NCBI GenBank assembly: GCA_000309945.1
Contig: CM001633.1
Coordinates: forward strand, 1,200,723-1,264,722
DNA: 64,000 nucleotides
Direction of reading: 5' to 3'
From: Leptolyngbyaceae cyanobacterium JSC-12
Lineage (GTDB): Bacteria; Cyanobacteriota; Cyanobacteriia; Leptolyngbyales; Leptolyngbyaceae
Part shown: piece after piece, positions 1 through 64,000 of the stretch
Layout of the letters: each line of letters starts with the position of its first letter
How positions within the stretch are numbered: the first letter of the stretch is position 1
Notes under the pieces: generated by a model
What the model was told of the DNA's origin: nothing
Seen by the model: only the letters and a program-made list of their open reading frames with translations
Database searches by the model: none
Translations under genes and position numbers: made by a program

Positions 1-2089
1 AGGCTTCGTCCTTGCCAAAACGCACGCCCCACTCGACATATTCTTCATCTGTCCAAGCGATGCCTGCTTCCACTCCCACATTTTTCAGCATGGTGTAGCT
101 GTTGCGGGCAGCAAATTGTTCACCCACACGGGTCACCAGCGGCACCCCCATCCACAAGGTTTCTAGCGTAGTGGTTGCGCCATTGTAGGGAAACGTATCC
201 AGCACCACATCGGCAATCATCATATTTGCCCGGTGAACTGCTTCGCTAGGAGCATCGGGCAGGAAGCGCAACTGCTCAGGATTCACCCCTTCTTCCTCAG
301 CAATCTGGTAGAAAAAGGCTTGAATCGAGTTTTGGTCAGCAAAGCCCTTAATCAAAAAGTAGCTATTCGGGACGTTTTTGATAATTCGCATTTGCAGCTT
401 TGCGGTTTCCCGATGTCGCTTGTACCCTTTCTGAGTACTGAGATAGACGATCGCATCAGATGGAATGTCCAAATCTTCCCGGCGTAAGTTGGGCACTTCT
501 ACTTCAAACCCATCCACGGCAATGTAAGTTTGGGGCAAACGCCAAATTTTTTCCGGGTAGTAGTCTTGCGCCCAATCGGGTAGCACATAGGGGTCCGCAA
601 TAAAATAATCAATCGTGGGAATTCCTGCTGCATCCCAGCCTAACCACGTGACCTGAACTGGGGCAGGCTTGAGCGTCATAATTTCCGCCGTCACATCCAG
701 CGTGATGCTATCCAGATCCACGAGAATATCAAGGTCGTCTTCATAAATGCAGTCTGCCAGGGCATGGGCATCATCAGCACAGTCAATTCCCATCCGGCAG
801 GTATGATCCATCTGACTCTGAAACCATTCGTGCAAATAATCACCCTGCCGATTGGTAACAAAGTAGCCGTATAGTTCCACTTGTTCGCGATCGTGATATT
901 TCAACAGCCAACGGGCAAGCCAGCCAACGGAATGCTGCCCCATGCAGTGAGATAGATAACCGACCTTAAGCCGTTTTGTGGCGCTGCGATCGCGTGAAGG
1001 GCGAGACCGATAACGAATCATGCGATCGCCCGCATACTGCTGCACATTCGCATAACAAAGCTGCATCACCTGATTCTGCATCGTGCGGTTCTGGCGCAGG
1101 TCATCCTGAAAGTAGGGCAAGAAATAGGGCGAGTTGAACAACCTGAGAACATGAGCCGAATTGAGGTTGGTTGGGTATTCTGCAATCAGGGTAGACAACC
1201 GCTGTAAATGAGACTGGAATGTATCTAGCGATTCTTGCCAACGCCCTCCCGCTGACATCAATCCTCGTAATACCAGCTTGTTAGACAAAACTTGCTCTAT
1301 CGTTGTGCTAACCAGTTCCAGACGAGATCGCGCCACTGCAATGCCCATATCATAATCTCGTGCATTCTGGTAGAAGGTTGCCAGATGCCACAAGGCTTCC
1401 AGATTGTTGGGATCAAGTTTGCAGTACTCTTCAACTAGATGGGCAGACAGCAACGGGCAGCGAACCCCATAAGCAATTTTGATCGCAGCATTCAGTACCA
1501 CACTAAACACAGACATTGATGCTGACAGATGCCGCAAGCAAGCAGCCGTAAAGTCAACTACGATACCGACTGGAGCAACGGTATCTAAAACAATTTGGAG
1601 CGTTTGGAGCAACCGCTCTGCGTTGATTTCGCCTGGATAAGATTCCAGCGCTGGAATGATTCCTAGTTCGTCTAATGTGTCATCTGTTAATTGCTCTAAT
1701 TGAGCAGACAACTGAATTAGACAGAGTAAATTATCAATATTATTGGGGTAAATTTCTCGCAGATGTTGGCGCATTACCCAGGCAAACTGAGTGTCGCCGC
1801 TCTTCTCCAGGCGATTGCTTTCCGCTGCCAACACCTCTACTAACTCAGCCGTCCATTGCTCAATCTCCTCTGGTTCACCATCTGCCATTGCCAGCAGCCA
1901 AGCTGTTTGGGCTTCCGCTTCTTGCCCTTGTAACAATAAGGCTACCCCCAGATACCAGTAGTGGGATTTAATGTTGGGTTCCGCTTCTGCCAACTGTTCA
2001 TACAAGTGTGCTGCTTGCTGATAATCACCTTGCAGCAATGCCTGATCAGCAGAGTGGCTAATTGGGGTTGTGAGAGAAGATGAAGGCAT
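1..2089 (-). CDS. SPINDLY/OGT-type O-linked glycosyltransferase, TPR N-terminus (C-terminus beyond window)
   Basis: The reverse strand is open from an ATG at 2089 to the window edge, about 696 codons, and the C-terminus is missing. The first ~250 residues have TPR-like helical repeats (e.g. ADQALLQGDYQQAAHLYEQL and NNLEALWHLATFYQNARDYD). From about residue 350 the sequence matches the GT41 catalytic region: KRLKVGYLSHCMGQHSVGW, then LVDLDSITLDVTAEIM, PVQVTWLGWDAAGIPTIDYF, FLPDAPSEAVHRANMMIADV and LDTFPYNGATTTLETLWMG. GT41 enzymes transfer GlcNAc or similar sugars from UDP-sugars to Ser/Thr. It follows pilA on the same strand by 150 bp, so pilin or pilus components are plausible targets, but that is inference. 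The GTxxx-rich donor site (GATTTLETLW) is intact in the visible part. Family call strong; substrate unknown. Confidence 0.9.
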   Translation of the reverse strand, partial: MPSSSLTTPISHSADQALLQGDYQQAAHLYEQLAEAEPNIKSHYWYLGVALLLQGQEAEAQTAWLLAMADGEPEEIEQWTAELVEVLAAESNRLEKSGDTQFAWVMRQHLREIYPNNIDNLLCLIQLSAQLEQLTDDTLDELGIIPALESYPGEINAERLLQTLQIVLDTVAPVGIVVDFTAACLRHLSASMSVFSVVLNAAIKIAYGVRCPLLSAHLVEEYCKLDPNNLEALWHLATFYQNARDYDMGIAVARSRLELVSTTIEQVLSNKLVLRGLMSAGGRWQESLDTFQSHLQRLSTLIAEYPTNLNSAHVLRLFNSPYFLPYFQDDLRQNRTMQNQVMQLCYANVQQYAGDRMIRYRSRPSRDRSATKRLKVGYLSHCMGQHSVGWLARWLLKYHDREQVELYGYFVTNRQGDYLHEWFQSQMDHTCRMGIDCADDAHALADCIYEDDLDILVDLDSITLDVTAEIMTLKPAPVQVTWLGWDAAGIPTIDYFIADPYVLPDWAQDYYPEKIWRLPQTYIAVDGFEVEVPNLRREDLDIPSDAIVYLSTQKGYKRHRETAKLQMRIIKNVPNSYFLIKGFADQNSIQAFFYQIAEEEGVNPEQLRFLPDAPSEAVHRANMMIADVVLDTFPYNGATTTLETLWMGVPLVTRVGEQFAARNSYTMLKNVGVEAGIAWTDEEYVEWGVRFGKDEA

Positions 2090-2149
2090 ATGGGCAGTGG
2101 GGCAAATAGATTGGGATGAATGTAGTGTGCCCTTGAGTAACGCCCAAAA

Positions 2150-2177
2150 TAGCAAAGTGGGCAGAACCTCTACCCAC
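2150..2177 (-). terminator. Probable intrinsic terminator downstream of pilA
   Basis: On the reverse strand GTGGGTAGA and TCTGCCCAC form a 9-bp stem (one G-T pair) with a 3-base loop, followed by TTTGCTATTTTG. It sits 60 bp after the pilA stop and before the glycosyltransferase start. It probably ends most pilA transcripts, with some read-through into the transferase gene. Confidence 0.5.
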
Positions 2178-2239
2178 TATATTTGGAAGACCATAGCTGA
2201 ATTATGCAGTAGCGTTAAGCAAACTGCACAGGCAAAAAC

Positions 2240-2815
2240 TTACTTGATCAGCGTGAAATCGCCAGGACAGCTTGGACCATTGTTGACATCATAGGTTGCG
2301 GTTGCAGCAGAACCATCAACCCCACCAACTGCAACAGCCTTATCCCCTTCACACAAAATTGCCAAAGTTGTGGCTTCACTGGTTGCTTGAACAGTTGCCG
2401 TGTTCACACCACCCACATAAGGCTTCAGAGGGGCATTTGTTGACCTAACAATCCCCCGGTTGGTAATACCAGCAGGAGTTGCACCAGCAGCGGTTCCACC
2501 ACCGACCTTATACTGGTAGTTGCCGGTTTCGGTTGCCACACCCAGACCCAACTTACCGAAGTCCGCGTCTTGGGTTACGAACTCGTTCTTCTCCAGGTAG
2601 TAAGCCTGTTGACCGCGGTTCATGGAACCAACGTAGGTCTTGGCTTCCGATTGCTTGGCTTTGTTTGCCTGGTTCAAGAAGGCGGGGAGCGCAATAGCTG
2701 CCAAAATCCCAATGATGATGATAACAACCAGCAGTTCGATCAGGGTGAATCCTTTGTCGTCTTTTTTGCGTTGGATCAGGTGATTCAGAAATTTAGCTTT
2801 GAATTCTGTCTTCAT
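2240..2815 (-). CDS. pilA: Type IV major-pilin-like protein (PilA family)
   Basis: This is a 191-residue prepilin. The leader has 22 residues with a basic end (QRKKDDKG), and the class III cleavage site is G22 followed by FTLIELLVVIIIIGILAAIA. E5 of the mature protein, needed for pilus assembly, is present. After the hydrophobic helix comes a Gly/Ala/Thr-rich head typical of cyanobacterial pilins, with a C-terminal cysteine pair (ILCEGD ... GPSCPGD) that could form the D-loop disulfide. A clear AAGGAG lies 8 bases before the ATG. The product would be processed by PilD and polymerised at the cell envelope for twitching motility, DNA uptake or adhesion. The many Ser/Thr residues in the head fit O-glycosylation by the downstream transferase (inference). 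Confidence 0.9.
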   Translation of the reverse strand: MKTEFKAKFLNHLIQRKKDDKGFTLIELLVVIIIIGILAAIALPAFLNQANKAKQSEAKTYVGSMNRGQQAYYLEKNEFVTQDADFGKLGLGVATETGNYQYKVGGGTAAGATPAGITNRGIVRSTNAPLKPYVGGVNTATVQATSEATTLAILCEGDKAVAVGGVDGSAATATYDVNNGPSCPGDFTLIK

Positions 2816-3072
2816 GCGAGGTTTCTCCTTAAGGCGTGGGATAGCTTGTTTTCAAAACTCCTGAACGTAAGTTACCCATCTTTTTGGAGTTTCATAACAG
2901 GGGCAACAAACTTTTCCGCTGATTGGTCTTGGGTGCCTTAGCACTCTGGGGAGGGCATTCAAAAGGCTGTATTTTGTCTCTGGCTGCTCAATTCTGATAA
3001 AAAAGGGGTTCTGCCTGTAAACAAACTGCGTTGTAAAATAAGCAACTGCACAAATGCTTAAGACGCAAAAGA

Positions 3073-3951
3073 ATGACTAAAACCGCATGGGTGTTTCCTG
3101 GACAGGGTTCTCAGGCAGTGGGGATGGGGATGGACTTGCTAGAACTGCCAGATGCTGCCGCAAAATTTGACCAGGCACATGAGATCTTGGGGTGGGCGAT
3201 CGCGGATGTGTGCCAGAGCGAGGAAACCCTTTCCCGCACGTTGTATACCCAACCCTGCCTCTACGTAGTTGAAAGTGTACTCGTAGATGAATTGAAAGCT
3301 CGTGGGCAACAGCCAGACCTTGTGGCGGGGCACAGTTTGGGAGAGTACGTAGCGCTGTATGCAGCAGGCGTGTTTGACTTTGCCACTGGATTAAGATTGG
3401 TCAAACGGCGAGCAGAATTAATGGATAGCACCTCTGAAGGCATGATGGCAGCATTGATTGGTTGCGATCGCGACCAGCTTGATCAGCAACTTCAGCAAAC
3501 CCCTGGAGTCGTATTAGCAAACGACAACAATGCTGGACAAGTAGTGATTTCCGGTACACCTGAAGCTGTGGAAACGATCCTGAATATCGTCAAAGCTAAA
3601 CGCGCCGTCAAACTCAATGTCAGCGGAGCCTTTCACTCTCCCTTAATGAAAGATGCTGCCGCCGACTTTCAAACCACTCTGGATAGAGTAACCTTTCAAA
3701 CGGCTCAGGTTCCCGTCCTGTCGAACGTAGATCCCACTCCCGCCACTGATGCCGATGTATTGAAGCAACGTCTGAGCCAACAAATGACAGGCTCTGTCCG
3801 CTGGCGCGAAATATCGCTACAACTACCGCAAGAAGGCATCACCCAAGTAATTGAAATTGGTCCTGGTAAAGTATTAACGGGCTTAATTAAACGCACCTGT
3901 CCTGATTTAGCACTTGTCAATGTGAACACTCTTGCCGAAATTCCAGGCTGA
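3073..3951 (+). CDS. fabD: Malonyl-CoA:ACP transacylase
   Basis: FabD loads malonate from CoA onto acyl carrier protein to feed type II fatty-acid elongation in the cytoplasm. The 292-residue length is normal. The N-terminus VFPGQGSQAVGMG, the nucleophile elbow GHSLGEYVALYAAGV (Ser88), an Arg near 112, and the catalytic His in SGAFHSPLM near 197 are all present. The C-terminal IEIGPGKVLTGLIKRT is the usual family ending. plsC follows on the same strand after a 128-bp gap. In many cyanobacteria plsX, fabH, fabD and plsC are contiguous; here the two halves face each other with three unrelated genes between them. Confidence 0.97.
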   Translation: MTKTAWVFPGQGSQAVGMGMDLLELPDAAAKFDQAHEILGWAIADVCQSEETLSRTLYTQPCLYVVESVLVDELKARGQQPDLVAGHSLGEYVALYAAGVFDFATGLRLVKRRAELMDSTSEGMMAALIGCDRDQLDQQLQQTPGVVLANDNNAGQVVISGTPEAVETILNIVKAKRAVKLNVSGAFHSPLMKDAAADFQTTLDRVTFQTAQVPVLSNVDPTPATDADVLKQRLSQQMTGSVRWREISLQLPQEGITQVIEIGPGKVLTGLIKRTCPDLALVNVNTLAEIPG

Positions 3952-4079
3952 GAAAGAAGGAGTCAGAAATCAGAAGGTGGGGCAGGTAGAGAAGATGGAG
4001 AAGATCCTTCACCTTCCCTATCTCCCCTACCCCTCACTCCCTCATCTCCTCTATTTCCCCCTACCCCTTTCCACACTCT

Positions 4080-4718
4080 ATGGGCAGAGAACGCGAACCA
4101 TTTGCTAGCCTAGTCCTCTATCACCTGTTTAAGTGGTCGGTAGTCAGCCCAATGCTGCATACCTACTTTAGAGGGCGGATTTATGGAGCGGAAAACGTCC
4201 CGCAAACAGGTCCACTAGTGATTGTGAGTAATCACGCTAGCGATTTTGACCCGCCGATGCTCTCGAACTGTATGCAGCGACCTGTGGCATTTATGGCAAA
4301 AGAGGAGTTGTTCCAGGTACCTGTGTTAAAACAGGCAATTACGCTGTATGGAGCCTATCCAGTAAAACGCGGCTCACCTGATCGCAGCGCTATTCGAGCC
4401 GCCCTCGCCTCGCTAGAGCAGGGTTGGGCAGTTGGTGTGTTTATCACGGGCACCCGCACCCGCGATGGACGAGTGACCGATCCTAAATTGGGCGCAGCCA
4501 TGATTGCAGCCAAAGCTCAGGCTCCTTTACTACCCGTGAGTTTGTGGGGAACCCATGCCATTTTTCAGAAGGGTTCCGCCCTGCCTCGTCCGGTTCCGGT
4601 GACGGTGCGAGTCGGAGAGTTAATGCCTCCACCGACCTCATCTAAGCGGGAAGAGTTAGAAATCGTGACGCAGCAATGTGCAGATGCTATTAATAGCTTG
4701 CTGGATTTGGGACGGTAG
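4080..4718 (+). CDS. plsC: 1-acyl-sn-glycerol-3-phosphate acyltransferase (PlsC family)
   Basis: A 212-residue lysophosphatidate acyltransferase that would add the second acyl chain to make phosphatidate at the membrane. The HX4D motif is NHASDFD near residue 52 and the acceptor-binding motif is YPVKRGSPDRSAI near 97. The third block is VGVFITGTRTRDGR: the usual EGTRS Glu is replaced by Thr, which cyanobacterial PlsC paralogues sometimes show. The next gene starts 57 bp downstream. The ATG has no obvious Shine-Dalgarno, so the start is a little uncertain. Confidence 0.9.
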   Translation: MGREREPFASLVLYHLFKWSVVSPMLHTYFRGRIYGAENVPQTGPLVIVSNHASDFDPPMLSNCMQRPVAFMAKEELFQVPVLKQAITLYGAYPVKRGSPDRSAIRAALASLEQGWAVGVFITGTRTRDGRVTDPKLGAAMIAAKAQAPLLPVSLWGTHAIFQKGSALPRPVPVTVRVGELMPPPTSSKREELEIVTQQCADAINSLLDLGR

Positions 4719-4774
4719 GAAGGGATTGAATTCGCTATCCTGAAGGGGACACCAGCCAAGAAAGGTTTTGAGTT

Positions 4775-5974
4775 ATGAGTCAGCATCCCGCACGGATTTG
4801 TATTTTGGGTGGAGGCTTTGGCGGATTGTATACTGCTCTGCGGCTGAGTGAACTGCCCTGGGCAAACGGGGAGAAGCCGGAAATAGCGCTGGTTGATCGC
4901 CGCGATCGCTTCGTCTTCGCACCGCTTTTGTATGAACTGATGACTGGAGAACTGCAAGACTGGGAAGTGGCTCCTCGCTTTCAAGACTTGCTAGCAGGTA
5001 CAGGCGTGACCGTTTACCAGAGCACGGTTGCCGGAATCGATCTGGCAGACAAACGAATCCAACTTCATGATGGTACTGAGTTTCCTTACACCAAACTGGT
5101 GCTGGCGATGGGTGGAGAAACTCGAATGAATAAAGTGCCGGGGGCTGCCGAATTTGCCCTGCCGTTTCGCACCATCACTGATGCCTATCGCCTAGAGGCA
5201 CGGCTACAATCGCTAGAAGTCTCAGAGCGCGATCGCATTCGAGTGGCGATCGTTGGTGGAGGATATTCTGGCGTGGAACTGGCATGTAAACTGGCAGATC
5301 GGCTCAGAGAGCGAGGACGGATTCGTATTATTGAACTCACCGATCAAATTCTCAGAACTTCAACAGAATTCAATCGTCAGGCAGCCGACAAAGCCCTCAA
5401 AGATCGGGATATCTGGCTAGATCTGGATACCAGCGTAGAAGCGTTGACTGCCGACACCATCTCCCTGAACTACAAAGGCACAGTCGATATGATTCCGGTT
5501 GATCTGGTGTTGTGGACAGTGGGCACTCAAATTGCCGACGCGATCGCTGCTCTGCCATTAAAAAAGAACCAACGCGGGCAAATTACGGTCACCCCGACGC
5601 TGCAAGTCGTCGAGCATCCCGATGTTTTTGCCCTGGGTGATTTGGCAGACTGCAAAGATGCCAACGGGCAACAAGTTGCCACCACAGCCCAAGTCGCCAT
5701 TCAACAAGCCGATTACGTAGGCTGGAATCTGTGGGCATCCTTGACGAATCGCCCCCTGTTGCCATTCCGCTATCAACATCTCGGTGAAATGATGACCCTC
5801 GGCATCAACAACGCAACCCTGACTGGTTTAGGGATAACCCTGGAAGGGATTCCTGCGGTTCTGGCGCGTCGCCTTGCTTACCTTTACCGAATGCCAACGC
5901 TAGATCACCAAATCCGAGTGGGCTTAAACTGGATTACCCAACCGATCGCCTCTATCTTGAAAAGTTTGACTTAA
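4775..5974 (+). CDS. ndbB: Type 2 NAD(P)H dehydrogenase, NdbB-like (demethylphylloquinone reductase)
   Basis: A 399-residue two-dinucleotide-fold flavoprotein. The FAD site is ICILGGGFGGLYTALRLSE at the N-terminus, the NAD(P)H site is RVAIVGGGYSGVELACKLA near 157, and the second FAD contact is DVFALGDLADC near 287. The C-terminal block around LARRLAYLYRMPT closely resembles Synechocystis NdbB (Slr1743) as I remember it; that protein reduces demethylphylloquinone before the last methylation of phylloquinone, the PSI quinone. A general NDH-2 role is the alternative. The DUF427 gene starts 6 bp after the stop, so the two are probably co-transcribed. Confidence 0.8.
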   Translation: MSQHPARICILGGGFGGLYTALRLSELPWANGEKPEIALVDRRDRFVFAPLLYELMTGELQDWEVAPRFQDLLAGTGVTVYQSTVAGIDLADKRIQLHDGTEFPYTKLVLAMGGETRMNKVPGAAEFALPFRTITDAYRLEARLQSLEVSERDRIRVAIVGGGYSGVELACKLADRLRERGRIRIIELTDQILRTSTEFNRQAADKALKDRDIWLDLDTSVEALTADTISLNYKGTVDMIPVDLVLWTVGTQIADAIAALPLKKNQRGQITVTPTLQVVEHPDVFALGDLADCKDANGQQVATTAQVAIQQADYVGWNLWASLTNRPLLPFRYQHLGEMMTLGINNATLTGLGITLEGIPAVLARRLAYLYRMPTLDHQIRVGLNWITQPIASILKSLT

Positions 5975-5979
5975 TTCCG

Positions 5980-6474
5980 ATGTATCCTCAACGCCTCCCA
6001 CCCCAACCCGGACAAGAATCTGTGTGGGATTATCCGCGCCCACCCCGCCTGGAAGACACCCACAAGCACATTCAGATTATTTGTCACGGGGTCAAGATTG
6101 CCGATACGCACCGCGCGAAACGAGTGCTGGAAACCAGTCACCCACCTGTTTATTACCTTCCACCGGAAGATGTTCAGATGCAATACCTGGTAAAAAGTCC
6201 CCGTACCACTTACTGCGAATGGAAGGGGCAAGGAGCTTACTACAACGTGGTCATGGGGGATAAAACTCTAGAAAATGTTGCCTGGTACTACCCCAATCCC
6301 ACCTCCGCCTTTGCGAACATCAAAAACTACATTGCCTTCTATCCCGCCCCAATGGATGCTTGCTATGTGGATGGCGAACAAGTAGAACCGCAGCCAGGAA
6401 ATTTTTACGGCGGCTGGATTACCAGCGATATTGTGGGGCCGTTTAAGGGCGGAGCCGGAAGTTGGGGATGGTGA
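5980..6474 (+). CDS. DUF427 domain protein
   Basis: A 164-residue single-domain protein of the DUF427 family. Typical features are GVKIADTHRAKRVLETSHPP (strand pair with a conserved Thr), YLPPEDVQMQYL, TYCEWKGQGAYYNV and VAWYYPNPTSAFANIKNYIAFYP, then GGWITSDIVGPFKG near the C-terminus. The fold is a small beta-barrel of unknown biochemical function. It begins 6 bp after the ndbB stop, which argues for co-transcription and perhaps a link to quinone or redox metabolism, but nothing in the protein shows this. Confidence 0.88.
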   Translation: MYPQRLPPQPGQESVWDYPRPPRLEDTHKHIQIICHGVKIADTHRAKRVLETSHPPVYYLPPEDVQMQYLVKSPRTTYCEWKGQGAYYNVVMGDKTLENVAWYYPNPTSAFANIKNYIAFYPAPMDACYVDGEQVEPQPGNFYGGWITSDIVGPFKGGAGSWGW

Positions 6475-6536
6475 CAGGAGAATTGAAGAGGTGTTGCGGC
6501 GTGAAACACCCTGGAGCCAGGAGGTAGGGAATTGAG

Positions 6537-7457
6537 ATGGCAGTGATTGTGTTTGGCAGTCTGAATATGGATTTGGTCAGCCGCACTCCGCGCCTGCCAC
6601 TACCTGGAGAAACTATCATTGGCTCTAACTTTTTCACCACGCCCGGAGGAAAGGGAGCAAATCAAGCTGTGGCGATCGCCCGGTTGGGCATTCCCACCAG
6701 AATGATTGGTCGCGTGGGCAAAGATGCCTTTGGGCACGAATTATTGACAGCGTTACAGGCAACAGACATTGACACCAGCGGCATAACGGTCGATAACACC
6801 ACCCATTCTGGCGTCGCCATTATTACCGTAACCGATACAGGCGAAAATCAGATTATTGGCGTATTGGGGGCTAATGCCCAAATTAATGAGACGGATGTAG
6901 AACGCTTGATTCAGCAACTGCCTCAAGCAAAGGTGCTAATGCTGCAATTAGAAATTCCGATTCCAGCTGTTAAAGCTGCCGCCCAAGCAGCCCATGAGGC
7001 GGGGGTTGTAGTCATGCTTGACCCCGCTCCGGCTCCCACCGAGTCCATCGATGATATCTATCCCTTCGTTGATTTTCTGCTTCCTAATGAGATAGAAGCC
7101 GGACAACTGGTAGGCTTTCCGGTGAATTCGCCAGAGACAGCTGCAAGCGCTGCATCTACTCTGCAACAGCGGGGGGCTAAAACAGTCATCATCAAGCTCG
7201 GTGCTCAGGGGGTGTTCTGTGCCTCACCGGAGGCAACCTTGTTCCAGCCAGCGTTTTCAGTCCATGCGATCGACACCGTTGCGGCTGGCGATGCCTTTGC
7301 TGGAGGGTTTGCCGCTGCCCTGGTGGAAGGACGTCCCCTGAAACAAGCCCTCACCTGGGGGTGCGCCGCTGGAGCACTGGCAACAACCAAAGTTGGTGCC
7401 CAATCTGCCATGAGCGATCGCCGCACATTTCTATTCTTCTTAGAAGCACAACTTTAG
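6537..7457 (+). CDS. rbsK: Ribokinase (PfkB-family sugar kinase)
   Basis: A 306-residue PfkB-family kinase. The N-terminus has FGSLNMDLVSRTPRLPLPGE and the first signature GGKGANQAVAIARLG. The C-terminal signature is DTVAAGDAFAGGFAAAL, with the catalytic Asp in AAGD. KLGAQGVF is the ATP-binding block. These fit ribokinase (ribose to ribose-5-phosphate) best, although related sugar or nucleoside kinases cannot be excluded. AGGAGG lies about 13 bases before the ATG. No ribose transporter or repressor is nearby. It ends 28 bp from the convergent fabH stop. Confidence 0.88.
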   Translation: MAVIVFGSLNMDLVSRTPRLPLPGETIIGSNFFTTPGGKGANQAVAIARLGIPTRMIGRVGKDAFGHELLTALQATDIDTSGITVDNTTHSGVAIITVTDTGENQIIGVLGANAQINETDVERLIQQLPQAKVLMLQLEIPIPAVKAAAQAAHEAGVVVMLDPAPAPTESIDDIYPFVDFLLPNEIEAGQLVGFPVNSPETAASAASTLQQRGAKTVIIKLGAQGVFCASPEATLFQPAFSVHAIDTVAAGDAFAGGFAAALVEGRPLKQALTWGCAAGALATTKVGAQSAMSDRRTFLFFLEAQL

Positions 7458-7485
7458 GTTAGAAAAGCAACTTTAGAAAAACATC

Positions 7486-8484
7486 TCACCGTCCCCACTG
7501 GAAAACAGCGGCACCCCAGGTTAAGCCAGCACCAAAACCGGAAACAACCAGCGTTTCTCCTGGCTGAATTTGACCTTGACGCACTTCTTCATCCAGGACA
7601 AGTGGGATAGATGCAGCAGAAGTATTGCCATATTTCGCCAGGTTGCTGAGGATCTTTTCAGCCGGAACATTGAGGCGATCGCCCACAGCATCTAAAATGC
7701 GTTGATTTGCCTGGTGTAACAGTACCCAGTCCACATCATCTGTAGTCAGGTTGGCACGGAACAGGGCTTTCTCAATCACCTCCGGGACTCGTCGCACAGC
7801 AAAACGGTACACCTCCTGCCCGTTCATCGTGATCGGTTTAAACGTGCCACCACCAATGGTCACGGAGTCTAATAGGGCTTTCGCAGTTGGTTGGTAATTC
7901 AAATTCAGGTAATGATTTTGGGTACCGTCGCTGCGGAGTTCAAAGCCTAACAGGCGATCGCAATCATTCGCTTGCAGCACTACCGCTCCAGCCCCATCGC
8001 CAAACAGAACGCAGGTGCGGCGATCGCTCCAATCAACCCAACGAGACAACACATCTGCTCCAATCAACACCACATTCTGATAGACACCTGTGCGAATATA
8101 TTGAGCTGCCGTCACCAGCCCAAACACAAAGCCAGAACAAGCAGCCGTCAAATCAAACGCCACAGCCCTAGTTGCGCCAATTTCTGCTTGCACACGACAG
8201 GCAGTCCCAAACAAGTCATCGGGAGTAGAAGTTGCTAAAAGAATAAGATCAATATCAGTGGGAACCAGCCCTGCCATGGAGATCGCGCCGGTCGCGGCTT
8301 CAGCTGCCAGCATTGTCAAGGTTTCTGATGGTGTGGCAAGTCTTCGCTGACGAATGCCCGTGCGAGAAGCAATCCATTCATCGGACGTGTCCACAATTTG
8401 ACCGAGTTGGTGATTGTCAAGAGCAGCGGCTGGTGCCGCAGAACCACTTCCTGTGACCGCAACTCCTACCCCTGGTTGTTTCAA
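7486..8484 (-). CDS. fabH: 3-oxoacyl-ACP synthase III (KAS III)
   Basis: FabH condenses acetyl-CoA with malonyl-ACP to start fatty-acid synthesis. The 332-residue protein carries the triad: Cys116 in DLTAACSGFVFGL, His in WVLLHQANQRI, and Asn in LAKYGNTSAASIPL. SRTGIRQRR near 40 is the usual CoA-contact region. The gene lies 50 bp downstream of plsX on the same strand, the classical plsX-fabH pair. Confidence 0.97.
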   Translation of the reverse strand: MKQPGVGVAVTGSGSAAPAAALDNHQLGQIVDTSDEWIASRTGIRQRRLATPSETLTMLAAEAATGAISMAGLVPTDIDLILLATSTPDDLFGTACRVQAEIGATRAVAFDLTAACSGFVFGLVTAAQYIRTGVYQNVVLIGADVLSRWVDWSDRRTCVLFGDGAGAVVLQANDCDRLLGFELRSDGTQNHYLNLNYQPTAKALLDSVTIGGGTFKPITMNGQEVYRFAVRRVPEVIEKALFRANLTTDDVDWVLLHQANQRILDAVGDRLNVPAEKILSNLAKYGNTSAASIPLVLDEEVRQGQIQPGETLVVSGFGAGLTWGAAVFQWGR

Positions 8485-8534
8485 AGCCTTTCTCCGTACA
8501 CTGCTGAAGTCTATGGTAAACCGCGATCATGCAG

Positions 8535-9584
8535 TTAGGTTTCTGCAGTCTGGCTGCTAACAGCGGACTCCTGATTCCCTTCAACATAATTCGCCCGGAT
8601 ACGGTCTAACACCTGATTGTCCACTGCTTCTCTGGCTAACCGTACTGCATTAAAAATAGAAGGCGCTTGAGAACTACCGTGACTAATGATACAAATCCCA
8701 TCCACTCCCAGCAACAATCCACCCCCATGCTCCGCGTGATCAATCCGCTGTTTGATACGCTTCAGGTTGGGCTTGAGAATAGAGACTCCAAGCTTACCAT
8801 GCATCCCCTGGGGAAGTTCTTCTCGGAGAATTTGCAAAACTACTTCACCGACTGCTTCCGCAAATTTCAGCAGAATATTGCCAACAAAGCCATCACATAC
8901 AATCACATCAAAATTCCCTGAAAGCACATCTCGTCCCTCTGCATTGCCAATAAATGCCATGCGAGTACTTTCCTGCAGCAGTTGATGAGTTCTGAGGGCT
9001 AGCTCATTCCCCTTACTGGATTCCTCACCAATATTCAGTAAGCCAACCTTAGGTTCTGGTACCCCCAGTACATACTGAGAATAGATAGACCCCATCACTG
9101 CAAATTGTTCCAGAAACTTAGGACGGCAATCCACATTAGCACCGACATCTAGAACAATCACTGGCTTTCCAGCAATCATGGTTGGAAAAACAGCCCCAAT
9201 CGCCGGACGATCAATTCCTGGTAACCGTCCCAAGCGCAACAAAGCGGCTGCCATCGCTGCGCCAGAGTGTCCCGCAGAAACAACGGCATCAGCTTTACCT
9301 TTTTTGACCAAATCCATCGCGACGTTGATTGACGCTTTGGGTTTTCGGCGAAGAGCACTCAACGGCTCTTCATCCATTTCCACAATATCTGTAGCCGAAA
9401 CAATTTCTAGTGCCGTCGAAGTTGTATGATGACGCATTGCTGCTTCGACCCGTTCTGGGTCACCAACTAGCAATACCTCAACACCCAACTCCTCTCGTGC
9501 TCTCAGTGCTCCAGCAACCACTTCACCGGGGGCGTGGTCTCCACCCATGGCATCAATTGCAATCCGTGCCCGCGTCGATCCCAT
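8535..9584 (-). CDS. plsX: Acyl-ACP:phosphate acyltransferase
   Basis: PlsX converts acyl-ACP to acyl-phosphate, the donor for glycerol-3-phosphate acylation. The N-terminus RIAIDAMGGDHAPGEVVAGA is the family hallmark. Other conserved blocks are PLSALRRKPKASINVAMDLV, SAGHSGAAMAAALLRLGRLPG, LDVGANVDCRP and FVGNILLKFAEA. The 349-residue length is standard; the last ~15 residues (ESAVSSQTAET) are a nonconserved tail. First gene of the plsX-fabH unit, divergent from the PLD lipoprotein gene. Confidence 0.97.
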   Translation of the reverse strand: MGSTRARIAIDAMGGDHAPGEVVAGALRAREELGVEVLLVGDPERVEAAMRHHTTSTALEIVSATDIVEMDEEPLSALRRKPKASINVAMDLVKKGKADAVVSAGHSGAAMAAALLRLGRLPGIDRPAIGAVFPTMIAGKPVIVLDVGANVDCRPKFLEQFAVMGSIYSQYVLGVPEPKVGLLNIGEESSKGNELALRTHQLLQESTRMAFIGNAEGRDVLSGNFDVIVCDGFVGNILLKFAEAVGEVVLQILREELPQGMHGKLGVSILKPNLKRIKQRIDHAEHGGGLLLGVDGICIISHGSSQAPSIFNAVRLAREAVDNQVLDRIRANYVEGNQESAVSSQTAET

Positions 9585-9734
9585 CAGTCAGCGTTGTTAA
9601 AAGTCTTACAAAACATGATTAGCAACTATGTTGCTTCAACCATTCTTACGTACAAGGTGATCTCTGCCTAGCCTATCCAATACTTTTTTTGGCAACTTAG
9701 GAACAAGAATTAAATAACCTGGGGAATCTGTGCT

Positions 9735-9789
9735 GCCCTTACCCCCCTTCTCTTCTCCCAAGTTTGGGAGAAGAGAAGGGGGTAAGGGC
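9735..9789. repeat. 55-bp near-perfect palindrome, C/T-rich arm, HIP-independent
   Basis: Arms of about 26 bases (starting GCCCTTACCC and ending TCTCCCAA) face each other across a 2-base centre; the only mismatch is one extra C in the left run. It resembles the CCCTCTCCCAA...TTGGGAGAGGG class of dispersed palindromes I know from other cyanobacteria. It lies in the 349-bp intergenic region between plsX and the PLD gene, and would make a very stable hairpin in either transcript. Confidence 0.85.
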
Positions 9790-9933
9790 TTGGAAGAATA
9801 TCTAATTACCGGAGTTAATTAAATTTATGACCTTAGCCATGTAGGCAGAATTCGAAGGATCTTCAGAAAATTAATATTATTTTTATATTCTGGTGGGCAC
9901 TCTAGTAGAACTACTCTTCACAATCTTCTAGCC

Positions 9934-11685
9934 GTGTATCTACGTTTTTTCTCTTCTACAGTCTCGTTGCTCGTTGCCGCACTGAGTTTAGGAGCCTGCC
10001 AACCCCCTCCTCCCCCCCAAGTTGTTCGGCTCTCACCATTGCCGCAGGATAAACAAATTCAGGTCTACATGAATCAGAACCCGGCAGCAAGCTATACAGA
10101 ACCTTACCGGGGTTACACTCGCAATGGGGATAACTTGGAGCAGGTGATTATAGATACAATCACATCTGCTCAGTCCACTGTTGCTATTGCCGTTCAGGAA
10201 TTACGCCTGCCGGGGATTGCTCAGGCATTGGCGGATCGACACCGAGCGGGTGTACAGGTTCGGGTCATCTTGGAAAACACCTACTCTCGTCCATACAGCC
10301 AGTTCACTACTGATGAGGTCGCCAAATTGCCGGAGCGAGAACGCGATCGCTATCAGGAAGCCCGCCGCCTCATCGACTTGAACAACGATGACCAACTCAG
10401 CCCAGATGAAATCAATCAGCGAGATGCCCTGGTTATCTTAGATAACGCCCAAGTGCCTCGGATTGATGACACGGCAGATGGGTCAGCTGGAAGTAACCTG
10501 ATGCACCACAAGTTTATTGTAGTTGACGGGCAAACTGTCATTATTTCCTCTGCCAACCTGACAACCAGCGATGTGCATGGTGACTTCAAATCGCAGCACA
10601 GTCGAGGAAATGCCAACAATCTGCTAAGGATTACCAGTCCTGAATTAGCCAATCTGTTCATTCAAGAATTCAATGTCATGTGGGGAGATGGACCAGGTGC
10701 AACATCCAACAGCCTATTTGGAGTCAAGAAACCATTTCATGCTGCTCGACAAGTCATGGTTGGCAGCACCCCAGTTGAGATTCAGTTTTCACCCACCTCT
10801 CAGTCAATAGATTGGCAGCAAAGTAGCAATGGACTGATTGGCAGAACCTTAGACCGTGCGAAACAATCGATTCAAATGGCATTATTTGTGTTTTCCGATC
10901 AACCGCTGGTGAATTTATTGGAAGGAGTGCATCAACGGGGAACAACGATTCAAACACTGATTGATCCAGGTTTTGCTTATCGGTCTTACAGCGAAGCATT
11001 AGATATGATGGGAATTGCTCTGGCAGAAAATTGCAAATTTGAGACCAATAATCGCCCTTGGAAAGCCGCGATCGCAACAGTCGGTGTTCCGCGAATGCCA
11101 CCTGGAGACTTGTTACACCACAAGTTCGGCTTGGTAGACCACCAAATAGTTATTACTGGCTCTCACAATTGGACGGCTGCAGCAAATACTGGAAACGATG
11201 AAACAGTACTAGTCATTCACAATCCAATAGTGGCAACCCACTATCAGCGAGAGTTCGAAAGGCTTTATACCGGAGCTATTCTTGGAATTCCGCCTGCTAT
11301 TCAGAAGAAAGCAAATAAGTTAATTCAGGAGTGCCAAACAGCGCTTGCAACTGCCAATCAACCAATCCAGGCGAAAAGCAGCAAACTGACACCCTCACGC
11401 CCCACTAGGAACTTCTCTCGGCAAGTATCTGATGTCAATTCCCGGGAAGCAGTTGCTCCATCTAAACAAACGAACAAACCGGAGCGCATTGTACCAAGGC
11501 GAGTTAACTTAAACACTGCAACGCAAGCAGAACTTGAACAGTTGCCTGGTGTGGGACCAGCTTTAGCGAAGCGGATTATTGCAGCTCGCCAAGCCAAACA
11601 GTTTAGCTCCCTAGCTGACCTTGATAAAGTATCCGGTGTCGGTCCTAAGCTGCTAAAGAAACTGGAAGATCACGTTGAATGGTGA
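9934..11685 (+). CDS. Lipoprotein phospholipase-D-like nuclease with EF-hand loop and ComEA-type helix-hairpin-helix
   Basis: A 583-residue protein starting at GTG. The N-terminus is a lipoprotein signal with Cys22 in LSLGAC followed by a proline run, so it is likely anchored outside the cytoplasm. Two PLD half-sites are present: MHHKFIVVDGQ (H191, K193, D198) followed by SSANLT, and LHHKFGLVDHQ (near 393) followed by GSHNWT. Between the first strands, residues 148-159 (DLNNDDQLSPDE) match the EF-hand loop spacing D-x-N-x-D-x-Q-x-S-x-x-E. A linker rich in Ser/Lys leads to residues 523-580, a (HhH)2 unit with VNLNTATQAELEQLPGVG. HhH units bind DNA, so a nuclease acting on extracellular or periplasmic DNA is more likely than a lipase. 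Not an assigned gene. Confidence 0.85.
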   Translation: MYLRFFSSTVSLLVAALSLGACQPPPPPQVVRLSPLPQDKQIQVYMNQNPAASYTEPYRGYTRNGDNLEQVIIDTITSAQSTVAIAVQELRLPGIAQALADRHRAGVQVRVILENTYSRPYSQFTTDEVAKLPERERDRYQEARRLIDLNNDDQLSPDEINQRDALVILDNAQVPRIDDTADGSAGSNLMHHKFIVVDGQTVIISSANLTTSDVHGDFKSQHSRGNANNLLRITSPELANLFIQEFNVMWGDGPGATSNSLFGVKKPFHAARQVMVGSTPVEIQFSPTSQSIDWQQSSNGLIGRTLDRAKQSIQMALFVFSDQPLVNLLEGVHQRGTTIQTLIDPGFAYRSYSEALDMMGIALAENCKFETNNRPWKAAIATVGVPRMPPGDLLHHKFGLVDHQIVITGSHNWTAAANTGNDETVLVIHNPIVATHYQREFERLYTGAILGIPPAIQKKANKLIQECQTALATANQPIQAKSSKLTPSRPTRNFSRQVSDVNSREAVAPSKQTNKPERIVPRRVNLNTATQAELEQLPGVGPALAKRIIAARQAKQFSSLADLDKVSGVGPKLLKKLEDHVEW

Positions 11686-11721
11686 TTCAGATCTGGAATT
11701 ATCACCTGATAAGAGTGCTGC

Positions 11722-11958
11722 TTAGCCGTAAATCGCTTTTAGCTTCAACGCTGTAGGTAGATTGGTTCTAGAAGCAAACGACAGTGCAGTTAAACGAGTT
11801 TGAGCAGATGGAGACGGTTTCATTCTGGGCTGAGTCAATCGACTACCACCCCCCACTCTACGACCAGGCACCCCGTCACGTCCCGCCAAAGCAGGTTCAA
11901 CGACTGAGAACATCAAGGCTAGGATTGAGAATCCAACTGTGATTTGACGAATATACAT
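11722..11958 (-). CDS. Small secreted protein, possible remnant of a DUF928-like protein
   Basis: A 78-residue ORF with a convincing Sec signal (residues 1-25, ending VEPALA|G). The mature part begins GRDGVPGRRVGGGSRL, like the start of DUF928-type secreted cyanobacterial proteins, and LTALSFASRTNLPT recalls the next DUF928 block. Then it stops, far short of that family's usual ~200 residues. It may be a truncated relative or a genuine short protein. It faces the PLD gene convergently with a 36-bp gap. Function unknown. Confidence 0.55.
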   Translation of the reverse strand: MYIRQITVGFSILALMFSVVEPALAGRDGVPGRRVGGGSRLTQPRMKPSPSAQTRLTALSFASRTNLPTALKLKAIYG

Positions 11959-12178
11959 AGTAGATGCCGGACAAACGCTTTACTCTTAATAGAATGTCAA
12001 GTGACGAGTACAGGTCACCAGCGTTAAATCACCGAAGTCAGTAATCCTCTTCTTTAGGTTGTTTCCTTTAGAACGCTAAGTAACCCCGTGGATCTACCAA
12101 CGTTTCTCAAGTGTCTTCATAAGTTGCTGATAGTAGCAGAACCATGACACGGTAGCTGTAGAACTGTGATAGTCTAAA

Positions 12179-12194
12179 TGGACTTTCTAGTCCA
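12179..12194. promoter_or_regulatory. Short inverted repeat upstream of the DUF2288 gene
   Basis: TGGACT and AGTCCA flank TTCT, 21 bases before the ATG. It could be an operator or a leader hairpin. No regulator is indicated. Confidence 0.3.
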
Positions 12195-12215
12195 AAATCT
12201 TGCTACTGATTTGAC

Positions 12216-12506
12216 ATGCAAAACCTTAGAGCAGAACTATCAGGAACCTTGGATGAGGCAGAGTGGAACTGGTTAGCTCCTCATGCTCGTCGAGATTCGC
12301 TGATTGTGGTGTCTCCAGATTTAGATTTGTTGGATGTTGGGGTGGCGATCGCGAATGACAATGTCCCCCACGTTCAACGCTGGATTGAAGAAGCACTTAT
12401 TCAAAAACCTTCACCCGCCCAGATTAGTGCTTGGGAACAGAATCAAAGTAAGCGATTCAATGCATTGATAGTTCAACCTTATGTCCTAGTGCAGGAAATG
12501 AGCTAA
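12216..12506 (+). CDS. DUF2288 family protein
   Basis: A 96-residue cytoplasmic protein. It shows the family pattern: WNWLAPHARRDSLIVVSPDL, LDVGVAIANDNVPHVQRWI, and a C-terminal FNALIVQPYVLVQE. DUF2288 proteins occur in cyanobacteria and proteobacteria with no assigned function. A 67-bp dispersed repeat begins 3 bases after the stop. Confidence 0.85.
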   Translation: MQNLRAELSGTLDEAEWNWLAPHARRDSLIVVSPDLDLLDVGVAIANDNVPHVQRWIEEALIQKPSPAQISAWEQNQSKRFNALIVQPYVLVQEMS

Positions 12507-12509
12507 CCC

Positions 12510-12576
12510 CCACATCCAACTCAAAAATTAGAGGTTTCTCTAAGGACAAACTACGGATTTGGGCGTGGACAGGGTT
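12510..12576 (+). repeat. 67-bp dispersed repeat, copy A
   Basis: By eye 58 of 67 bases match the reverse complement of a second copy at 49292-49358. The best-conserved cores are GAGGTTTCTCTAAG and AACTACGGATTTGGGCGT. Both copies are intergenic; this one runs exactly to the stop codon of the ydcF-like gene. CTACG...CGTGG may form a small hairpin. Confidence 0.85.
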
Positions 12577-13160
12577 CAATGGTTGTCCAATTGGTGAAGG
12601 GTTGAGCCTGTATGCCCTGTTGCTACCCAAAGAATTGCTCTGGCTCCGTCTCGGATAGATTTTAGAACGGATTCTGAGTCCCTTTGGGATGGAACAGATA
12701 CTGGTTTTAGATACATGTCTCGACTACCGAAAACAATTTCACCTATGACACGTGCTCGTTGCATATGGTAATCGGAAGTAATTAGATAAACACTAGAAAT
12801 TCCACGAGCTTGTAGTTTATCCACCAATGTTGTGAAATTTGTGACCGTGTCCTGGGCAGTGCGATCAATATGCAGTCGGCTAAATTCAATGCCTGCATCC
12901 GAGAAAACTCCTTCTGCGTAGGCTTCATTGCTGCCACCGGAGATCCAGATCGGCAAATCTGGATGTTCACGCGCAAAGGCTGCCGCAAAGTGCTCTCGAT
13001 CTAAATCTCCCCCCAACACAAGGATTGCCTCTGGTTGCGTAAAATAACTACGCCCCCAACGATACCCTATCCATAGGAACGGGATGAGGATAAGTGTGCA
13101 AGCTAGGAACTTATATTTAGAAGTGACAGGTTGCGGCTTCAGATGCTTCTTCGAAATCAT
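12576..13160 (-). CDS. YdcF/SanA family (DUF218) membrane-anchored protein
   Basis: A 194-residue protein with one N-terminal membrane segment (YKFLACTLILIPFLWIGY) followed by a DUF218 domain: AILVLGGDLDREHFAAAFA, DLPIWISGGSNEAYAEGVF, DRTAQDTVTNFTTLVDKL and VYLITSDYHMQRARVIGEIV. Relatives such as SanA and ElyC act in envelope integrity or lipid-carrier metabolism. The start chosen is the ATG overlapping the upstream TPR stop (ATGA), which signals translational coupling; a longer frame exists but would overlap the TPR gene by over 100 bases. Confidence 0.85.
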   Translation of the reverse strand: MISKKHLKPQPVTSKYKFLACTLILIPFLWIGYRWGRSYFTQPEAILVLGGDLDREHFAAAFAREHPDLPIWISGGSNEAYAEGVFSDAGIEFSRLHIDRTAQDTVTNFTTLVDKLQARGISSVYLITSDYHMQRARVIGEIVFGSRDMYLKPVSVPSQRDSESVLKSIRDGARAILWVATGHTGSTLHQLDNH

Positions 13161-14044
13161 CGAGGGGAGGGGCGTTGAGTTCTGGGTGGACGCTCCTGCA
13201 ACTGAACAATAGTTGCGCGAATTCTTGGAGCGTCTAGCAGTTTTTTGGTGTCTTCTAGCAAGCGATCGCCCCACAGATTCTCCTTCAAAAACTTCAAATC
13301 AGCATAGCGGCTATCTAAGCGGATAGCACTCTCTCCGAGAGTTAAGCCTTTCTCCCGGTCTCCTTTTGTATACGTTGCAACCGCGATCGCTAACCGCGGC
13401 TCTGCAGCTTTGGGATCAATATCTGCTGCAGCCTGCCAGCGACGAATCGCCTCATCCACATTACCTGACTCGTAATGAATTAGCCCAATATTGTTAATCG
13501 CAGGCCAAAAATTTTTGTCTTGCGCGATCGCCTTGTCGTATTGGCTAATGGCTTCAGGATACTTCCGTAACATCAGGTAGGCATTACCCAGATCAAACAA
13601 TGCCCCTGGAACATTAGGTCTTACTTTCAAGCCTTCAGTAATGTATTCAACGGACTGAGTATATTTACCTTTTTGGAAATGAGCAGATCCCAACGCAAAA
13701 AGAACCGCTGAATTTTTGCTATCCAACGTCTGGGCCTTTTTCAGAGCTGCAATTCCATCATCTAAAGCGTTAGTTTGGAGGTAAAGCGCCCCTAACAATG
13801 CCCACACTTCTGAGCTTTTAGGAGCTAGCTGGGTGGCTAACTTTGCCCGCTGTAAGGCAAGCTCGTATTGCTGGAACTGTGCCAGTTGAGAGGCTTCTTG
13901 TGCTAGGTTAACACCCTGTTGTTCCAGCTTTTTCAAGTCTATTCGTAAGGTATGAGGTAAAAGCGCCTGAGCTTGAGCGGGTTGAGCAATGCCCCAATAG
14001 CAAGCAAGAACCAGGATTGGAAAAAGAAAATAACGCTTCGGCAC
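13157..14044 (-). CDS. Exported TPR protein
   Basis: A 295-residue protein with a Sec signal (MPKRYFLFPILVLACYWGIA, cleavage after AQPAQAQA). It then has about six tandem TPR units between residues 45 and 250 (for example NVPGALFDLGNAYLMLRKYP and FWPAINNIGLIHYESGNVDE). The end is basic and proline-rich (RPPRTQRPSPR). TPR arrays bind proteins; no partner can be read from the sequence. It is the first gene of a two-gene unit with the coupled DUF218 gene, suggesting a shared envelope role. Confidence 0.88.
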   Translation of the reverse strand: MPKRYFLFPILVLACYWGIAQPAQAQALLPHTLRIDLKKLEQQGVNLAQEASQLAQFQQYELALQRAKLATQLAPKSSEVWALLGALYLQTNALDDGIAALKKAQTLDSKNSAVLFALGSAHFQKGKYTQSVEYITEGLKVRPNVPGALFDLGNAYLMLRKYPEAISQYDKAIAQDKNFWPAINNIGLIHYESGNVDEAIRRWQAAADIDPKAAEPRLAIAVATYTKGDREKGLTLGESAIRLDSRYADLKFLKENLWGDRLLEDTKKLLDAPRIRATIVQLQERPPRTQRPSPR

Positions 14045-14243
14045 GGTTTAGCCTTTGACTCAACAAATTTGACAATTATTTGATATTTGACTGATAGCTT
14101 AGTCGATTTGAGGCTATCGTGGCACAAATTTCTTTCTCTCTTCAGAAAAAAGTGAATGGTTTAAGAAATTAAAAACGAGCGGTGAATTTGAACACAAAAC
14201 TCCTATGCTAGAAGGCTCAAATTGACATTCCCCAGCTTAATGT

Positions 14244-14966
14244 ATGGACCGCTTTACCGTTGAAGTGATTGCCCAAACCCCCAACCCACAACAGGTAATC
14301 TATGCCGCAATGCATCAGGATTATGCTGAGAATTTTGTCTGGGACGAGCGCGATCGCTTCCCTACCGAAGAAAAATGTGGCGCGGTAATCGTCAAGAATC
14401 TGTTAGCAGGAAATCGAGGGCATTATGGTCCCTTAGAACATCCCCAAATCGTCTTCAATTGCGGCTGGTTTCCACATAGCACCATGCAGCAAATTCGGAC
14501 ACATCGGGTGGGGATCAGTTTTGATGTTCAATCGTTTCGGTATACTGGTAGTCGAATTGTTGATGTGGTTCTTGGCAAACGGGATGTGGAAGAAGTTTTT
14601 TACTTACGTCCCACTGGTACTTATAGCGATCGCCAAGGAAAACACTACGACTACACGCCCGAACAGCGTCAACAGGATCTTGAATGGTGTTTGGCAGCCT
14701 GCCATCGCTACACTGAGCGGGTGCAGCAAGGATTTTCCGAAGAGCATGCCCGTGGATTAATTCCGTTTGATGTACGACAACATTGGGTGATGTCTGCTAA
14801 TGTGCGTTCGCTTATGCACCTGCTTGATTTACGCTGGAAAGCTGATGCCCAGTTAGAAGCACAAAAATTGTGTGAAGCGATTTGGCCCCACTTTCAGGCA
14901 TGGGTGCCAGCGATCGCAGAATGGTACGAAGGGAACCGACTCAAAAAAGCCCGGTTGGCTCCCTAA
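14244..14966 (+). CDS. thyX: Flavin-dependent thymidylate synthase
   Basis: ThyX methylates dUMP to dTMP using methylene-tetrahydrofolate and NADPH through FAD, replacing ThyA. The 240-residue protein has the signature RTHRVGISFDVQSFRY (residues 85-100) and a C-terminal QHWVMSANVRSLMHLLDLR with the conserved Arg and His contacts. No thyA is seen here. It stands alone on the + strand with unannotated sequence on both sides. Confidence 0.96.
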   Translation: MDRFTVEVIAQTPNPQQVIYAAMHQDYAENFVWDERDRFPTEEKCGAVIVKNLLAGNRGHYGPLEHPQIVFNCGWFPHSTMQQIRTHRVGISFDVQSFRYTGSRIVDVVLGKRDVEEVFYLRPTGTYSDRQGKHYDYTPEQRQQDLEWCLAACHRYTERVQQGFSEEHARGLIPFDVRQHWVMSANVRSLMHLLDLRWKADAQLEAQKLCEAIWPHFQAWVPAIAEWYEGNRLKKARLAP

Positions 14967-15429
14967 AGTCTTCTCCGTATTGATGTTTCTAAATCCTTTA
15001 CAGGGAGCTATGGTTGCGGACTTTCAACCAGTCACTTCGGCTTTAATTTAAGAAACATCGCAAAATATTTTCATTAATTAGGTGAAACCTAAGAAAATTG
15101 GAAACATTCAAGACAGAAATTCCTGACTTAAAAGCCTCTCACATCGTGCTTCCACAGTCTTCTCTACCAATTTTAAGTCTTTCAGTAACGAGTATATTGA
15201 CCAACATACAGCAGTCTTGAAATGTAGCAATTCTCATTATGTCCATACGGTTTAGTTTCCTACCTGTGAGCATAAAAACTCCTGAAGCTATATCGTACCT
15301 ATCTGAGGATTATCAGTGCAGAGCGTAGTTTTACAAGCCCTAAGGCAGCGCTCGGCACAAAGTAAGCAGAATAAACAAACTAAAAATTGCTGTACGTATC
15401 CCAGTTGGATAGATTTACTCAGGTTTGAA
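14967..15429. other. Intergenic region with no recognised gene
   Basis: AT-rich spacer between thyX and the receiver-like gene. I found no tRNA, terminator with a clean U-tract, or conserved ORF. The reading frame of the next gene is open for 114 bases upstream of the start chosen, so its true start might lie inside this stretch. Confidence 0.6.
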
Positions 15430-15825
15430 ATGGATGCAACATCAAGCTCTATTTTGCTACTCGCAAAACACCCACGGCAGGTGCGTTTTTTGATGTCGTT
15501 GCTGGGATGTTCAAGCTTTTCCGTGGAAATTGCCTGTTCTGAGGAACAAGCAGTGGTGCAAGCCAGAGAACGTCCTCCATTTCTGATTATTTTGGCAGGC
15601 GACCACCTCTCCTGGTCACAGGGGTTACTCTGCAATTTGCGAACTCGTGCAGGTGCTTATCCAGTTACTCTGGTTGCTTTGACGGATTTTCATGCACCCA
15701 GTTGGGTCTATCAAGAGGAAAACCCAGGATTTGATGGGTTTTTCGTTAGCCCTATTAGCAGCGAGGTGTTGTCATCTCTTGTGCAATCAGCCTATACCCG
15801 TCAGGCGTGTTGTTCCTTTCGCTAA
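15430..15825 (+). CDS. Degenerate response-regulator receiver domain
   Basis: From the ATG at 15430 the product is 131 residues and has the alternating strand/helix pattern of a CheY-like receiver: SSILLLAKHPRQVRFLMSLL, FLIILAGDHLSWSQGLLCNL, VTLVALTDFHAP and GFFVSPISSEVLSSLVQSAY. The phosphorylation chemistry looks lost: the acidic pair after strand 1 is KH, the phospho-acceptor after strand 3 is Ala (LIILAGD), and the Lys before the cis-Pro is Ser (VSPIS). Such pseudo-receivers act by protein contact rather than phosphorylation. A start 38 codons upstream is open but has no supporting feature. The deacetylase gene follows after 45 bp. Confidence 0.7.
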   Translation: MDATSSSILLLAKHPRQVRFLMSLLGCSSFSVEIACSEEQAVVQARERPPFLIILAGDHLSWSQGLLCNLRTRAGAYPVTLVALTDFHAPSWVYQEENPGFDGFFVSPISSEVLSSLVQSAYTRQACCSFR

Positions 15826-15870
15826 GCTGGAAGAAAAAGTTCCTAGAAATTCGTCAAAACAGTTTCATTC

Positions 15871-16584
15871 ATGGCTTCGTCATTACAGCTTGCTCCGCTT
15901 TATCCAGTAGTTCATCGGGTTCTTAAACCGTTGTTTCCAACCTGCCTGTGGGCTGGCAGCGATCGCCTGCCTATCATCGCGCTTACTTTTGATGATGGCC
16001 CCCATCCCCAATACACTCTGAAACTTCTGGAAGTCCTGGATCGATACCACGTCCGTGCCAACTTTTTTTGGTTGGGAGCTTGTGTGAATCAGGCACCAGA
16101 AGTTGCCAGAGAAGTATATCAGCGTGGTCATTGGATTGGTTTACACGGCTATGATCATCAATCCTTTCCAAAATTGACAGACCTGGAGCTACGAAAAAGT
16201 TTGGAGGATACGCAAGGAGCGATCGCAAACGCTTGTCAGTTAGATCCATCTGCGATTCTGGATGTCCGTCCACCCAACGGCTTGTTCACCCCAAAAACAC
16301 TCAACCTTTTGCAGCAATGGAAGTATCGTCCAGTGATGTGGAGTGTTGTTCCAGAAGATTGGGTTAGCCCTGGCGTTGCGATTGTAGTTCATCGAATTTT
16401 GCAACAAGTCAGGAACGGTTCAATCATTGTCTTACACGATGGATATTGCGGTGGAGAAGATGTTGCTCAAATTACTGATCAGCTAATTCCGGTCCTACTT
16501 CAACGGGGCTATGAGTTTGTTTCTATCGAGCATCTTTGGCACCAGATGCCTCAAGCCGATAAATTCGGGAGGACCGTTCAATGA
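15871..16584 (+). CDS. Polysaccharide deacetylase (NodB homology domain)
   Basis: A 237-residue carbohydrate esterase 4 protein. Motif 1 is ALTFDDGPHP (catalytic Asp and metal Asp), motif 2 is GLHGYDH with the two His ligands, motif 3 is DVRPPNGLFT, motif 4 is WSVVPEDW and motif 5 is IIVLHDG. All catalytic positions are intact. The enzyme removes N-acetyl groups from peptidoglycan, chitin-like or exopolysaccharide chains. No signal peptide is evident, which is unusual for a cell-wall enzyme. It follows the pseudo-receiver gene closely and may share its promoter. Confidence 0.9.
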   Translation: MASSLQLAPLYPVVHRVLKPLFPTCLWAGSDRLPIIALTFDDGPHPQYTLKLLEVLDRYHVRANFFWLGACVNQAPEVAREVYQRGHWIGLHGYDHQSFPKLTDLELRKSLEDTQGAIANACQLDPSAILDVRPPNGLFTPKTLNLLQQWKYRPVMWSVVPEDWVSPGVAIVVHRILQQVRNGSIIVLHDGYCGGEDVAQITDQLIPVLLQRGYEFVSIEHLWHQMPQADKFGRTVQ

Positions 16585-16718
16585 ACGCATCAATCAAATT
16601 GGACTTTTGGATCCCGGTTTACTTTTATTGTTAGGTACTTCCTGTGCTGCCCCTCATTCTCAGTGAACAACAAATATTTATCTTCAAGTTTTGGTTCAAC
16701 AACCAGCTTTGTTCTGGG

Positions 16719-16961
16719 ATGACGTATCAGAATGAATTATTTTGCCAGATTGGCGCGTTTGATGCTGACCAAAGACCCCAGGTTTACCAAACAGCCTGTA
16801 AACTAGCTCAGCACGATGTCAACCTGATTGTCACATGCTCTAAAACAACCTGTCGTCTTTGGGGAAGTTTACGAGATGAAGCTGTTAAGAGACTGCTGCT
16901 AACCCCCTCTGAACTGTGGATAAGTACCCTAACTCATAAACACGCTGACGTAGATCGCTGA
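16719..16961 (+). CDS. Small conserved-looking protein of unknown function
   Basis: From the ATG at 16719 the product is 80 residues, MTYQNELFCQIGAF onward. The upstream 25 codons are open but look noncoding, so I prefer this start. It has the stretch VNLIVTCSKTTCRLWGSLRD with two cysteines five residues apart, then EAVKRLLLTPSEL. No domain is recognised. The protein-like composition and position after the deacetylase argue for a real gene. Confidence 0.6.
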   Translation: MTYQNELFCQIGAFDADQRPQVYQTACKLAQHDVNLIVTCSKTTCRLWGSLRDEAVKRLLLTPSELWISTLTHKHADVDR

Positions 16962-17777
16962 TTTGTCTACTAAATCGATGTCTATACATTCTTTCAATCA
17001 GAAATTGACTTTCCTATAAGGAACAGTTGATTGAAGAGACCGCTCTAGCCTCGACGCTGTTGTCTTGAGATTTCTAACCAATATTAGAAATGAATCATCA
17101 GTCGCAAGAATGCTGAAACCCCATCAACCCATCCTACAAAGGTACGCTTTCGGACTCAATCAAATGGCTGAGACATTTCAGCAATAAGTAGAAGTAGATT
17201 TCATTCCCCATAAACTACCTTAGAATTGCGATTTAACTTAACACTCAAATTTAATACTCGAATCAAGTCCAAACTTGAAGATTTTGAGTTAACGTAGCAG
17301 AGGAAGATCAACATTACATTGATTTGTTGAGACTTCAGTTCTTTCTGCCACGTATTTGGACAGAGCGCCTGAGAGCGGTTGGGATGCATCGGGGCACTTG
17401 AACGTTAGCCCACTTAGAAGCAAAAAGCTTTTTCACCGACCCAGTTATGCCCTGTTACAAGTTTGCTAGGTCAAGGTTTCGCTATAAGATGCTGTACCAG
17501 TCAGCTACTGTATGGCGAAACTCGAAGAAAGCAGATAACATTTGTTAGAAAAGTTACAATCAAAAGGCTTTTAGCACGCCTAAGCCCCCCGAAGGTTGTG
17601 GACTCGTTTTTTCAGATGAAGGTGGCAACTGTAAGCTAAGGAGTATACTTTAGTATCCAGTCTGCCCCCGCTCGCTGAGCGTAGCGCCCTCTGCACCAGC
17701 TATTTAGCAGATGGTGTCTATGTGCAAGGCAGTGACCAATTCCAAATTTGTTAGTTAAGGAGCATGAGGAACGCGGC
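16962..17777. other. Long leader/intergenic region upstream of rpoD
   Basis: About 800 bases hold no supportable gene. An inverted repeat at 17070-17091 (ATTTCTAA, 6-base loop, TTAGAAAT) is not followed by a T-run. The stretch just before rpoD includes GCTCGCTGAGCGTAGC, a short imperfect palindrome. Multiple promoters or a long 5' leader for the main sigma gene are likely but not visible as clear boxes. Confidence 0.5.
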
Positions 17778-18926
17778 ATGACCCAAGCCAACGATGTACT
17801 CGAACTTGAGTTGCTAGGTAGCGCTTCGGATGACCTGTCAGATGGAGAGATAGATCTCTTCGATCTGGAAGATGAGGAGGATGATCAAGACGAGGCTATT
17901 GATCTATCATCTGCTGATGAGGATGGTAAGGCAGGCAAAGTTAGACCCGGACGCCGTCGTACCCAAGCAAAGAAGAAGCATTACACAGAGGACTCAATCC
18001 GCCTCTACTTGCAAGAGATTGGTCGCATCCGGCTCTTGAGAGCAGATGAAGAAATTGAGTTGGCTCGGAAGATTGCTGACTTGCTAGAACTTGAACGAAT
18101 TCGAGAGAGCCTTCAGCAGCAGCTAGATCGCACCCCTCAAGATGCTGAGTGGGCCAATGCAGTGAATATGACGCTACCTGCTTTTCGGCATCGTTTGCAT
18201 TTGGGGCGGCGGGCAAAAGACAAGATGGTTCAGTCGAACTTGCGATTAGTTGTGTCGATTGCCAAGAAGTACATGAACCGTGGTTTATCCTTCCAGGACT
18301 TGATTCAGGAAGGTAGCTTGGGCTTGATTCGGGCAGCAGAGAAGTTTGACCATGAGAAGGGGTATAAGTTTTCTACCTACGCAACTTGGTGGATTCGTCA
18401 GGCAATTACGCGGGCGATCGCAGACCAATCCCGCACAATCCGTCTTCCAGTTCACTTGTACGAAACAATCTCTCGTATCAAGAAGACAACCAAACTCCTA
18501 TCTCAAGAAATGGGACGCAAGCCTACTGAGGAAGAAATTGCAACCCGCATGGAAATGACGATTGAGAAATTGCGATTTATTGCGAAGTCTGCTCAGCTCC
18601 CGATTTCATTGGAAACACCTATCGGCAAGGAAGAAGATTCTCGCCTGGGAGATTTCATCGAATCAGATGGAGAAACCCCTGAAGATCAGGTTGCCAAAAA
18701 TTTGCTTAGGGAAGACCTGGAGAATGTGCTTGATACGCTTAGCCCCCGTGAGCGCGATGTTCTGCGTCTGCGCTATGGCTTAGATGATGGGCGCATGAAG
18801 ACGTTAGAGGAGATTGGGCAAATCTTCAATGTTACTCGTGAACGTATTCGCCAGATTGAAGCGAAAGCACTGCGTAAGTTGCGCCATCCTAACCGCAATA
18901 GTGTGCTCAAAGAATACATTCGCTAG
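17778..18926 (+). CDS. rpoD: Principal RNA polymerase sigma factor (group 1, SigA)
   Basis: A 382-residue primary sigma factor from the ATG preceded by AGGAACGC; ten extra codons are open upstream but MTQANDVL is the usual cyanobacterial start. Residues 10-70 are acidic and low-complexity. Region 1.2 is [16 protein letters not shown], region 2 is [20 protein letters not shown] through [20 protein letters not shown], region 3 follows, and region 4 ends with [20 protein letters not shown] and [10 protein letters not shown]. It directs core polymerase to housekeeping promoters. A strong terminator follows 26 bases after the stop. Confidence 0.97.
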
Positions 18927-18951
18927 TTTTACTTTGTAAGCTTTTAACTAC

Positions 18952-18978
18952 AGCCTGATGAGTATCATCAGGCTTTTT
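18952..18978 (+). terminator. Intrinsic terminator of rpoD
   Basis: AGCCTGATGA and TCATCAGGCT form a perfect 10-bp stem around GTA, followed by TTTT. Confidence 0.92.
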
Positions 18979-18998
18979 ACTATGAGATTTTTTAGGCA

Positions 18999-19026
18999 TA
19001 AAAAAGCCTGGAAATTGTTCCAGGCT
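18999..19026 (-). terminator. Intrinsic terminator of psaL
   Basis: Read on the reverse strand, AGCCTGGAA and TTCCAGGCT pair perfectly across a 4-base loop and are followed by a T-run. It is 59 bp past the psaL stop and back-to-back with the rpoD terminator. Confidence 0.92.
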
Positions 19027-19084
19027 TAATAAAAGCAAGTAGAAATGATGTTGGAGTAATTCTCCACTCCTGGAAGATTGAGCA

Positions 19085-19552
19085 CTAGTTGACCAAACCA
19101 CGGAAAATCGAGTCAACCGTCGAGAAATTTTGTAACAGGAAAAAAGCGGCTAATACACCACAAGACCCGCCAATGAAGAAGCCACCTGCAAACTGACTCC
19201 AACCTTCTGAGGATTGCAAAGCTCGACCATCGGTTTCTTCTTGCCCAGAGAAGGTTGCAAGCCCATAGGCAGACAGGCATCCAGTCGCAATCAGAACCAT
19301 TGCCATACCAGAAATGAGTCCACCAATCGCAGCAAACTCTGAATCACGTAAGGGTCCGAGTTTAACCCAGGGACCAATTAAGAAGTAGCCGTGAGCAAGC
19401 CCAATTTCCAGCCCACGTAAGAGGGGAGACAAGCCTTTACGGTAGGCTGGCAGATTGCTAATAAAAGCTCTGGTAAAAGCGGAATCACTGATCGGAGTGG
19501 ACAGATGCCCCACAAAGGGATCGCCATTATAAGGTTTGATCAGATCAGACAT
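19085..19552 (-). CDS. psaL: Photosystem I reaction centre subunit XI
   Basis: PsaL is the integral membrane subunit that holds the cyanobacterial PSI trimer or tetramer together. The 155-residue protein begins with [18 protein letters not shown], has [24 protein letters not shown], and three hydrophobic stretches, the last in [20 protein letters not shown]. Length and order match the family. It is transcribed from its own start 99 bp after the hisS stop. No psaI partner ORF is visible beside it. Confidence 0.97.
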
Positions 19553-19651
19553 TCTGAATTTCCTTGATTAAACAGAGGTGCAAAAGATTGAGACAATTTT
19601 ACGACTAGGCGGGGACGAGAAGAGAACCCAATCCCGTAGCCGTTAGAAAAG

Positions 19652-20938
19652 TTAATGATTGCTTCGAGCAAGTTGGATCTGCTGATGGAGTTTATCTATG
19701 GATGCTAGCAGTTCTGTTTGAGGCAGTGCTTGCTGTACTCCAGTTGTCAACCACTTAAGCTGCACGGATTGGGTTTCAGCCTCTGCATCTCCCAAAATCA
19801 GACAAGCAGTAGCACCGCTGCGATCAGCGCGTTTGAACTGTTTACCAAACGCACTACCACTCATATCCAGTTCTACTGTGAAGCCGTGGCGACGTAAGGT
19901 TTGAGCCAACACTAAGGCTTGTATCTCGGCGAGTTCTCCTTTAGAAATCAAGTAAAAGTCGATGGTTTCTGGAGGAAGACTTTGAAGTTGCTGCAATAGG
20001 ATCACAAGCCGCTCCAGACCGATCGCCCACCCGACTGCTGGCGTTTCTGCCCCGCCTAATTCAGCAACAAGCCCATCATATCGTCCTCCAGCACACACAG
20101 TTGCCTGGGCACCCAAATCGGCGGATTGAATTTCAAAGACAGTATGGGTGTAGTAATCCAGCCCACGAACCAGGCGGGAATTAATCGTGTAGGGAATATC
20201 TAGAGCGGTTAACAGGCTTTGGACTTGATCAAACCGAGTCTTCGATTCAGGACTAAGGTAATCCAGAATGCTGGGAGCGTTTTGCAGAATATGTTGAGTT
20301 TGTTCGTCTTTACTGTCCAGGATGCGCAGAGGGTTGCGGGTAAGTCGATCCTGAGAGTCCTCATCAAGCTTGTCTTTGTAAGGGGTAAGATAGCCAATGA
20401 GGGCTTCTCGAAAATGCAGGCGATCGCTAGAATCCCCAATCGAGTTTAAGTTTAGTTCCAGGTTTTTGAGTCCCAAAGTTTTGAGAATGTCGGTGGCGAT
20501 CGCGATTGCTTCAGCGTCTGCTCGGGGTGAGGGGCTACCCAGCACTTCTACACCAACCTGGTGAAATTGTCGCTGCCGCCCTGCCTGGGGACGTTCATAG
20601 CGAAACATGGGACCACAATACCAGAGGCGCTGCACACCCCCTTGAGTCCCCAAGCCATGTTCAATGAAAGAGCGTACTACACCCGCCGTACCTTCAGGTC
20701 GTAGCGTAATTGAGCGATCGCCCCGATCCTTAAAGGTGTACATTTCCTTCCCCACAACATCCGTTGCTTCGCCGATCCCACGCTCAAAAAGGGAGGTTTG
20801 TTCAAAGATCGGAGTCCGAATTTCCTGATAAGTTGCTTTACCTAAAATATCTCGCACTACAGCTTCTACTTGCTGCCAGTAACGAATTTCATTGGGCAGG
20901 ATGTCTCGCGTGCCCCGTGTTGCTTGAATTAAACCCAT
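19652..20938 (-). CDS. hisS: Histidyl-tRNA synthetase
   Basis: A 428-residue class II synthetase that charges tRNA-His. The N-terminus [12 protein letters not shown], motif 2 region [20 protein letters not shown], and the histidine-specific blocks [15 protein letters not shown] and [13 protein letters not shown] are all present. The C-terminal anticodon-binding domain begins near 330. The hypothetical gene upstream ends only 9 bp before the ATG, so pedR, the hypothetical gene and hisS probably form one transcript. Confidence 0.97.
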
Positions 20939-20947
20939 GACCTCAAT

Positions 20948-21217
20948 CTAATATGACTCAATTGACTCAATGGTTTCCCAGGTGCCGTAGCGATCGCGAT
21001 AGTAAGCCAAGACCTGCCGAACTCGTTCGCTCACTTCTGGAGCAGCATCGTCAGGGTAAGTAAGCCAGAGGCTATCGATCTGGCTCTGGTGATAGTCAAA
21101 TTGGCGCGATTGCTGAGGCACCAACTCCGTGTGAACACCATCCACCTGCCGCAGATGGGCTGCGACTTCCCGATAAACCGCAAGGGGCAATCCCGCGCAT
21201 CGAATTTGATACTTCAA
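20948..21217 (-). CDS. Conserved-looking 89-residue protein between pedR and hisS
   Basis: No domain is recognised. The product starts MKYQIRCAGLPLAVYREVAA and contains SLWLTYPDDAAPEVSERVRQ followed by YYRDRYGTWETIE. The start codon is TTG, overlapping the pedR stop in the arrangement TTGA, so translation is likely coupled. Its tight fit between two real genes makes it credible. Function unknown. Confidence 0.75.
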   Translation of the reverse strand: MKYQIRCAGLPLAVYREVAAHLRQVDGVHTELVPQQSRQFDYHQSQIDSLWLTYPDDAAPEVSERVRQVLAYYRDRYGTWETIESIESY

Positions 21218-21507
21218 TGTCCATCTCCGTTTACATTGCTGGTACCATTCTCAACCCCAGGAAGTGGGCAACAGTTAACATTGTCAATGCAAACCTTCCC
21301 CCACTGAAGTGCCCACCGAACTAGCGCGACACGATTTTCTGTTTCAGTTTTTGTCAAAATATTGCTGATGTGGTTATCGACCGTGCGCTTGCTAATCTCT
21401 AGTTTTTCAGCAATTTCCTGATTGGTTAAGCCAGCGGCTACAAGTTCAATCACTTGCAGTTCTCGTTCAGATAGAGAACTCTGCACCTGAGATTCGCCAC
21501 TAGCCAT
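21214..21507 (-). CDS. pedR: Small LuxR-type redox regulator PedR
   Basis: A 97-residue protein that is almost only a LuxR-type HTH (LSERELQVIELVAAGLTNQE, IAEKLEISKRTVDNHISNIL) with no receiver. The tail WALQWGKVCIDNVNCCPLPG supplies three cysteines. This matches PedR (Synechocystis Ssl0564), a photosynthetic-electron-transport-dependent regulator whose DNA binding depends on thioredoxin-linked cysteine state. It leads the transcript running through the 89-residue gene into hisS, an arrangement that could place a tRNA synthetase under redox-linked control if they are co-transcribed. Confidence 0.85.
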   Translation of the reverse strand: MASGESQVQSSLSERELQVIELVAAGLTNQEIAEKLEISKRTVDNHISNILTKTETENRVALVRWALQWGKVCIDNVNCCPLPGVENGTSNVNGDGH

Positions 21508-21635
21508 ACTTTTATCCGCTCTATGTATATGTACTCATCCAATTTAATTGTAGGCGTATCTTAGCAAAAAAATTATTGGATAGTTTGATCTATCAGCTTT
21601 TTGAGTGCTGAGTAAAGTTAAAGCCGAGGAAACCT

Positions 21636-21905
21636 ATGTCTATCAAGAAATCAATTTCTACCAAGAAATCAATTAATGTCTGGAGTTACAAACCGTGGTG
21701 GTGTCAGCCCTGGTCAATTTTGCTAACAGGATGTGGAGTAGTGGGTGGAAGCTGGTGGCTATTTCATCGCATCTGGTTGACTGGTTTTATTACGGTTCCT
21801 ATCCTCACTTGGATGGGCTTTTTCCTGTTGGTATATCCCAGGTTGTTTGCCCAGTCTATGCAGCAAGAAATCGAGGTAACCCAGACCACGGAAGAGTATC
21901 TATGA
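21636..21905 (+). CDS. Small membrane protein, DUF6737-like
   Basis: An 89-residue protein with a basic N-terminus, the motif WSYKPWWCQPWSILLTG, and two hydrophobic segments (about 28-47 and 52-72). GAGGAAACCT precedes the ATG. I recall a cyanobacterial family (DUF6737) with this KPWWCQPWSI motif, but the number is from memory. Function unknown. The IS element lies 138 bp downstream. Confidence 0.75.
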   Translation: MSIKKSISTKKSINVWSYKPWWCQPWSILLTGCGVVGGSWWLFHRIWLTGFITVPILTWMGFFLLVYPRLFAQSMQQEIEVTQTTEEYL

Positions 21906-22036
21906 GCAGGTATGACTGTTGAGAAGAAAGCGATCGCGTTGCTTTAAGAAAATGTCGAGACTGTCTAAATCGCGATCACTTGGTTTCAAATAGTCTGAAT
22001 TCTAGAAAAAAGCTTGGGAGTTCTTGAATCAATGGG

Positions 22037-22043
22037 CATACTA
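22037..22043. repeat. Target-site duplication, left copy (CATACTA)
   Basis: The 7-mer CATACTA is repeated immediately after the right end of the insertion sequence (23500-23506), defining the insertion point. Confidence 0.85.
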
Positions 22044-23499
22044 CACAACTTGGCAAGTTACCGAAGTAGAAAAAACGATCGCCAATCAACTGGGGAGGAG
22101 AGCTTGTAAAATCTGTTCATTTGTATGTCCGTGAGAACATCGCGTCACAATGAATTGCAGCAAATCATCAAAGGCTTGACGAGTGAGGGTATAGAGCTTC
22201 TGTCCCACCGTTTGCTTGCCTTGAGCAAACTCAAATCGTTCAGATTGTGCGCCAGAACAGGCAGTCCGTTGCAGAATCGACTGCGCCACGCAACTAAGAC
22301 GGAAGTGACGGTTGACCGCTTCCTCGTTCCGCACCTGAGCCGACTCTAGCCCGGTGTGCTGTTTGCTCACCTCATGAAAGACCTCGCAGGACCATCGATA
22401 ACTCCAAGTCTGCATGACTCGCCCACTTTCCCAATGCAACGCATCGGTGAGCAGGAAGCGAGGTGGGTCTTGTAAATCTGCTTGCTCGTGGACGATGACC
22501 AATCGCTTGCGTCCAAACTTCTTGAGGCGCACGACTTTGGTAAATGCCCAAATCGGTTTCGTTTCGCCGTTGCGGCAAGTGACTTGAATCGGGCGAAAGC
22601 TCTCTGGGTGATGGATTCTGAGTTCTAAACCAATCGCATCTACCCGTTGCCATTGGTCATTCCACAAGATGTTGCGAGAACTTTCAACTTCACTCACCCA
22701 GTGTTTTCCTGCGGACTCAATCATGGTGGTTAACTCAACAGTCAACACCCCATTGTCAAACGCATAATCGGCGGTGGGAAATTGTCCTTCCGCTTCCACT
22801 TGGCGCACAATCTCGACGGCAATCTCGGTGCGTTTGCGATACTCCAATCGATTCTTGTGATAATGCAACATCTCAATCAGTCGTTCTCGCACTTGGTCTA
22901 AATCGTCATAGTGGGATTTTGCCGTCACCTTCAGATACTCCCGTTCTGCCACTGAAAAATCTGGAAACTGCACCACCACGTCAATCCCATCAATTAGGTG
23001 GCGGTTCGCAATCGTCGCCGTCACCACCGTTTGAAAGCAACTCATCCGATGTTCCACATAATCATAGGATCGCTTCACCCCAAAGATCTGCTTGCCCCAA
23101 TCGTGATGGCTGAGCGTCCAATCCAGACTGATGACTTCTCGCCCTCGCCCCTGATGCTCTTTGGCTATCACAGCACGATGATGGGACATTAACTCTGAAC
23201 TCCTCCAGCCCGCCTCAAACACCGCTGCGTGCATCGCTCTTCGTCCGCCGACCTCCCCACCTGCTACCCATTGTCCGGCAATCCCTTGCAAGGTTTTGTT
23301 CTCACTCAACAGCAATCCGGTCACATAGCGACTCACCTGCTCAAAGCCTGCGCCTCGGCAGAACAGGTCTCGATATTTCCCAAACTCTTGAGCAATCGTC
23401 GATGGCACAGCGACAAAGGGCAGCATGATACGGCTACGGCTAACGTCTCCTACATTTTCTGCTTATCTTTTTCCTTTCTGGGTAACTTGCCAAGTCGTG
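22044..23499. mobile_element. 1456-bp insertion sequence, IS4/IS701-like
   Basis: Terminal inverted repeats CACAACTTGGCAAGTTACC and CACGACTTGGCAAGTTACC (right end read inward) match at 18 of 19 positions. A 7-bp duplication flanks both ends, and one full-length transposase ORF fills most of the element. The intact ORF, near-identical ends and clean duplication point to a recent insertion. Confidence 0.93.
22086..23426 (-). CDS. DDE transposase (IS4/IS701-like)
   Basis: A 446-residue transposase. The probable DDE residues are Asp102 in VISLDWTLSHHDWG, an Asp in ADYAFDNGVLTVE near 224, and a Glu near 348 in YRWSCEVFHEVSKQHTGLES, whose spacing suits the IS701/IS4 superfamily. The frame is intact from end to end. 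It would cut and paste the surrounding element. Exact family assignment needs a search; a 7-bp duplication is not the 4-bp one I expect of IS701. Confidence 0.88.
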   Translation of the reverse strand: MLPFVAVPSTIAQEFGKYRDLFCRGAGFEQVSRYVTGLLLSENKTLQGIAGQWVAGGEVGGRRAMHAAVFEAGWRSSELMSHHRAVIAKEHQGRGREVISLDWTLSHHDWGKQIFGVKRSYDYVEHRMSCFQTVVTATIANRHLIDGIDVVVQFPDFSVAEREYLKVTAKSHYDDLDQVRERLIEMLHYHKNRLEYRKRTEIAVEIVRQVEAEGQFPTADYAFDNGVLTVELTTMIESAGKHWVSEVESSRNILWNDQWQRVDAIGLELRIHHPESFRPIQVTCRNGETKPIWAFTKVVRLKKFGRKRLVIVHEQADLQDPPRFLLTDALHWESGRVMQTWSYRWSCEVFHEVSKQHTGLESAQVRNEEAVNRHFRLSCVAQSILQRTACSGAQSERFEFAQGKQTVGQKLYTLTRQAFDDLLQFIVTRCSHGHTNEQILQALLPS

Positions 23500-23506
23500 C
23501 ATACTA
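23500..23506. repeat. Target-site duplication, right copy (CATACTA)
   Basis: Direct repeat of the 7-mer at the left end of the insertion sequence. Confidence 0.85.
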
Positions 23507-23579
23507 GCTAGATAGAGCTACTTTGCGCCTTCCTGTTTATCATCAATTCTCTTTACCAACGGCGCACTCTCATCCTGTT

Positions 23580-24398
23580 ATGCCTATCCAAAAAATTTCT
23601 CTCGAAGCACTTCAAAAAGTTCAGCAGCATATTAAGAGTGCTCTGGCTCTACCTCAGTCGGAGAATGATCCGCAATCAATTTTGTTAACTCAAGATGCTA
23701 GTGAACCACCAGAGCCAGCTTTTTTGGGTGATTTAGGTAGTTTATTTTACCTGGGGCGTTCAGAGGAGTTTGACAGTCAAGCGCCCAATGTGACTGGGAA
23801 GTGGTTTATCAGTTCTATGAACCCTGGTGCTTCGTTACTCAAGCTTCCTGGGATCAATTTGAAGTCTGGCTTGCGGTTAGTGACTTACTTGTATCGCACC
23901 AAAGATGAAGGAATTGGAGCGACCTGGGCTGTGCCAGAAATAATGAGCACTACTGCTCAGTTAGAAAGGGTGCTGAATGATCACAAGCACTCCAACCCTC
24001 AGCAACCTCCCCGACCTGAGGCAGCGTTGGACACTGTGATGGATGCAATTGAAGGCGATCACTCACCCCTGTCATATGTGATTGCTTCACTTCTACAGCG
24101 AGAATTGCGCGAATTTGGAGCGATCGGGAAAGCTCGCAACTGGTCACATCATCGACTTATTGCTGCTGTTCCAACTCAACTGAAGTGGCAATGGCGGGTG
24201 AAGCAGCCCCAAGACTTGTCGCCCAAGGTGATGGTGTATCCTGACCAAAAGGTGGCGATCGAGTTTTTTACCTGCCGTGTGGTCGCACCGATCGCCATTT
24301 TCCAGCATCTTGACCAGTACCCAGCAAACCAATACACAGCCGTTAGCACTGATCGCCCAATTGCTGTTCCGCTTCGAGCGGGATTAGACTCAGGTTAA
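23580..24398 (+). CDS. Conserved-looking protein of unknown function downstream of the IS
   Basis: From the ATG at 23580 the protein has 272 residues (MPIQKISLEALQKV onward); a TTG 57 bases upstream would extend it to 291. No domain is recognised and no signal peptide or membrane segment is seen. Notable blocks are FLGDLGSLFYLGRSEEFDS, GATWAVPEIMSTTAQLERVL and WSHHRLIAAVPTQL. The insertion sequence ends 74-80 bp before the start and may have cut off its original promoter. Its stop overlaps that of the convergent DUF2839 gene (TTAA). Confidence 0.75.
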   Translation: MPIQKISLEALQKVQQHIKSALALPQSENDPQSILLTQDASEPPEPAFLGDLGSLFYLGRSEEFDSQAPNVTGKWFISSMNPGASLLKLPGINLKSGLRLVTYLYRTKDEGIGATWAVPEIMSTTAQLERVLNDHKHSNPQQPPRPEAALDTVMDAIEGDHSPLSYVIASLLQRELREFGAIGKARNWSHHRLIAAVPTQLKWQWRVKQPQDLSPKVMVYPDQKVAIEFFTCRVVAPIAIFQHLDQYPANQYTAVSTDRPIAVPLRAGLDSG

Positions 24399-24607
24399 TT
24401 CACTTGCCACCAACCCAAAGCAGGTCCAACAAAACGAACCATCAACCACCAGATCACTAATAAAACAATGCCTGCCCAGGCACCACGAGTACTCCATTTA
24501 ACAAACTGATTTGCTTGAGTTTTGGTTACAGGTACCCATGGGAGAATATTAGCTTCTTGTCCGTATTTTTCCCCAAGCGTTTCCTTACGCCGTTTTGAAT
24601 CACCCAT
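24395..24607 (-). CDS. DUF2839 family small membrane protein
   Basis: A 70-residue protein starting MGDSKRRKETLGEKYGQ, the family's usual N-terminus, so the internal ATG is preferred over one 24 bases upstream. It continues LPWVPVTKTQANQFVKWSTR and ends with one transmembrane segment (GAWAGIVLLVIWWLMVRFVG). Cyanobacterial family of unknown function, probably at the thylakoid or plasma membrane. Confidence 0.85.
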   Translation of the reverse strand: MGDSKRRKETLGEKYGQEANILPWVPVTKTQANQFVKWSTRGAWAGIVLLVIWWLMVRFVGPALGWWQVN

Positions 24608-24646
24608 TGTTATCGCTTGAAATCTCTGCATCTCCGATGATAGCGC

Positions 24647-26212
24647 CTAATCCATCACGGAATAATTGGAGCGCGGAAAGAGACTGATATCGAGATAACT
24701 AATTCGGGCAGAAGGACTGAGGGCTGCCAACACATGGTTACCATAGCTGCGATGAATAGTCCGATTATCCAATAAAGCTACGATTCCTTGCCGCTCCCGT
24801 ACAGGGGCGATCGCTCGTTGCAGTTCGTTCAACGCCGTAGGTAGTAGGTATAACCGAAACCAATCCTGGCGCAGCTTTTTATAATAAGCAACCCGACCTG
24901 CTACCAGGGGATGTTCTAGGGAGGGAATTGGCAAAGTGGCGATCGCTAGCAGATGGGGAGATGGCAGCACCCGCTGGTGTTGTCGCCAAAAGTCCCATCC
25001 TGTAACCAATACGCCATTATCGTCTAGGCAGGTGCGTTCTACTTGCACCCTAGAACCAAATTCTGATGCCAGAATTGAGCCAACCTGACTTTTGAGGGGA
25101 GTATCCCCAACTAGCAACACTGTTAATCCCTGGATACCTGCACTCAACCGGAGCAATGTATGCATTTCTTGAATAAGCGCTGCCTGGAATTGTGGAGTGT
25201 TTGGCATTGGCAGCTTATCTGGCAGGTAAAGATGAATCAATTCCTCCTGTCGATCTGGAGAAAACTTGATGCAGGTCAGTTCATCTAAACCGACTCGCTG
25301 TCGAAACACGGTTGCATCTGCGTCTAAATCAAGCGCACCTCCCACTAAAACAACAGGTTGTTGTCCCCAAACAGGTTCTAGGTCTGCGGCCAGATCAGTA
25401 GGTCCACAATGCAAGGAGAACACCCCCTGTTGTCGAGCAACTTCCGTCCAAATCATGGCCCTTTCAGATTGCAGTGATCGCCAGAATGCTTGCCAAGTTA
25501 GTGGCAAATGTCCCAAAGTAGCCGCCTCTGCCTGACTAGACAGCGATGTGAGATGTTGTAACCGATGAAATAAAAACTGAATTATTTCTTGCTCTGGAGG
25601 CTCGATTAAATAACATTCGTAGGGATTAACCGGACGCTGAAAAATTGCCTTCGTGAGTTGGATGCGGGTATCTCGAATTACATCCATATATTCAGGACAA
25701 GCCAGCATTAACGCTTCCCAGTCTGCTGGTTGAAGATGACTGGTCAGTTGTGAGCGCCCCCAGGTTTCCAAATCATCTGCGCCATCAATAATGGTCGGAA
25801 TCTGGGGGGGGAATCGCCCTTCTTGATATAGGCGATCGCGCAGCCAATCTTCCGGAGTAACCAACAGCAGTCCTTGAAAATCTGATGAGGGAAAGCGATC
25901 GCCTGTCTGAATCGACTTCGTCGTGCCGATCCACTGGCGCAATTGAGGAATTTCTACCATCAACAGTCGTTGTTGCACAGCTTCGGGAGCAACCAAAATT
26001 ACAGGCTCTTGCCACATTAGCACCGGAACCAGGTAGCTCAATCGATAGCGTTCATGGTAACCAGAAAACGCACTGGTTTGAATCAATGCGCTTCTATCTA
26101 AACGGAGTGCTCGTGCAACCAACCGTGCCATCGTCAGGTGATGAGGCCAGTAGGACTCGCCTTGTTGCCGCAGAAAAGCACGGAGTTGTTGATGAACTTC
26201 TACCTCAATCAC
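24647..26212 (-). CDS. DinG/Rad3-like helicase homologue with eroded ATPase motifs
   Basis: A 521-residue protein. The C-terminal part reads like motif VI of DinG-family XPD helicases: ELQRAIAPVRERQGIVALLD followed by NRTIHRSYGNHVL, and HLLAIATLPIPSLEHPLVAG is the preceding LPF..P block. The N-terminus follows the helicase layout, but where Walker A should be the sequence is QTSAFSGYHERYRLSYLVPV (no GKT), and where DEAH should be it is IIDGADDLETW. The arginine-finger position is also changed (AP for GR). No Fe-S cysteine set is apparent. It probably does not unwind DNA and may act as a binding protein. Close to the pentapeptide gene (74 bp), same strand. Confidence 0.7.
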   Translation of the reverse strand: MIEVEVHQQLRAFLRQQGESYWPHHLTMARLVARALRLDRSALIQTSAFSGYHERYRLSYLVPVLMWQEPVILVAPEAVQQRLLMVEIPQLRQWIGTTKSIQTGDRFPSSDFQGLLLVTPEDWLRDRLYQEGRFPPQIPTIIDGADDLETWGRSQLTSHLQPADWEALMLACPEYMDVIRDTRIQLTKAIFQRPVNPYECYLIEPPEQEIIQFLFHRLQHLTSLSSQAEAATLGHLPLTWQAFWRSLQSERAMIWTEVARQQGVFSLHCGPTDLAADLEPVWGQQPVVLVGGALDLDADATVFRQRVGLDELTCIKFSPDRQEELIHLYLPDKLPMPNTPQFQAALIQEMHTLLRLSAGIQGLTVLLVGDTPLKSQVGSILASEFGSRVQVERTCLDDNGVLVTGWDFWRQHQRVLPSPHLLAIATLPIPSLEHPLVAGRVAYYKKLRQDWFRLYLLPTALNELQRAIAPVRERQGIVALLDNRTIHRSYGNHVLAALSPSARISYLDISLFPRSNYSVMD

Positions 26213-26286
26213 GAATCTAGAACTCTCGTGTAATCAATGAACTTTAATTCTGACACAGATACCTGGAATTCCTGTAAAGCAACGAT

Positions 26287-27921
26287 TCATTCCAGAGAAT
26301 TCATTCTGTTCACCTCAGAGTGTCCTTTGGGTCTCTCCGCGCTCCCATTGCGATTCAGCGCAGCAATTTCTGGCTGATGAAAACTTGCGACAAAGTCCAT
26401 CAAAGAACTTAGAGGTGGTAACTCGTTGCCAGAGCTTTCAGCGATCGCAGGAGTTAGAGTAGTGGTTAAGGCAGTTCCAGAGGTAACCCGCTTACCAAAG
26501 TAGGGATGGGAATAGATAGTCAGCGTTTGGTTTTTGGATGTTACCAATATTGTTTGAGTCGGTGCTTGAAAAAAAGTCGCCTTTTTAAGTAGCATTTCGC
26601 AACTTGCTGGAAGCTGAATTCCCTCTGCTTTAGCCATAAACTGACGAAGTGCCGTTTCCAAGTTCTCGGCTACAGGCACTAACTTCTCGGCACCAGTTGC
26701 ATCTTCCTTACACAGAAGCTTCCATAACGCCAGCAAATTCTCATGAGCACCTGCTGCATCCTTAAATGGCAAGATGGCTACATAGGAGGCAAGAAAGAGT
26801 TCGTCATCGCTCTGCATTTCAAACGTCAAAGTTGTTCGGCGACGTCCAACCCGAATGTTTGGAGGAGGCAACCGAATTTGATACCGCCGCGCTAGCTGAC
26901 AATAAGTTGCAGCCAAGGCATAGTGAGCCTCCCCATCAAATTCTGTATCCACCATCAATCGAACTGTGGGAGGCGTCTCATGGAAAAACAATCGGAGTCG
27001 TTCAGTGGTGAGATGGTAGATTTCGCTTTGATCTCCATTCGGACTGAGATCCACCCATTCGCACAAAATACCTTCAGTTTTAACGCCAAACCGGAGGACT
27101 CCATGCAGCTTTGCCCCTGTGAGGGTTGCTCCACTCAAATCCGAACCTGCCCAATCAGCTCCAATTAAGCTCGCCCGTGTCAGATCGGCATGAACCAGGA
27201 TTGTACCCAGCAGGTTAGCGTAGCTGAGATTTACACCCGTTAAGTTGGCTCCGCTCAAGCGCGCCCCGCTCAGGTCTGCCCAGCTCAGATCTGCCCCGCT
27301 TAAATCTGCCCAGCGGAGATTGGCTCCAGTCAAATTAGCTCCCCGTAAATTGGCTCGGCTGAGGTTTGCTTGCCGCAGTTCTGTATAACTTAAGTCAGCT
27401 CCACTAAGGTCAGAACTGCTGAGGTCGGTTCCATGCAAATTTGCCTGGCTGAGATTGGCTGAGGTAAATGTTGCCCATTTCAGACTTGCCCGACTAATGT
27501 TGGCATGGCTCAAATTCGCCTGTCTGAGCTTAGCATCTTTCAAATCGACACCAGACAAATTTGCAAAGCTAAGGTTTGCCTCGCTTAATTCGGCTCTTGC
27601 CATCTCTGCTCTAACGAGGGAAGCCTGACGCAGTTCTGCATGGCTGAGATCTGCCAGGGTCAAGTTTGCCACATTCAGGTTGGCTTCTTCTAAGTTGGCT
27701 TTACTGAGATTGGCTCCGCTGAGCTTTGCCACGTTTAATTTGGCTTTGCTGAGATTGGCTTCACTGAGGTTGCTGCCACATAAATTTGCCACACTTAGGT
27801 TTGCGCCGTTTAGGTTAGCTTTGCTCAGGTTGACTCCGCTCAGGTTGGCTTCGCTGAGTTTTGCCGCCGGAAAATCCCGTTCACCTGTGGCGTACTGTTT
27901 TAGAAGGTCGTCGGAGTTCAT
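26287..27921 (-). CDS. Pentapeptide-repeat protein with an uncharacterised C-terminal domain
   Basis: A 544-residue protein. Residues ~20-285 are about 50 tandem A(N/D)LSx units (for example [20 protein letters not shown]), which fold into a right-handed quadrilateral beta helix. From ~290 the repeats stop and a mixed alpha/beta region follows: [40 protein letters not shown] and [21 protein letters not shown] do not recognise that domain. No signal peptide or membrane segment is present. In cyanobacteria such proteins are common; most have no known role. Confidence 0.9.
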
Positions 27922-28127
27922 GCAAGCATTCCTTTGCGATTATCCCAAGCGATTCTTTCATCAGGATTCCCACGGATTCACCTTAAGTGCTCCATTGTCA
28001 TTCTTAATTGAAGAATTTAAGAAGCAACAACTTGGAGAACCTATTTTAGTCCTAAATCCAGTTAGAACGGGTGGTAATTAATGGGAACTAGATCAATCTT
28101 ACGTTGAGTCATTTTGTGAAGCATACG

Positions 28128-28973
28128 ATGAATATCGGAATTGTTGGACTTGGATTAATTGGCGGCTCCCTTGGGTTAGATCTGAGATTGCAGGGATACC
28201 GACTCATTGGCATCAGTCGTAAAATTCAGACCTGTGAGCGGGCGATCGCGCTAGGAGCGGTGGATGAGGCGGGAACGGACTTGAGTTTGATGCAACAAGC
28301 CGATGTCATTTTCATTTGTACTCCGCTTGCTGTCATGGAAAGCACGGTTAAGGATCTGATTCCGCATCTTAAGCCAGAGGTGATTCTGACGGATGTGGGA
28401 TCCGTAAAGGGGTGGGTGATGCAGGATATCGCTCCCCTCTGGCATAACTTTGTCGGTGGACACCCTATGGCAGGCAAATCGGAAAGCGGAATTGACGTTG
28501 CCCAGCACAGTTTATTTGCAGGTTGCCCTTACGTCTTCACGCCTACCGAAACCACCCCACCCACAGCACTTAAGGTTGTTGAGGAATTGGTACAACTTCT
28601 GAATGCCCAAATTTATCACTGCTCCCCTGATGAGCACGATCGCGCCGTTGCCTGGATTTCCCATTTGCCTGTCATGATAAGTGCGAGTTTAATCGCGGCT
28701 TGCCGAGGCGAAGCAGATGCTAGTGTGCTCCAATTAGCGAAGGCGCTAGCAAGTTCTGGATTTCGCGATACAAGCCGGGTGGGTGGGGGCAATCCCGAAT
28801 TAGGCGTGATGATGGCGCGGTACAATACCCAGGCATTGCTGCAATCGCTCTATGCTTACCGAGACCAACTGGATCAGGTGATTGATCATGTCAAGCAAGA
28901 AAATTGGCAGGAATTAGAAACCCTTTTGCAACACAATAGCTGCGCTCGTCCTGATTTTGTAAAGAACGGATAA
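28128..28973 (+). CDS. tyrA: Prephenate/arogenate dehydrogenase
   Basis: A 281-residue TyrA that makes the tyrosine precursor by NAD(P)-dependent oxidative decarboxylation. The Rossmann start is MNIGIVGLGLIGGSLGLDLR, which fixes the ATG in preference to a TTG 24 bases upstream. VDEAGTDLSLMQQADVIFIC, GGHPMAGKSESGID (His of the active site) and AWISHLPVMISASLI follow. Cyanobacterial enzymes usually prefer arogenate and NADP. It is divergent from the pentapeptide gene and convergent with the ABC genes. Confidence 0.93.
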   Translation: MNIGIVGLGLIGGSLGLDLRLQGYRLIGISRKIQTCERAIALGAVDEAGTDLSLMQQADVIFICTPLAVMESTVKDLIPHLKPEVILTDVGSVKGWVMQDIAPLWHNFVGGHPMAGKSESGIDVAQHSLFAGCPYVFTPTETTPPTALKVVEELVQLLNAQIYHCSPDEHDRAVAWISHLPVMISASLIAACRGEADASVLQLAKALASSGFRDTSRVGGGNPELGVMMARYNTQALLQSLYAYRDQLDQVIDHVKQENWQELETLLQHNSCARPDFVKNG

Positions 28974-28987
28974 ACCAAGTTCCAGGA

Positions 28988-29887
28988 CTATGAGGGCGAT
29001 CGCTGCATCACTTCTAGATAAATATGCTCAAGTCGCACAGGTTGGCGAGAAATGGTATCGAGTGAAATGCCATCAAACAAATTAATAATTTCCTTCAATT
29101 CCATGGGTTTGGGTAACCAGAAGCCAAGATCGCTACCATAGCGACGGTGCGGAATGCGCAGTTCTTGAGCACGGGCGATCGCTTCCGCCTCTTGAGTCGT
29201 CTGGATCAGGAGAATCTCTTGAGCCGGAATGTGCTGGCGCAGGTCTGTCAGGCTCCCTTCTACCAAAATGTGTCCATCTTTGAGGATGCCAATGCAATCG
29301 CACAACCGTTCAGCTTCATCTAGCAGATGAGTGGTCAGCAGAATGGTAATGCCGTCCTTTTGCAATTGCCAAATTAGATTCCACAACTCAAACCGGGCTT
29401 CCAGATCTAGCCCTGTAGTGGGTTCATCTAAGATCAACAGTTTGGGCTGATGCACCAGCGCGATCGCCAGGCTCAATCGTCGCTGCATACCACCGCTGAG
29501 AGTTTCGGCAACACTATTGGCGCGATCGCTCAAGCCAACTGCATCTAAGCACGCCATGACTCGCTGAGTTTGGACAATCCCTTGTAGCCCATAAAGACTG
29601 GCAAAAAACCGCAAATTCTCCTCGCAGGTTAAATAGCGATAAAGCAATGTTTCTTGCGGAGCCACTCCAATCAGGTGCTTCGTTTGTTCTGAAACTGGGC
29701 TGTCATTAATGCGAATAATACCGCTATCTGCACGCAGGAGGTGACACAGAATGTTAATCGTGGTGGTCTTACCAGATCCGTTCGGTCCTAATAAACCGTA
29801 GATCTGCCCCGTAGAAACAACCAAGTTCAAATCGTGTAGAACGGCTCGTTGACCGTAGCTTTTATTGAGATGCTCAATCCTTAGCAC
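28988..29887 (-). CDS. ABC-2 type exporter, ATP-binding subunit
   Basis: A 299-residue ATPase with Walker A GPNGSGKTTT, Q-loop near VAPQETLLY, signature LSGGMQRRLSLA and Walker B KLLILDEPTTGLD, then the H-loop TTHLLDEAERLCD. The ~75 residues after the core suit DrrA/NodI/CcmA-like exporters. It starts with GTG. The permease gene is 61 bp upstream on the same strand, so the two make a complete exporter of unknown cargo. Confidence 0.92.
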   Translation of the reverse strand: MLRIEHLNKSYGQRAVLHDLNLVVSTGQIYGLLGPNGSGKTTTINILCHLLRADSGIIRINDSPVSEQTKHLIGVAPQETLLYRYLTCEENLRFFASLYGLQGIVQTQRVMACLDAVGLSDRANSVAETLSGGMQRRLSLAIALVHQPKLLILDEPTTGLDLEARFELWNLIWQLQKDGITILLTTHLLDEAERLCDCIGILKDGHILVEGSLTDLRQHIPAQEILLIQTTQEAEAIARAQELRIPHRRYGSDLGFWLPKPMELKEIINLFDGISLDTISRQPVRLEHIYLEVMQRSPS

Positions 29888-29948
29888 ATTGTCTGCCTCT
29901 GTTTTCTAGTAATAGAGCGCGATCGGGCATTGCCAATCGTCATCGCGA

Positions 29949-30740
29949 TCACAGTCTTCGTTCTACGTGTAACATCCGACGGTAAGACACCCAGCCTGCC
30001 CCTACCATTAACACGGCGAAAATTGCTAGAAATCCAAGGTGGGATGCAATTTCGGACACACTATTGCCTTCAGCTACAACCTTTGTCAACGCTTCGTTCA
30101 TGTGATAAATCGGATTGTATTGCGCTAAGTCCAGGAGCACTTTTGGGAAAATGAAAGCTGGCACAAACGCCCCGCCTAAAATCAGCAAGGGCACGCCAAA
30201 CGCTGCAACTAACGTGTTGACATCTTCCGTGCGACGAGCCAGTTGGGTTCCCAGAATAAAACCAACTCCTACATACGCCAAAATACTTAGTACAACAATC
30301 GTTGCTGCCAGGAGAGGGGAACCTTGGAAGACTGCGCCCAAACGAATGGCAACGGCAACGACTAACACAGTTTGCCCCAGGGCAATCGCACTGTGCGCTA
30401 GACAAATTCCCAAAAAGTAGGAAACCCCACTCAAAGGGCTGAGGAATAAACGTTTGAGAGTACGCTGTTCTCGTTCTGCTACCACCGTTGCTACACTGCC
30501 GCCCAGGCAACTAAAAAACAGGGCAGCACCGACCAGCGTTGCTGGGGCAGCCCGTTCCAGCGCCTGTCCCAGGGTTAGAGGCTCAGGCAAGGCGGTTTTA
30601 GAGCGCTCTGCAAAAATCAACCCATTCAGCAAAAGCACTGCGATTGGAAATACGACCCAAAAGATCAAACTCCGTTTGCGCCGTCTCAATTCTGTTAATA
30701 TCCGCCCAGCAACGGCGATCGTTTCGCGCCAGTATTTCAT
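29949..30740 (-). CDS. ABC-2 type exporter, permease subunit
   Basis: A 263-residue membrane protein with six predicted hydrophobic stretches and the ABC-2 signature region VNTLVAAFGVPLLILGGAFV followed by PAFIFPKVLLDLAQYNPIYH. The N-terminal cytoplasmic helix is basic (ELRRRKRSLIFW). It forms the exporter with the ATPase gene downstream. Substrate cannot be told from sequence. Confidence 0.9.
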   Translation of the reverse strand: MKYWRETIAVAGRILTELRRRKRSLIFWVVFPIAVLLLNGLIFAERSKTALPEPLTLGQALERAAPATLVGAALFFSCLGGSVATVVAEREQRTLKRLFLSPLSGVSYFLGICLAHSAIALGQTVLVVAVAIRLGAVFQGSPLLAATIVVLSILAYVGVGFILGTQLARRTEDVNTLVAAFGVPLLILGGAFVPAFIFPKVLLDLAQYNPIYHMNEALTKVVAEGNSVSEIASHLGFLAIFAVLMVGAGWVSYRRMLHVERRL

Positions 30741-30804
30741 TGCGATCGCTCACTCCAGCCACTGCTATCTCATCAACAACCTGCAAATTATAGCCTGCTG
30801 ATTT

Positions 30805-33378
30805 TCAAATGTTATTCCGGCAAGTCCATGGGGGTTGAGGCGAGTTCGGAGTTGCTTCGGTTGCTTCTGCCACTAAGTAGACGGAACCATCTGCTGCGAT
30901 CGTCCAGCCTTGAGCTTCGGTGATAGATAGTGGGGGAGATGAGGAAAGGGGAGGGAAGGAAGGAGAGGGAGGTAAAGTCCTGATACCCGAACCTCTGTAT
31001 CTTGCTCCATTTTCTTCATCATTCCAACGATCTTCTGGCTGCTGACTGCTGGCTGCTGACTGCTGGTTTCTCTCTGCTATCTCCTGCACCAAATCTGTCA
31101 ATGTTACTAAGGCGCGATCGCTACCAGAAAACCCTTCTTCCGGATTCGCAGGCAATCCACCCCGCCCGGTGATAATGAAGCGATTAGGTCGCTGGTTTGC
31201 TTGTGTATTAGGATTGCAGCTCTGAGCAATCTGGTTAGAGGGATCAACGAGATTAGTGGGTAAATTGATTAACCCTTGATTGGGGTCAATATTGAGGGAG
31301 TTGATGGTCACGGTGCCATTAATGCCGAATTGAGAACTGGCAGTAATGTCGCTAGAGGGGGTATCTTTGGGTTGAAACTTCAGTCCATAAATGCCTTTAG
31401 CAGTAATATCTACCCGTCCGCCGCTGCCTGCAAAGGCATTAGCGCGAATATCGCTGTTTTCCGATAAGACACCCACAATAAAGTCAGCATTAATCGTAAT
31501 GTTGCCGCCGCTGCTGTTGCCTCCAATTAAGCCTGCACTCGTGTTGATACGAGCATTCTGGCGGAGTTGCAATAATTGCGATTGAATCTGCAGGTTGCCG
31601 CCTTCCCCCAATAATGAGGTAGCCTCAAGAAAGGCGCGATCGCTCAACAGAATAGAATTTGCGACTAACTTTAAGTTTCCAGCATTTCCGGGACTCAACA
31701 CGCTCACACCTGCCCCATCTTCGGCAGTAAATGTTTGAGTCCTGATCTCCACATTGCCACCTTGCCGAATTCCATAGGCACTGATAGAGGTAGGTTTTCC
31801 CGTGCCTGGGGAGGTGCCACTAAGTTTGATTGAATCAGATGCCCAAACGGTAACATTGCCTCCACCTCCTAGTCCATTAGGACTGTTGCTATCAGCGGCA
31901 ATGCGTGCGCCTTGAGCCAGAGTTAGATTTTTAGTGATTAAGGTAAGGTTGCCTGCTTCACCGTTGCCCGTGACGCTGGCATTGGTAAAAATACCTGTAA
32001 CAAAGTCATTGTTGAGGGCAGGAGCGGGAATGGGTTGGCTGCCAATTAATTGCAGAGATTCGGAAGCATTGACAGTTAGGTTCCCGCCTTTGCCAAAGCC
32101 ATAGGTGGCATTGGAGATTTGACCATTGTTGCGGACGATCAGGTTGCGCGTGTTAATCGTTAATGCGCCGCTGTCGCCTCTAGAGCCAACAAACGTACCA
32201 TTAAACAAGCCACTTTCACTCAGATCCACCATTTCAGAGGCATTGATCATCAGATCGCCAGCACGACCAGACCCAGCAGTAGTGGTGGCAATGTATCCGC
32301 CTTCTCGTAAGGTTAATTTGCCAGTGTTGATAATAATATTGCCTGCTGTACCAGAACCCAGCGTCAGGGATGAAATGATGTTGCGCACGATGCCTGGATT
32401 CAAGGTTCCTCCGGTTAAGGCTTGAAGCACTTCCACATAGTCGCTTCTACCTACCAGTTCAAGTGAGTCGGTTGCGGTGACTGTAATGTTGCCACCAGGC
32501 TGAGCACCAAGATTAAAGGAAGCAATGCGGAAATTGTCTGTAAAGCGAAGCGATCGCCCGTGGATCTGAATCGTGCCGCCAGGATTACCACTCGCCTCTA
32601 CCTCTGCCCCAATCAAACGAATCGTACCAAAGGATTGCGCCCCGTAAGCCAGAGCAAATCCTTGGGGAATCGCAGTCAGGCGAACATTCCCCTGACCCTG
32701 TACACTTCCCAGTTCAACTCGCCCTGCAAACGCAGTCACGTTGCCATTTTCCAGGGTCAGATCACCACCTACCAATGCTAAGGTTCGTCCTGGTTGCACA
32801 GCTAAGCCTACGGGTTGAGCAACGCCTGGAATAGAAGCCCGCGATCGATTCACAATCGCACCTGGCACCTGCCCAAATTGCAGCCCAATTGGAACATTAA
32901 TAGATAGCAGTGAGGAAGCAGATAAATTTGTGGCACCGAACTCACTGTCATCAGGAAATTGGAAAGTGTTGGCAGTCGTTGCCAGAAACGAGCCGCCCAT
33001 GCTGAGTTGGGCGTTTGCCCCAAAAACAATGCCATTCGGGTTAAGGAAAAACAGGTTCGCTGTGCCATTTGCCCGAATTAACCCATCAATGTTGGAAACC
33101 GAGTTTCCGGTAACACGAGTCAAAATAATTTGAATTTGCGGCGCGTTATTGAACCAGGCAACCCCACCTGTAGGCACGGAAAAGTCACGAAAGCTATGAA
33201 ATAAGTTGTTGCCCCGTATGGTGCCGCCGTCAATTACACAAACGGTACAGCCTGGAGTAACGCTGGAATTCACTGGGAGCGTGGTATCCGGAGTGATTTG
33301 CGCGATCGCAAAAGTCGGGTGGACTACAAAGCTAGCAACGCCACTGATCGCCCATATCCAGGAAGCCAAACATCTCAT
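30805..33378 (-). CDS. Secreted filamentous-haemagglutinin-type (TPS) exoprotein
   Basis: An 857-residue protein with a Sec signal (ending FAIAQ near residue 27). It has the TPS/haemagglutination N-domain: GGTIRGNNLFHSFRDFSVPT, RVTGNSVSNIDGLIRANGTA, NLFFLNPNGIVFGANAQLSM, the NPNGI motif included. Residues ~240-680 are beta-helix repeats (GNITINA-type). The tail carries a low-complexity Ser/Gln/Pro stretch and ends ...PWTCRNN. TPS exoproteins are exported through an outer-membrane TpsB pore; no tpsB lies next to it. Likely surface adhesin. An IS1-type element sits 114 bp upstream of the start. Confidence 0.9.
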   Translation of the reverse strand: MRCLASWIWAISGVASFVVHPTFAIAQITPDTTLPVNSSVTPGCTVCVIDGGTIRGNNLFHSFRDFSVPTGGVAWFNNAPQIQIILTRVTGNSVSNIDGLIRANGTANLFFLNPNGIVFGANAQLSMGGSFLATTANTFQFPDDSEFGATNLSASSLLSINVPIGLQFGQVPGAIVNRSRASIPGVAQPVGLAVQPGRTLALVGGDLTLENGNVTAFAGRVELGSVQGQGNVRLTAIPQGFALAYGAQSFGTIRLIGAEVEASGNPGGTIQIHGRSLRFTDNFRIASFNLGAQPGGNITVTATDSLELVGRSDYVEVLQALTGGTLNPGIVRNIISSLTLGSGTAGNIIINTGKLTLREGGYIATTTAGSGRAGDLMINASEMVDLSESGLFNGTFVGSRGDSGALTINTRNLIVRNNGQISNATYGFGKGGNLTVNASESLQLIGSQPIPAPALNNDFVTGIFTNASVTGNGEAGNLTLITKNLTLAQGARIAADSNSPNGLGGGGNVTVWASDSIKLSGTSPGTGKPTSISAYGIRQGGNVEIRTQTFTAEDGAGVSVLSPGNAGNLKLVANSILLSDRAFLEATSLLGEGGNLQIQSQLLQLRQNARINTSAGLIGGNSSGGNITINADFIVGVLSENSDIRANAFAGSGGRVDITAKGIYGLKFQPKDTPSSDITASSQFGINGTVTINSLNIDPNQGLINLPTNLVDPSNQIAQSCNPNTQANQRPNRFIITGRGGLPANPEEGFSGSDRALVTLTDLVQEIAERNQQSAASSQQPEDRWNDEENGARYRGSGIRTLPPSPSFPPLSSSPPLSITEAQGWTIAADGSVYLVAEATEATPNSPQPPWTCRNNI
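31037..31064. repeat. Tandem 14-bp repeat inside the exoprotein gene
   Basis: GGCTGCTGACTGCT occurs twice in a row, in the Ser/Gln-rich part of the exoprotein (residues around NQQSAASSQQ). It belongs to the class of short tandem repeats with a CTGACT core. Confidence 0.8.
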
Positions 33379-33483
33379 GACTCGGTCATTCTAAAAGCCA
33401 GACTGCTATTACTCTATGCACTAGTCAACGGAAAAATCAGAGCAAAAAAGGATGGCTTCGATAAAATTTTAAGCCGACGTAAA

Positions 33484-33492
33484 GAATCCGTA
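33484..33492. repeat. Target-site duplication, left copy (GAATCCGTA)
   Basis: The 9-mer GAATCCGTA is repeated directly after the right end of the IS1-type element, at 34344-34352. Nine bases is usual for IS1. Confidence 0.92.
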
Positions 33493-34343
33493 GGTAATGT
33501 TCTAGACATGGGGCTAAGGATCAGGGTAAATAGAATTACCAAATCAGTTAGGGTAGTTCAAAACGACTACGATGGTACTCGAACCTGTACACTGTCCCAC
33601 TTGCAACAGCACTAACATCGTCAAACATGGCAAGACGGCTGAAGGCAAACAACGATATAAATGTCGGAATTCCGAATGCACTCGCCATAGCTTTGTTCTG
33701 GAGTATTCCTACCGAGGTTACTTACCTGATGTGAAACAACAGATTTGTGAGATGGCACTCAATGGCAGCGGAATTCGCGATACTGCACGAGTACTCAGAA
33801 TTAGTCCGACTACTGTCATTGAAGAATTAAAAAAAGATCGTCATCTTGAACAGATCAATCGATCATTGTTGGAACAACTGGAGCCAACAGCTGTGACCAT
33901 TGCCAAACACATCGAAGAAGCCGAAGCAGACGAGATGTGGAGCTTTGTCCGGTGTAAAAAACAGGAACGTTGGCTGTGGCATGCCATTGACCATCAGACG
34001 GGGCAGGTATTGGCGTATGTGCTGGCAGACCATCAAGACCAAGCGTTGGTCGAGTTAAAAGCATTGTTAGCACCGTTTGGGGTTCAAACCTTTTATACCG
34101 ATGGATGGGGAGCCTATGCTCGCTTGTTCGATGAAGACCAGCATGTGGTTGGTAAACAGAATACACAGAAAATTGAGCGCAAGCATTTGACGTTACGAAC
34201 CCGAATTAAGCGATTAGCTCGCAAGACGATCTGCTTCTCCAAGTCCGAACGGCTACATGACATTGTGATTGGGTTGTTCATCAATCGCTATGAATTTGGA
34301 CGGGTAGTTTGACCTTATCGATCCCCATGTCTAGCACACTACC
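33493..34343. mobile_element. 851-bp IS1-family insertion sequence
   Basis: The ends GGTAATGTTCTAGACATGGG and (right end inward) GGTAGTGTGCTAGACATGGG match at 18 of 20. A 9-bp direct duplication flanks it. One intact ORF covers most of the element. It is inserted upstream of the exoprotein start. Confidence 0.94.
33572..34312 (+). CDS. IS1-family transposase, single fused ORF
   Basis: A 246-residue protein combining the InsA zinc-binding part (CPTCNSTNIVKHGKTAEGKQ then C..SEC) and HTH with the InsB catalytic part. DDE-type residues are probably Asp in EADEMWSFVRCKKQERWLW, Asp in FYTDGWGAY, and Glu in KIERKHLTLRTRIKRLARKT. In enteric IS1 the two parts are joined by a -1 frameshift; here they are already one frame. 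The reading frame is uninterrupted. Confidence 0.92.
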   Translation: MVLEPVHCPTCNSTNIVKHGKTAEGKQRYKCRNSECTRHSFVLEYSYRGYLPDVKQQICEMALNGSGIRDTARVLRISPTTVIEELKKDRHLEQINRSLLEQLEPTAVTIAKHIEEAEADEMWSFVRCKKQERWLWHAIDHQTGQVLAYVLADHQDQALVELKALLAPFGVQTFYTDGWGAYARLFDEDQHVVGKQNTQKIERKHLTLRTRIKRLARKTICFSKSERLHDIVIGLFINRYEFGRVV

Positions 34344-34352
34344 GAATCCGTA
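34344..34352. repeat. Target-site duplication, right copy (GAATCCGTA)
   Basis: Direct repeat of the 9-mer at the left end of the IS1-type element. Confidence 0.92.
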
Positions 34353-34368
34353 CCGGGGCGATCGCACC

Positions 34369-35253
34369 TCATACACCCAAATATCGTCGTAGAAAGTTCT
34401 CCAGTGTTTCTAGTTTAAGATTGAAGGTCGATTCGAGGGTAGCCACTTCTTCAGGGGTACAGAAAAACTCGTTTGCTAGCAGTGCCCGCAAGGTTCCCAG
34501 GGATGAACTGAGGTCACGGTTTACCCAATTAAGCACCCCCCGCAACCCATCAAACACCAGCAAGGGTGGATTCAGAATCCAGGGTTCACGATTAAACACC
34601 CGTGCAAAAATGTGGGGAATATCTTCTCGTTTAAGAATTTCTGGACCACCCACGGGGAAGATTTTGTTACGTGCCGCCTGCACCTGCACTGAATCCACTG
34701 CAATTTGAGCTAAGTCATCTGTGCTGATAACGGAGGAGCGGTTTTGGGGATCGCCAATCAAGAGATAAATGCCTGTTTGCCGGAACCGCTCTGCTAATGG
34801 CAACAGGTTGGAAGCAAATCCAGACGGGCGCAAAATTGTATAGGGTAAACCGCTTGTTTGGAGATATTTTTCAACCGCGAATTTGGCTTTGAATACGGGT
34901 GCATCTTCGTAACCGCGATCGCTGCCCAACACCGAAATAAACACGAAATGCTCAATATTTACCCCTTTTGCTGCATCAATCAGATCAATATTGGCGCGAT
35001 AATCCAGGGTTGCAGCCCCTCCTGAAGCCTCATTGGAGCCATGAGCACTAATGATGTATCGTGCACCCTGACAGGCTTTTTGAATATCCCGTTCCTGTTT
35101 CAAATCGCCAATAAACACTTCAGCTCCGCGATTTTCTAATTCAGCGAACTGAGATGTTAAACGCACAAAGGCTCGGACGGGTAAGTCACGCGATCGCAAC
35201 AGCCTGACGATGCGCTTTCCCAATCCTCCAGTAGCTCCGGTGACTAAATACAT
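34369..35253 (-). CDS. NmrA-like atypical SDR (NAD(P)-binding)
   Basis: A 294-residue Rossmann protein beginning YLVTGATGGLGKRIVRLLRS. It has the NmrA-like pattern: RAFVRLTSQFAELENRGAEV, FIGDLKQERDIQKACQGARY, VFISVLGSDRGYEDAPVFKA and LPYTILRPSGFASNLLPLAE. No YxxxK catalytic pair in the classical place is clear. Relatives in cyanobacteria (e.g. Ycf39) help photosystem assembly, others are regulators. Which subgroup this belongs to I cannot say. Confidence 0.85.
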   Translation of the reverse strand: MYLVTGATGGLGKRIVRLLRSRDLPVRAFVRLTSQFAELENRGAEVFIGDLKQERDIQKACQGARYIISAHGSNEASGGAATLDYRANIDLIDAAKGVNIEHFVFISVLGSDRGYEDAPVFKAKFAVEKYLQTSGLPYTILRPSGFASNLLPLAERFRQTGIYLLIGDPQNRSSVISTDDLAQIAVDSVQVQAARNKIFPVGGPEILKREDIPHIFARVFNREPWILNPPLLVFDGLRGVLNWVNRDLSSSLGTLRALLANEFFCTPEEVATLESTFNLKLETLENFLRRYLGV

Positions 35254-35410
35254 GGCAGTATGGGCAAATCATGAGTAAGCAGACTATTTCCTTCTACTAT
35301 GTCTGATTCTCCCCAGATAATCCACCCATCCACAGAGATAGCAATCCCATCCTTGTGGATCCCCCTCTTATTGACGATATCGATGTAGAGAGACTTAATG
35401 AAAAACGTAT

Positions 35411-35689
35411 TCACACTGCAATGGATGCAAATGATGGTATCAGAATGAAAATTGGAGGGTTTGGTAATTGCTGCTTGAGTTGACTAATTAATTCTGGTCC
35501 ATCTATTAGTATCTGATAACGGCGAGAGGGGATAGAAAAATCAATGATAGCAAGGTCAAAATCGCTGGCTTCTCGCATGAATGAATGGGCATCAGCAAAT
35601 GTAAAAACTTTATAGTGATGTTGCCGCAGCAGATGCGCTATCACAAAACACTAGGTGTCGTTATCGTCTACGATCGCAATTTGATGCAT
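35411..35689 (-). pseudogene. Broken response-regulator receiver
   Basis: The reverse strand reads MHQIAIVDDNDT, then an in-frame TAG at codon 13 (35651-35653), then CFVIAHLLRQHHYKVFTFAD, FDLAIIDFSIPSRR, DGPELISQLKQQLPNPPIFI, LIPSFASIAV and a TGA. That is strand 1 with the DD pair, the phospho-acceptor Asp in LAIIDFS, and strand 4 of a receiver. The last helix and strand 5, with its conserved Lys, are missing; after the TGA the frame continues as weakly receiver-like sequence. Two stops in one domain argue for decay. Sequencing error or read-through at TAG is possible. Confidence 0.78.
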
Positions 35690-35807
35690 AACGAGAGCTA
35701 TTAATCCTTACTAGGAATCGCTTGCCGCATACAAGGGGGTTAGCTTATCCACCACATGGCAGATGCTGTCAAGTTTTGCGATCACCCCCCTCTGACTAGA
35801 TTCCTTA

Positions 35808-36659
35808 TCAGCTTTGAACAGGCGGCAATACCACTTTCCGAGCCAACCCCAACCGTTTCAAGGCTGCAATCACCCACCAAGTCATATCAATTTCCCACCA
35901 TTTCCAACCAGCCTTAGCCACATTGGGATAGGCATGATGATTATTATGCCAGCCTTCACCATAGGTCAGTAACGCCGCCCACCAGAGATTGCGAGAATTA
36001 TCGGCTGGCTCATAGGTGCGATAACCAGTCATGTGAGTAGCGGAGTTAATCAACCAGGTACTATGCCACAGCAATACTGACCGGACAAACACTCCGTACA
36101 GGACAAATGACCAACCACCCAGTAAATACAACACAACTCCCAAGGGAATTTGCAATAGCAAGAAGTAGCGATCTAACCAGCGGTAGAAGACATCTCGGTC
36201 CAGGTCTGGAGCGTACTGACGATAAGCATTATGATCAAAAACATCCGCACGTTTGTAAAACAGCCACAGCATATGGCTCCACCAAAATCCTCGACGGGCG
36301 GAATACGGATCTTTATCAATATCTTCAGTGTAGAGGTGATGTTTACGATGCCCAGCTACCCAGAAGATTGGACCTCCCTGTAATGCCAACGAGCCAATGA
36401 CTGCGATCGCATATTCAAGTGGTTTGGGCACCTGGAAACTGCGATGCGTTAACAAGCGGTGATAGCCAAGGCAGATCCCGACACTACCAAACAACCAATG
36501 AAGGCACAAAGCAACTCCCAGCGCAGACCAGGAAAAAAACCACGGTGCCGATAGTGCAATCAGATGAAATGTGGCAAAAAACAAGATGTTTGTCCAGTTT
36601 AAGGCGAAGGACTGGGACTGACCAGCTTGCAGGTCAGTATCAAACCTATTAGAAGTCAT
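35808..36659 (-). CDS. desC: Acyl-lipid delta-9-type fatty-acid desaturase (DesC-like)
   Basis: A 283-residue membrane desaturase that puts a double bond into membrane-lipid acyl chains using ferredoxin and O2. The three histidine boxes are HRLLTH, HRKHH (in VAGHRKHHLYTEDIDKDPYS) and HNNHH (in GEGWHNNHHAYPN). Four hydrophobic segments surround them. The overall layout is that of cyanobacterial DesC. The divergent TetR-family gene begins 201 bp away across an intergenic region with two palindromes. Whether this is the general DesC1 or a secondary DesC2-type enzyme cannot be told. Confidence 0.88.
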   Translation of the reverse strand: MTSNRFDTDLQAGQSQSFALNWTNILFFATFHLIALSAPWFFSWSALGVALCLHWLFGSVGICLGYHRLLTHRSFQVPKPLEYAIAVIGSLALQGGPIFWVAGHRKHHLYTEDIDKDPYSARRGFWWSHMLWLFYKRADVFDHNAYRQYAPDLDRDVFYRWLDRYFLLLQIPLGVVLYLLGGWSFVLYGVFVRSVLLWHSTWLINSATHMTGYRTYEPADNSRNLWWAALLTYGEGWHNNHHAYPNVAKAGWKWWEIDMTWWVIAALKRLGLARKVVLPPVQS

Positions 36660-36789
36660 GAAAATCCTTTTGAGTCTTCAGTGTGGAACCAGTACCGAAT
36701 TATGCAGCACTGGCAGGCTCTCCCGTTGTAAGTTGGCAGGTCAAGAGAATAGCTCGTCGTTTGTAAAAGAACCAACTACAGTAGAAGAG

Positions 36790-36808
36790 ATGCAAGTAAC
36801 GCTTGCAT
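36790..36808. promoter_or_regulatory. Palindrome, candidate operator between desaturase and TetR genes
   Basis: ATGCAAG and CTTGCAT flank TAACG: perfect 7-bp arms, 5-bp spacer, 19 bp overall, the size of many TetR operators. It lies 131 bp upstream of the desaturase start and 53 bp upstream of the TetR start. Confidence 0.55.
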
Positions 36809-36839
36809 TCTTACTGTACCAACTTCTGCCTATTTCTGC

Positions 36840-36850
36840 AAGTAGTACTT
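36840..36850. promoter_or_regulatory. Second palindrome just upstream of the TetR gene
   Basis: AAGTAGTACTT is perfectly palindromic about its central G and ends 10 bases before the ATG, a position suited to self-repression. It shares AAGTA with the 19-bp palindrome. Confidence 0.45.
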
Positions 36851-36860
36851 ACATTTACTC

Positions 36861-38105
36861 ATGCCTCCACAAAATCCTACGCGACAAAAGCTCATCCACA
36901 CAGCGCTTGAGCTGTTTACGTCTCACGGTGTTACAGCAACAACCACTCGGCAAATTGCCGATTCTGCAGGCGTGAATGAAGTTACCTTATTCCGCCATTT
37001 TGGTAGCAAGCATGGCTTGCTTTTAGCTGTGATTGAGGAAGCTGCTGTCTTTACTCAATTAGGGCAAACCCTAGTTCAACAGGCAAATCAAACTGGAAAT
37101 ATATACCAAGCACTGAAGGATTATGCTACAGCCTGTTTGCAGGCTCTTGATCGAGTCCCTGAAGTGGTGCGATCAGTGGTGGGAGAGGCGGGCAGTTTTC
37201 CATCTGAAAATCGGGCGGCGTTGGGACGGGGTTTTAGTCAAGCAAATCACTATGTAGCTGAGTACTTTCAAACGGTGATTGAGCGGGGACAGTTGCATAC
37301 CCATCTCCCGGCTGAAAAACTTGCCAGCTTGTTGAATGGGATGTTGCTGGGCTACGCCGTGATTGAGTTTACAAGTGAATTTCACAATCTCTGGCAAGAC
37401 CGCAATGATTTTCTGGAAAATTTAGTGACGTTATTCCTGTTTGGGGCTGTCACACCTTCATCAGAGTTTGTGCTTGCGGCTTCCCCCCCCTCTGCGCCTC
37501 ATATCCTATCTGCTGAGGTTGAAACGGCGAACCTGGCTGATTTACCTGCTGACATAGTTCATTTAATTTTGCAGAAAGCTAAAAAAACTGGAGTTCAGGA
37601 GTATGCCTTAGCCTATGTGTTGTTTGGGGCTGGGCTAAGTTCTGTTGCAATTGTTCAGCTTATGCGATCGCAGTATGTTTGTGATCCGCATCAACAATTT
37701 TTGCGACTTGCCGATCCGCAGCAACGTCAGGTTCCTATCAACCAATGGATTATGGGTAAACGCTATGGCTCCTATACTCGTAATCCCCTCACTCAGTGGT
37801 TGAAAAGCCGCAAAGACAACCACCCTCACTTATTCTTGAACAAAGCAGGCGAACCGCTGTCTGAGGCAGAGCTTCAGCAATATTGGCAAGGCTGGACTGA
37901 AGGATTAACCACAATTGAGGGCAATCCTCTCGTGCTTGAACAGGCTCAGCAAACCTGGTGTATCGAAATGCTAATGAAGGGGATCAGTCTGGAGAGTTTA
38001 TCTATCCTGACTGGTTGGGAACAAGCCAAGCTGCAACCCTATGCAGACCGGGCAAGGAAGAAGATTGCCCTGGAAGAAGCCATGCGTTTAGATCAAAAAG
38101 TTTAG
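36861..38105 (+). CDS. TetR/AcrR regulator fused to a tyrosine-recombinase-like domain lacking catalytic residues
   Basis: A 414-residue protein, about twice the length of a normal TetR. Residues 8-55 are the HTH (LELFTSHGVTATTTRQIADS, AGVNEVTLFRHFGSKHGLLL) and the helical TetR ligand domain runs to ~190. Residues 228-405 follow the order of an integrase catalytic domain: YVLFGAGLSSVAIVQLMRSQ (where XerC has GLRxSEL), RQVPINQWI, HPHLFLNKAGEPLSEAEL, and QQTWCIEMLMKGISLESLSI followed by LTGWEQAKLQPYAD (where HTFATHLLE...LLGH...Y would be). Both Arg and the His residues are lost, so it should not recombine DNA. Divergent from the desaturase, it is the obvious candidate regulator of it. Confidence 0.75.
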   Translation: MPPQNPTRQKLIHTALELFTSHGVTATTTRQIADSAGVNEVTLFRHFGSKHGLLLAVIEEAAVFTQLGQTLVQQANQTGNIYQALKDYATACLQALDRVPEVVRSVVGEAGSFPSENRAALGRGFSQANHYVAEYFQTVIERGQLHTHLPAEKLASLLNGMLLGYAVIEFTSEFHNLWQDRNDFLENLVTLFLFGAVTPSSEFVLAASPPSAPHILSAEVETANLADLPADIVHLILQKAKKTGVQEYALAYVLFGAGLSSVAIVQLMRSQYVCDPHQQFLRLADPQQRQVPINQWIMGKRYGSYTRNPLTQWLKSRKDNHPHLFLNKAGEPLSEAELQQYWQGWTEGLTTIEGNPLVLEQAQQTWCIEMLMKGISLESLSILTGWEQAKLQPYADRARKKIALEEAMRLDQKV

Positions 38106-38115
38106 GATTGCGACT

Positions 38116-39534
38116 TTAATACATGTCACGGACACGGCATACCCACTCCAAAATTTCTGGATCATCATCAAAGCTCAGCAGTTTGAGATGTTCAGGTTGC
38201 TCAAGCAACTGGCGGGCAAGCAGATAACCAGCGATCGTCCAGGTCTGAAACTTGCGGCAGGCTTTACCAACTAATCTGCCATTTCTGCCATCGTAGTATT
38301 CTGCCCACTCGTCTTCGCCTAAACGTCGTTCCGCCAGTTCAATCGCTCTCCACGCCAGATCGATCCGTCCAGTTTTTTGGGCGGCTGCCGCAAATGCCCA
38401 GAGCAGAACGGGCCAATTCCCCCCATTGTGATACGACCAGGGCACATTTTTAGGATCACATCCGGTAAGAATTTTCCATTCCAAATCTTCAACGGCTGGG
38501 AAACAAATTTTCATTGGCATGTAACCAACCAAATCCTGCCAGCGTTGCTCAATTAAATGCATAATTGATTGCGCTTCGCGATCGCTTGCTAAAGACGAAA
38601 ACACTGCTACCAAATTACCCAATGCAAAAAAACGAAAATCCATTTGTGCTGGTCCCAGATTGCCCGCCAGATAGCCACCTGTTTCAGGAATCCACTCAGT
38701 CAACCAATCGGGAATTGAGTCAGGATAAATGTTGAACTTATTAATCGCTGCTTCGCCAAACTCTTCCCCGCGATAGCGATAGATATTGTTCAACCGCTTC
38801 AGGTCAATCCAGTAATACTCTCGAATATGAAAACTCAAGACACTCAGTCGCTGATTCACAACCTGGCGAAAAACTTCCCCCCGACGATTGGGTGCCAACA
38901 ACTCTCGTGCTGACCGCAGTGCCGCATAAAACAATGCCTGAATTTCTAGCGGATGCCCATACACCCCCATCCGACGATCGATCATAAATGCTCCATCCGG
39001 CACCAGCATTGTGGGATACATATCAAACCGATCCGCCAAACACAGTTTCAAAATCTGGACGATCCCATGTTGAAACTCATAGCGATGAGCCAGGTCAAAA
39101 TCTCCCGTTGCCTGCACATAAGCTCTCAGGAGAATCAGCCACCAGAGGCAAGAATCAACCGGAGTCACTCGTCCAATCGCGTGCTCCCCAAAATCTGCAA
39201 CCAGATATTGATCAAACGTATCGCGCGTCTCCACCTTAAAGCTGGCTGGCATTAGCCCCTGCCCAGCATTAAAGCAGTCCATCTGCTTATCACTACTTTG
39301 TAACGCCAGCGTTTCAATCAAAAAATTACGCACGATATCATATTGCCCATTCATCAAGAACAGCAAGGCGCAGGGAACAAAATCCCGCACAAAGCACTGG
39401 TCATAATTCAATGCCTCCACGTAAGGATCACGGGCAGCCACAGTCCCCACGGGACGCCCTTGAAAATACACAATGGATTTCTCTAATAGTTCCCATGCCT
39501 CTTTAACGAGAGGGTTGGTCGCGTGAATATTCAA
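38116..39534 (-). CDS. Alkaline/neutral invertase (glycoside hydrolase family 100)
   Basis: A 472-residue cytoplasmic enzyme that splits sucrose to glucose and fructose. It matches GH100 along its length: [20 protein letters not shown] near 46, [39 protein letters not shown], and [20 protein letters not shown]. The Asp in VRDF and the acids in the PVDS/HNGG regions are the usual active-site candidates. The start is TTG: AGGAG stands six bases before it and no nearer ATG is in frame. It ends 10 bp from the convergent TetR-fusion gene. Confidence 0.93.
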
Positions 39535-40086
39535 TGGACTCTCCTAACTGACCTGGCAGTGTGTAATTCAAACCCAAAAAATTTCCCTGACATGCCTCTT
39601 GTAAACAAGAACTTGTCGGGATAGAAGACTTCTATTTGCGGATAAAAACTTATGCGCTCTTGCAAACCATCTAGTGGCTAGAGGTCTTGCACATTAGAGG
39701 TTTTGCACAACGCTGAAAGCACCCTGCTTTGTATCCACTAGAGCGGAGCTTTATCTTGCACATCCTTGCGAACCATCACAACGCTGGATGCAAAAGACAA
39801 AAAGTCCAGTGCAGGAGTTCTACCTATCGTAGCTTTACTGCGATTAGGAAACGATCTCCGGACGAACAGTACCATTTATATCTAACCTACTTGGTTTCAC
39901 AAGAAGGCTCAATAAAAACTTGATAAGGGGAAAACCCAAATTTGCTAGGAAATGATAAAGATGGCAAATAGCGATCGAAGTCACACACATACCTGGGAAA
40001 AATCACGTTGGGTAGAACGGTTCAATCACGCGGCGATCGCAGCAATCCCTGGATACTAAAAGTGTCGAGTTACCCTATATCCAGCT
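39535..40086. other. Divergent intergenic region with clustered short direct repeats
   Basis: Upstream of the invertase gene. A 16-bp unit, TAGAGGTCTTGCACAT then TAGAGGTTTTGCACAA, is repeated in tandem at 39679-39710. CTTGCRAACCATC occurs at 39659-39671 and 39765-39777, and CACAACGCTG at 39706-39715 and 39777-39786. No ORF here looks coding. The repeats may be regulator binding sites or remains of a small duplication. Confidence 0.65.
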
Positions 40087-40275
40087 ATGTTAAGCCAAGC
40101 CCCCTATCCAACGTCCTTTGAGCAAGCTGTAGACCGCATTCTAGCTTCACGCCGAATTACCCGTGCCGATCAACAGCTTCTCTTAAGTCTGCAAGACCTC
40201 ACCGCTCAACAACGAGCTATGGTGAACCGTTTATTTGATCGCCTGCGTTCAGGTCTTCTCAAGGTTGTTGATTAA
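40087..40275 (+). CDS. Short 62-residue protein, first gene of a micro-operon
   Basis: A helical, soluble protein: FEQAVDRILASRRITRADQQ then LLLSLQDLTAQQRAMVNRLF and DRLRSGLLKVVD. The composition and amphipathic heptads look like a real protein, and I have the impression of similar short cyanobacterial proteins, but no domain name. Its stop overlaps the start of a 33-residue membrane peptide (TAATG). Function unknown. Confidence 0.65.
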   Translation: MLSQAPYPTSFEQAVDRILASRRITRADQQLLLSLQDLTAQQRAMVNRLFDRLRSGLLKVVD

Positions 40276-40376
40276 TGAATTCCAACTGGCGACCCATCCA
40301 ATTTTTGATTGAAATCCTGACACTGCAAATTTGCCTTCTCGGATTAGTGGCATCCATTTTTGCAGTTTTGTTTTAG
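40275..40376 (+). CDS. 33-residue single-span membrane peptide coupled to the preceding gene
   Basis: The ATG overlaps the upstream TAA by one base (TAATG), the usual termination-reinitiation junction. The product, MNSNWRPIQFLIEILTLQIC onward, has a short polar N-terminus followed by a continuous hydrophobic stretch ending LLGLVASIFAVLF. It would sit in a membrane as a single helix. It is too short for routine gene finders. Small photosynthetic and respiratory subunits look like this, but I recognise none. Confidence 0.6.
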   Translation: MNSNWRPIQFLIEILTLQICLLGLVASIFAVLF

Positions 40377-40448
40377 CTGGATGGCATTTAGTGTTAAACC
40401 ATGTCTAACCTGGAAACTGGAGGGTTTTCACACGTTTACCTCCATATA

Positions 40449-41483
40449 TCAGCTTTGCCCCGAAGAGACATTATCATAATTTGTTTCCAAGAGAATAAGG
40501 ATAGCATTCAGCACCAGTTGTGTTGCCCCTGTGAGAAAGTCTAAGTCAAGTGTGTCTGGAGTGTCGCTGGGCTTGTGATAGTTGGGGTTGCGGAAGTTGG
40601 CAGTGTCGGAAACCATGACTGCACCAATGTTCCGTACCCAAAAGGAAGCGTGATCGCTGCGCAGCACATCGGGAATAAGCAAGCCTTTGAAGGGGACGGG
40701 AACAGTGACCATCGCTGGCAGCGTGGCATCATGGGCAAGTTGAAAAGCACGTAGCAAGTCGGGATGTTCAGCATCACCTACAATCCCTAAAAAATCGCCG
40801 CGATCGCTGGGTGGCGTAATTGGTAAGCCTTGGGGAAAGGACTGGCAAGCAGGAGTGCTACAGGTGTAGCCCAACATTTCCAGGTTAATCACTCCTATCA
40901 GATTGGTGAGGTTCGTTGGTTGTGCTGTGTAAGCCAGACTACCTAACAACCCAGTTTCTTCCTGATCAAACAGGGCGATCGCTAAATTCTGTGTCGTTGG
41001 GTGCGTTGCCAGCAAGCGAGTAATTTCCAGAATGGCAACCAGTGCACTAGCATTGTCATCCGCACCAGGCGAATTTTTCACTGTGTCGTAGTGGGCAACC
41101 AGCAGAAGCGTTTTTGTAGAGGAATTTTGGGGTTGTCGTTGGGCGATCAGGTTGATGCCGTTTGCGAAGGGCTGAGTTTCAACCTTCCAGCCATACCCTG
41201 TCAACGTTTGAGCCAGGTAAGCACGGGCGCGATCGCGCCCTCGACTAGAAAACCGCTCAAAATTCAAAATTTGCAAATGATGAACCAACCGTTCACGGTC
41301 TACTTGCGGAATGGTAGTTGGGAGCGAAAGTGTGATGGAAGGAGTTGGGGATTGTGTGATCGCTGGTGAGGGAGTGGATGTTTCAGGAAACGGGGGATTA
41401 CCGCTGTTCAGGATTGTACAGCTTGTTATGACGAGGATTAGTATCAACGCGATCGCGTACCGTCTAACGCTTATGCCATTCAC
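40449..41483 (-). CDS. Lipoprotein M28-family zinc aminopeptidase
   Basis: A 344-residue exported peptidase. The N-terminus is a lipoprotein signal with Cys22 in VITSC. The metal-site motifs are LLVAHYDTVKNSPGADDNAS (His, Asp), FDQEETGLLGSLAY (Glu-Glu) and a later DHASFW His. M28 enzymes trim peptides from the N-terminus. The start is GTG overlapping the upstream HD-gene stop (GTGA), so the two genes are translationally linked. Confidence 0.9.
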   Translation of the reverse strand: MNGISVRRYAIALILILVITSCTILNSGNPPFPETSTPSPAITQSPTPSITLSLPTTIPQVDRERLVHHLQILNFERFSSRGRDRARAYLAQTLTGYGWKVETQPFANGINLIAQRQPQNSSTKTLLLVAHYDTVKNSPGADDNASALVAILEITRLLATHPTTQNLAIALFDQEETGLLGSLAYTAQPTNLTNLIGVINLEMLGYTCSTPACQSFPQGLPITPPSDRGDFLGIVGDAEHPDLLRAFQLAHDATLPAMVTVPVPFKGLLIPDVLRSDHASFWVRNIGAVMVSDTANFRNPNYHKPSDTPDTLDLDFLTGATQLVLNAILILLETNYDNVSSGQS

Positions 41484-42310
41484 ACTTCTCCATGCTCCAC
41501 CATAAACACATTGGCATACAGGCTAGCGGTAATTTGTCGTCCTTGCTGGGTTAACTCTAAATACTTGAGTGCATCTTTGATATACGGGTAGACCGTTTTC
41601 CAGTAAAACTGGGGATAGTTTTTCCGTAGATCCCCTGGGTTTCTATAACCCAACACTTTATTAGCTCCATTTTCCTCAAATTCGTAAAACAGTGCCGTAA
41701 TCTTCTTCAAGTAACGGGGATCGCTGAGTTGCCCAATCAAGTCTGAGGCTCTAACTAAACCAGGATAATTGGTTGTATCTTGATGGTCTTCCTGAGAAGG
41801 AACGGGAAAGCGAGTCAGTTCGATGTTGTGTTTAATAGTTTCTGCATCCAAAAGTTTGTGTCCACCAAAGCGTTCATCAATAAACAATTTGCCGCGATCA
41901 ACGTGATAAGCAGTCAAAGCAGCATCAGTTGCGCCAGGCGGTAAGGAAACCATTGTATTGCCAATTCCAGTTGCGCAGAGATTGCCGCGATCTTGCCGAC
42001 AAACACCACGCACATAGCCAATATCGTGACAAGCAAGGGAAATAATGAAATGCAACCAATCCTCCGGCGAAACACCCCCTTCTCGAATGTGCCGACCTCG
42101 TAATACCTCTTGCCCAACCAGGGTCACCAAAATGGTGTGTTCAACGTCATGATACAGAGCATCACTATTGGCAATATTCTCCAGCGCCATGCTGCCAGCC
42201 CAGGCAACAATATCAGCATAATCTTCTTTGAGATTACCGTAAGTCTTGCGATACCCTTTCTTCAATTGCTGAACGAAGGCATTGATCAGGATTTCAGTGG
42301 CGTTAAACAT
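41480..42310 (-). CDS. HD-domain metalloprotein (Npun_R2479-like)
   Basis: A 276-residue protein with HD-type metal motifs: LYHDVEHTILVTLVGQEVL, FIISLACHDIGYVRGVCRQD, and later AAL TAYHVDRGK and YPGLVRASDLIGQLSDPRY. It matches the cyanobacterial group I remember as Npun_R2479 family HD metalloproteins. HD proteins hydrolyse phosphoesters, often nucleotides or cyclic dinucleotides; its substrate is unknown. It is translated just upstream of the M28 lipoprotein. Confidence 0.85.
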   Translation of the reverse strand: MFNATEILINAFVQQLKKGYRKTYGNLKEDYADIVAWAGSMALENIANSDALYHDVEHTILVTLVGQEVLRGRHIREGGVSPEDWLHFIISLACHDIGYVRGVCRQDRGNLCATGIGNTMVSLPPGATDAALTAYHVDRGKLFIDERFGGHKLLDAETIKHNIELTRFPVPSQEDHQDTTNYPGLVRASDLIGQLSDPRYLKKITALFYEFEENGANKVLGYRNPGDLRKNYPQFYWKTVYPYIKDALKYLELTQQGRQITASLYANVFMVEHGEV

Positions 42311-42445
42311 AACTGGGACGAGAGCAATCTCATTTCTCTTCCTACTATGCCGTGTTATCCCAGCTATTAGCAGGTGGACTGTTAGAAAGTCGGTAGATGC
42401 GCTTACCCAGCAAATGTTTAGCTTGCACTCATAAAAAATGATTTA

Positions 42446-42892
42446 CTAACGACATCCAGCAACAGACGCGACATAGGTGTTGCCGATCGCTTCTACCCCA
42501 CCAACCGATAAATTAACTTGATAGGGAGTGCTACCAATGCGAGTTGTCCCTTGAATTCGGTAGGGCTGCCCTTGTTTTAACACAACCTTTTCATCAAATA
42601 CTTTATCGACCGAGTCGTTGGAGTATTTCAGGTTCATCAGAATCGTATAGGTACCGCTATTTTTGGGAGTAATCGTAGCAACGTAGGAACGATAACCCTG
42701 CCTGCCCACTGAAAAATCGGTGTTCCAGTTATCTCGTACCACAGGTCCCGCCCCCGGAGGGGATACGGTCTTCTGAACCCGTGCCCCAGAACCGCCAACC
42801 ACGGGCAATGCAGCACAAGTTTGAGCGTTAGCGGGAGAAGTGATAAGCGCGATTGCACTAACCAACATAACGCTTCCAATCTGCTTTAGCAT
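42446..42892 (-). CDS. Exported protein of unknown function
   Basis: From the ATG with GGAGGG six bases before it, the product is 148 residues (MLKQIGSVMLVSAIALITSP signal, cleavage after ANAQ). The mature part is beta-rich: SYVATITPKNSGTYTILMNL and GQPYRIQGTTRIGSTPYQVN. Two cysteines (near the N-terminus and third from the end) may pair. An ATG 12 bases upstream has a poorer ribosome site. No family recognised; probably periplasmic. Confidence 0.75.
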   Translation of the reverse strand: MLKQIGSVMLVSAIALITSPANAQTCAALPVVGGSGARVQKTVSPPGAGPVVRDNWNTDFSVGRQGYRSYVATITPKNSGTYTILMNLKYSNDSVDKVFDEKVVLKQGQPYRIQGTTRIGSTPYQVNLSVGGVEAIGNTYVASVAGCR

Positions 42893-42987
42893 GGCACCCT
42901 CCAACTTTCAACAGGAGCAATTGACGGCTTCAATTTTAAAGCGGACAAATTCTGCCATCCCCTATCAAAGGTCAGAAACCAAACTGG

Positions 42988-43383
42988 CTACCAAAATTGG
43001 GCATGAAGGCGAGGATGCAACAACCGCTCAACAGGTTTTCCTCCTAGCAAATGCTGCTGCAGAATCATAGGCACATCGTCAGGCTTAACTCGGCAATACC
43101 AGGTTTCATCTGGCAATACTCGCACTGTTGAACCCATGTTGCACTGGCCCTGACAGCCCACAGCAAGCACTTCCAAGTCGGGCATTGAGATCGCCTCAAA
43201 TGCCTCTAAAACATCCTTTGAGCCATTGGCAAGGCAGTTAACATACTGACAAACTAGCACCTGTCGTTGGACTTCCACGAGATAACTGACCCTCTCCTGA
43301 CTCCTGACTTCTACCAATCCACCATAGCTACTTACCAAAGCCTCTGCCACCACTGCTGGCAAGGGTTCCGAGGCAATGCTCAA
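42988..43383 (-). CDS. Thioredoxin-like [2Fe-2S] ferredoxin domain protein
   Basis: The core is a thioredoxin-fold 2Fe-2S domain with cysteines in VLVCQYVNCLANGS and AVGCQGQCNMGSTV (spacing C-x4-C ... C-x3-C). The C-terminus is basic and short. With the ORF start used here the gene overlaps the CobW gene by 56 bases; a GTG in LVEVQRQV just before the first cysteine would remove the overlap. The start is therefore uncertain. Placement behind a metal-chaperone GTPase suggests a joint transcript, but the job is unknown. Confidence 0.8.
   Translation of the reverse strand: MSIASEPLPAVVAEALVSSYGGLVEVRSQERVSYLVEVQRQVLVCQYVNCLANGSKDVLEAFEAISMPDLEVLAVGCQGQCNMGSTVRVLPDETWYCRVKPDDVPMILQQHLLGGKPVERLLHPRLHAQFW
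43294..43314. repeat. CTCCTGA heptamer repeats
   Basis: CTCCTGA occurs twice in tandem (43294-43307) and is followed by an imperfect third unit (CTTCTAC). It falls at the start region of the [2Fe-2S] gene. Same short-repeat class as those near 3960, 31040 and 61230. Confidence 0.7.
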
Positions 43384-44500
43384 TCTGCGATCGCAGCGTA
43401 TCGTGATCTAAGCCTTGTCCAATTAGCACCAGTTGGTTTTTGGGTGCGCCTTTCCACTCGCTGTCATCCAATGAAAATCGTTTGCCACTAAGGTGAAAAA
43501 TGTGGCGTTTTGGGCTTTCCTTAAACCAGAGAATCCCTTTTGCTCGGAAGACATTTTCGGGAAGTTGATTGTCCAAAAAATACTGGAATTTTTTGATCTC
43601 AAAGGGGCGATCGCTCTCGAACGACACCGACGTAAACCCATCTTCCTCTAGGTGGTTAGAGTGGTGATGGTGGTAATGATGATCATGATCATGCTCGTGA
43701 ACACAATGCCCGTGGTCATGATCGCAAGCTGAGTGATCGTGATGAGCATGGTTGTGATGATCATGACCATGTTGCTCGTGGTCGTGATCATGGTCATGAT
43801 GTTTTGACTTCTGGCTTCCAGTTCCTGATGCCTCCGGCTCAAAATACTTATCCGACTCAAATAAGCCCACACTGAGAATCACAGGAAGCGGCACCGCTGC
43901 CTTCGTTGTCCGCAGAATCCGCGCCCCTTCTTTCATTTCTCGAATTCGAACTTCCAGTTCATCCAATTTCTCAGGACTAACCAGATCAGCTTTATTCAAT
44001 AAAATAATGTCACCGTAGGTGATTTGGCTGTATGCCGCCTGACTGTTAAACAGATCCAGGCTGAAGTTTTCCGAATCAACCACTGTGATAATTGAGTCGA
44101 GCCGGGTCATGTCGCGGAGTTCTGTACCCAAAAAAGTCAGCGCTACGGGTAACGGATCAGCCAGTCCTGTTGTTTCTACCACGAGGTAATCAATGTCATC
44201 TTGCCGCTCTAGAATTTTGTAAACGGCTTCTAACAAATCATTATTGATGGTGCAGCAGATACAGCCATTGCTCAACTCCACCATGTCTTCATCGGTGGCA
44301 ACAATCAGTTCGTTATCAATCCCAATCTCACCAAATTCATTGACTAGAACAGCAGTTTTGACCCCCTGCTGATTTGTCAGGATGTGGTTAAGCAGTGTGG
44401 TTTTGCCGCTGCCCAAAAAGCCAGTGATAATTGTGACGGGTAGACCCACCTTTGGGGCATTCATTGTGGAAGAGGATTCTGAAGTGGCTGCTGATTGCAT
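43328..44500 (-). CDS. CobW/ZNG-type metal-chaperone GTPase with histidine-rich insert
   Basis: A 390-residue G3E GTPase from the ATG at 44500 (a TTG 15 bases upstream is possible). Walker A is ITGFLGSGKTTLLNHIL, the metal site is CICCTI, Walker B is VVETTGLAD, and the G4 motif is LNKAD. Residues ~235-290 are a His/Asp-rich metal reservoir (runs such as HDHDHDHEQHGHDHHNHAHH). The CobW C-domain follows. Such proteins hand zinc or another metal to a client; the client is not visible here. It is divergent from cysS, itself a zinc enzyme. Confidence 0.92.
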   Translation of the reverse strand: MQSAATSESSSTMNAPKVGLPVTIITGFLGSGKTTLLNHILTNQQGVKTAVLVNEFGEIGIDNELIVATDEDMVELSNGCICCTINNDLLEAVYKILERQDDIDYLVVETTGLADPLPVALTFLGTELRDMTRLDSIITVVDSENFSLDLFNSQAAYSQITYGDIILLNKADLVSPEKLDELEVRIREMKEGARILRTTKAAVPLPVILSVGLFESDKYFEPEASGTGSQKSKHHDHDHDHEQHGHDHHNHAHHDHSACDHDHGHCVHEHDHDHHYHHHHSNHLEEDGFTSVSFESDRPFEIKKFQYFLDNQLPENVFRAKGILWFKESPKRHIFHLSGKRFSLDDSEWKGAPKNQLVLIGQGLDHDTLRSQIEHCLGTLASSGGRGFGK

Positions 44501-44545
44501 GGCGTTGAGGTTCAAAACGTCAGAAAATATCAGGAATGAAGCGGT

Positions 44546-44572
44546 AGTTAGCGAAGCGAGGCTATGCTAACT
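44546..44572. promoter_or_regulatory. Inverted repeat between CobW gene and cysS
   Basis: AGTTAGC and GCTAACT (perfect 7-bp arms, 13-base spacer) lie 46 bp upstream of the CobW start. It does not look like the AT-rich Zur box I know from cyanobacteria, so its role is open. Confidence 0.4.
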
Positions 44573-44660
44573 CCTATGCATTAATGGCTGTTGCCAGTCA
44601 ATAGTAACAGCCTACATGTTCTTTCATTATTGCCCATCTACGCCTGGATGAGTTCATACT

Positions 44661-46148
44661 ATGTCCCTGATGATTTACAACACGCTGACCCGCAAGAAGG
44701 AGCCGTTCACCACGATTGAACCGGGCAAGGTGCGGATGTATGTGTGTGGCGTGACAGTGTATGACTATTGCCACTTGGGACATGCTCGCTCGTACATTGT
44801 GTGGGACATGGTGCGACGCTATCTGCAATGGCGCGGGTATGACGTGTGCTATGTGCAAAACTTTACGGATATTGATGACAAAATTATTCGGCGATCGCAG
44901 GAAGAAAATCTGCCCTGGCAAGACATCACCCATAAATACATTGATGCTTACCTGGAAGATATGAAGCGGCTGAACATCCTTCCAGCAGTTGCCTATCCCA
45001 AAGCCACTGAAGTCATCCCGCAAATTATTGACTTCATCAAACGCCTAATTGATCAGGGCTACGCCTACGCAGCGGATGGGGATGTTTATTACGCAGTCGA
45101 AAAGTTTCCCCCCTACGGCAAACTCTCTGGACGCAAGCTTGATCAGATGGAAGCGGGAGCTAGCGGCAGGGTGGATGAGGAAGCAGAAACCAAGAAACGT
45201 CATCCTTTAGACTTTGCTTTGTGGAAAGCAGCGAAGCCAGGGGAACCGGAGTGGGAGTCGCCCTGGGGTATGGGTCGCCCTGGCTGGCATATTGAGTGTT
45301 CAGCAATGGTGAAAGAACTGTTGGGCGATCGCATCGATATTCACACAGGCGGTGAGGATCTGGTGTTTCCGCACCACGAAAACGAAATTGCTCAGTCAGA
45401 AGCGGCGCTGGCAAAGCCTCTGTCTACCTTCTGGCTGCACAACGGTTTCGTAAAAATTCGCGGCGATAAGATGTCTAAATCGCTGAAAAACTTCACCACG
45501 ATTCGATCGCTGCTCGAAACCACCGACCCTATGGTCGTGCGATTGTTCGTGCTGCAAGCCCACTACCGCAGCCCCATCGACTTCACCGATGAGGCGATCG
45601 CCGCTGCCGAAAACGGCTGGAAAACAATTTCCGAGGCATTGGAATCTTTCAAAAAATTCTCTCGTTTACCAGATTGGTCAACTTACTATCCAGGAAATCT
45701 CGATTCAGTGTATGTCGAGCGTTTTAACGAAGCAATGGATGATGATTTCAACACACCAGTTGCCTTATCTGTCATTTTTGAATTAGCAAAAGAACTTCGT
45801 CGTGAACAAAATCTATTGACTCATCAAGGCAAACCAGGCAAATCTACTAAGCAAATAGCTGAGTATTGCCAAACCTTGGCACAACTACTAAACATTTTGG
45901 GATTGAAGGCGGAGGATCCAGCGCCTATCGTGGCTGAACGTGGTTTAGGTATAAGTAGAGGAGATGTTGTCATAATCTCCAAGACAGAAATGACTGACGC
46001 GGAAGTTGATGCTTTAGTTCAACAGCGAAATGAAGCGCGAAAAGCGAAAAATTGGGCGGAGAGCGATCGCATTCGTAATGAGTTGCAAGAAAAAGGCATC
46101 ACCTTGATTGACGATAAAGGCGGCGTCACCCGCTGGCATCGTAACTAA
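44661..46148 (+). CDS. cysS: Cysteinyl-tRNA synthetase
   Basis: A 495-residue class I synthetase. HIGH is CHLGHARSYIVWD (with YVCGVTVYDYCHLGH giving the first zinc Cys), KMSKS is GDKMSKSLKNF, and the zinc/active-site His-Cys region is WGMGRPGWHIECSAM and THTGGEDLVFPHHENEIAQS-like. The C-terminal DALR and short end domain are intact. It charges tRNA-Cys. Divergent from the metal GTPase; possible relation through zinc supply is inference. Confidence 0.97.
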   Translation: MSLMIYNTLTRKKEPFTTIEPGKVRMYVCGVTVYDYCHLGHARSYIVWDMVRRYLQWRGYDVCYVQNFTDIDDKIIRRSQEENLPWQDITHKYIDAYLEDMKRLNILPAVAYPKATEVIPQIIDFIKRLIDQGYAYAADGDVYYAVEKFPPYGKLSGRKLDQMEAGASGRVDEEAETKKRHPLDFALWKAAKPGEPEWESPWGMGRPGWHIECSAMVKELLGDRIDIHTGGEDLVFPHHENEIAQSEAALAKPLSTFWLHNGFVKIRGDKMSKSLKNFTTIRSLLETTDPMVVRLFVLQAHYRSPIDFTDEAIAAAENGWKTISEALESFKKFSRLPDWSTYYPGNLDSVYVERFNEAMDDDFNTPVALSVIFELAKELRREQNLLTHQGKPGKSTKQIAEYCQTLAQLLNILGLKAEDPAPIVAERGLGISRGDVVIISKTEMTDAEVDALVQQRNEARKAKNWAESDRIRNELQEKGITLIDDKGGVTRWHRN

Positions 46149-46354
46149 GCTGCGGCTCCTTCTTTACAGCCTTCGCCTTTGCTTCCTGATAAACTCAGGT
46201 TTCTTGCAAGCTCAATCCCAACGTCGCTTCTACCTCCACACAACTCATTTGATAGAGTCTTTGATCAAGTCTCGCTGCATTCAAGGTTTTACGAATTTAA
46301 CGAAATGTGTGACCTTGTGTAAATTTAACAGCCTGTAGCTCGAAAACAAAATTT

Positions 46355-46654
46355 TTACTTTTCTCCATAGTAAAAAGCGATTTCCTTATCTTTGAGTGGG
46401 GCAAAGTCAGCATTGATTAACATTTGGTTCAGTTCATCCTGAGGGATATGTTTTGCGCCAATACGAACAATTCGCGATCGCATCGTGTTACTAACTCCAC
46501 TGCGTTGCCGACCTGCTTCTAACGCCATAACGCTGTTGTAAAGTTCTAACTTGGCAGTCGGAATAGGAGTACCATCAAAATCGATGCCTTTAGCGATCGC
46601 CACATCAACTGCATCTGCGCCAAGCATTGTTTGAGAATCTGCTTCAGTGGTCAT
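46355..46654 (-). CDS. Short conserved cyanobacterial protein (DUF4090-like)
   Basis: From the ATG the product has 99 residues (MTTEADS onward). The core AVDVAIAKGIDFDGTPIPTA, KLELYNSVMALEAGRQRSGV and SNTMRSRIVRIGAKHIPQDE looks strongly conserved; I believe this is DUF4090, from memory. It ends LKDKEIAFYYGEK. No catalytic motif, signal or membrane segment. A GTG nine bases upstream is less likely as a start. Confidence 0.8.
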   Translation of the reverse strand: MTTEADSQTMLGADAVDVAIAKGIDFDGTPIPTAKLELYNSVMALEAGRQRSGVSNTMRSRIVRIGAKHIPQDELNQMLINADFAPLKDKEIAFYYGEK

Positions 46655-46822
46655 AACGTTCACGGGTCAGGTACACGGGAATTCTATCAAGAGATGGGAT
46701 CTCCCTGAAAAACCGTTAATCAACCTAGCAAAATCGGGTTAAACTTTGGTCTATTGCCAATGGCATTAGTACCTTAGTACTTCAGAATGGGCGCAAACTA
46801 TACTCAAAAGGAACTTTGAACT

Positions 46823-48109
46823 ATGCCGCGTTTCCTGCATGTTGCAGATGTGCATCTCGGTTTTGATCGCTATGACAGTAAAGAGCGGACGCTTGATTTT
46901 TTCAAAGCCTTTCAGGATGTGCTGCGGAAATATGCGATCGCTGAACAGGTCGATTTCGTCATTATTGCAGGCGACTTGTTTGAGCATCGCGCCCTCCAAC
47001 CCAACATTTTGAACCATGCCAAACTGTGTTTGCAGGAAGTCCAAGAAGCAGGAATCCCAGTCATCGCCATTGAGGGCAACCACGACAATCGCCCCTACGG
47101 CATTAAAACAAGCTGGCTGCGGTATCTGGCAGAGTGGTACAACCTGATTCTGCTGGAACCCGACGCATCCCCCAGTGGAGACCTTGTATTTGAACCCTGG
47201 AATTGGCAGGAGAAACGGGGCGGCTATATTGATCTAGATTGTGGTGTGCGAGTACTGGGTTCTCAGTGGTATGGAGCCTCCGCCCCTACCGCGATCGCCC
47301 AACTTGCTAACAGCATTCAGCAACTCCCCACCCACCCTGGACAAACCATCATGCTGTTCCATCATGGGCTAGAAGGACAAATTGCCCGCTATCAGGGCGC
47401 TTTACGCTACAACGATCTATTGCCATTAAAAGACGCTGGCATCGATTACCTTGCTCTTGGACACATTCACAAAAACTATGAAGAACAGGGGTGGATGTTT
47501 AATCCCGGTTCAATTGAGGCAAACAGCGTAGAAGAAAGCACCTTTAAGCGAGGGGCTTATCTGGTTGAAATGGATCGCAACGGGATTCGTGCCGAACTTA
47601 AGCAAGACTATTACCAGCGTCCCATTGTGCGATTACAGCTAACCACTCGCGGTGATGAAAGCGTTGAAGAGGTGGAAGAAAATGCGATCGCTCAAATTCA
47701 ACACGCCATCCAATCCCAAAAACTGAAACCAGAAACCCAGCCAATCGTTGAACTGAAAATCATGGGGCAAGTAGGCTTCGATCGTCTGGAGTTGGATACC
47801 CGCAAACTCCAGCAAGACCTTAAACAACTCAGCAACGCCCTGATTTTCTTACTCAAGTACGATGTAGACTCCACCGAATACGCCACCCCCCTGACCGATG
47901 ACGCAGACCGCTTCCAAATTGAGCAAGAAGTGTTTACCGATCTCGTAGCTGCCCACAACACCTATAAGAAAAACGCTCCTGCTCTGGCTAAAGGCTTGAT
48001 GGCTCTAAAAGATATGCAGTTTGAGGGGCGATCTGAAGCTGACTTGTATGAATTCATCCAAACCTTATTGAACCAACCCACCAAGCCTTCATCTGCAACT
48101 GAGCTGTAA
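46823..48109 (+). CDS. SbcD/Mre11-like metallophosphoesterase nuclease
   Basis: A 428-residue calcineurin-like phosphoesterase with the DNA-repair exonuclease arrangement: HVADVHLGFDRYDSKERTLD (Asp-x-His), IIAGDLFEHRALQPN (GD), AIEGNHDNRPYG (GNHD), MLFHHGLEG (His) and LALGHIHKNYE (GHxH). These bind two Mn ions. Residues ~270-420 are a family-specific C-terminal region. It would process DNA ends; a partner SbcC ATPase is not in the window. AAGGAA precedes the ATG. Confidence 0.9.
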   Translation: MPRFLHVADVHLGFDRYDSKERTLDFFKAFQDVLRKYAIAEQVDFVIIAGDLFEHRALQPNILNHAKLCLQEVQEAGIPVIAIEGNHDNRPYGIKTSWLRYLAEWYNLILLEPDASPSGDLVFEPWNWQEKRGGYIDLDCGVRVLGSQWYGASAPTAIAQLANSIQQLPTHPGQTIMLFHHGLEGQIARYQGALRYNDLLPLKDAGIDYLALGHIHKNYEEQGWMFNPGSIEANSVEESTFKRGAYLVEMDRNGIRAELKQDYYQRPIVRLQLTTRGDESVEEVEENAIAQIQHAIQSQKLKPETQPIVELKIMGQVGFDRLELDTRKLQQDLKQLSNALIFLLKYDVDSTEYATPLTDDADRFQIEQEVFTDLVAAHNTYKKNAPALAKGLMALKDMQFEGRSEADLYEFIQTLLNQPTKPSSATEL

Positions 48110-48131
48110 GTACATTTTAGAGCGCTTTCCT

Positions 48132-49229
48132 TCACACCGGATGAAAGTAGAAGGCGGCACCTAGGATGGCGTAGGTTGCCAGCAGTAACATGCCTTCTAG
48201 CCAATTCGATCGCCCATCCAGGCTGATCAGGTTGGCAATAATCACAGCGATCGCAACAGCAACTACTTCAAACAGATTGAAATTCAAATCCATCGGCTGA
48301 GTAATTACATAGCCAATAATTACCAAAACCGGAGCCACGAGCAATGCCACCAGGAGGCTTGACCCCATTGCCACTGAAACCGATAAATCCATGTTGTTTT
48401 TTAAGGCAACCCGAACAGCCGTAACGTATTCTGCCGCACCACCTACGAGTGGCAGCAAAATAACGCCGGTAAACAGGGGAGTCAATCCTAAGCCGGCAGT
48501 CGCTTCTTCTACCGCTCCAACAAAAATTTCCGAGACGATCGCCACACCCACTGTTGCTGCCACTAAAATACCGACCCACAACCAAAGATTGGGTTTGCTG
48601 TGTTCGCTGTGTGTTTCGTTCGTTGGAGTTACTTCACCTTCCAGTTCCACCACACTCACGTCGTAGAGGTAACTGTGGGTCTTGAGGGAAAACAGCAACG
48701 TGAAGGCATAGACGATGATCAAAACTGCCGCTACAAATAGGGACAGGTTTTCAATCGCGCCCGGCTCTACAACGTTGGAGGTAGTAATGACGGTAGCAGG
48801 CAGGACGATCGCGATCACGGCAAGGGTCATAGTGGAGCCATTCACTCGTGCAACGACAGGCTTAAATTCCTGTTCTTTGTAGCGTAATCCACCCAGGAAC
48901 ATAGAAAGCCCCATAACAAGTAATAAGTTACTGATGATTGTGCCCGTGATACTTGCCTTAACGATATCTACCAGTCCTTCTTTAAGTGCAACGATCGCAA
49001 TAATCAACTCAGTTGCATTGCCAAACACTGCATTTAATAAACCGCCAATCGAGGGTCCCAAACTTACGGCAATTTCTTCGGTGGCTGTACTCAGCCAGAT
49101 TGCCAATGGCACAATTGCAATCGCTGACAATCCAAATACAGTCAACGCGCCCCACTCTAACTTGTCAGCCGCGATGGAGAACGGGACAAAAATTAGCAGT
49201 CCAATGGAAATCAGGTTTTTGGTCGGCAT
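48132..49229 (-). CDS. cax: Calcium/proton (cation/H+) exchanger
   Basis: A 365-residue CaCA-superfamily antiporter with 10-11 hydrophobic segments. The two alpha repeats are GGLLNAVFGNATELIIAIVA and LLPLVGGAAEYVTAVRVALK, with the ion-binding Glu in NATE and AAEY. A hydrophilic loop (EVTPTNETHSEHSKPN) separates the halves. It exports Ca2+ in exchange for protons, probably at the plasma membrane. It stands alone between sbcD-like and ndhB genes; a copy of a dispersed repeat lies 63 bp upstream. Confidence 0.92.
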   Translation of the reverse strand: MPTKNLISIGLLIFVPFSIAADKLEWGALTVFGLSAIAIVPLAIWLSTATEEIAVSLGPSIGGLLNAVFGNATELIIAIVALKEGLVDIVKASITGTIISNLLLVMGLSMFLGGLRYKEQEFKPVVARVNGSTMTLAVIAIVLPATVITTSNVVEPGAIENLSLFVAAVLIIVYAFTLLFSLKTHSYLYDVSVVELEGEVTPTNETHSEHSKPNLWLWVGILVAATVGVAIVSEIFVGAVEEATAGLGLTPLFTGVILLPLVGGAAEYVTAVRVALKNNMDLSVSVAMGSSLLVALLVAPVLVIIGYVITQPMDLNFNLFEVVAVAIAVIIANLISLDGRSNWLEGMLLLATYAILGAAFYFHPV

Positions 49230-49291
49230 AAGTTCTCAAATAATTCCCCGTCAATCATAATCGGGCTTGGGTAATTCTGGTTGGGGTATTA

Positions 49292-49358
49292 AACTTTGTC
49301 TACGCCCAAATCCGTAGTTTTTTCTTAGAGAAACCTCCAGTTTTCGAGTTGGACGTGG
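49292..49358 (-). repeat. 67-bp dispersed repeat, copy B
   Basis: Reverse-complement partner of the repeat at 12510-12576 (58 of 67 bases match by eye). This copy has a perfect CTACG...CGTAG pair around GATTTGGG. It lies between ndhB and cax. Confidence 0.85.
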
Positions 49359-49371
49359 TTTAACCATCACT

Positions 49372-49412
49372 TACAAAAACAAAGCGATCGCCCCTTTGTA
49401 AAGTGCGATCGC
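49372..49412 (-). terminator. ndhB terminator built from two HIP1 palindromes
   Basis: GCGATCGC occurs at 49384-49391 and 49405-49412, and since each is self-complementary the pair forms an 8-bp stem with a 13-base loop. On the reverse strand the stem is followed by TTTGTTTTTG. It sits 28 bp after the ndhB stop. Confidence 0.6.
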
Positions 49413-49439
49413 CGTTTGGATTACGCTTCAACTCAAGGC

Positions 49440-51023
49440 TTACAGCTTCAACTCTCGATGCTCCAGAGACATCAACGCTTGTTGCGGCTTCACGGCAGAC
49501 TGCTGACTGATGGTAGGTGGCTGAAGAATCGGAGTTTTTGCAACGGAATCATTGGCAAGCGTGAACAACGGATTGGAAAGGATTCCAGCGATCGATGTTG
49601 CCACCAAACTCAACACAATCCCCACCTGCAAGGGGCGCATTCCAGGAAGATCCCAACGAATTTCGGGATAGTTTTTTACCACCTCAGACATCTCTTGCGG
49701 TTCCTTAACCACCATCGCCTTCACCACTCGGATGTAGTAGTAGATGGAGATGACGCTGGTTACCAATCCTAGAAGCACCAGCCCGTAGGCTCCAGCCTGC
49801 CAACCTGCCCAGAATAGGTAAATTTTGCCGAAGAAGCCCACTAGCGGTGGAATTCCCCCCAGGGACAATAGACAAATGCTTAAGCCCAGTGTCAGCAGGG
49901 GATCTTTTTGGTAAAGTCCAGCATATTCACTGATTTGATCGGTTCCTGTACGAAGCGAGAACAAAATCACGCAAGTAAAAGCCCCCAGATTCATGAACAG
50001 ATAAGCAATCAGATAAAAAATCATGCTGGCATAGCCGTCTTGCGTTCCGACAACCAGCCCAATCATTACAAAGCCAGCCTGTCCAATCGAGGAATATGCT
50101 AGTAGCCGCTTCATGCTAGTTTGCGCCAGGGCAACTACATTCCCCAAAATCATGCTAAGAATTGCTAATGCTGTTAACACAAATTGCCACTGATCGGTTA
50201 AGAGAGGGAATGCAGTTACCAGGAGACGAATTGCCAGAGCAAAACCTGCGGCTTTGGAACCAACCGATAGAAACGCCACAACGGGTGTAGGTGAGCCTTC
50301 ATAAACGTCTGGTGTCCACTGATGAAATGGAACCGCAGCAATTTTGAACGCAATCCCAGCAATTACAAATACCAGGGCAATTATCATCCCAATGGATTCG
50401 CCTAATCCAGCTTGCGCCACACTGGTTGCGATCGCCCCCAAATTTGTTTCTCCACCAGACAATCCATAAAGCAGCGAACTGCCATAGAGAAAAATAGCGG
50501 AACTAGACGCACCAATGAGCAAGTATTTCAACGCTGCTTCATTAGAGCGGGGATCCCGTTTTGTATACCCCGTCAACAAATAAGACGAAATACTCAACGT
50601 CTCCAAAGAAACAAAGATCATGACTAGCTCATTGGCTCCAGAAAGGAACATCCCTCCCAGAGTTGCGGTCAGTAAGATTGTGATGAATTCCGCCAGAGCT
50701 GTGCCTGACTGCTCAACATACCGAACTGACATCAAAATGGTGACAGCCGCAGACAGGGCAATAATCCCGCGAAAGACAACGCTAAGAGCATCACTATTAA
50801 GACTTCCCAGGAAGGAAATCGGATTAGAAATATCCCATTGCAGGTATAAAGCAGCGATCGCTGCCAGTAGCCCAGCAATGGAAAGATACGGAGTCCAGCG
50901 GGAGGAAGCCGTTCGTCCAACAATCAAATCACCAACTACCACAATCATCAGAGTGGTAGTGACAATCAGTTCAGGCAGAATGGTTCCGGTATTTAACTGG
51001 GCAGCAAGACTGGCGAGATCCAT
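49440..51023 (-). CDS. ndhB: NAD(P)H-quinone oxidoreductase subunit 2
   Basis: A 527-residue membrane subunit of the photosynthetic NDH-1 complex, which moves electrons from ferredoxin to plastoquinone and pumps protons. It has about 14 hydrophobic segments, the conserved Lys/His in [20 protein letters not shown], and [20 protein letters not shown] as in antiporter-like subunits. Glu in [20 protein letters not shown] matches the channel Glu. The C-terminal ~40 residues are a nonconserved tail. Isolated gene with its own terminator. Confidence 0.97.
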
Positions 51024-51617
51024 GAGTCTTTGTCCAAATGGTAGCGATTTACGAAGTTTTATGAACTGTGTCTGGCAGAATAATTCTGCCAGAGAGGTTC
51101 AAAAGAAAGCCTACTGGGATTCTACCTTGCAATCTTCTCATCCTATGTACCTTCCTGTGTTTTTGAATTTCAATAGCCTCTATTAAGGGGTGTAAATGAT
51201 GAGGCTAGTTCAGACTAGGGGTTAGTGATTCGTACAGAAAGGCAAATCCTAATGTCTGTAGAGATACTAGCTTCTGGCTGGTGGCTTTTCTTCCCAGGAA
51301 TCTTCCTTCCAGGCGGTGTATTAGATAAAGATGCTCCGCATTGACTGGCATTGAAATGTTGAGATAAAGAAAAGATGTTGGGTAGCGTGTGAATATTGGC
51401 TATAAGAAACATAGGGTAAGCTTCAAATTAGAAGCTACCTGCTGACAATTCCGTGATTAATGCATACTGTTGAGATGTGATTTGGCTGTTAGAGAGGCTC
51501 GTGAATCCAATTTCTGAGTCGCACACTCATGAGATTTTGCGATCGTTCAACTCAGTCAGACGCTACCCTAAAAACAATTGATTGCTTTAGCTACCGCCGC
51601 TTTCTATATACGATTCC
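51024..51617. other. Intergenic region between ndhB and topA
   Basis: Divergent promoter region of about 590 bases. Several short ORFs are open but none has protein-like features. I see no RNA gene or strong hairpin. Confidence 0.6.
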
Positions 51618-54407
51618 ATGTCAACCCTTGTCATTGTTGAATCTCCAACCAAAGCCCGAACCATTCGGAATTACCTCCCCGCAGGCTATCGGGTTGAGGC
51701 ATCAATGGGTCATGTGCGGGACCTGCCCCAATCGGCAAGTGAGATTCCAGCAAGTGTGAAAGGTGAAAAGTGGGCACAGCTAGGTGTCAATGTCAATGAA
51801 AACTTTGAGCCGTTATATGTTGTCCCACAAGACAAAAAGAAAGTTGTCAAAGAATTAAAAGATGCCCTGAAACAGGCAGACGAACTGGTTCTGGCAACGG
51901 ACGAAGACCGCGAGGGAGAGAGCATTAGTTGGCACTTGTTGCAGTTGCTTCAACCGAAAGTGCCAATCAAACGTATGGTATTTCACGAGATCACGCAGGA
52001 AGCGATTCAGGAAGCTATCCAGAACTGCCGCGAAGTTGATGAACGCTTGGTTCGTGCTCAAGAAACCCGCCGAATCCTGGATCGATTAGTAGGTTATACG
52101 CTTTCACCCTTGCTGTGGAAGAAGATTGCCTTTGGGTTATCGGCTGGACGGGTGCAATCTGTAGCGGTGCGGTTGTTAGTAGTACGAGAACGTCAGCGTC
52201 GAGCCTTCCGTAAAGGGACTTATTGGGATCTCAAAGCCACACTGGAAGCACAAGGAAATAGTGCTGAAGCGCAGGGATCGTTTGAGGCAAAATTGGTTAC
52301 CCTTAATGGAGTCAAAGTCGCTTCTGGTAGTGATTTTGATGAAACTACAGGGCAGGTGGCGGCTGGGCGAAATGTAGTACTCTTGAGCGAAGCCGATGCT
52401 AGAGCCTTACAAGATCGAATCCGCGATCGCCCCTGGACGGTTACGAACCTAGAAGAACGCCCTGTGGTTCGCAAGCCTTCGCCCCCCTTCACAACCTCGA
52501 CCTTGCAACAAGAAGCCAACCGCAAATTAGGACTCTCAGCTCGAGACACTATGCGAGTTGCTCAAAGTTTGTATGAACAGGGCTACATTACCTACATGCG
52601 AACGGACTCAGTGAATCTCTCAAAACAAGCGATTGCTGCTGCCCGTGCCTGTGTTGAAGAAAAATACGGGATAGAATACCTCAGCCCCCAACCACGCCAA
52701 TACTCCACTAAATCTAAAGGTGCACAGGAAGCTCACGAAGCTATCCGCCCTGCTGGTAACACCTTTCGCACGCCGCAACAAACCGGACTCAAAGATCGGG
52801 AATTTCGCCTGTATGACTTGATCTGGAAACGAACCATTGCCACTCAGATGGCGGAAGCCCGCCAAACCAATATCACGGTGCAAATCCAGGTAGAAGATGC
52901 TGGCTTCCGTGCCAGTGGCAAACGGATCGATTTTCCAGGCTTCTTCCGGGCTTATGTGGAAGGTTCGGATGATCCGGATGCCGCAATTGAAGATCAAGAG
53001 GTAATCTTGCCAACCTTGCGCGTGGGAGACGTGCCAATCTGCACTGATCTGGAAGCGATCGGGCACGAAACACAGCCCCCCGCTCGCTACACGGAAGCCT
53101 CTCTTGTTAAGACACTGGAAAGTGAAGGAATTGGTCGTCCCAGCACTTATGCAAGTATTATCGGTACTATCATTGATCGAGGTTACGCTCAGATGGTTGG
53201 TAATGCCCTGGTTCCCACCTTCACAGCGTTCGCAGTCACCTCTCTCCTGGAGCAGCATTTTCCTGACCTGGTAGATACCAGTTTTACTGCTCGCATGGAG
53301 GAAACCCTCGACGATATTTCCACGGGCGAAGTAGATTACCTCCCCTATTTGAAGGAGTTTTATCTGGGTGATAGTGGGCTAGAAACCCAAGTAAAGAATC
53401 GGGAAAGCCAGATTGATCCCAACGAAGCTCGCACTATTGAACTGGAAGATCTGGATGCCAAGGTCAGAATTGGGCGCTATGGGGCTTTTTTGGAAGTTGA
53501 AGGAGATGAAGGAACAGTTAAAGCCTCTATCCCAAAAGATTTGACGCCCTCTGATTTAGATCCTGACCAAGTTGAAATACTTCTGCGACAGAAAACCGAA
53601 GGTCCTGATAAGGTAGGATTCCATCCTGAAACAGGTGAGCCGATTTATGTACTGATTGGTGCCTATGGACCCTATGTGCAATTAGGGGATATCACAGAAG
53701 ACAATCCCAAGCCTAAACGGGCATCCCTACCAAAGGGTGTAACACCCGATGATGTGACCCTGGAACAGGCAGTGGGATTGCTATCGCTGCCACGGCTCTT
53801 AGGAGTTCATCCTGAAACAGGCGCAAAAATCCAGGCGGGTTTGGGTCGTTTCGGTCCTTACATTGTTCATGATCAGGGCAAAGATGGTAAAGAATATCGT
53901 TCTCTCAAAGCTGGAGATGATGTTTTGACTATAGATTTGGAGCGGGCACTGGCAATTTTGGCTGAACCCAAAACAGGGCGGGGTCGGCGAGCTGCTGCCA
54001 AGCCATTGCGTGAATTGGGTGTCCACCCAACTGATAATGAACCGATTAATATTTACGATGGTCCTTATGGTCCTTACATTAAGCATGGCAAGGTGAATGC
54101 CTCTCTGCCAGAGGGAGAAACTGTGGAAGGAATTACGCTGGAGGCAGCGATAAAGGCGATCGCAGTGAAAGCAAGCTCCAAGAAATCGACCAAATCAAGC
54201 AAGTCGAGCAAGTCTTCCAGTAAAAAGGCAGCAGCAGCAACTGACGACGAGGCAACAGAATCTACACCTGAAACAAACCCTGAAACGAAAACGGGCGACA
54301 AGAAAGCGGCTAAGAAATCTACAACAAAGCGATCAACTTCCACCAGCAAAACCACTGCTAAGAAGACTACTGGTAAACGGACAACAACGACCAAAGCGGC
54401 TTCTTAA
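51618..54407 (+). CDS. topA: DNA topoisomerase I
   Basis: A 929-residue type IA enzyme that relaxes negative supercoils. TOPRIM is [17 protein letters not shown] with the acidic triad in [19 protein letters not shown]. The active-site Tyr is in [12 protein letters not shown], near residue 326. Instead of zinc fingers the C-terminus has Topo_C repeats, each with G(V/F)HPETG...GPY ([60 protein letters not shown]). The last ~80 residues are Lys/Ser/Thr-rich ([20 protein letters not shown]), which should bind DNA without specificity. The acidic gene downstream may be co-transcribed. Confidence 0.97.
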
Positions 54408-54517
54408 GTTGTGATTACGATGCTCTCTGTAAATGTCATGAATGAAAATGGTCATTGCTTCTCGGTTATTCGTGGAATATATAGATGTCCATTTTCTAAG
54501 TTAGGTACATACGATTC

Positions 54518-54997
54518 ATGGCAAAAACAAACGGAACCAAAACACCACGAGCCACGACCAAGCCAATAGCCCAATCTAGGCCTGCGATCGCAAAACTGGA
54601 AGAGCCTGGGTTACAAGAAGAACTGACTAGCGATGAAGACTTCGAGGGCGAAGACTTAGATAACGAGGACGTTAGAGATGAGGGGTCGGCATCCCCAGAC
54701 GTTTTATCTAGCATCCAGGATATTGATGAGTGCTTGAACACGTTGAAAGCCTTACTCAGCGCGGTTGAAAAGCTCCAAAAAGTGCGGCAAGACATTGGTG
54801 ATATTAAACCCTTACTGATCCGAATGCTGGATGGAGAGGTGGTCTCTGGCGACGACCTGGAACAACTTAAAGCTGGAGTTGCCGGTTTGTTTCGTTTGGT
54901 TAAAGCCTACAGTGAGCACCAAACAGCTCTTGCAAACGCCCAACCTGCCAGAACCTTACTCGATCAAGTATTGAAACCCGCCGGAAAAAGCTCTTAG
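54518..54997 (+). CDS. Acidic coiled protein of unknown function downstream of topA
   Basis: A 159-residue protein. Residues 1-30 are basic and low-complexity, 30-60 strongly acidic (EELTSDEDFEGEDLDNEDVR), and 65-155 are helical (ECLNTLKALLSAVEKLQKVR, IKPLLIRMLDGEVVSGDDLE). No domain recognised. The gap to topA is 110 bp on the same strand. The acidic segment could contact the basic tail of topoisomerase I, but that is speculation. Confidence 0.75.
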   Translation: MAKTNGTKTPRATTKPIAQSRPAIAKLEEPGLQEELTSDEDFEGEDLDNEDVRDEGSASPDVLSSIQDIDECLNTLKALLSAVEKLQKVRQDIGDIKPLLIRMLDGEVVSGDDLEQLKAGVAGLFRLVKAYSEHQTALANAQPARTLLDQVLKPAGKSS

Positions 54998-55132
54998 AAA
55001 AAACTCTTAATAGTTAAATTTGATTTCTAGCGCCTGAATTCTTCCGGCTGGATTCCAAAACTCTCCATTTTTTCGTATCTTGAGTGAACTGGTGTTTATA
55101 CACCGTCTGACTTTACTCAAACTGGAGGATTC

Positions 55133-55837
55133 ATGGTGCTTCGTGAACAGTTGCAGTCTATTGTTGAACAAAAGCATCTGCTTAAACATCCCTTCTACGT
55201 TGCTTGGACAGAAGGCAAACTCACCCGTGAGCATCTGAAGCACTACGCAATTCAGTACTTTCAGAACGTGCTGGCATTCCCGACCTATGTCAGCGCTGTG
55301 CATTTTAACACTCCGCACTTTGGTACCTCGATCGCGGTTCGGCAAGAAATTCTCGAAAACCTGATTGAAGAAGAGCGCGGCAATCAAAACCATCCCGAAT
55401 TGTGGCGTAGATTTGCAATCTCTCTGGGCGCAACCGATACCGAACTAACTGATACCCCAGCATTACCGACGACAACCAATCTGGTATCTACTTTCCGCAA
55501 CATTTGCTTGAACACTCCTTTCTATGCAGGACTTGCTGCCCTATATGCGTATGAGTCCCAGATTCCGTCCGTTGCTACTACTAAGATTGATGGGCTAAAG
55601 CGGTTTTACGGCATGACCGATGCTAACGAGTATCGTTTCTTCACCGTGCATCAATCAGCCGATGAGTACCATTCTGCGGCAGAGCTGAAACTGATTGAGG
55701 AACACGCTGACACAGCCGAAAAACAGTCCGAAGTGCTAAAAGCGGCCGCCCAAGCGGCTGACGCATTATGGCAATTTTTGGATGGCGTGTATGAGGCTTA
55801 CTGCCAGGATGTGAAAGCTGAAATGGCGATCGCGTAA
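55133..55837 (+). CDS. CADD-family iron-dependent oxygenase (folate/p-aminobenzoate synthesis)
   Basis: A 234-residue TenA-fold protein of the CADD group. Chlamydial CADD makes p-aminobenzoate from a tyrosine of its own chain in an O2-dependent reaction. The six probable metal ligands are here: Glu in LIEEERGNQNHPELW plus the His of NHPE, Glu in ALYAYESQIPS, and the His/Asp/His set in FTVHQSADEYHSA (spacing H-x3-D-x2-H). It begins with ILKHPFYVAW-like TenA helices. AACTGGAGGATTC precedes the ATG. Function by family only; PqqC-like or TenA roles are the alternatives. Confidence 0.82.
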   Translation: MVLREQLQSIVEQKHLLKHPFYVAWTEGKLTREHLKHYAIQYFQNVLAFPTYVSAVHFNTPHFGTSIAVRQEILENLIEEERGNQNHPELWRRFAISLGATDTELTDTPALPTTTNLVSTFRNICLNTPFYAGLAALYAYESQIPSVATTKIDGLKRFYGMTDANEYRFFTVHQSADEYHSAAELKLIEEHADTAEKQSEVLKAAAQAADALWQFLDGVYEAYCQDVKAEMAIA

Positions 55838-55932
55838 TTTCACCTTTACATATCAAACACCTTCACATTACATATTGAATACCTAATGATTGCTGGCAAA
55901 AGTGAGTTTGACTTCTGCCAGCAATTTCGTCA

Positions 55933-57021
55933 TCACCGCACCAGATCTGGAAAGACTTGCTGTACAGCAGGATGAATCAAGTGATGGTTCTGCACATTTA
56001 AGCCTTTCGCCAGAACTGGGTCTTTATCAAGGGCTGCCATACCAAAATTTGCCAAATTGAGGACATAAGGCAGCGTACTGTTATTGAGTGCTTGAGTTGC
56101 TGTCCAGGGAACCGCGCCTGGCATGTTTGGAACGCCATAATGCACTACACCTTCTTCAATATAAGTGGGCTGGGAGTGGGACGTAGGACGTACTGTTTCG
56201 ATGCAGCCGCCTTGATCCACTGCAACATCCACGATTACGGAACCAGGGCGCATTTGCTGAACCAACTTGCGAGAAACCAGAATAGGGGCTTTCTGTGCCA
56301 AAACCAGGACTGCGCCAATTAATAAATCCGCCTCAGGAACAACCGATTCGATTTGAGCAGTGCTGCTATAAAGCAGTTCAACCCGTGAACCAAAAATAGA
56401 TTCAAGATACGAGAGGCGATCGACATTTACATCCAGAATCGTTACTTGAGCACCCATGCCAACCGCAATCCGAGCCGCCTCAGTTCCAACTACCCCCCCC
56501 CCCAAAATCACAACTTTGCCAGGTTTCACGCCTGGAATTCCCCCCAGGAGTACGCCGCGTCCGCCTTGTTGCCGCTCCAGATAACGTGCGCCAAACTGCA
56601 CTGAGAGCCGTCCAGCAATCACACTCATGGGTGCCAGCAGCGGTAAACGGCGATCAGGCAGTTCGACAGTCTCGTAGGCGATCGCAGTTACGCCACAATC
56701 CAATAAATGCTCAGTTAAGCGGCGATCAGCGGCTAAATGCAGATAAGTAAACAGCAATTGCCCTTTTTGCAAAAATTCGTACTCTGGTGGCAAAGGTTCT
56801 TTGACTTTGATAATCAAGTCTTGCTCCCAGGCAGTTTTTGCCGTATCAGCGATCGCGGCTCCAGCCTGGATATAATCCACATCGGAAAAGCCAGCACCGG
56901 TCCCAGCACCCGTTTCCACAAGCACCTGGTGTCCCCGCTCAGTAAGCGATCGCACACTCCCAGGACTTAAACCAACCCGAAATTCTTGATCTTTGGTTTC
57001 CTTTGGTACACCAATCCGCAT
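55933..57021 (-). CDS. ald: Alanine dehydrogenase
   Basis: A 362-residue enzyme that interconverts alanine with pyruvate plus ammonia, using NAD. The N-terminus MRIGVPKETKDQEFRVGLSP, the Lys-His pair in KVKEPLPPEYEFLQKGQLLF and TYLHLAADRRLTEHLL, and the Rossmann motif GKVVILGGGVVGTEAARIAV are all in place. VIVDVAVDQGGCIETVRPTS is the substrate-side Asp block. Length is standard. Its promoter faces a 123-residue membrane gene. Confidence 0.96.
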   Translation of the reverse strand: MRIGVPKETKDQEFRVGLSPGSVRSLTERGHQVLVETGAGTGAGFSDVDYIQAGAAIADTAKTAWEQDLIIKVKEPLPPEYEFLQKGQLLFTYLHLAADRRLTEHLLDCGVTAIAYETVELPDRRLPLLAPMSVIAGRLSVQFGARYLERQQGGRGVLLGGIPGVKPGKVVILGGGVVGTEAARIAVGMGAQVTILDVNVDRLSYLESIFGSRVELLYSSTAQIESVVPEADLLIGAVLVLAQKAPILVSRKLVQQMRPGSVIVDVAVDQGGCIETVRPTSHSQPTYIEEGVVHYGVPNMPGAVPWTATQALNNSTLPYVLNLANFGMAALDKDPVLAKGLNVQNHHLIHPAVQQVFPDLVR

Positions 57022-57226
57022 CTAAACCTCGCAATGGATGGGAGACGTAACGTTCTACTTCTAGCTTAAGCTGGGCACTTAGCAGAGGTGTATTACGCCA
57101 CACTCTAAGGAAGAAATTTCATCAATTAACGGCCTATGCAGGAAGCACGTCCAAAAGGGTGTAAGGTTAAATGTAAAGAGATATAAAACAATTTCTTTTT
57201 TTTAGCCCTAGCAACCTGCTATTGAC

Positions 57227-57598
57227 ATGTATTATCTTCCTGAACCACCTTATTTCTTGTTGTTTGCTGCATTGTTTGCCAGCATTGTTTCAGGCGCAGC
57301 ATTTGAAGCCGTCTTAAAGCAATCGGTGCAAAGCTGGTCTAAAAATCGCTCGACTTGCATCCTGGCAAATCTCCAAGGAGTGCAATTGCTTCTGCCATTC
57401 CTGGGCATTGCAGTTGGCTCCTGTGTATTTCTATCGTCTGGGATGACTATTTTCGGATTTCCAGCTCAACTTGCATATTTGATTTCGATCCCGTTAACGG
57501 CTGGAACTGCCTTGCTGGTATGGTCGCAACTGGGCAAAATTCTATTACAGCTTGAACAAGGTGGCTCTCAAGCTCTGGATTTAGACTCATTTGTTTAG
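57227..57598 (+). CDS. Membrane protein of unknown function
   Basis: A 123-residue protein with three hydrophobic stretches: the N-terminus FLLFAALFASIVSGAAFEAV, QLLLPFLGIAVGSCVFLSSG, and AYLISIPLTAGTALLVWSQL. It resembles uncharacterised cyanobacterial membrane proteins, but no family is named. No obvious Shine-Dalgarno precedes the ATG. A short direct repeat of TTTAGTTCAATTC follows the stop. Confidence 0.7.
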   Translation: MYYLPEPPYFLLFAALFASIVSGAAFEAVLKQSVQSWSKNRSTCILANLQGVQLLLPFLGIAVGSCVFLSSGMTIFGFPAQLAYLISIPLTAGTALLVWSQLGKILLQLEQGGSQALDLDSFV

Positions 57599-57721
57599 TT
57601 CAATTCTGTTTAGTTCAATTCTCTGTTTAGTTCAATTCAGACAATTGCCTCCAATCGAATTACCCAAGCCACATGGAATGTCTCCTGAACCTCTGTCTTT
57701 TGCATCTTTGGAGGTGCCAAT

Positions 57722-58636
57722 TTACTGAGCCGCATTCGCCTTTTGCAAATTTTGCTCTGCTTTGGCTGCCCACTGCTGGTTACCTTGCTTTACATAGAGA
57801 TCTTTAGCGTATCTAAGCACAACCTGCGCGTCCTTATATTTCCCCTGTTTGATAAAAACAAGCCCAGCAGCATAATAAGCATTGGCGTAATTAGAGTTGG
57901 CTTCAGCCGATTTACGAAAAGAGTTCAAAGCCTCCTCAAGCTTGCCTTGCTTGAACTGAAGCGAACCAAGATTGTAGTGGGCTTCGGCATATCTGGGATT
58001 GATCCGAATTGCCTGCTGAAAAGCAGAGAATGCTTCAGAGTCTTTACCTTGCTGAAGGTATACCAAGCCCAAATGGTAGGCTGGTTCAGGGGCGTTGGGG
58101 CTGAGTTCTGAGGATCGCTTGAAGGCGATCGCAGCTTGATCATAGGCTCGCTGTTGCTCCAGTGCCAATCCTAGATTGTAATAAGCCAGTCCCAGCTTTG
58201 GGTCTAACTCGATTGCCCGTTTGAGATAATCCCTCGCCTGCGCAACATTGTTTCCCTCCAGCAATGCTGCTCCTAAGTTGGCATATGCCAGAGCAAATTG
58301 GGGATCGGCTTGAGTTGCTTGATAAAAAGCACTCGCGGCAGGCTGTAATTGTCCTTGCTGCCGTAATGCCAAACCTAAGTTATAGTGAGCGGCTGCCATT
58401 TTGGGGTCAAGTTGCCCAGCTCGGCGAAAAGCAGCGATCGCCTCATTTAACTTACCTTGTTGAATAAATTGCAAACCCTGATTAACGGCTGCTTCTGCCG
58501 TCTGGCTCGCATTTTGAGCTACCTGGATAGGTTGCACAAATGGGTTTGCCCAAACTGGCATCGTACTCACCAACACGCTACCGCCAAGGAGCAGTGTGCT
58601 CAACAATCCTGCGTGACTTCCTCGCCAAACCTGCAT
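57722..58636 (-). CDS. Exported TPR protein
   Basis: From the ATG with AAGGA eight bases before it, the product has 304 residues and a Sec signal (MQVWRGSHAGLLSTLLLGGS to MPVWA|N). ATGs at 58690 and 58738 are in frame but lack a ribosome site and would bury the signal. About seven TPR units fill residues 50-290, such as AAHYNLGLALRQQGQLQPAA and GLAYYNLGLALEQQRAYDQA. It probably works as a periplasmic scaffold; partner unknown. Unrelated in position to the other exported TPR gene of the window. Confidence 0.88.
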   Translation of the reverse strand: MQVWRGSHAGLLSTLLLGGSVLVSTMPVWANPFVQPIQVAQNASQTAEAAVNQGLQFIQQGKLNEAIAAFRRAGQLDPKMAAAHYNLGLALRQQGQLQPAASAFYQATQADPQFALAYANLGAALLEGNNVAQARDYLKRAIELDPKLGLAYYNLGLALEQQRAYDQAAIAFKRSSELSPNAPEPAYHLGLVYLQQGKDSEAFSAFQQAIRINPRYAEAHYNLGSLQFKQGKLEEALNSFRKSAEANSNYANAYYAAGLVFIKQGKYKDAQVVLRYAKDLYVKQGNQQWAAKAEQNLQKANAAQ

Positions 58637-58999
58637 TGGATGAATCCTTTTGAGCCAGCGAAACGATAATCCTAAATCTGCGTATTTCATAAAATCAGCT
58701 TGAGCGTCGATTTTTGCATACCAAACCTGTTCCTGCAAGAGGTTCTGGTAAAGAATGCACGCTATTCTACAGGCGCTATCAGGAAACGATGCAAGAATCT
58801 CTATTTATGTGAACAGAGCAAATTAGAGCATTTGCATTAGAAAAGTAAAGCTATTTACCAGGTAAAGCCACATGTACATGAATAAATGCGTTGGAAATGC
58901 AGCCAATTGTTGCGCTGCTTAATGCTTGTTTAACTTCGTCTTAAGATAAGCTGCATTTTTGTGCTCCGTTCTCGCAACGGGATGACAATCAAAACTACA

Positions 59000-59022
59000 T
59001 AGTTCCAATGTATCTGGAACTA
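59000..59022. promoter_or_regulatory. Hairpin in the leader of the EF-G-like gene
   Basis: TAGTTCCA and TGGAACTA are perfect 8-bp arms around a 7-base loop, 88 bases before the ATG. No T-run follows, so it is more likely an operator or leader structure than a terminator. Confidence 0.4.
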
Positions 59023-59110
59023 CCAAATTGGCTAGCTGGAGTAAGTGTAGCTGAGGTTGCCGGAGTTCTAGCTAGGCAATATTCACTCGTGTAAAACCAG
59101 CGAGGTAGCT

Positions 59111-61141
59111 ATGAATGAAAACGTTTTGTCGGGCACCCGAAACGTGGCGATCGTGGGTCCCTACTTAAGCGGAAAAACGACACTACTTGAAAGTTTGTTG
59201 TTTGTAACTGGAGCTATAAGCCGCAAGGGCAAAGTGCAAGACCGGAATACCGTGGGGGATGCTGCTCCAGAAGCCCGCGATCGCCAAATGAGTGTTGAAG
59301 TAAACGCCGCCAGTACCGAATATGGCGGCGTTCGTTTTACGTTTTTAGATTGTCCTGGATCGGTGGAGTTTGCCCAGGAAACTTTGAACGCATTAATTGG
59401 GGTCGATGCAGCAATCGTGGTGTGTGAAGCCGTCAGCGATCGCGTCCTAACTCTGGCACCTCTGTTTAAGTTCCTCGATGACTGGGAAATTCCTCACCTC
59501 GTATTCATTAACAAAATGGATCGAGCTGATGTTGATTTCAACGAAGTGTTGCAGGCGTTAAAGAAAGTATCAAGCCGTCCCCTAGTCGCCCACCAATATC
59601 CCATTGGCGCAGGGGAAAAACTGGTTGGGTTTATCGACCTAGTGACGGAACAGGCGTATCATTACCACCCAGGCGCACCTGCCGACCCTGTGCCTCTGCC
59701 AGAAGAACTCAAAGACCAAGAAAAAGCAGCCCGCAACGAAATGCTAGAAACCTTAGCAAACTTTGATGATCATCTTCTGGAAGAACTCCTGGAAGACATT
59801 GAGCCGCTCCAGGAAGAAATTCTGCAAGATTTGAAAATGGAATTGGGTGCCGATCAAATCGTGCCAGTATTTGTAGGCGTTGCTGATCGTGATTTTGGCG
59901 TGCGCCCCTTGCTGCAAGCACTGTTACGAGAAGCCCCCGAACCCGAAGTTATGGCAGAGCATCGTGGCATTCCCCTCAGCCAAAATACACCTCTCGCTCA
60001 AGTCCTAAAAACATTCCACACTGCCCAAGGCGGCAAGCTTTCTCTGGTTCGCGTCTGGCAAGGAACCCTCACCGATGGCATGACTCTAAACGGTGTACGA
60101 GTTGGCGGAATGTATCGCCTTATGGGACAACAACAACACAGCCTGAATGAAGCAAAAGCTGGAGAAATTGTGGCACTTGGTCGGTTAGAGGGTGTCAAAA
60201 CTGGCGACACCCTGACAACGGGTGATCTTGCAGTGGTTGGGGAATTACCCAAACCCGAACAGCTTACGCCAGTCTTTGCCTTGGCGATCGCTGCCGAAAA
60301 GCGCAATGATGAAGTAAAACTTTCCAGTGCGCTCACTAAACTTCTGGAAGAAGACCCTGCCCTCGCCTGGGAACAACATGGCGATACCCATGAAGTGATT
60401 CTTTGGGGACAGGGCGATATTCATCTGCAAGTTGCGATGGACCGGCTTAACCGTAAATACAACTTGCCAATGTCTGCTCATCCGCCGCAAGTACCTTACA
60501 AAGAAACCATTCGCAAAACTGCCAATTCCATTCATGGTCGCTACAAACGTCAAACTGGAGGACATGGGCAGTTCGGTGATGTCTACCTGGATATTTGCCC
60601 ACTTGCTCGCGGTGAGGGATTTAATTTTAACGAAAAAATTGTGGGTGGCGTGGTTCCTCGGCAATATATTCCAGCCGTGGAGAATGGTGTACGAGAATAT
60701 CTCCAGCACGGTCCACTAGGATTTCCAGTGGTGGATGTGGCTGTGACTTTGACCAATGGCTCTTATCACTCCGTGGATAGTTCCGAACAAGCCTTCAAGC
60801 AGGCAGCACGAATTGCTATGCAGGAAGGGCTGACCAAGTGCGAACCAACTCTGCTTGAACCCATTCTGAACGTCAAGATTTCGGTACCAACAGACTTTAC
60901 TTCCAAAGTGCTGCGGCTCACGAGCGGACGACGGGGACAAATCCTGGGGTATGATGCCAAACCTGATTGGATAGGATGGGATGAGGTCGTAGCTTACATT
61001 CCTCAAGCAGAAATGCATGACCTGATTGTGGAACTGCGATCGCTAACAATGGGCGTTGGCTTCTTCAACTGGACTTATGACCACCTGCAAGAAGTGCCTG
61101 AGAAATTGGCTGAACGAGTGCTTGCCATGAATAGCAAGTGA
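59111..61141 (+). CDS. EF-G-like translational GTPase
   Basis: A 676-residue member of the EF-G superfamily, not canonical FusA. G1 is GPYLSGKTT (residues 16-24), G4 is INKMD (134-137), and G3 is LDCPGSVEF: the His after DxPG that activates water in EF-G is Ser84 here, and the switch-I Thr is Ser61 (RQMSVEV). Domains II-V follow (GGHGQFGDVYLDICPLARGE, GFPVVDVAVTLTNGSYHSVD, GRRGQILGYDAKPDW). AGCGAGGTAGCT precedes the ATG. Such proteins resemble Synechocystis Sll0830. Its role at the ribosome is unknown. Confidence 0.88.
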   Translation: MNENVLSGTRNVAIVGPYLSGKTTLLESLLFVTGAISRKGKVQDRNTVGDAAPEARDRQMSVEVNAASTEYGGVRFTFLDCPGSVEFAQETLNALIGVDAAIVVCEAVSDRVLTLAPLFKFLDDWEIPHLVFINKMDRADVDFNEVLQALKKVSSRPLVAHQYPIGAGEKLVGFIDLVTEQAYHYHPGAPADPVPLPEELKDQEKAARNEMLETLANFDDHLLEELLEDIEPLQEEILQDLKMELGADQIVPVFVGVADRDFGVRPLLQALLREAPEPEVMAEHRGIPLSQNTPLAQVLKTFHTAQGGKLSLVRVWQGTLTDGMTLNGVRVGGMYRLMGQQQHSLNEAKAGEIVALGRLEGVKTGDTLTTGDLAVVGELPKPEQLTPVFALAIAAEKRNDEVKLSSALTKLLEEDPALAWEQHGDTHEVILWGQGDIHLQVAMDRLNRKYNLPMSAHPPQVPYKETIRKTANSIHGRYKRQTGGHGQFGDVYLDICPLARGEGFNFNEKIVGGVVPRQYIPAVENGVREYLQHGPLGFPVVDVAVTLTNGSYHSVDSSEQAFKQAARIAMQEGLTKCEPTLLEPILNVKISVPTDFTSKVLRLTSGRRGQILGYDAKPDWIGWDEVVAYIPQAEMHDLIVELRSLTMGVGFFNWTYDHLQEVPEKLAERVLAMNSK

Positions 61142-61208
61142 GAGGCAGGCGGTAGAAGCCACGAGAAGTCAAAAGACGGATGAATTCAATTTTTTCGTCT
61201 GCCAAACG

Positions 61209-61239
61209 CAGGAGTCAGCAGCCCTAACTCTGACTCCTG
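61209..61239. repeat. Inverted repeat with CTCCTGA units between convergent genes
   Basis: CAGGAGTCAG (61209-61218) and CTGACTCCTG (61230-61239) are perfect 10-bp arms. CTCCTGA-type heptamers continue to about 61253. It may act as a bidirectional transcription stop. Confidence 0.65.
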
Positions 61240-61308
61240 ACTTCTGGCTTCTAAGTAGAAGAGTCCTCAGATTAGAAAGTTGCTAAGAATATGCGATGGC
61301 TGCAACTA

Positions 61309-62094
61309 CTAAGCCATTTGTTTCTTCCGGCGACGAGCCGCTGCAAAGCCAGCACTTGCCAGCGCTAGACCAGCCATCGTTGCAGGTTCTGGTACAGCTG
61401 CAGCAGAACCAACTACTTTGAAGTCAGGTCCATTGTGAGATGCATCGGCACTCACTTGGATTCCTGCGATCGCACCAGACACTCCCAAATCACTTAATGT
61501 CAAACCCCAAGACCCCACTCTTTGAGCACTACCAATTTCTGTTGTGTTAATTGAATAACCAGCACTCTGCCAGGTGTTGCGACTGATGCGAAGCAGACTA
61601 CCAATCAAGTTGCCGCTGGCATCCAATGCCTGGACAGACAAATCACTGTTCATTCCCCGTTCCCAAAAGAACAAGTGAGAGACTGCTTGCTCAAAAAACA
61701 AATTAATCTTGAAAGAACCTTTATCTTCTGTGTCAATAATATTGTTCAAATTCCGGTTACCTAAACTGGCTGCAATGCTGGCATCAGTCGCCAATTCCTG
61801 CTTTTGACCGGAAGCATTATCTCCTCTGTCAGAACTAGCTGCACCCGTGTTGCCACCAGACCAAACATCGTTGTGAACAATTTGTGCAGACTTCACGAGA
61901 GAAAACTGGCTAATAGTTTGCCCATTATTGAGGGTTACTGAATTAAGGATAATATCGCGGGTAGCATCTAGTTGCCCCTGATTATAAGTACCCGAAAAAT
62001 TAGTTGTAAAGGAAAAAGCCTCGGCAGGAGAGTTAGAGATCATGAAACTAGCTGCAAGGAAACCAACTCCTGTGACGATTTGCTTCAGGTTCAT
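61309..62094 (-). CDS. PEP-CTERM exosortase-dependent surface protein
   Basis: A 261-residue exported protein. The N-terminal signal ends SPAEAF. The C-terminus is a complete PEP-CTERM sorting tail: VPEPATMAGLALASAGFAAA followed by RRRKKQMA. The body is beta-rich and has the blocks LFFWERGMNSDLSVQALDAS and ISRNTWQSAGYSINTTEIGS, which I associate with the XDP2 group of exosortase-dependent proteins, from memory. It should be anchored or released at the surface by exosortase, which is not in the window. Confidence 0.9.
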   Translation of the reverse strand: MNLKQIVTGVGFLAASFMISNSPAEAFSFTTNFSGTYNQGQLDATRDIILNSVTLNNGQTISQFSLVKSAQIVHNDVWSGGNTGAASSDRGDNASGQKQELATDASIAASLGNRNLNNIIDTEDKGSFKINLFFEQAVSHLFFWERGMNSDLSVQALDASGNLIGSLLRISRNTWQSAGYSINTTEIGSAQRVGSWGLTLSDLGVSGAIAGIQVSADASHNGPDFKVVGSAAAVPEPATMAGLALASAGFAAARRRKKQMA

Positions 62095-62536
62095 ACCAAG
62101 AAACTTCTATAACGAAGTTAGTGAGACTACTCTTCTAGCATCTACAAACTCTTGGAAAAACCGAATAATCGTCTTCTAATTTTCACCAATCCCTTGCACA
62201 GGCGCAAAAGCACAGAAGAAACTCTGAATGCCACCAAGGTTTCTAAATTCTTAAAAAGCTAGCTTTCTACTGATATATCAGTGATTTAACCCGAATCAAA
62301 TCAAATTTTCTTAGCAATTAGAACTTAACTAAGTAATTTAGCGGAGCTTTGAAAGGAGCTTTGAAAAGGGTCACTTGTTATAGAAAACGTAACCATTTTT
62401 AAGATTAGCCAAAAACACGTATTTATCGCTTTGGTTAGAAAGCTCCAGACAAAGCCTTTCTTGAAATGCTGAGTCTGGGTAGGCTTTCTGACTCGCGTTT
62501 GCCAGATTACACATGGCGATAGCTATATTTTTGCTA
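62095..62536. other. Intergenic region upstream of the PEP-CTERM gene
   Basis: About 440 AT-rich bases. A short ORF on the reverse strand here starts inside the gap terminator and is rejected. I see only the terminator at its edge. Confidence 0.5.
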
Positions 62537-62565
62537 CAAAAAGAGGCAGCTCCGCAGCTACCTCT
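62537..62565 (-). terminator. Intrinsic terminator of gap2
   Basis: Read on the reverse strand, AGAGGTAGCT and AGCTGCCTCT pair (one G-T) across GCGG and are followed by TTTTTG, 35 bp past the gap2 stop. Confidence 0.9.
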
Positions 62566-62599
62566 CACGTAATCACTTATCTAACAGAGGATAAAAGGG

Positions 62600-63619
62600 C
62601 TAGGCAACCCATTTCTCAGCCACAACCTCAGCCAGGTCAACTACCCTCTGACTGTAGCCCCACTCGTTGTCATACCAGGCAACGACCTTTACCATATCGC
62701 CGCCCATTACCATTGTTAGAGCCGCGTCAATAATGGAAGATTCATTAGTTCCAGCATGATCGCTTGAAACTAATGGCAAGTCGCAGTATTTGAGAATGCC
62801 TTTCATTGGACCTTCTGAGGCAGCTTTCAGTACCTCATTCACCTGATCTGCGATCGTGGTTTTTTCAACTTGAACTACTAAGTCCACAATCGAAACATTA
62901 GGGGTAGGCACGCGCAAGGCAATCCCATTCAGCTTACCAGCCAGTTCGGGTAGTACTAGGGCAACTGCCTTTGCAGCACCAGTGGAAGTTGGAACAATAT
63001 TCATCGCGGCTGCCCGTGCCCGACGCAAATCCCGGTGGCTGGCATCGAGCAAGCGCTGGTCACCCGTATAGCTGTGGGTGGTGGTCATTGTCCCTTTGAT
63101 AATGCCAAAGTTTTCGTGCAGCACTTTGGCAACAGGGGCAAGACAGTTGGTGGTACAACTTGCATTGCTAATGATGTGATGTTGAGCATGATCATAATTT
63201 TGATGGTTTACACCAACCACAAAGGTGCCATCATCATTTTTGCCAGGGGCAGTGATTAATACCTTCTTAGCACCTGCATTAATATGCTTGGTTGCCCCTT
63301 CCCTGCTGGTAAATACCCCAGTTGATTCAATGATTAGATCGATTTCCCACTCTTTCCACGGCAGATTCTCGGGGTTGCGATCAGATGTACACTTAATTGT
63401 TTTTCCATTAACAGTAATGCTATTGTCGTCAGCGCTAATCTCAAAACGGTCATCGAGCTTGCCCAACATGGAATCATATCTTAAAAGGTGGGCATTGGTT
63501 CTAGGATCAGACGTGTCATTAATAGCAACTAGGTCGATTTGGCTATTTGTCCGACCCAGCCAGCATCGCATAAAATTTCGTCCGATACGTCCAAAGCCGT
63601 TAATCGCTACTCTAATCAC
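62600..63619 (-). CDS. gap2: Glyceraldehyde-3-phosphate dehydrogenase
   Basis: A 339-residue GAPDH. The Rossmann start is [20 protein letters not shown] and the active-site Cys is in [20 protein letters not shown] with the His in a later THSYTGDQ. The sequence is of the cyanobacterial Gap2 type, which accepts NADP(H) as well as NAD(H) and works in the Calvin cycle. Residues 35-38 (NDTSDPR) replace the classical NAD-only Asp. It has its own promoter and terminator. Confidence 0.95.
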
Positions 63620-63798
63620 TGCGTCTTGCCCTCTGTAATAAATACCTAGTCGATAAAGGAATCATACGTTGGGAGGGGATCCCTTCGCAACAATTCTCTA
63701 TAGTCAGTCATTCGTTAAAAAATTACTGCGCTTGAGGAAGGGGTAAAGTGTTCGGGTTTGAACCTGGAGGAATATCTGCAACATTATTTTTGGCAACA

Positions 63799-64000
63799 TT
63801 ACTTTTTATAAAGATTTTGTGTAGCAATATATACTCTCACGGGATCTGGGACAAGATAACGCAGCGATCGCCCTTCCTGACAGTATTGACGAATCAGGCT
63901 GGAGGAAATTTCAATCTGCGGCATTTTCAACAAGTACCATCGCAGTTGCACGGCTCGACAAGCCAGGACACTGGCAACAGTTGCACCAATTGTTTGAGAT
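63799..64000 (-). CDS. nadD: Nicotinate-nucleotide adenylyltransferase, C-terminal end
   Basis: The reverse strand enters from the right edge in frame and ends at TAA. The last ~67 residues contain the family's closing block: MPQIEISSSLIRQYCQEGRS then LRYLVPDPVRVYIATQNLYK. In NadD the ISST.IR.....S.RYL.P..V..YI pattern is diagnostic. NadD adenylates nicotinate mononucleotide on the way to NAD. N-terminal catalytic motifs lie outside the window. Confidence 0.82.
   Translation of the reverse strand, partial: SQTIGATVASVLACRAVQLRWYLLKMPQIEISSSLIRQYCQEGRSLRYLVPDPVRVYIATQNLYKK

Follow-up and report, generated by a model that had tools for sequence, protein, structure and literature searches.

The window analysed here, a stretch of 64,000 nucleotides from Leptolyngbyaceae cyanobacterium JSC-12, encodes a TetR regulator fused to a recombinase-fold domain that has lost its catalytic residues. 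The regulator gene (plus strand) is divergent from an acyl-lipid desaturase gene (minus strand), an arrangement that the earlier note had proposed and that the open reading frames and their orientation confirmed. Judging from conservation of the locus, the fusion regulator very probably controls this desaturase through two conserved candidate sites between the genes. We hold with moderate confidence that it is a dedicated, self-controlling switch of one DesC2/DesF-like desaturase, in which the C-terminal domain (C-domain) would add cooperativity by coupling dimers or by contacting DNA. The features are as follows.

35808..36659, minus strand: delta-9-type acyl-lipid desaturase resembling the DesC2/DesF branch, 283 aa (PF00487, 6e-20); linked gene and presumed target
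36778..36783, minus strand: -10-like hexamer TACTGT of a putative desaturase promoter, from its recurrence left of operator 1
36791..36807, no strand: candidate operator 1, TGCAAGTAACGCTTGCA, at the would-be -35 regions of both divergent promoters (by geometry only)
36812..36821, plus strand: conserved motif TAnnnTAnCA (TACTGTACCA in JSC-12), taken as the regulator -10 from its conserved placement relative to operator 2
36837..36853, no strand: candidate operator 2, TGCAAGTAGTACTTACA, 46 bp from operator 1 and starting 24 bp upstream of the regulator start codon
36861..38105, plus strand: TetR-dead-recombinase fusion regulator, 414 aa (open reading frame, domain matches, homologues)
36891..37031, plus strand: TetR_N helix-turn-helix, aa 11-57 (PF00440 match)
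37032..37445, plus strand: TetR ligand/dimer domain, aa 58-195 (TetR_C_7, 2e-5; fold neighbours include FadR, FasR and EthR)
37446..37538, plus strand: variable linker, aa 196-226 (low pLDDT, low identity)
37539..38102, plus strand: Xer-like tyrosine-recombinase catalytic fold without the catalytic set, aa 227-414 (profile, AlphaFold model, residue counts)
37740..37817, plus strand: family signature NQWIMGKRYGSYxxNPL...RKD, aa 294-319, with a nine-position insertion relative to XerA

A TetR half joined to a recombinase fold without its catalytic set

The N-terminal half had been described as a TetR regulator and proved to be one: PF00440 (TetR_N) matched aa 11-57 at 2e-15 (56.7 bits against a cut-off of 24) and was found in 23/23 aligned members. 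In 61 aligned fusions, aa 5-57 formed the most conserved part of the protein (mean pairwise identity 0.76). The ligand domain (mean pairwise identity 0.57) was matched by TetR_C_7 (25.0 bits, cut-off 22) in 11 of the 23 members, and residues 1-200 of the model matched TetR structures with their all-helical ligand/dimer domain. FadR (Bacillus/Thermus; 5gpc) and FasR (Mycobacterium; 6o6p) were among the best Foldseek matches of this half, at 14-23% identity. They share with it the helix-turn-helix, the ligand-domain fold and the link to lipid genes; they are acyl-responsive, whereas an acyl ligand is only a proposal here, and they are not known to carry a recombinase-fold domain. The linker that follows (pLDDT <50 at aa 196-222, mean pairwise identity 0.18 in the 61 fusions) stands, together with the TetR half, in the place of the core-binding domain, which is absent.

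The C-terminal half had been called recombinase-like, and both profile and structure prediction bore this out. PF00589 (Phage_integrase) matched aa 233-389 at 4.4e-5 (23.8 bits, below the gathering score of 27.1) and was matched at E 0.01 or better in 20/23 members, and a profile built from 23 C-domains recovered archaeal XerA (4a8e) at E 2.3e-7. The AlphaFold model of the C-domain alone had a mean pLDDT of 94.5; its best fold match was XerA 5hxy (Z 20.6, rmsd 3.6, 171 residues), with a further match to XerH (Z 17.3). The likeness to XerA and XerH lies in the fold of the catalytic domain. The fusion differs from them in lacking the core-binding domain and the catalytic set, in the TetR part joined to it, and in the insertion of the signature region, where XerA has nine gap columns in the alignment and many columns are near-invariant among the 61 fusions.

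The loss of catalytic Arg and His residues, which the earlier note had read from the window protein, held there and across the family. According to the alignment of the 23 C-domain profile with XerA, the window protein has S260 at Arg I, E360 at the first His, Q363 at Arg II, W386 at the His/Trp position and Y394 at the tyrosine. Among the 61 fusions, Arg I was Arg in 1, Arg II was Arg in 7 and the first His was His in none; the His/Trp position was filled in 24, always by Trp, which serves there in Cre too (PMC10516654, Table 3), and the catalytic tyrosine was Tyr in 57; the placement of the catalytic Lys was uncertain. The member at locus L015 kept both arginine positions, the Trp and the Tyr. 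On these counts we rejected a still-active recombinase. Beside the lost catalytic positions, Q361, T365 and W366 were invariant (61/61). The mean pairwise identity of the C-domain equalled that of the TetR ligand domain (0.57; last helix 0.60), and by this measure the C-domain is under constraint, as conserved as the ligand domain. Cysteines gave no indication of sensing, as Cys occurred in more than 15 of the 61 fusions at three columns only, none of them invariant.

Recombinase folds are known from repressors. As described in excerpts of PMC10516654, MrpR shares this fold, lacks recombinase activity and acts as a repressor that binds DNA; it has Val/Ser for Arg I while keeping Glu and Tyr. 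The residue losses of the C-domain are much as in MrpR, and its model matched MrpR/YopR (SPbeta) and SroF (phi3T) with Z 11.8-13.0 (MrpR 11.8). MrpR differs in being a phage gene with the full recombinase architecture, including its own core-binding domain, and in having no TetR part.

We found 22 further full-length homologues (47-84% identity), all in cyanobacterial records; a Streptomyces row (L025) was dropped, its match covering only aa 4-58 of the TetR part. In a sample of 386 genomes, 44 contained a family member and 41 of these the C-domain; at E 1e-5, close matches to the C-domain likewise numbered 41, all within fusions, and six weak matches in other classes lay in ORFs of 294-338 aa. 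The one of these six that was translated in the search for a stand-alone C-domain (L121) reads as an ordinary Xer-like recombinase. Phage relatives were not found in PHROGs, phage records gave one match (E 0.8), and none of 21 pattern matches in IMG/VR was confirmed; these missing matches do not prove a cellular origin of the domain.

Strict linkage and paired sites beside one desaturase

The same desaturase lay divergently upstream in 81/81 distinct fusion loci, with a gap of 89-673 bp; counted as linked were a desaturase in two pieces (L048), one at a stretch end (L050) and one with a stop within the match (L111). Rows with the same protein were set aside (L028 = L010, L051 = L015, L176 = L005, L177 = L007), as were split or truncated frames (L197/L202, L200/L203 and L201, two sites in all three) and L174/L175 (broken frame, two sites); the 83-row fusion counts below still contain L176 and L177. 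The regulator is widespread in cyanobacteria and stands beside the desaturase wherever examined. Gloeothece citriformis PCC 7424 carries the module too, on a mobilizable plasmid, and there the two sites are separated by 47 bp.

Two perfect palindromes had been reported between the genes. Symmetric sites are indeed present; that at 36790-36808 is imperfect, with 7-bp arms around 5 bases (14/19 positions symmetric), and that at 36840-36850 is symmetric except for its centre base. Both are cores of one 17-bp site that is present in two copies, 46 bp apart. At a threshold of 11/15 matches the pair was found at 81/81 distinct fusion loci against 3/2430 shuffled regions, and at a threshold of 12 at 80/81 against 0/2430, the remaining fusion having a single site. 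At 25 loci with a related desaturase and no such regulator, the pair was not found near the gene. The strict linkage, together with the presence of the pair at the fusion loci and its absence from these 25, strongly supports, at the level of sequence, the earlier suggestion that the protein may control membrane-lipid unsaturation, as far as control of the desaturase is concerned.

A consensus sigma-70 scan of the intergenic region found no promoter. Of the 83 fusion rows, 62 had a TACAGT/TTAAAG-like element no more than 30 bp to the left of operator 1, where shuffled flanks predict 10.2, and 76 had a TAnCA whose start precedes operator 2 by 20 or 21 bp, where shuffled spacers predict 1.1. The operators were 46-48 bp apart in 73 of the 83 rows and 44, 45, 51-53, 55, 58 or 85 bp apart in the others; where they were 85 bp apart (L112) the -10-like element was absent. 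The distance from operator 2 to the -10-like element was nearly fixed, and the distance to operator 1 absorbed the variation. Helical phasing of the spacing was not seen in the 83 rows; this speaks against a short, rigid loop between the operators, an arrangement that is left unsupported.

The exact pattern TGCAAGTRNYRCTTRCA matched only the two operator sites in the JSC-12 genome, and a one-mismatch site (L125) lay within an ORF. The pattern WGCAAGYRNYRCTTRCW was present in 42/44 genomes with a family member; it gave ten off-locus sites, of which seven also lay within ORFs of at least 80 aa and which, by eye, shared no common gene, so that a wider regulon was rejected. We predict a single-locus regulon; a second matching pair is absent from the JSC-12 genome.

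The desaturase branch and its neighbours

The desaturase is among five PF00487 matches in the JSC-12 genome. We compared its His boxes, GICLGYHRLLTHRSF, WVAGHRKHHLYTED and YGEGWHNNHHAYPNVAKAGWKWWE, with those tabulated for clade-1 delta-9 desaturases in Table 3 of PMC2593844: box 3 fits clade 1, box 1 has HRSF against HKSF, and the box 2 region has Leu against Ala. The enzyme resembles the branch of DesC2 (Nostoc SO-36) and DesF (Synechococcus 7002), a likeness judged by its His boxes, which come near those of clade 1; it differs in being tied to the TetR fusion.

In excerpts of PMC4500134, desF of Synechococcus 7002 is under the activator ChlR, in a low-oxygen operon that places the desaturase beside hemN/ho2/acsF. 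Neighbours of this type were absent among the flanking genes examined at the JSC-12 locus, where we found an NmrA-like gene, an IS1-type transposase and a GH100 invertase. Within 33000-41000 no Rfam family reached its gathering score; the region has a single short tandem-repeat array (39679-39709), away from the locus. The related desaturase genes without the regulator recall the desF operon: 19/25 adjoin hemN-, hemF-, bchE- or psbA-like genes, as judged by eye with one example of each type scanned. A putative heme oxygenase beside hemN in one such locus (L128) had no NCBIfam match at 1e-20, which leaves that label unconfirmed. The neighbours of the related desaturases hint at low oxygen at least as much as at low temperature.

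TetR-only orthologues and the role of the C-terminal domain

Two groups of TetR-only orthologues (genus g7; g56 with relatives) stand beside the same desaturase without the extra domain. A single site was found in 6/9 distinct TetR-only orthologues against 0/81 fusions at the same threshold; site loss was thus seen only where the C-domain is absent. All six one-site cases belong to genus g56 and are probably one event. Both sites persist in the other three (L107, L199 and L172) and in the broken L174, which means that the pair does not need the C-domain. In a FastTree phylogeny the TetR-only pair of g7 was nested among fusions, so the domain was probably lost there; the placement of the other TetR-only clade was weakly supported (0.54-0.60).

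In the mechanism that we propose, the TetR half would bind two copies of one operator between both genes. Operator 1 lies at the would-be -35 of both promoters, so its occupation should silence both genes, and operator 2, ~20 bp past the regulator -10-like element, should strengthen self-repression. Release from DNA would be caused by a small hydrophobic ligand in the TetR pocket, for which an acyl chain is the likeliest candidate. Most likely the Xer-like domain would either join the dimer on operator 1 to that on operator 2, bringing together four domains like a recombinase tetramer, or add a DNA contact between these dimers; by either route binding would become cooperative. The analogy with MrpR, as far as excerpted in PMC10516654, favours this explanation, as do the constraint on the C-domain and the loss of a site only where that domain is absent; the TetR-only orthologues that keep both sites and the unphased spacing speak against it. 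More tentatively, four C-domains, two per TetR dimer, might span the regulator promoter, packed together via their recombinase C-terminal helices and perhaps gripping TAnnnTAnCA, in a recombinase-like synapse that acts as a cooperative lock; we regard this picture as possible rather than probable.

The locus could also be that of a plain TetR autorepressor, with a C-domain that is a stability or solubility appendage outside DNA binding and a pair of sites that serves two promoters. Promoter geometry alone would lead one to expect the fixed distance of the -10-like element to operator 2 and the variable one to operator 1, and TetR-only orthologues do occur beside the same desaturase. Nevertheless, the C-domain equals the TetR ligand domain in conservation and is kept in 41 of the 44 family-bearing genomes, and we give this reading a limited, though real, chance. 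Unlikely in our view is a C-domain that acts as a sensor, its emptied active-site cleft taking a ligand (lipid, nucleotide or nucleic acid) and tuning the TetR half. The invariant Q361, T365 and W366 and the strongly conserved insertion do look like a new binding surface, but the TetR half already has a ligand-domain fold of its own, two TetR-only groups manage without the domain at the same desaturase, and the retained recombinase C-terminal helix suits protein contacts equally.

Activation of the desaturase instead of its repression would have a parallel in the control of the related desF by ChlR; with operator 1 apparently overlapping the two promoters' -35 regions (by geometry only), we consider it quite improbable. 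Most TetR members, moreover, are repressors. Hardly credible is a retained DNA-processing role, for example between the operators via the kept tyrosine: the frequency of this Tyr and the near-complete residue set of the L015 member speak for it, but Arg I, Arg II and the first His are rare or missing in the 61 fusions, and MrpR keeps its Tyr too without recombinase activity (PMC10516654, excerpts).

Among the literature matches listed, we found none that described the fusion or a TetR protein regulating this desaturase. The dedicated, self-controlling switch that we favour would be a membrane-lipid desaturase regulator of wide occurrence among cyanobacteria, with DNA sites and a single-locus regulon predicted to testable detail. 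It also clearly illustrates the domestication of a recombinase domain within a one-component regulator. Natural variants that lack the domain retain one or two sites, and they allow its function to be tested directly. Depending on the genome, this desaturase branch stands beside either the switch or low-oxygen-type genes, and the system therefore bears on how acyl unsaturation is set under scarce oxygen.

Architecture of the fusion regulator

The regulator is divergent from a desaturase gene, from which it is separated by 201 bp in the window:

35808-36659, minus strand: desaturase gene, divergent partner of the regulator gene
36861-38105, plus strand: regulator gene (414 aa), divergent partner of the desaturase gene

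The 5.53-Mb genome is a single contig. Near the locus lies an IS1-type transposase ORF (33572-34312; DDE_Tnp_IS1, 3.7e-43) that carries its InsA-like and DDE parts in a single reading frame, and an 857-aa ORF on the minus strand (30805-33378) looks, by eye, like a filamentous-haemagglutinin-type surface protein.

The protein is a TetR regulator joined to a domesticated recombinase fold. The earlier note had proposed a TetR N-half and a recombinase-like C-half, and both assignments were borne out. A domain profile scan matched TetR_N at aa 11-57 (2e-15), TetR_C_7 at aa 84-192 (2e-5) and PF00589 (Phage_integrase) at aa 233-389 (4.4e-5, yet under the gathering score); among 23 aligned members, TetR_N was matched in all and PF00589 at E 0.01 or better in 20. 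A profile built from the 23 C-domains matched archaeal XerA (4a8e) at E 2.3e-7. Predicted alone, the C-domain had a mean pLDDT of 94.5, and the top structural match of the model was XerA 5hxy (Z 20.6, rmsd 3.6, 171 residues), followed by XerH, lambda Int and Cre; lower-ranked matches included two repressors, SroF (Z 13.0) and MrpR/YopR (Z 11.8-12.3).

Residues at the catalytic positions, taken from the XerA alignment, were counted over 61 distinct fusions. Arg I was replaced by Ser in 50 (Arg in 1), the first His by Glu in 27 and Ala in 16 (His in 0) and Arg II by Gln in 50 (Arg in 7). The His/Trp position was never His, with Trp in 24 fusions and Cys in 22, and the catalytic Tyr was retained in 57. 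Judged from these residues, the catalytic set is lost across the fusion family, and the absence of the catalytic Arg and His, noted before for the window's protein, thus extends family-wide. One member, a Kastovskya fusion (L015, 3980-5248), still has Arg at both positions together with the Trp and the Tyr, its first-His position being Ser, and is perhaps the closest to the ancestral recombinase. A signature at aa 294-319 is strongly conserved, and nine of its positions are gaps in XerA. Mean pairwise identity was 0.76 in the HTH, 0.57 in the TetR ligand domain, 0.18 in the linker, 0.57 in the C-domain and 0.60 in its last helix; the C-domain, although catalytically dead, is therefore under constraint.

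A family member (E 1e-30 or better) was found in 44 of 386 sampled genomes of the phylum. The C-domain was present in 41 of the 44, in the same long ORFs as the TetR, and three (G011, G177, G332) had TetR only; matches to the C-domain outside fusions numbered six in the 386-genome sample, all weak and from other classes. The closest named relative found was a Leptolyngbyaceae MAG (L003; regulator 84% identical).

Candidate operator pair and predicted promoter geometry

An initial set of 52 loci was extended by 11 fusions and afterwards by two further orders, for a total of 81 distinct fusion proteins. In all 81 the desaturase lies upstream on the opposite strand, 89-673 bp off. A pair was defined as at least two sites scoring at least 11/15 to TGCAAGTAnnACTTGCA, 40 to 90 bp apart, in the intergenic region. 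Such pairs occurred in 81/81 regions at threshold 11 and 80/81 at threshold 12; when each region was shuffled 30 times (2430 shuffled regions at each threshold), the corresponding numbers of pairs were 3 and 0. Over 83 fusion rows, including two duplicates, the spacing was 46 bp (37 rows), 47 (29) or 48 (7), and 44, 45, 51, 52, 53, 55, 58 or 85 bp in the remaining ten. The exact pattern TGCAAGTRNYRCTTRCA occurs in the window's genome only at the putative operators 1 and 2 (36791-36807 and 36837-36853), and a wider pattern found ten sites away from the locus in the 44 member genomes, seven of them within ORFs. The fusion very likely serves as a local switch devoted to the desaturase gene.

The Gloeothece citriformis PCC 7424 copy, left out of the 81, is full-length, 63% identical, annotated as a TetR/AcrR family regulator and carried on a 29-kb plasmid typed mobilizable, with a divergent desaturase and two sites 47 bp apart. 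A light-harvesting-like gene lies directly beside this plasmid module (L204; NC_011730.1 13897-25135), and an orange carotenoid protein N-terminal-domain gene stands one gene farther away.

Between the two sites lies a TAnnnTAnCA element, which we read as the putative -10 of the regulator. In 76/83 rows its TAnCA starts 20 or 21 bp before operator 2 (65 and 11 rows, respectively; shuffled spacers average 1.1), and most of the variation in spacing is found between operator 1 and the element. In the seven off-rule rows, TAACA stood one base nearer in L185 and L187, TAACC or TAACT stood at 20 bp in L024, L114, L115 and L119, and only L112 had no TAnCA-like element before operator 2. A second -10-like element, left of operator 1 and facing the desaturase, was present in 62/83 rows, against an expectation of 10.2 when the same loose pattern was applied to shuffled flanks. 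Given these positions, operator 1 would overlie the -35 regions of both genes and operator 2 the regulator transcript start. Because a consensus scan found no sigma-70 promoter, this layout rests on conservation and geometry. At loci with 46-bp spacing (window 36812-36821 and relatives), the A, C, A just after the -10-like hexamer show almost the same conservation as the hexamer itself, which the -10 alone does not explain; they could mark an extra protein contact.

TetR-only variants and the possible role of the dead domain

Nine distinct TetR-only orthologues, and the broken-frame L174, keep the divergent desaturase. Of the nine, the six that belong to genus g56 carry a single site, preceded at 20 bp by a TAnCG element as expected of operator 2; the other three (L172, L107, L199) have two, as does L174. 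In the TetR tree the pair from genus g7 (L107, L199) is nested among fusions with both sites kept, so the C-domain was probably lost there; placement of the g56 clade is weak. Site loss was seen only in loci lacking the C-domain, which fits, without proving, a role of this domain in using the pair.

Our best guess, a tentative one, is that the dead domain couples dimers or clamps DNA. That it is a plain appendage seems somewhat less likely, and that it acts as a sensor slightly less likely again. For the regulator as a whole we infer an acyl ligand, because its fold neighbours include FadR and FasR and its presumed target gene is a desaturase.

Desaturases lacking the regulator

Of the 386 genomes, 63 encode a desaturase sharing 60% identity or more with that of the window, and 44 of the 63 have the regulator. 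The control set comprised 25 regulator-free loci: the 19 genomes without the regulator supplied 20, and the remaining 5 are additional desaturase copies in genomes where the module is present too. Across the 25 there was no regulator match, and no site pair close to the beginning of the desaturase gene; at threshold 12 the only sites were single ones 2.3 kb upstream (L131) and within the desaturase itself (L145), plus two 2.6 kb upstream (L134). The desaturase tree unites 24 of the 25 in a single clade with support 0.95, and weaker nodes (0.42-0.87) place this clade among the fusion-linked desaturases.

The His boxes of the window's desaturase are near clade 1 in Table 3 of PMC2593844, with two small departures; that clade includes the sn-2-specific desaturase of Nostoc SO-36 (PMC2593844). 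By eye, the regulator-free DesC2/DesF-type genes (L126-L150) adjoin hemN-like (11), hemF-like (3), BchE-like (3) or psbA (2) genes upstream in 19/25 loci, and something else in 6. Scanning one example of each type confirmed HemN, oxygen-dependent coproporphyrinogen oxidase, BchE and PsbA, as well as AcsF next to one hemF; a supposed heme oxygenase neighbour was not confirmed. The recurrence of these neighbours suggests that one desaturase branch has been wired to different control systems. In Synechococcus 7002, desF lies within an operon of this kind, is under ChlR control and is required for microoxic growth (PMC4500134). The Anabaena 7120 delta-9 gene all4991 is listed among genes whose transcripts were reduced in a sigE mutant upon nitrogen deprivation (PMC4390870).
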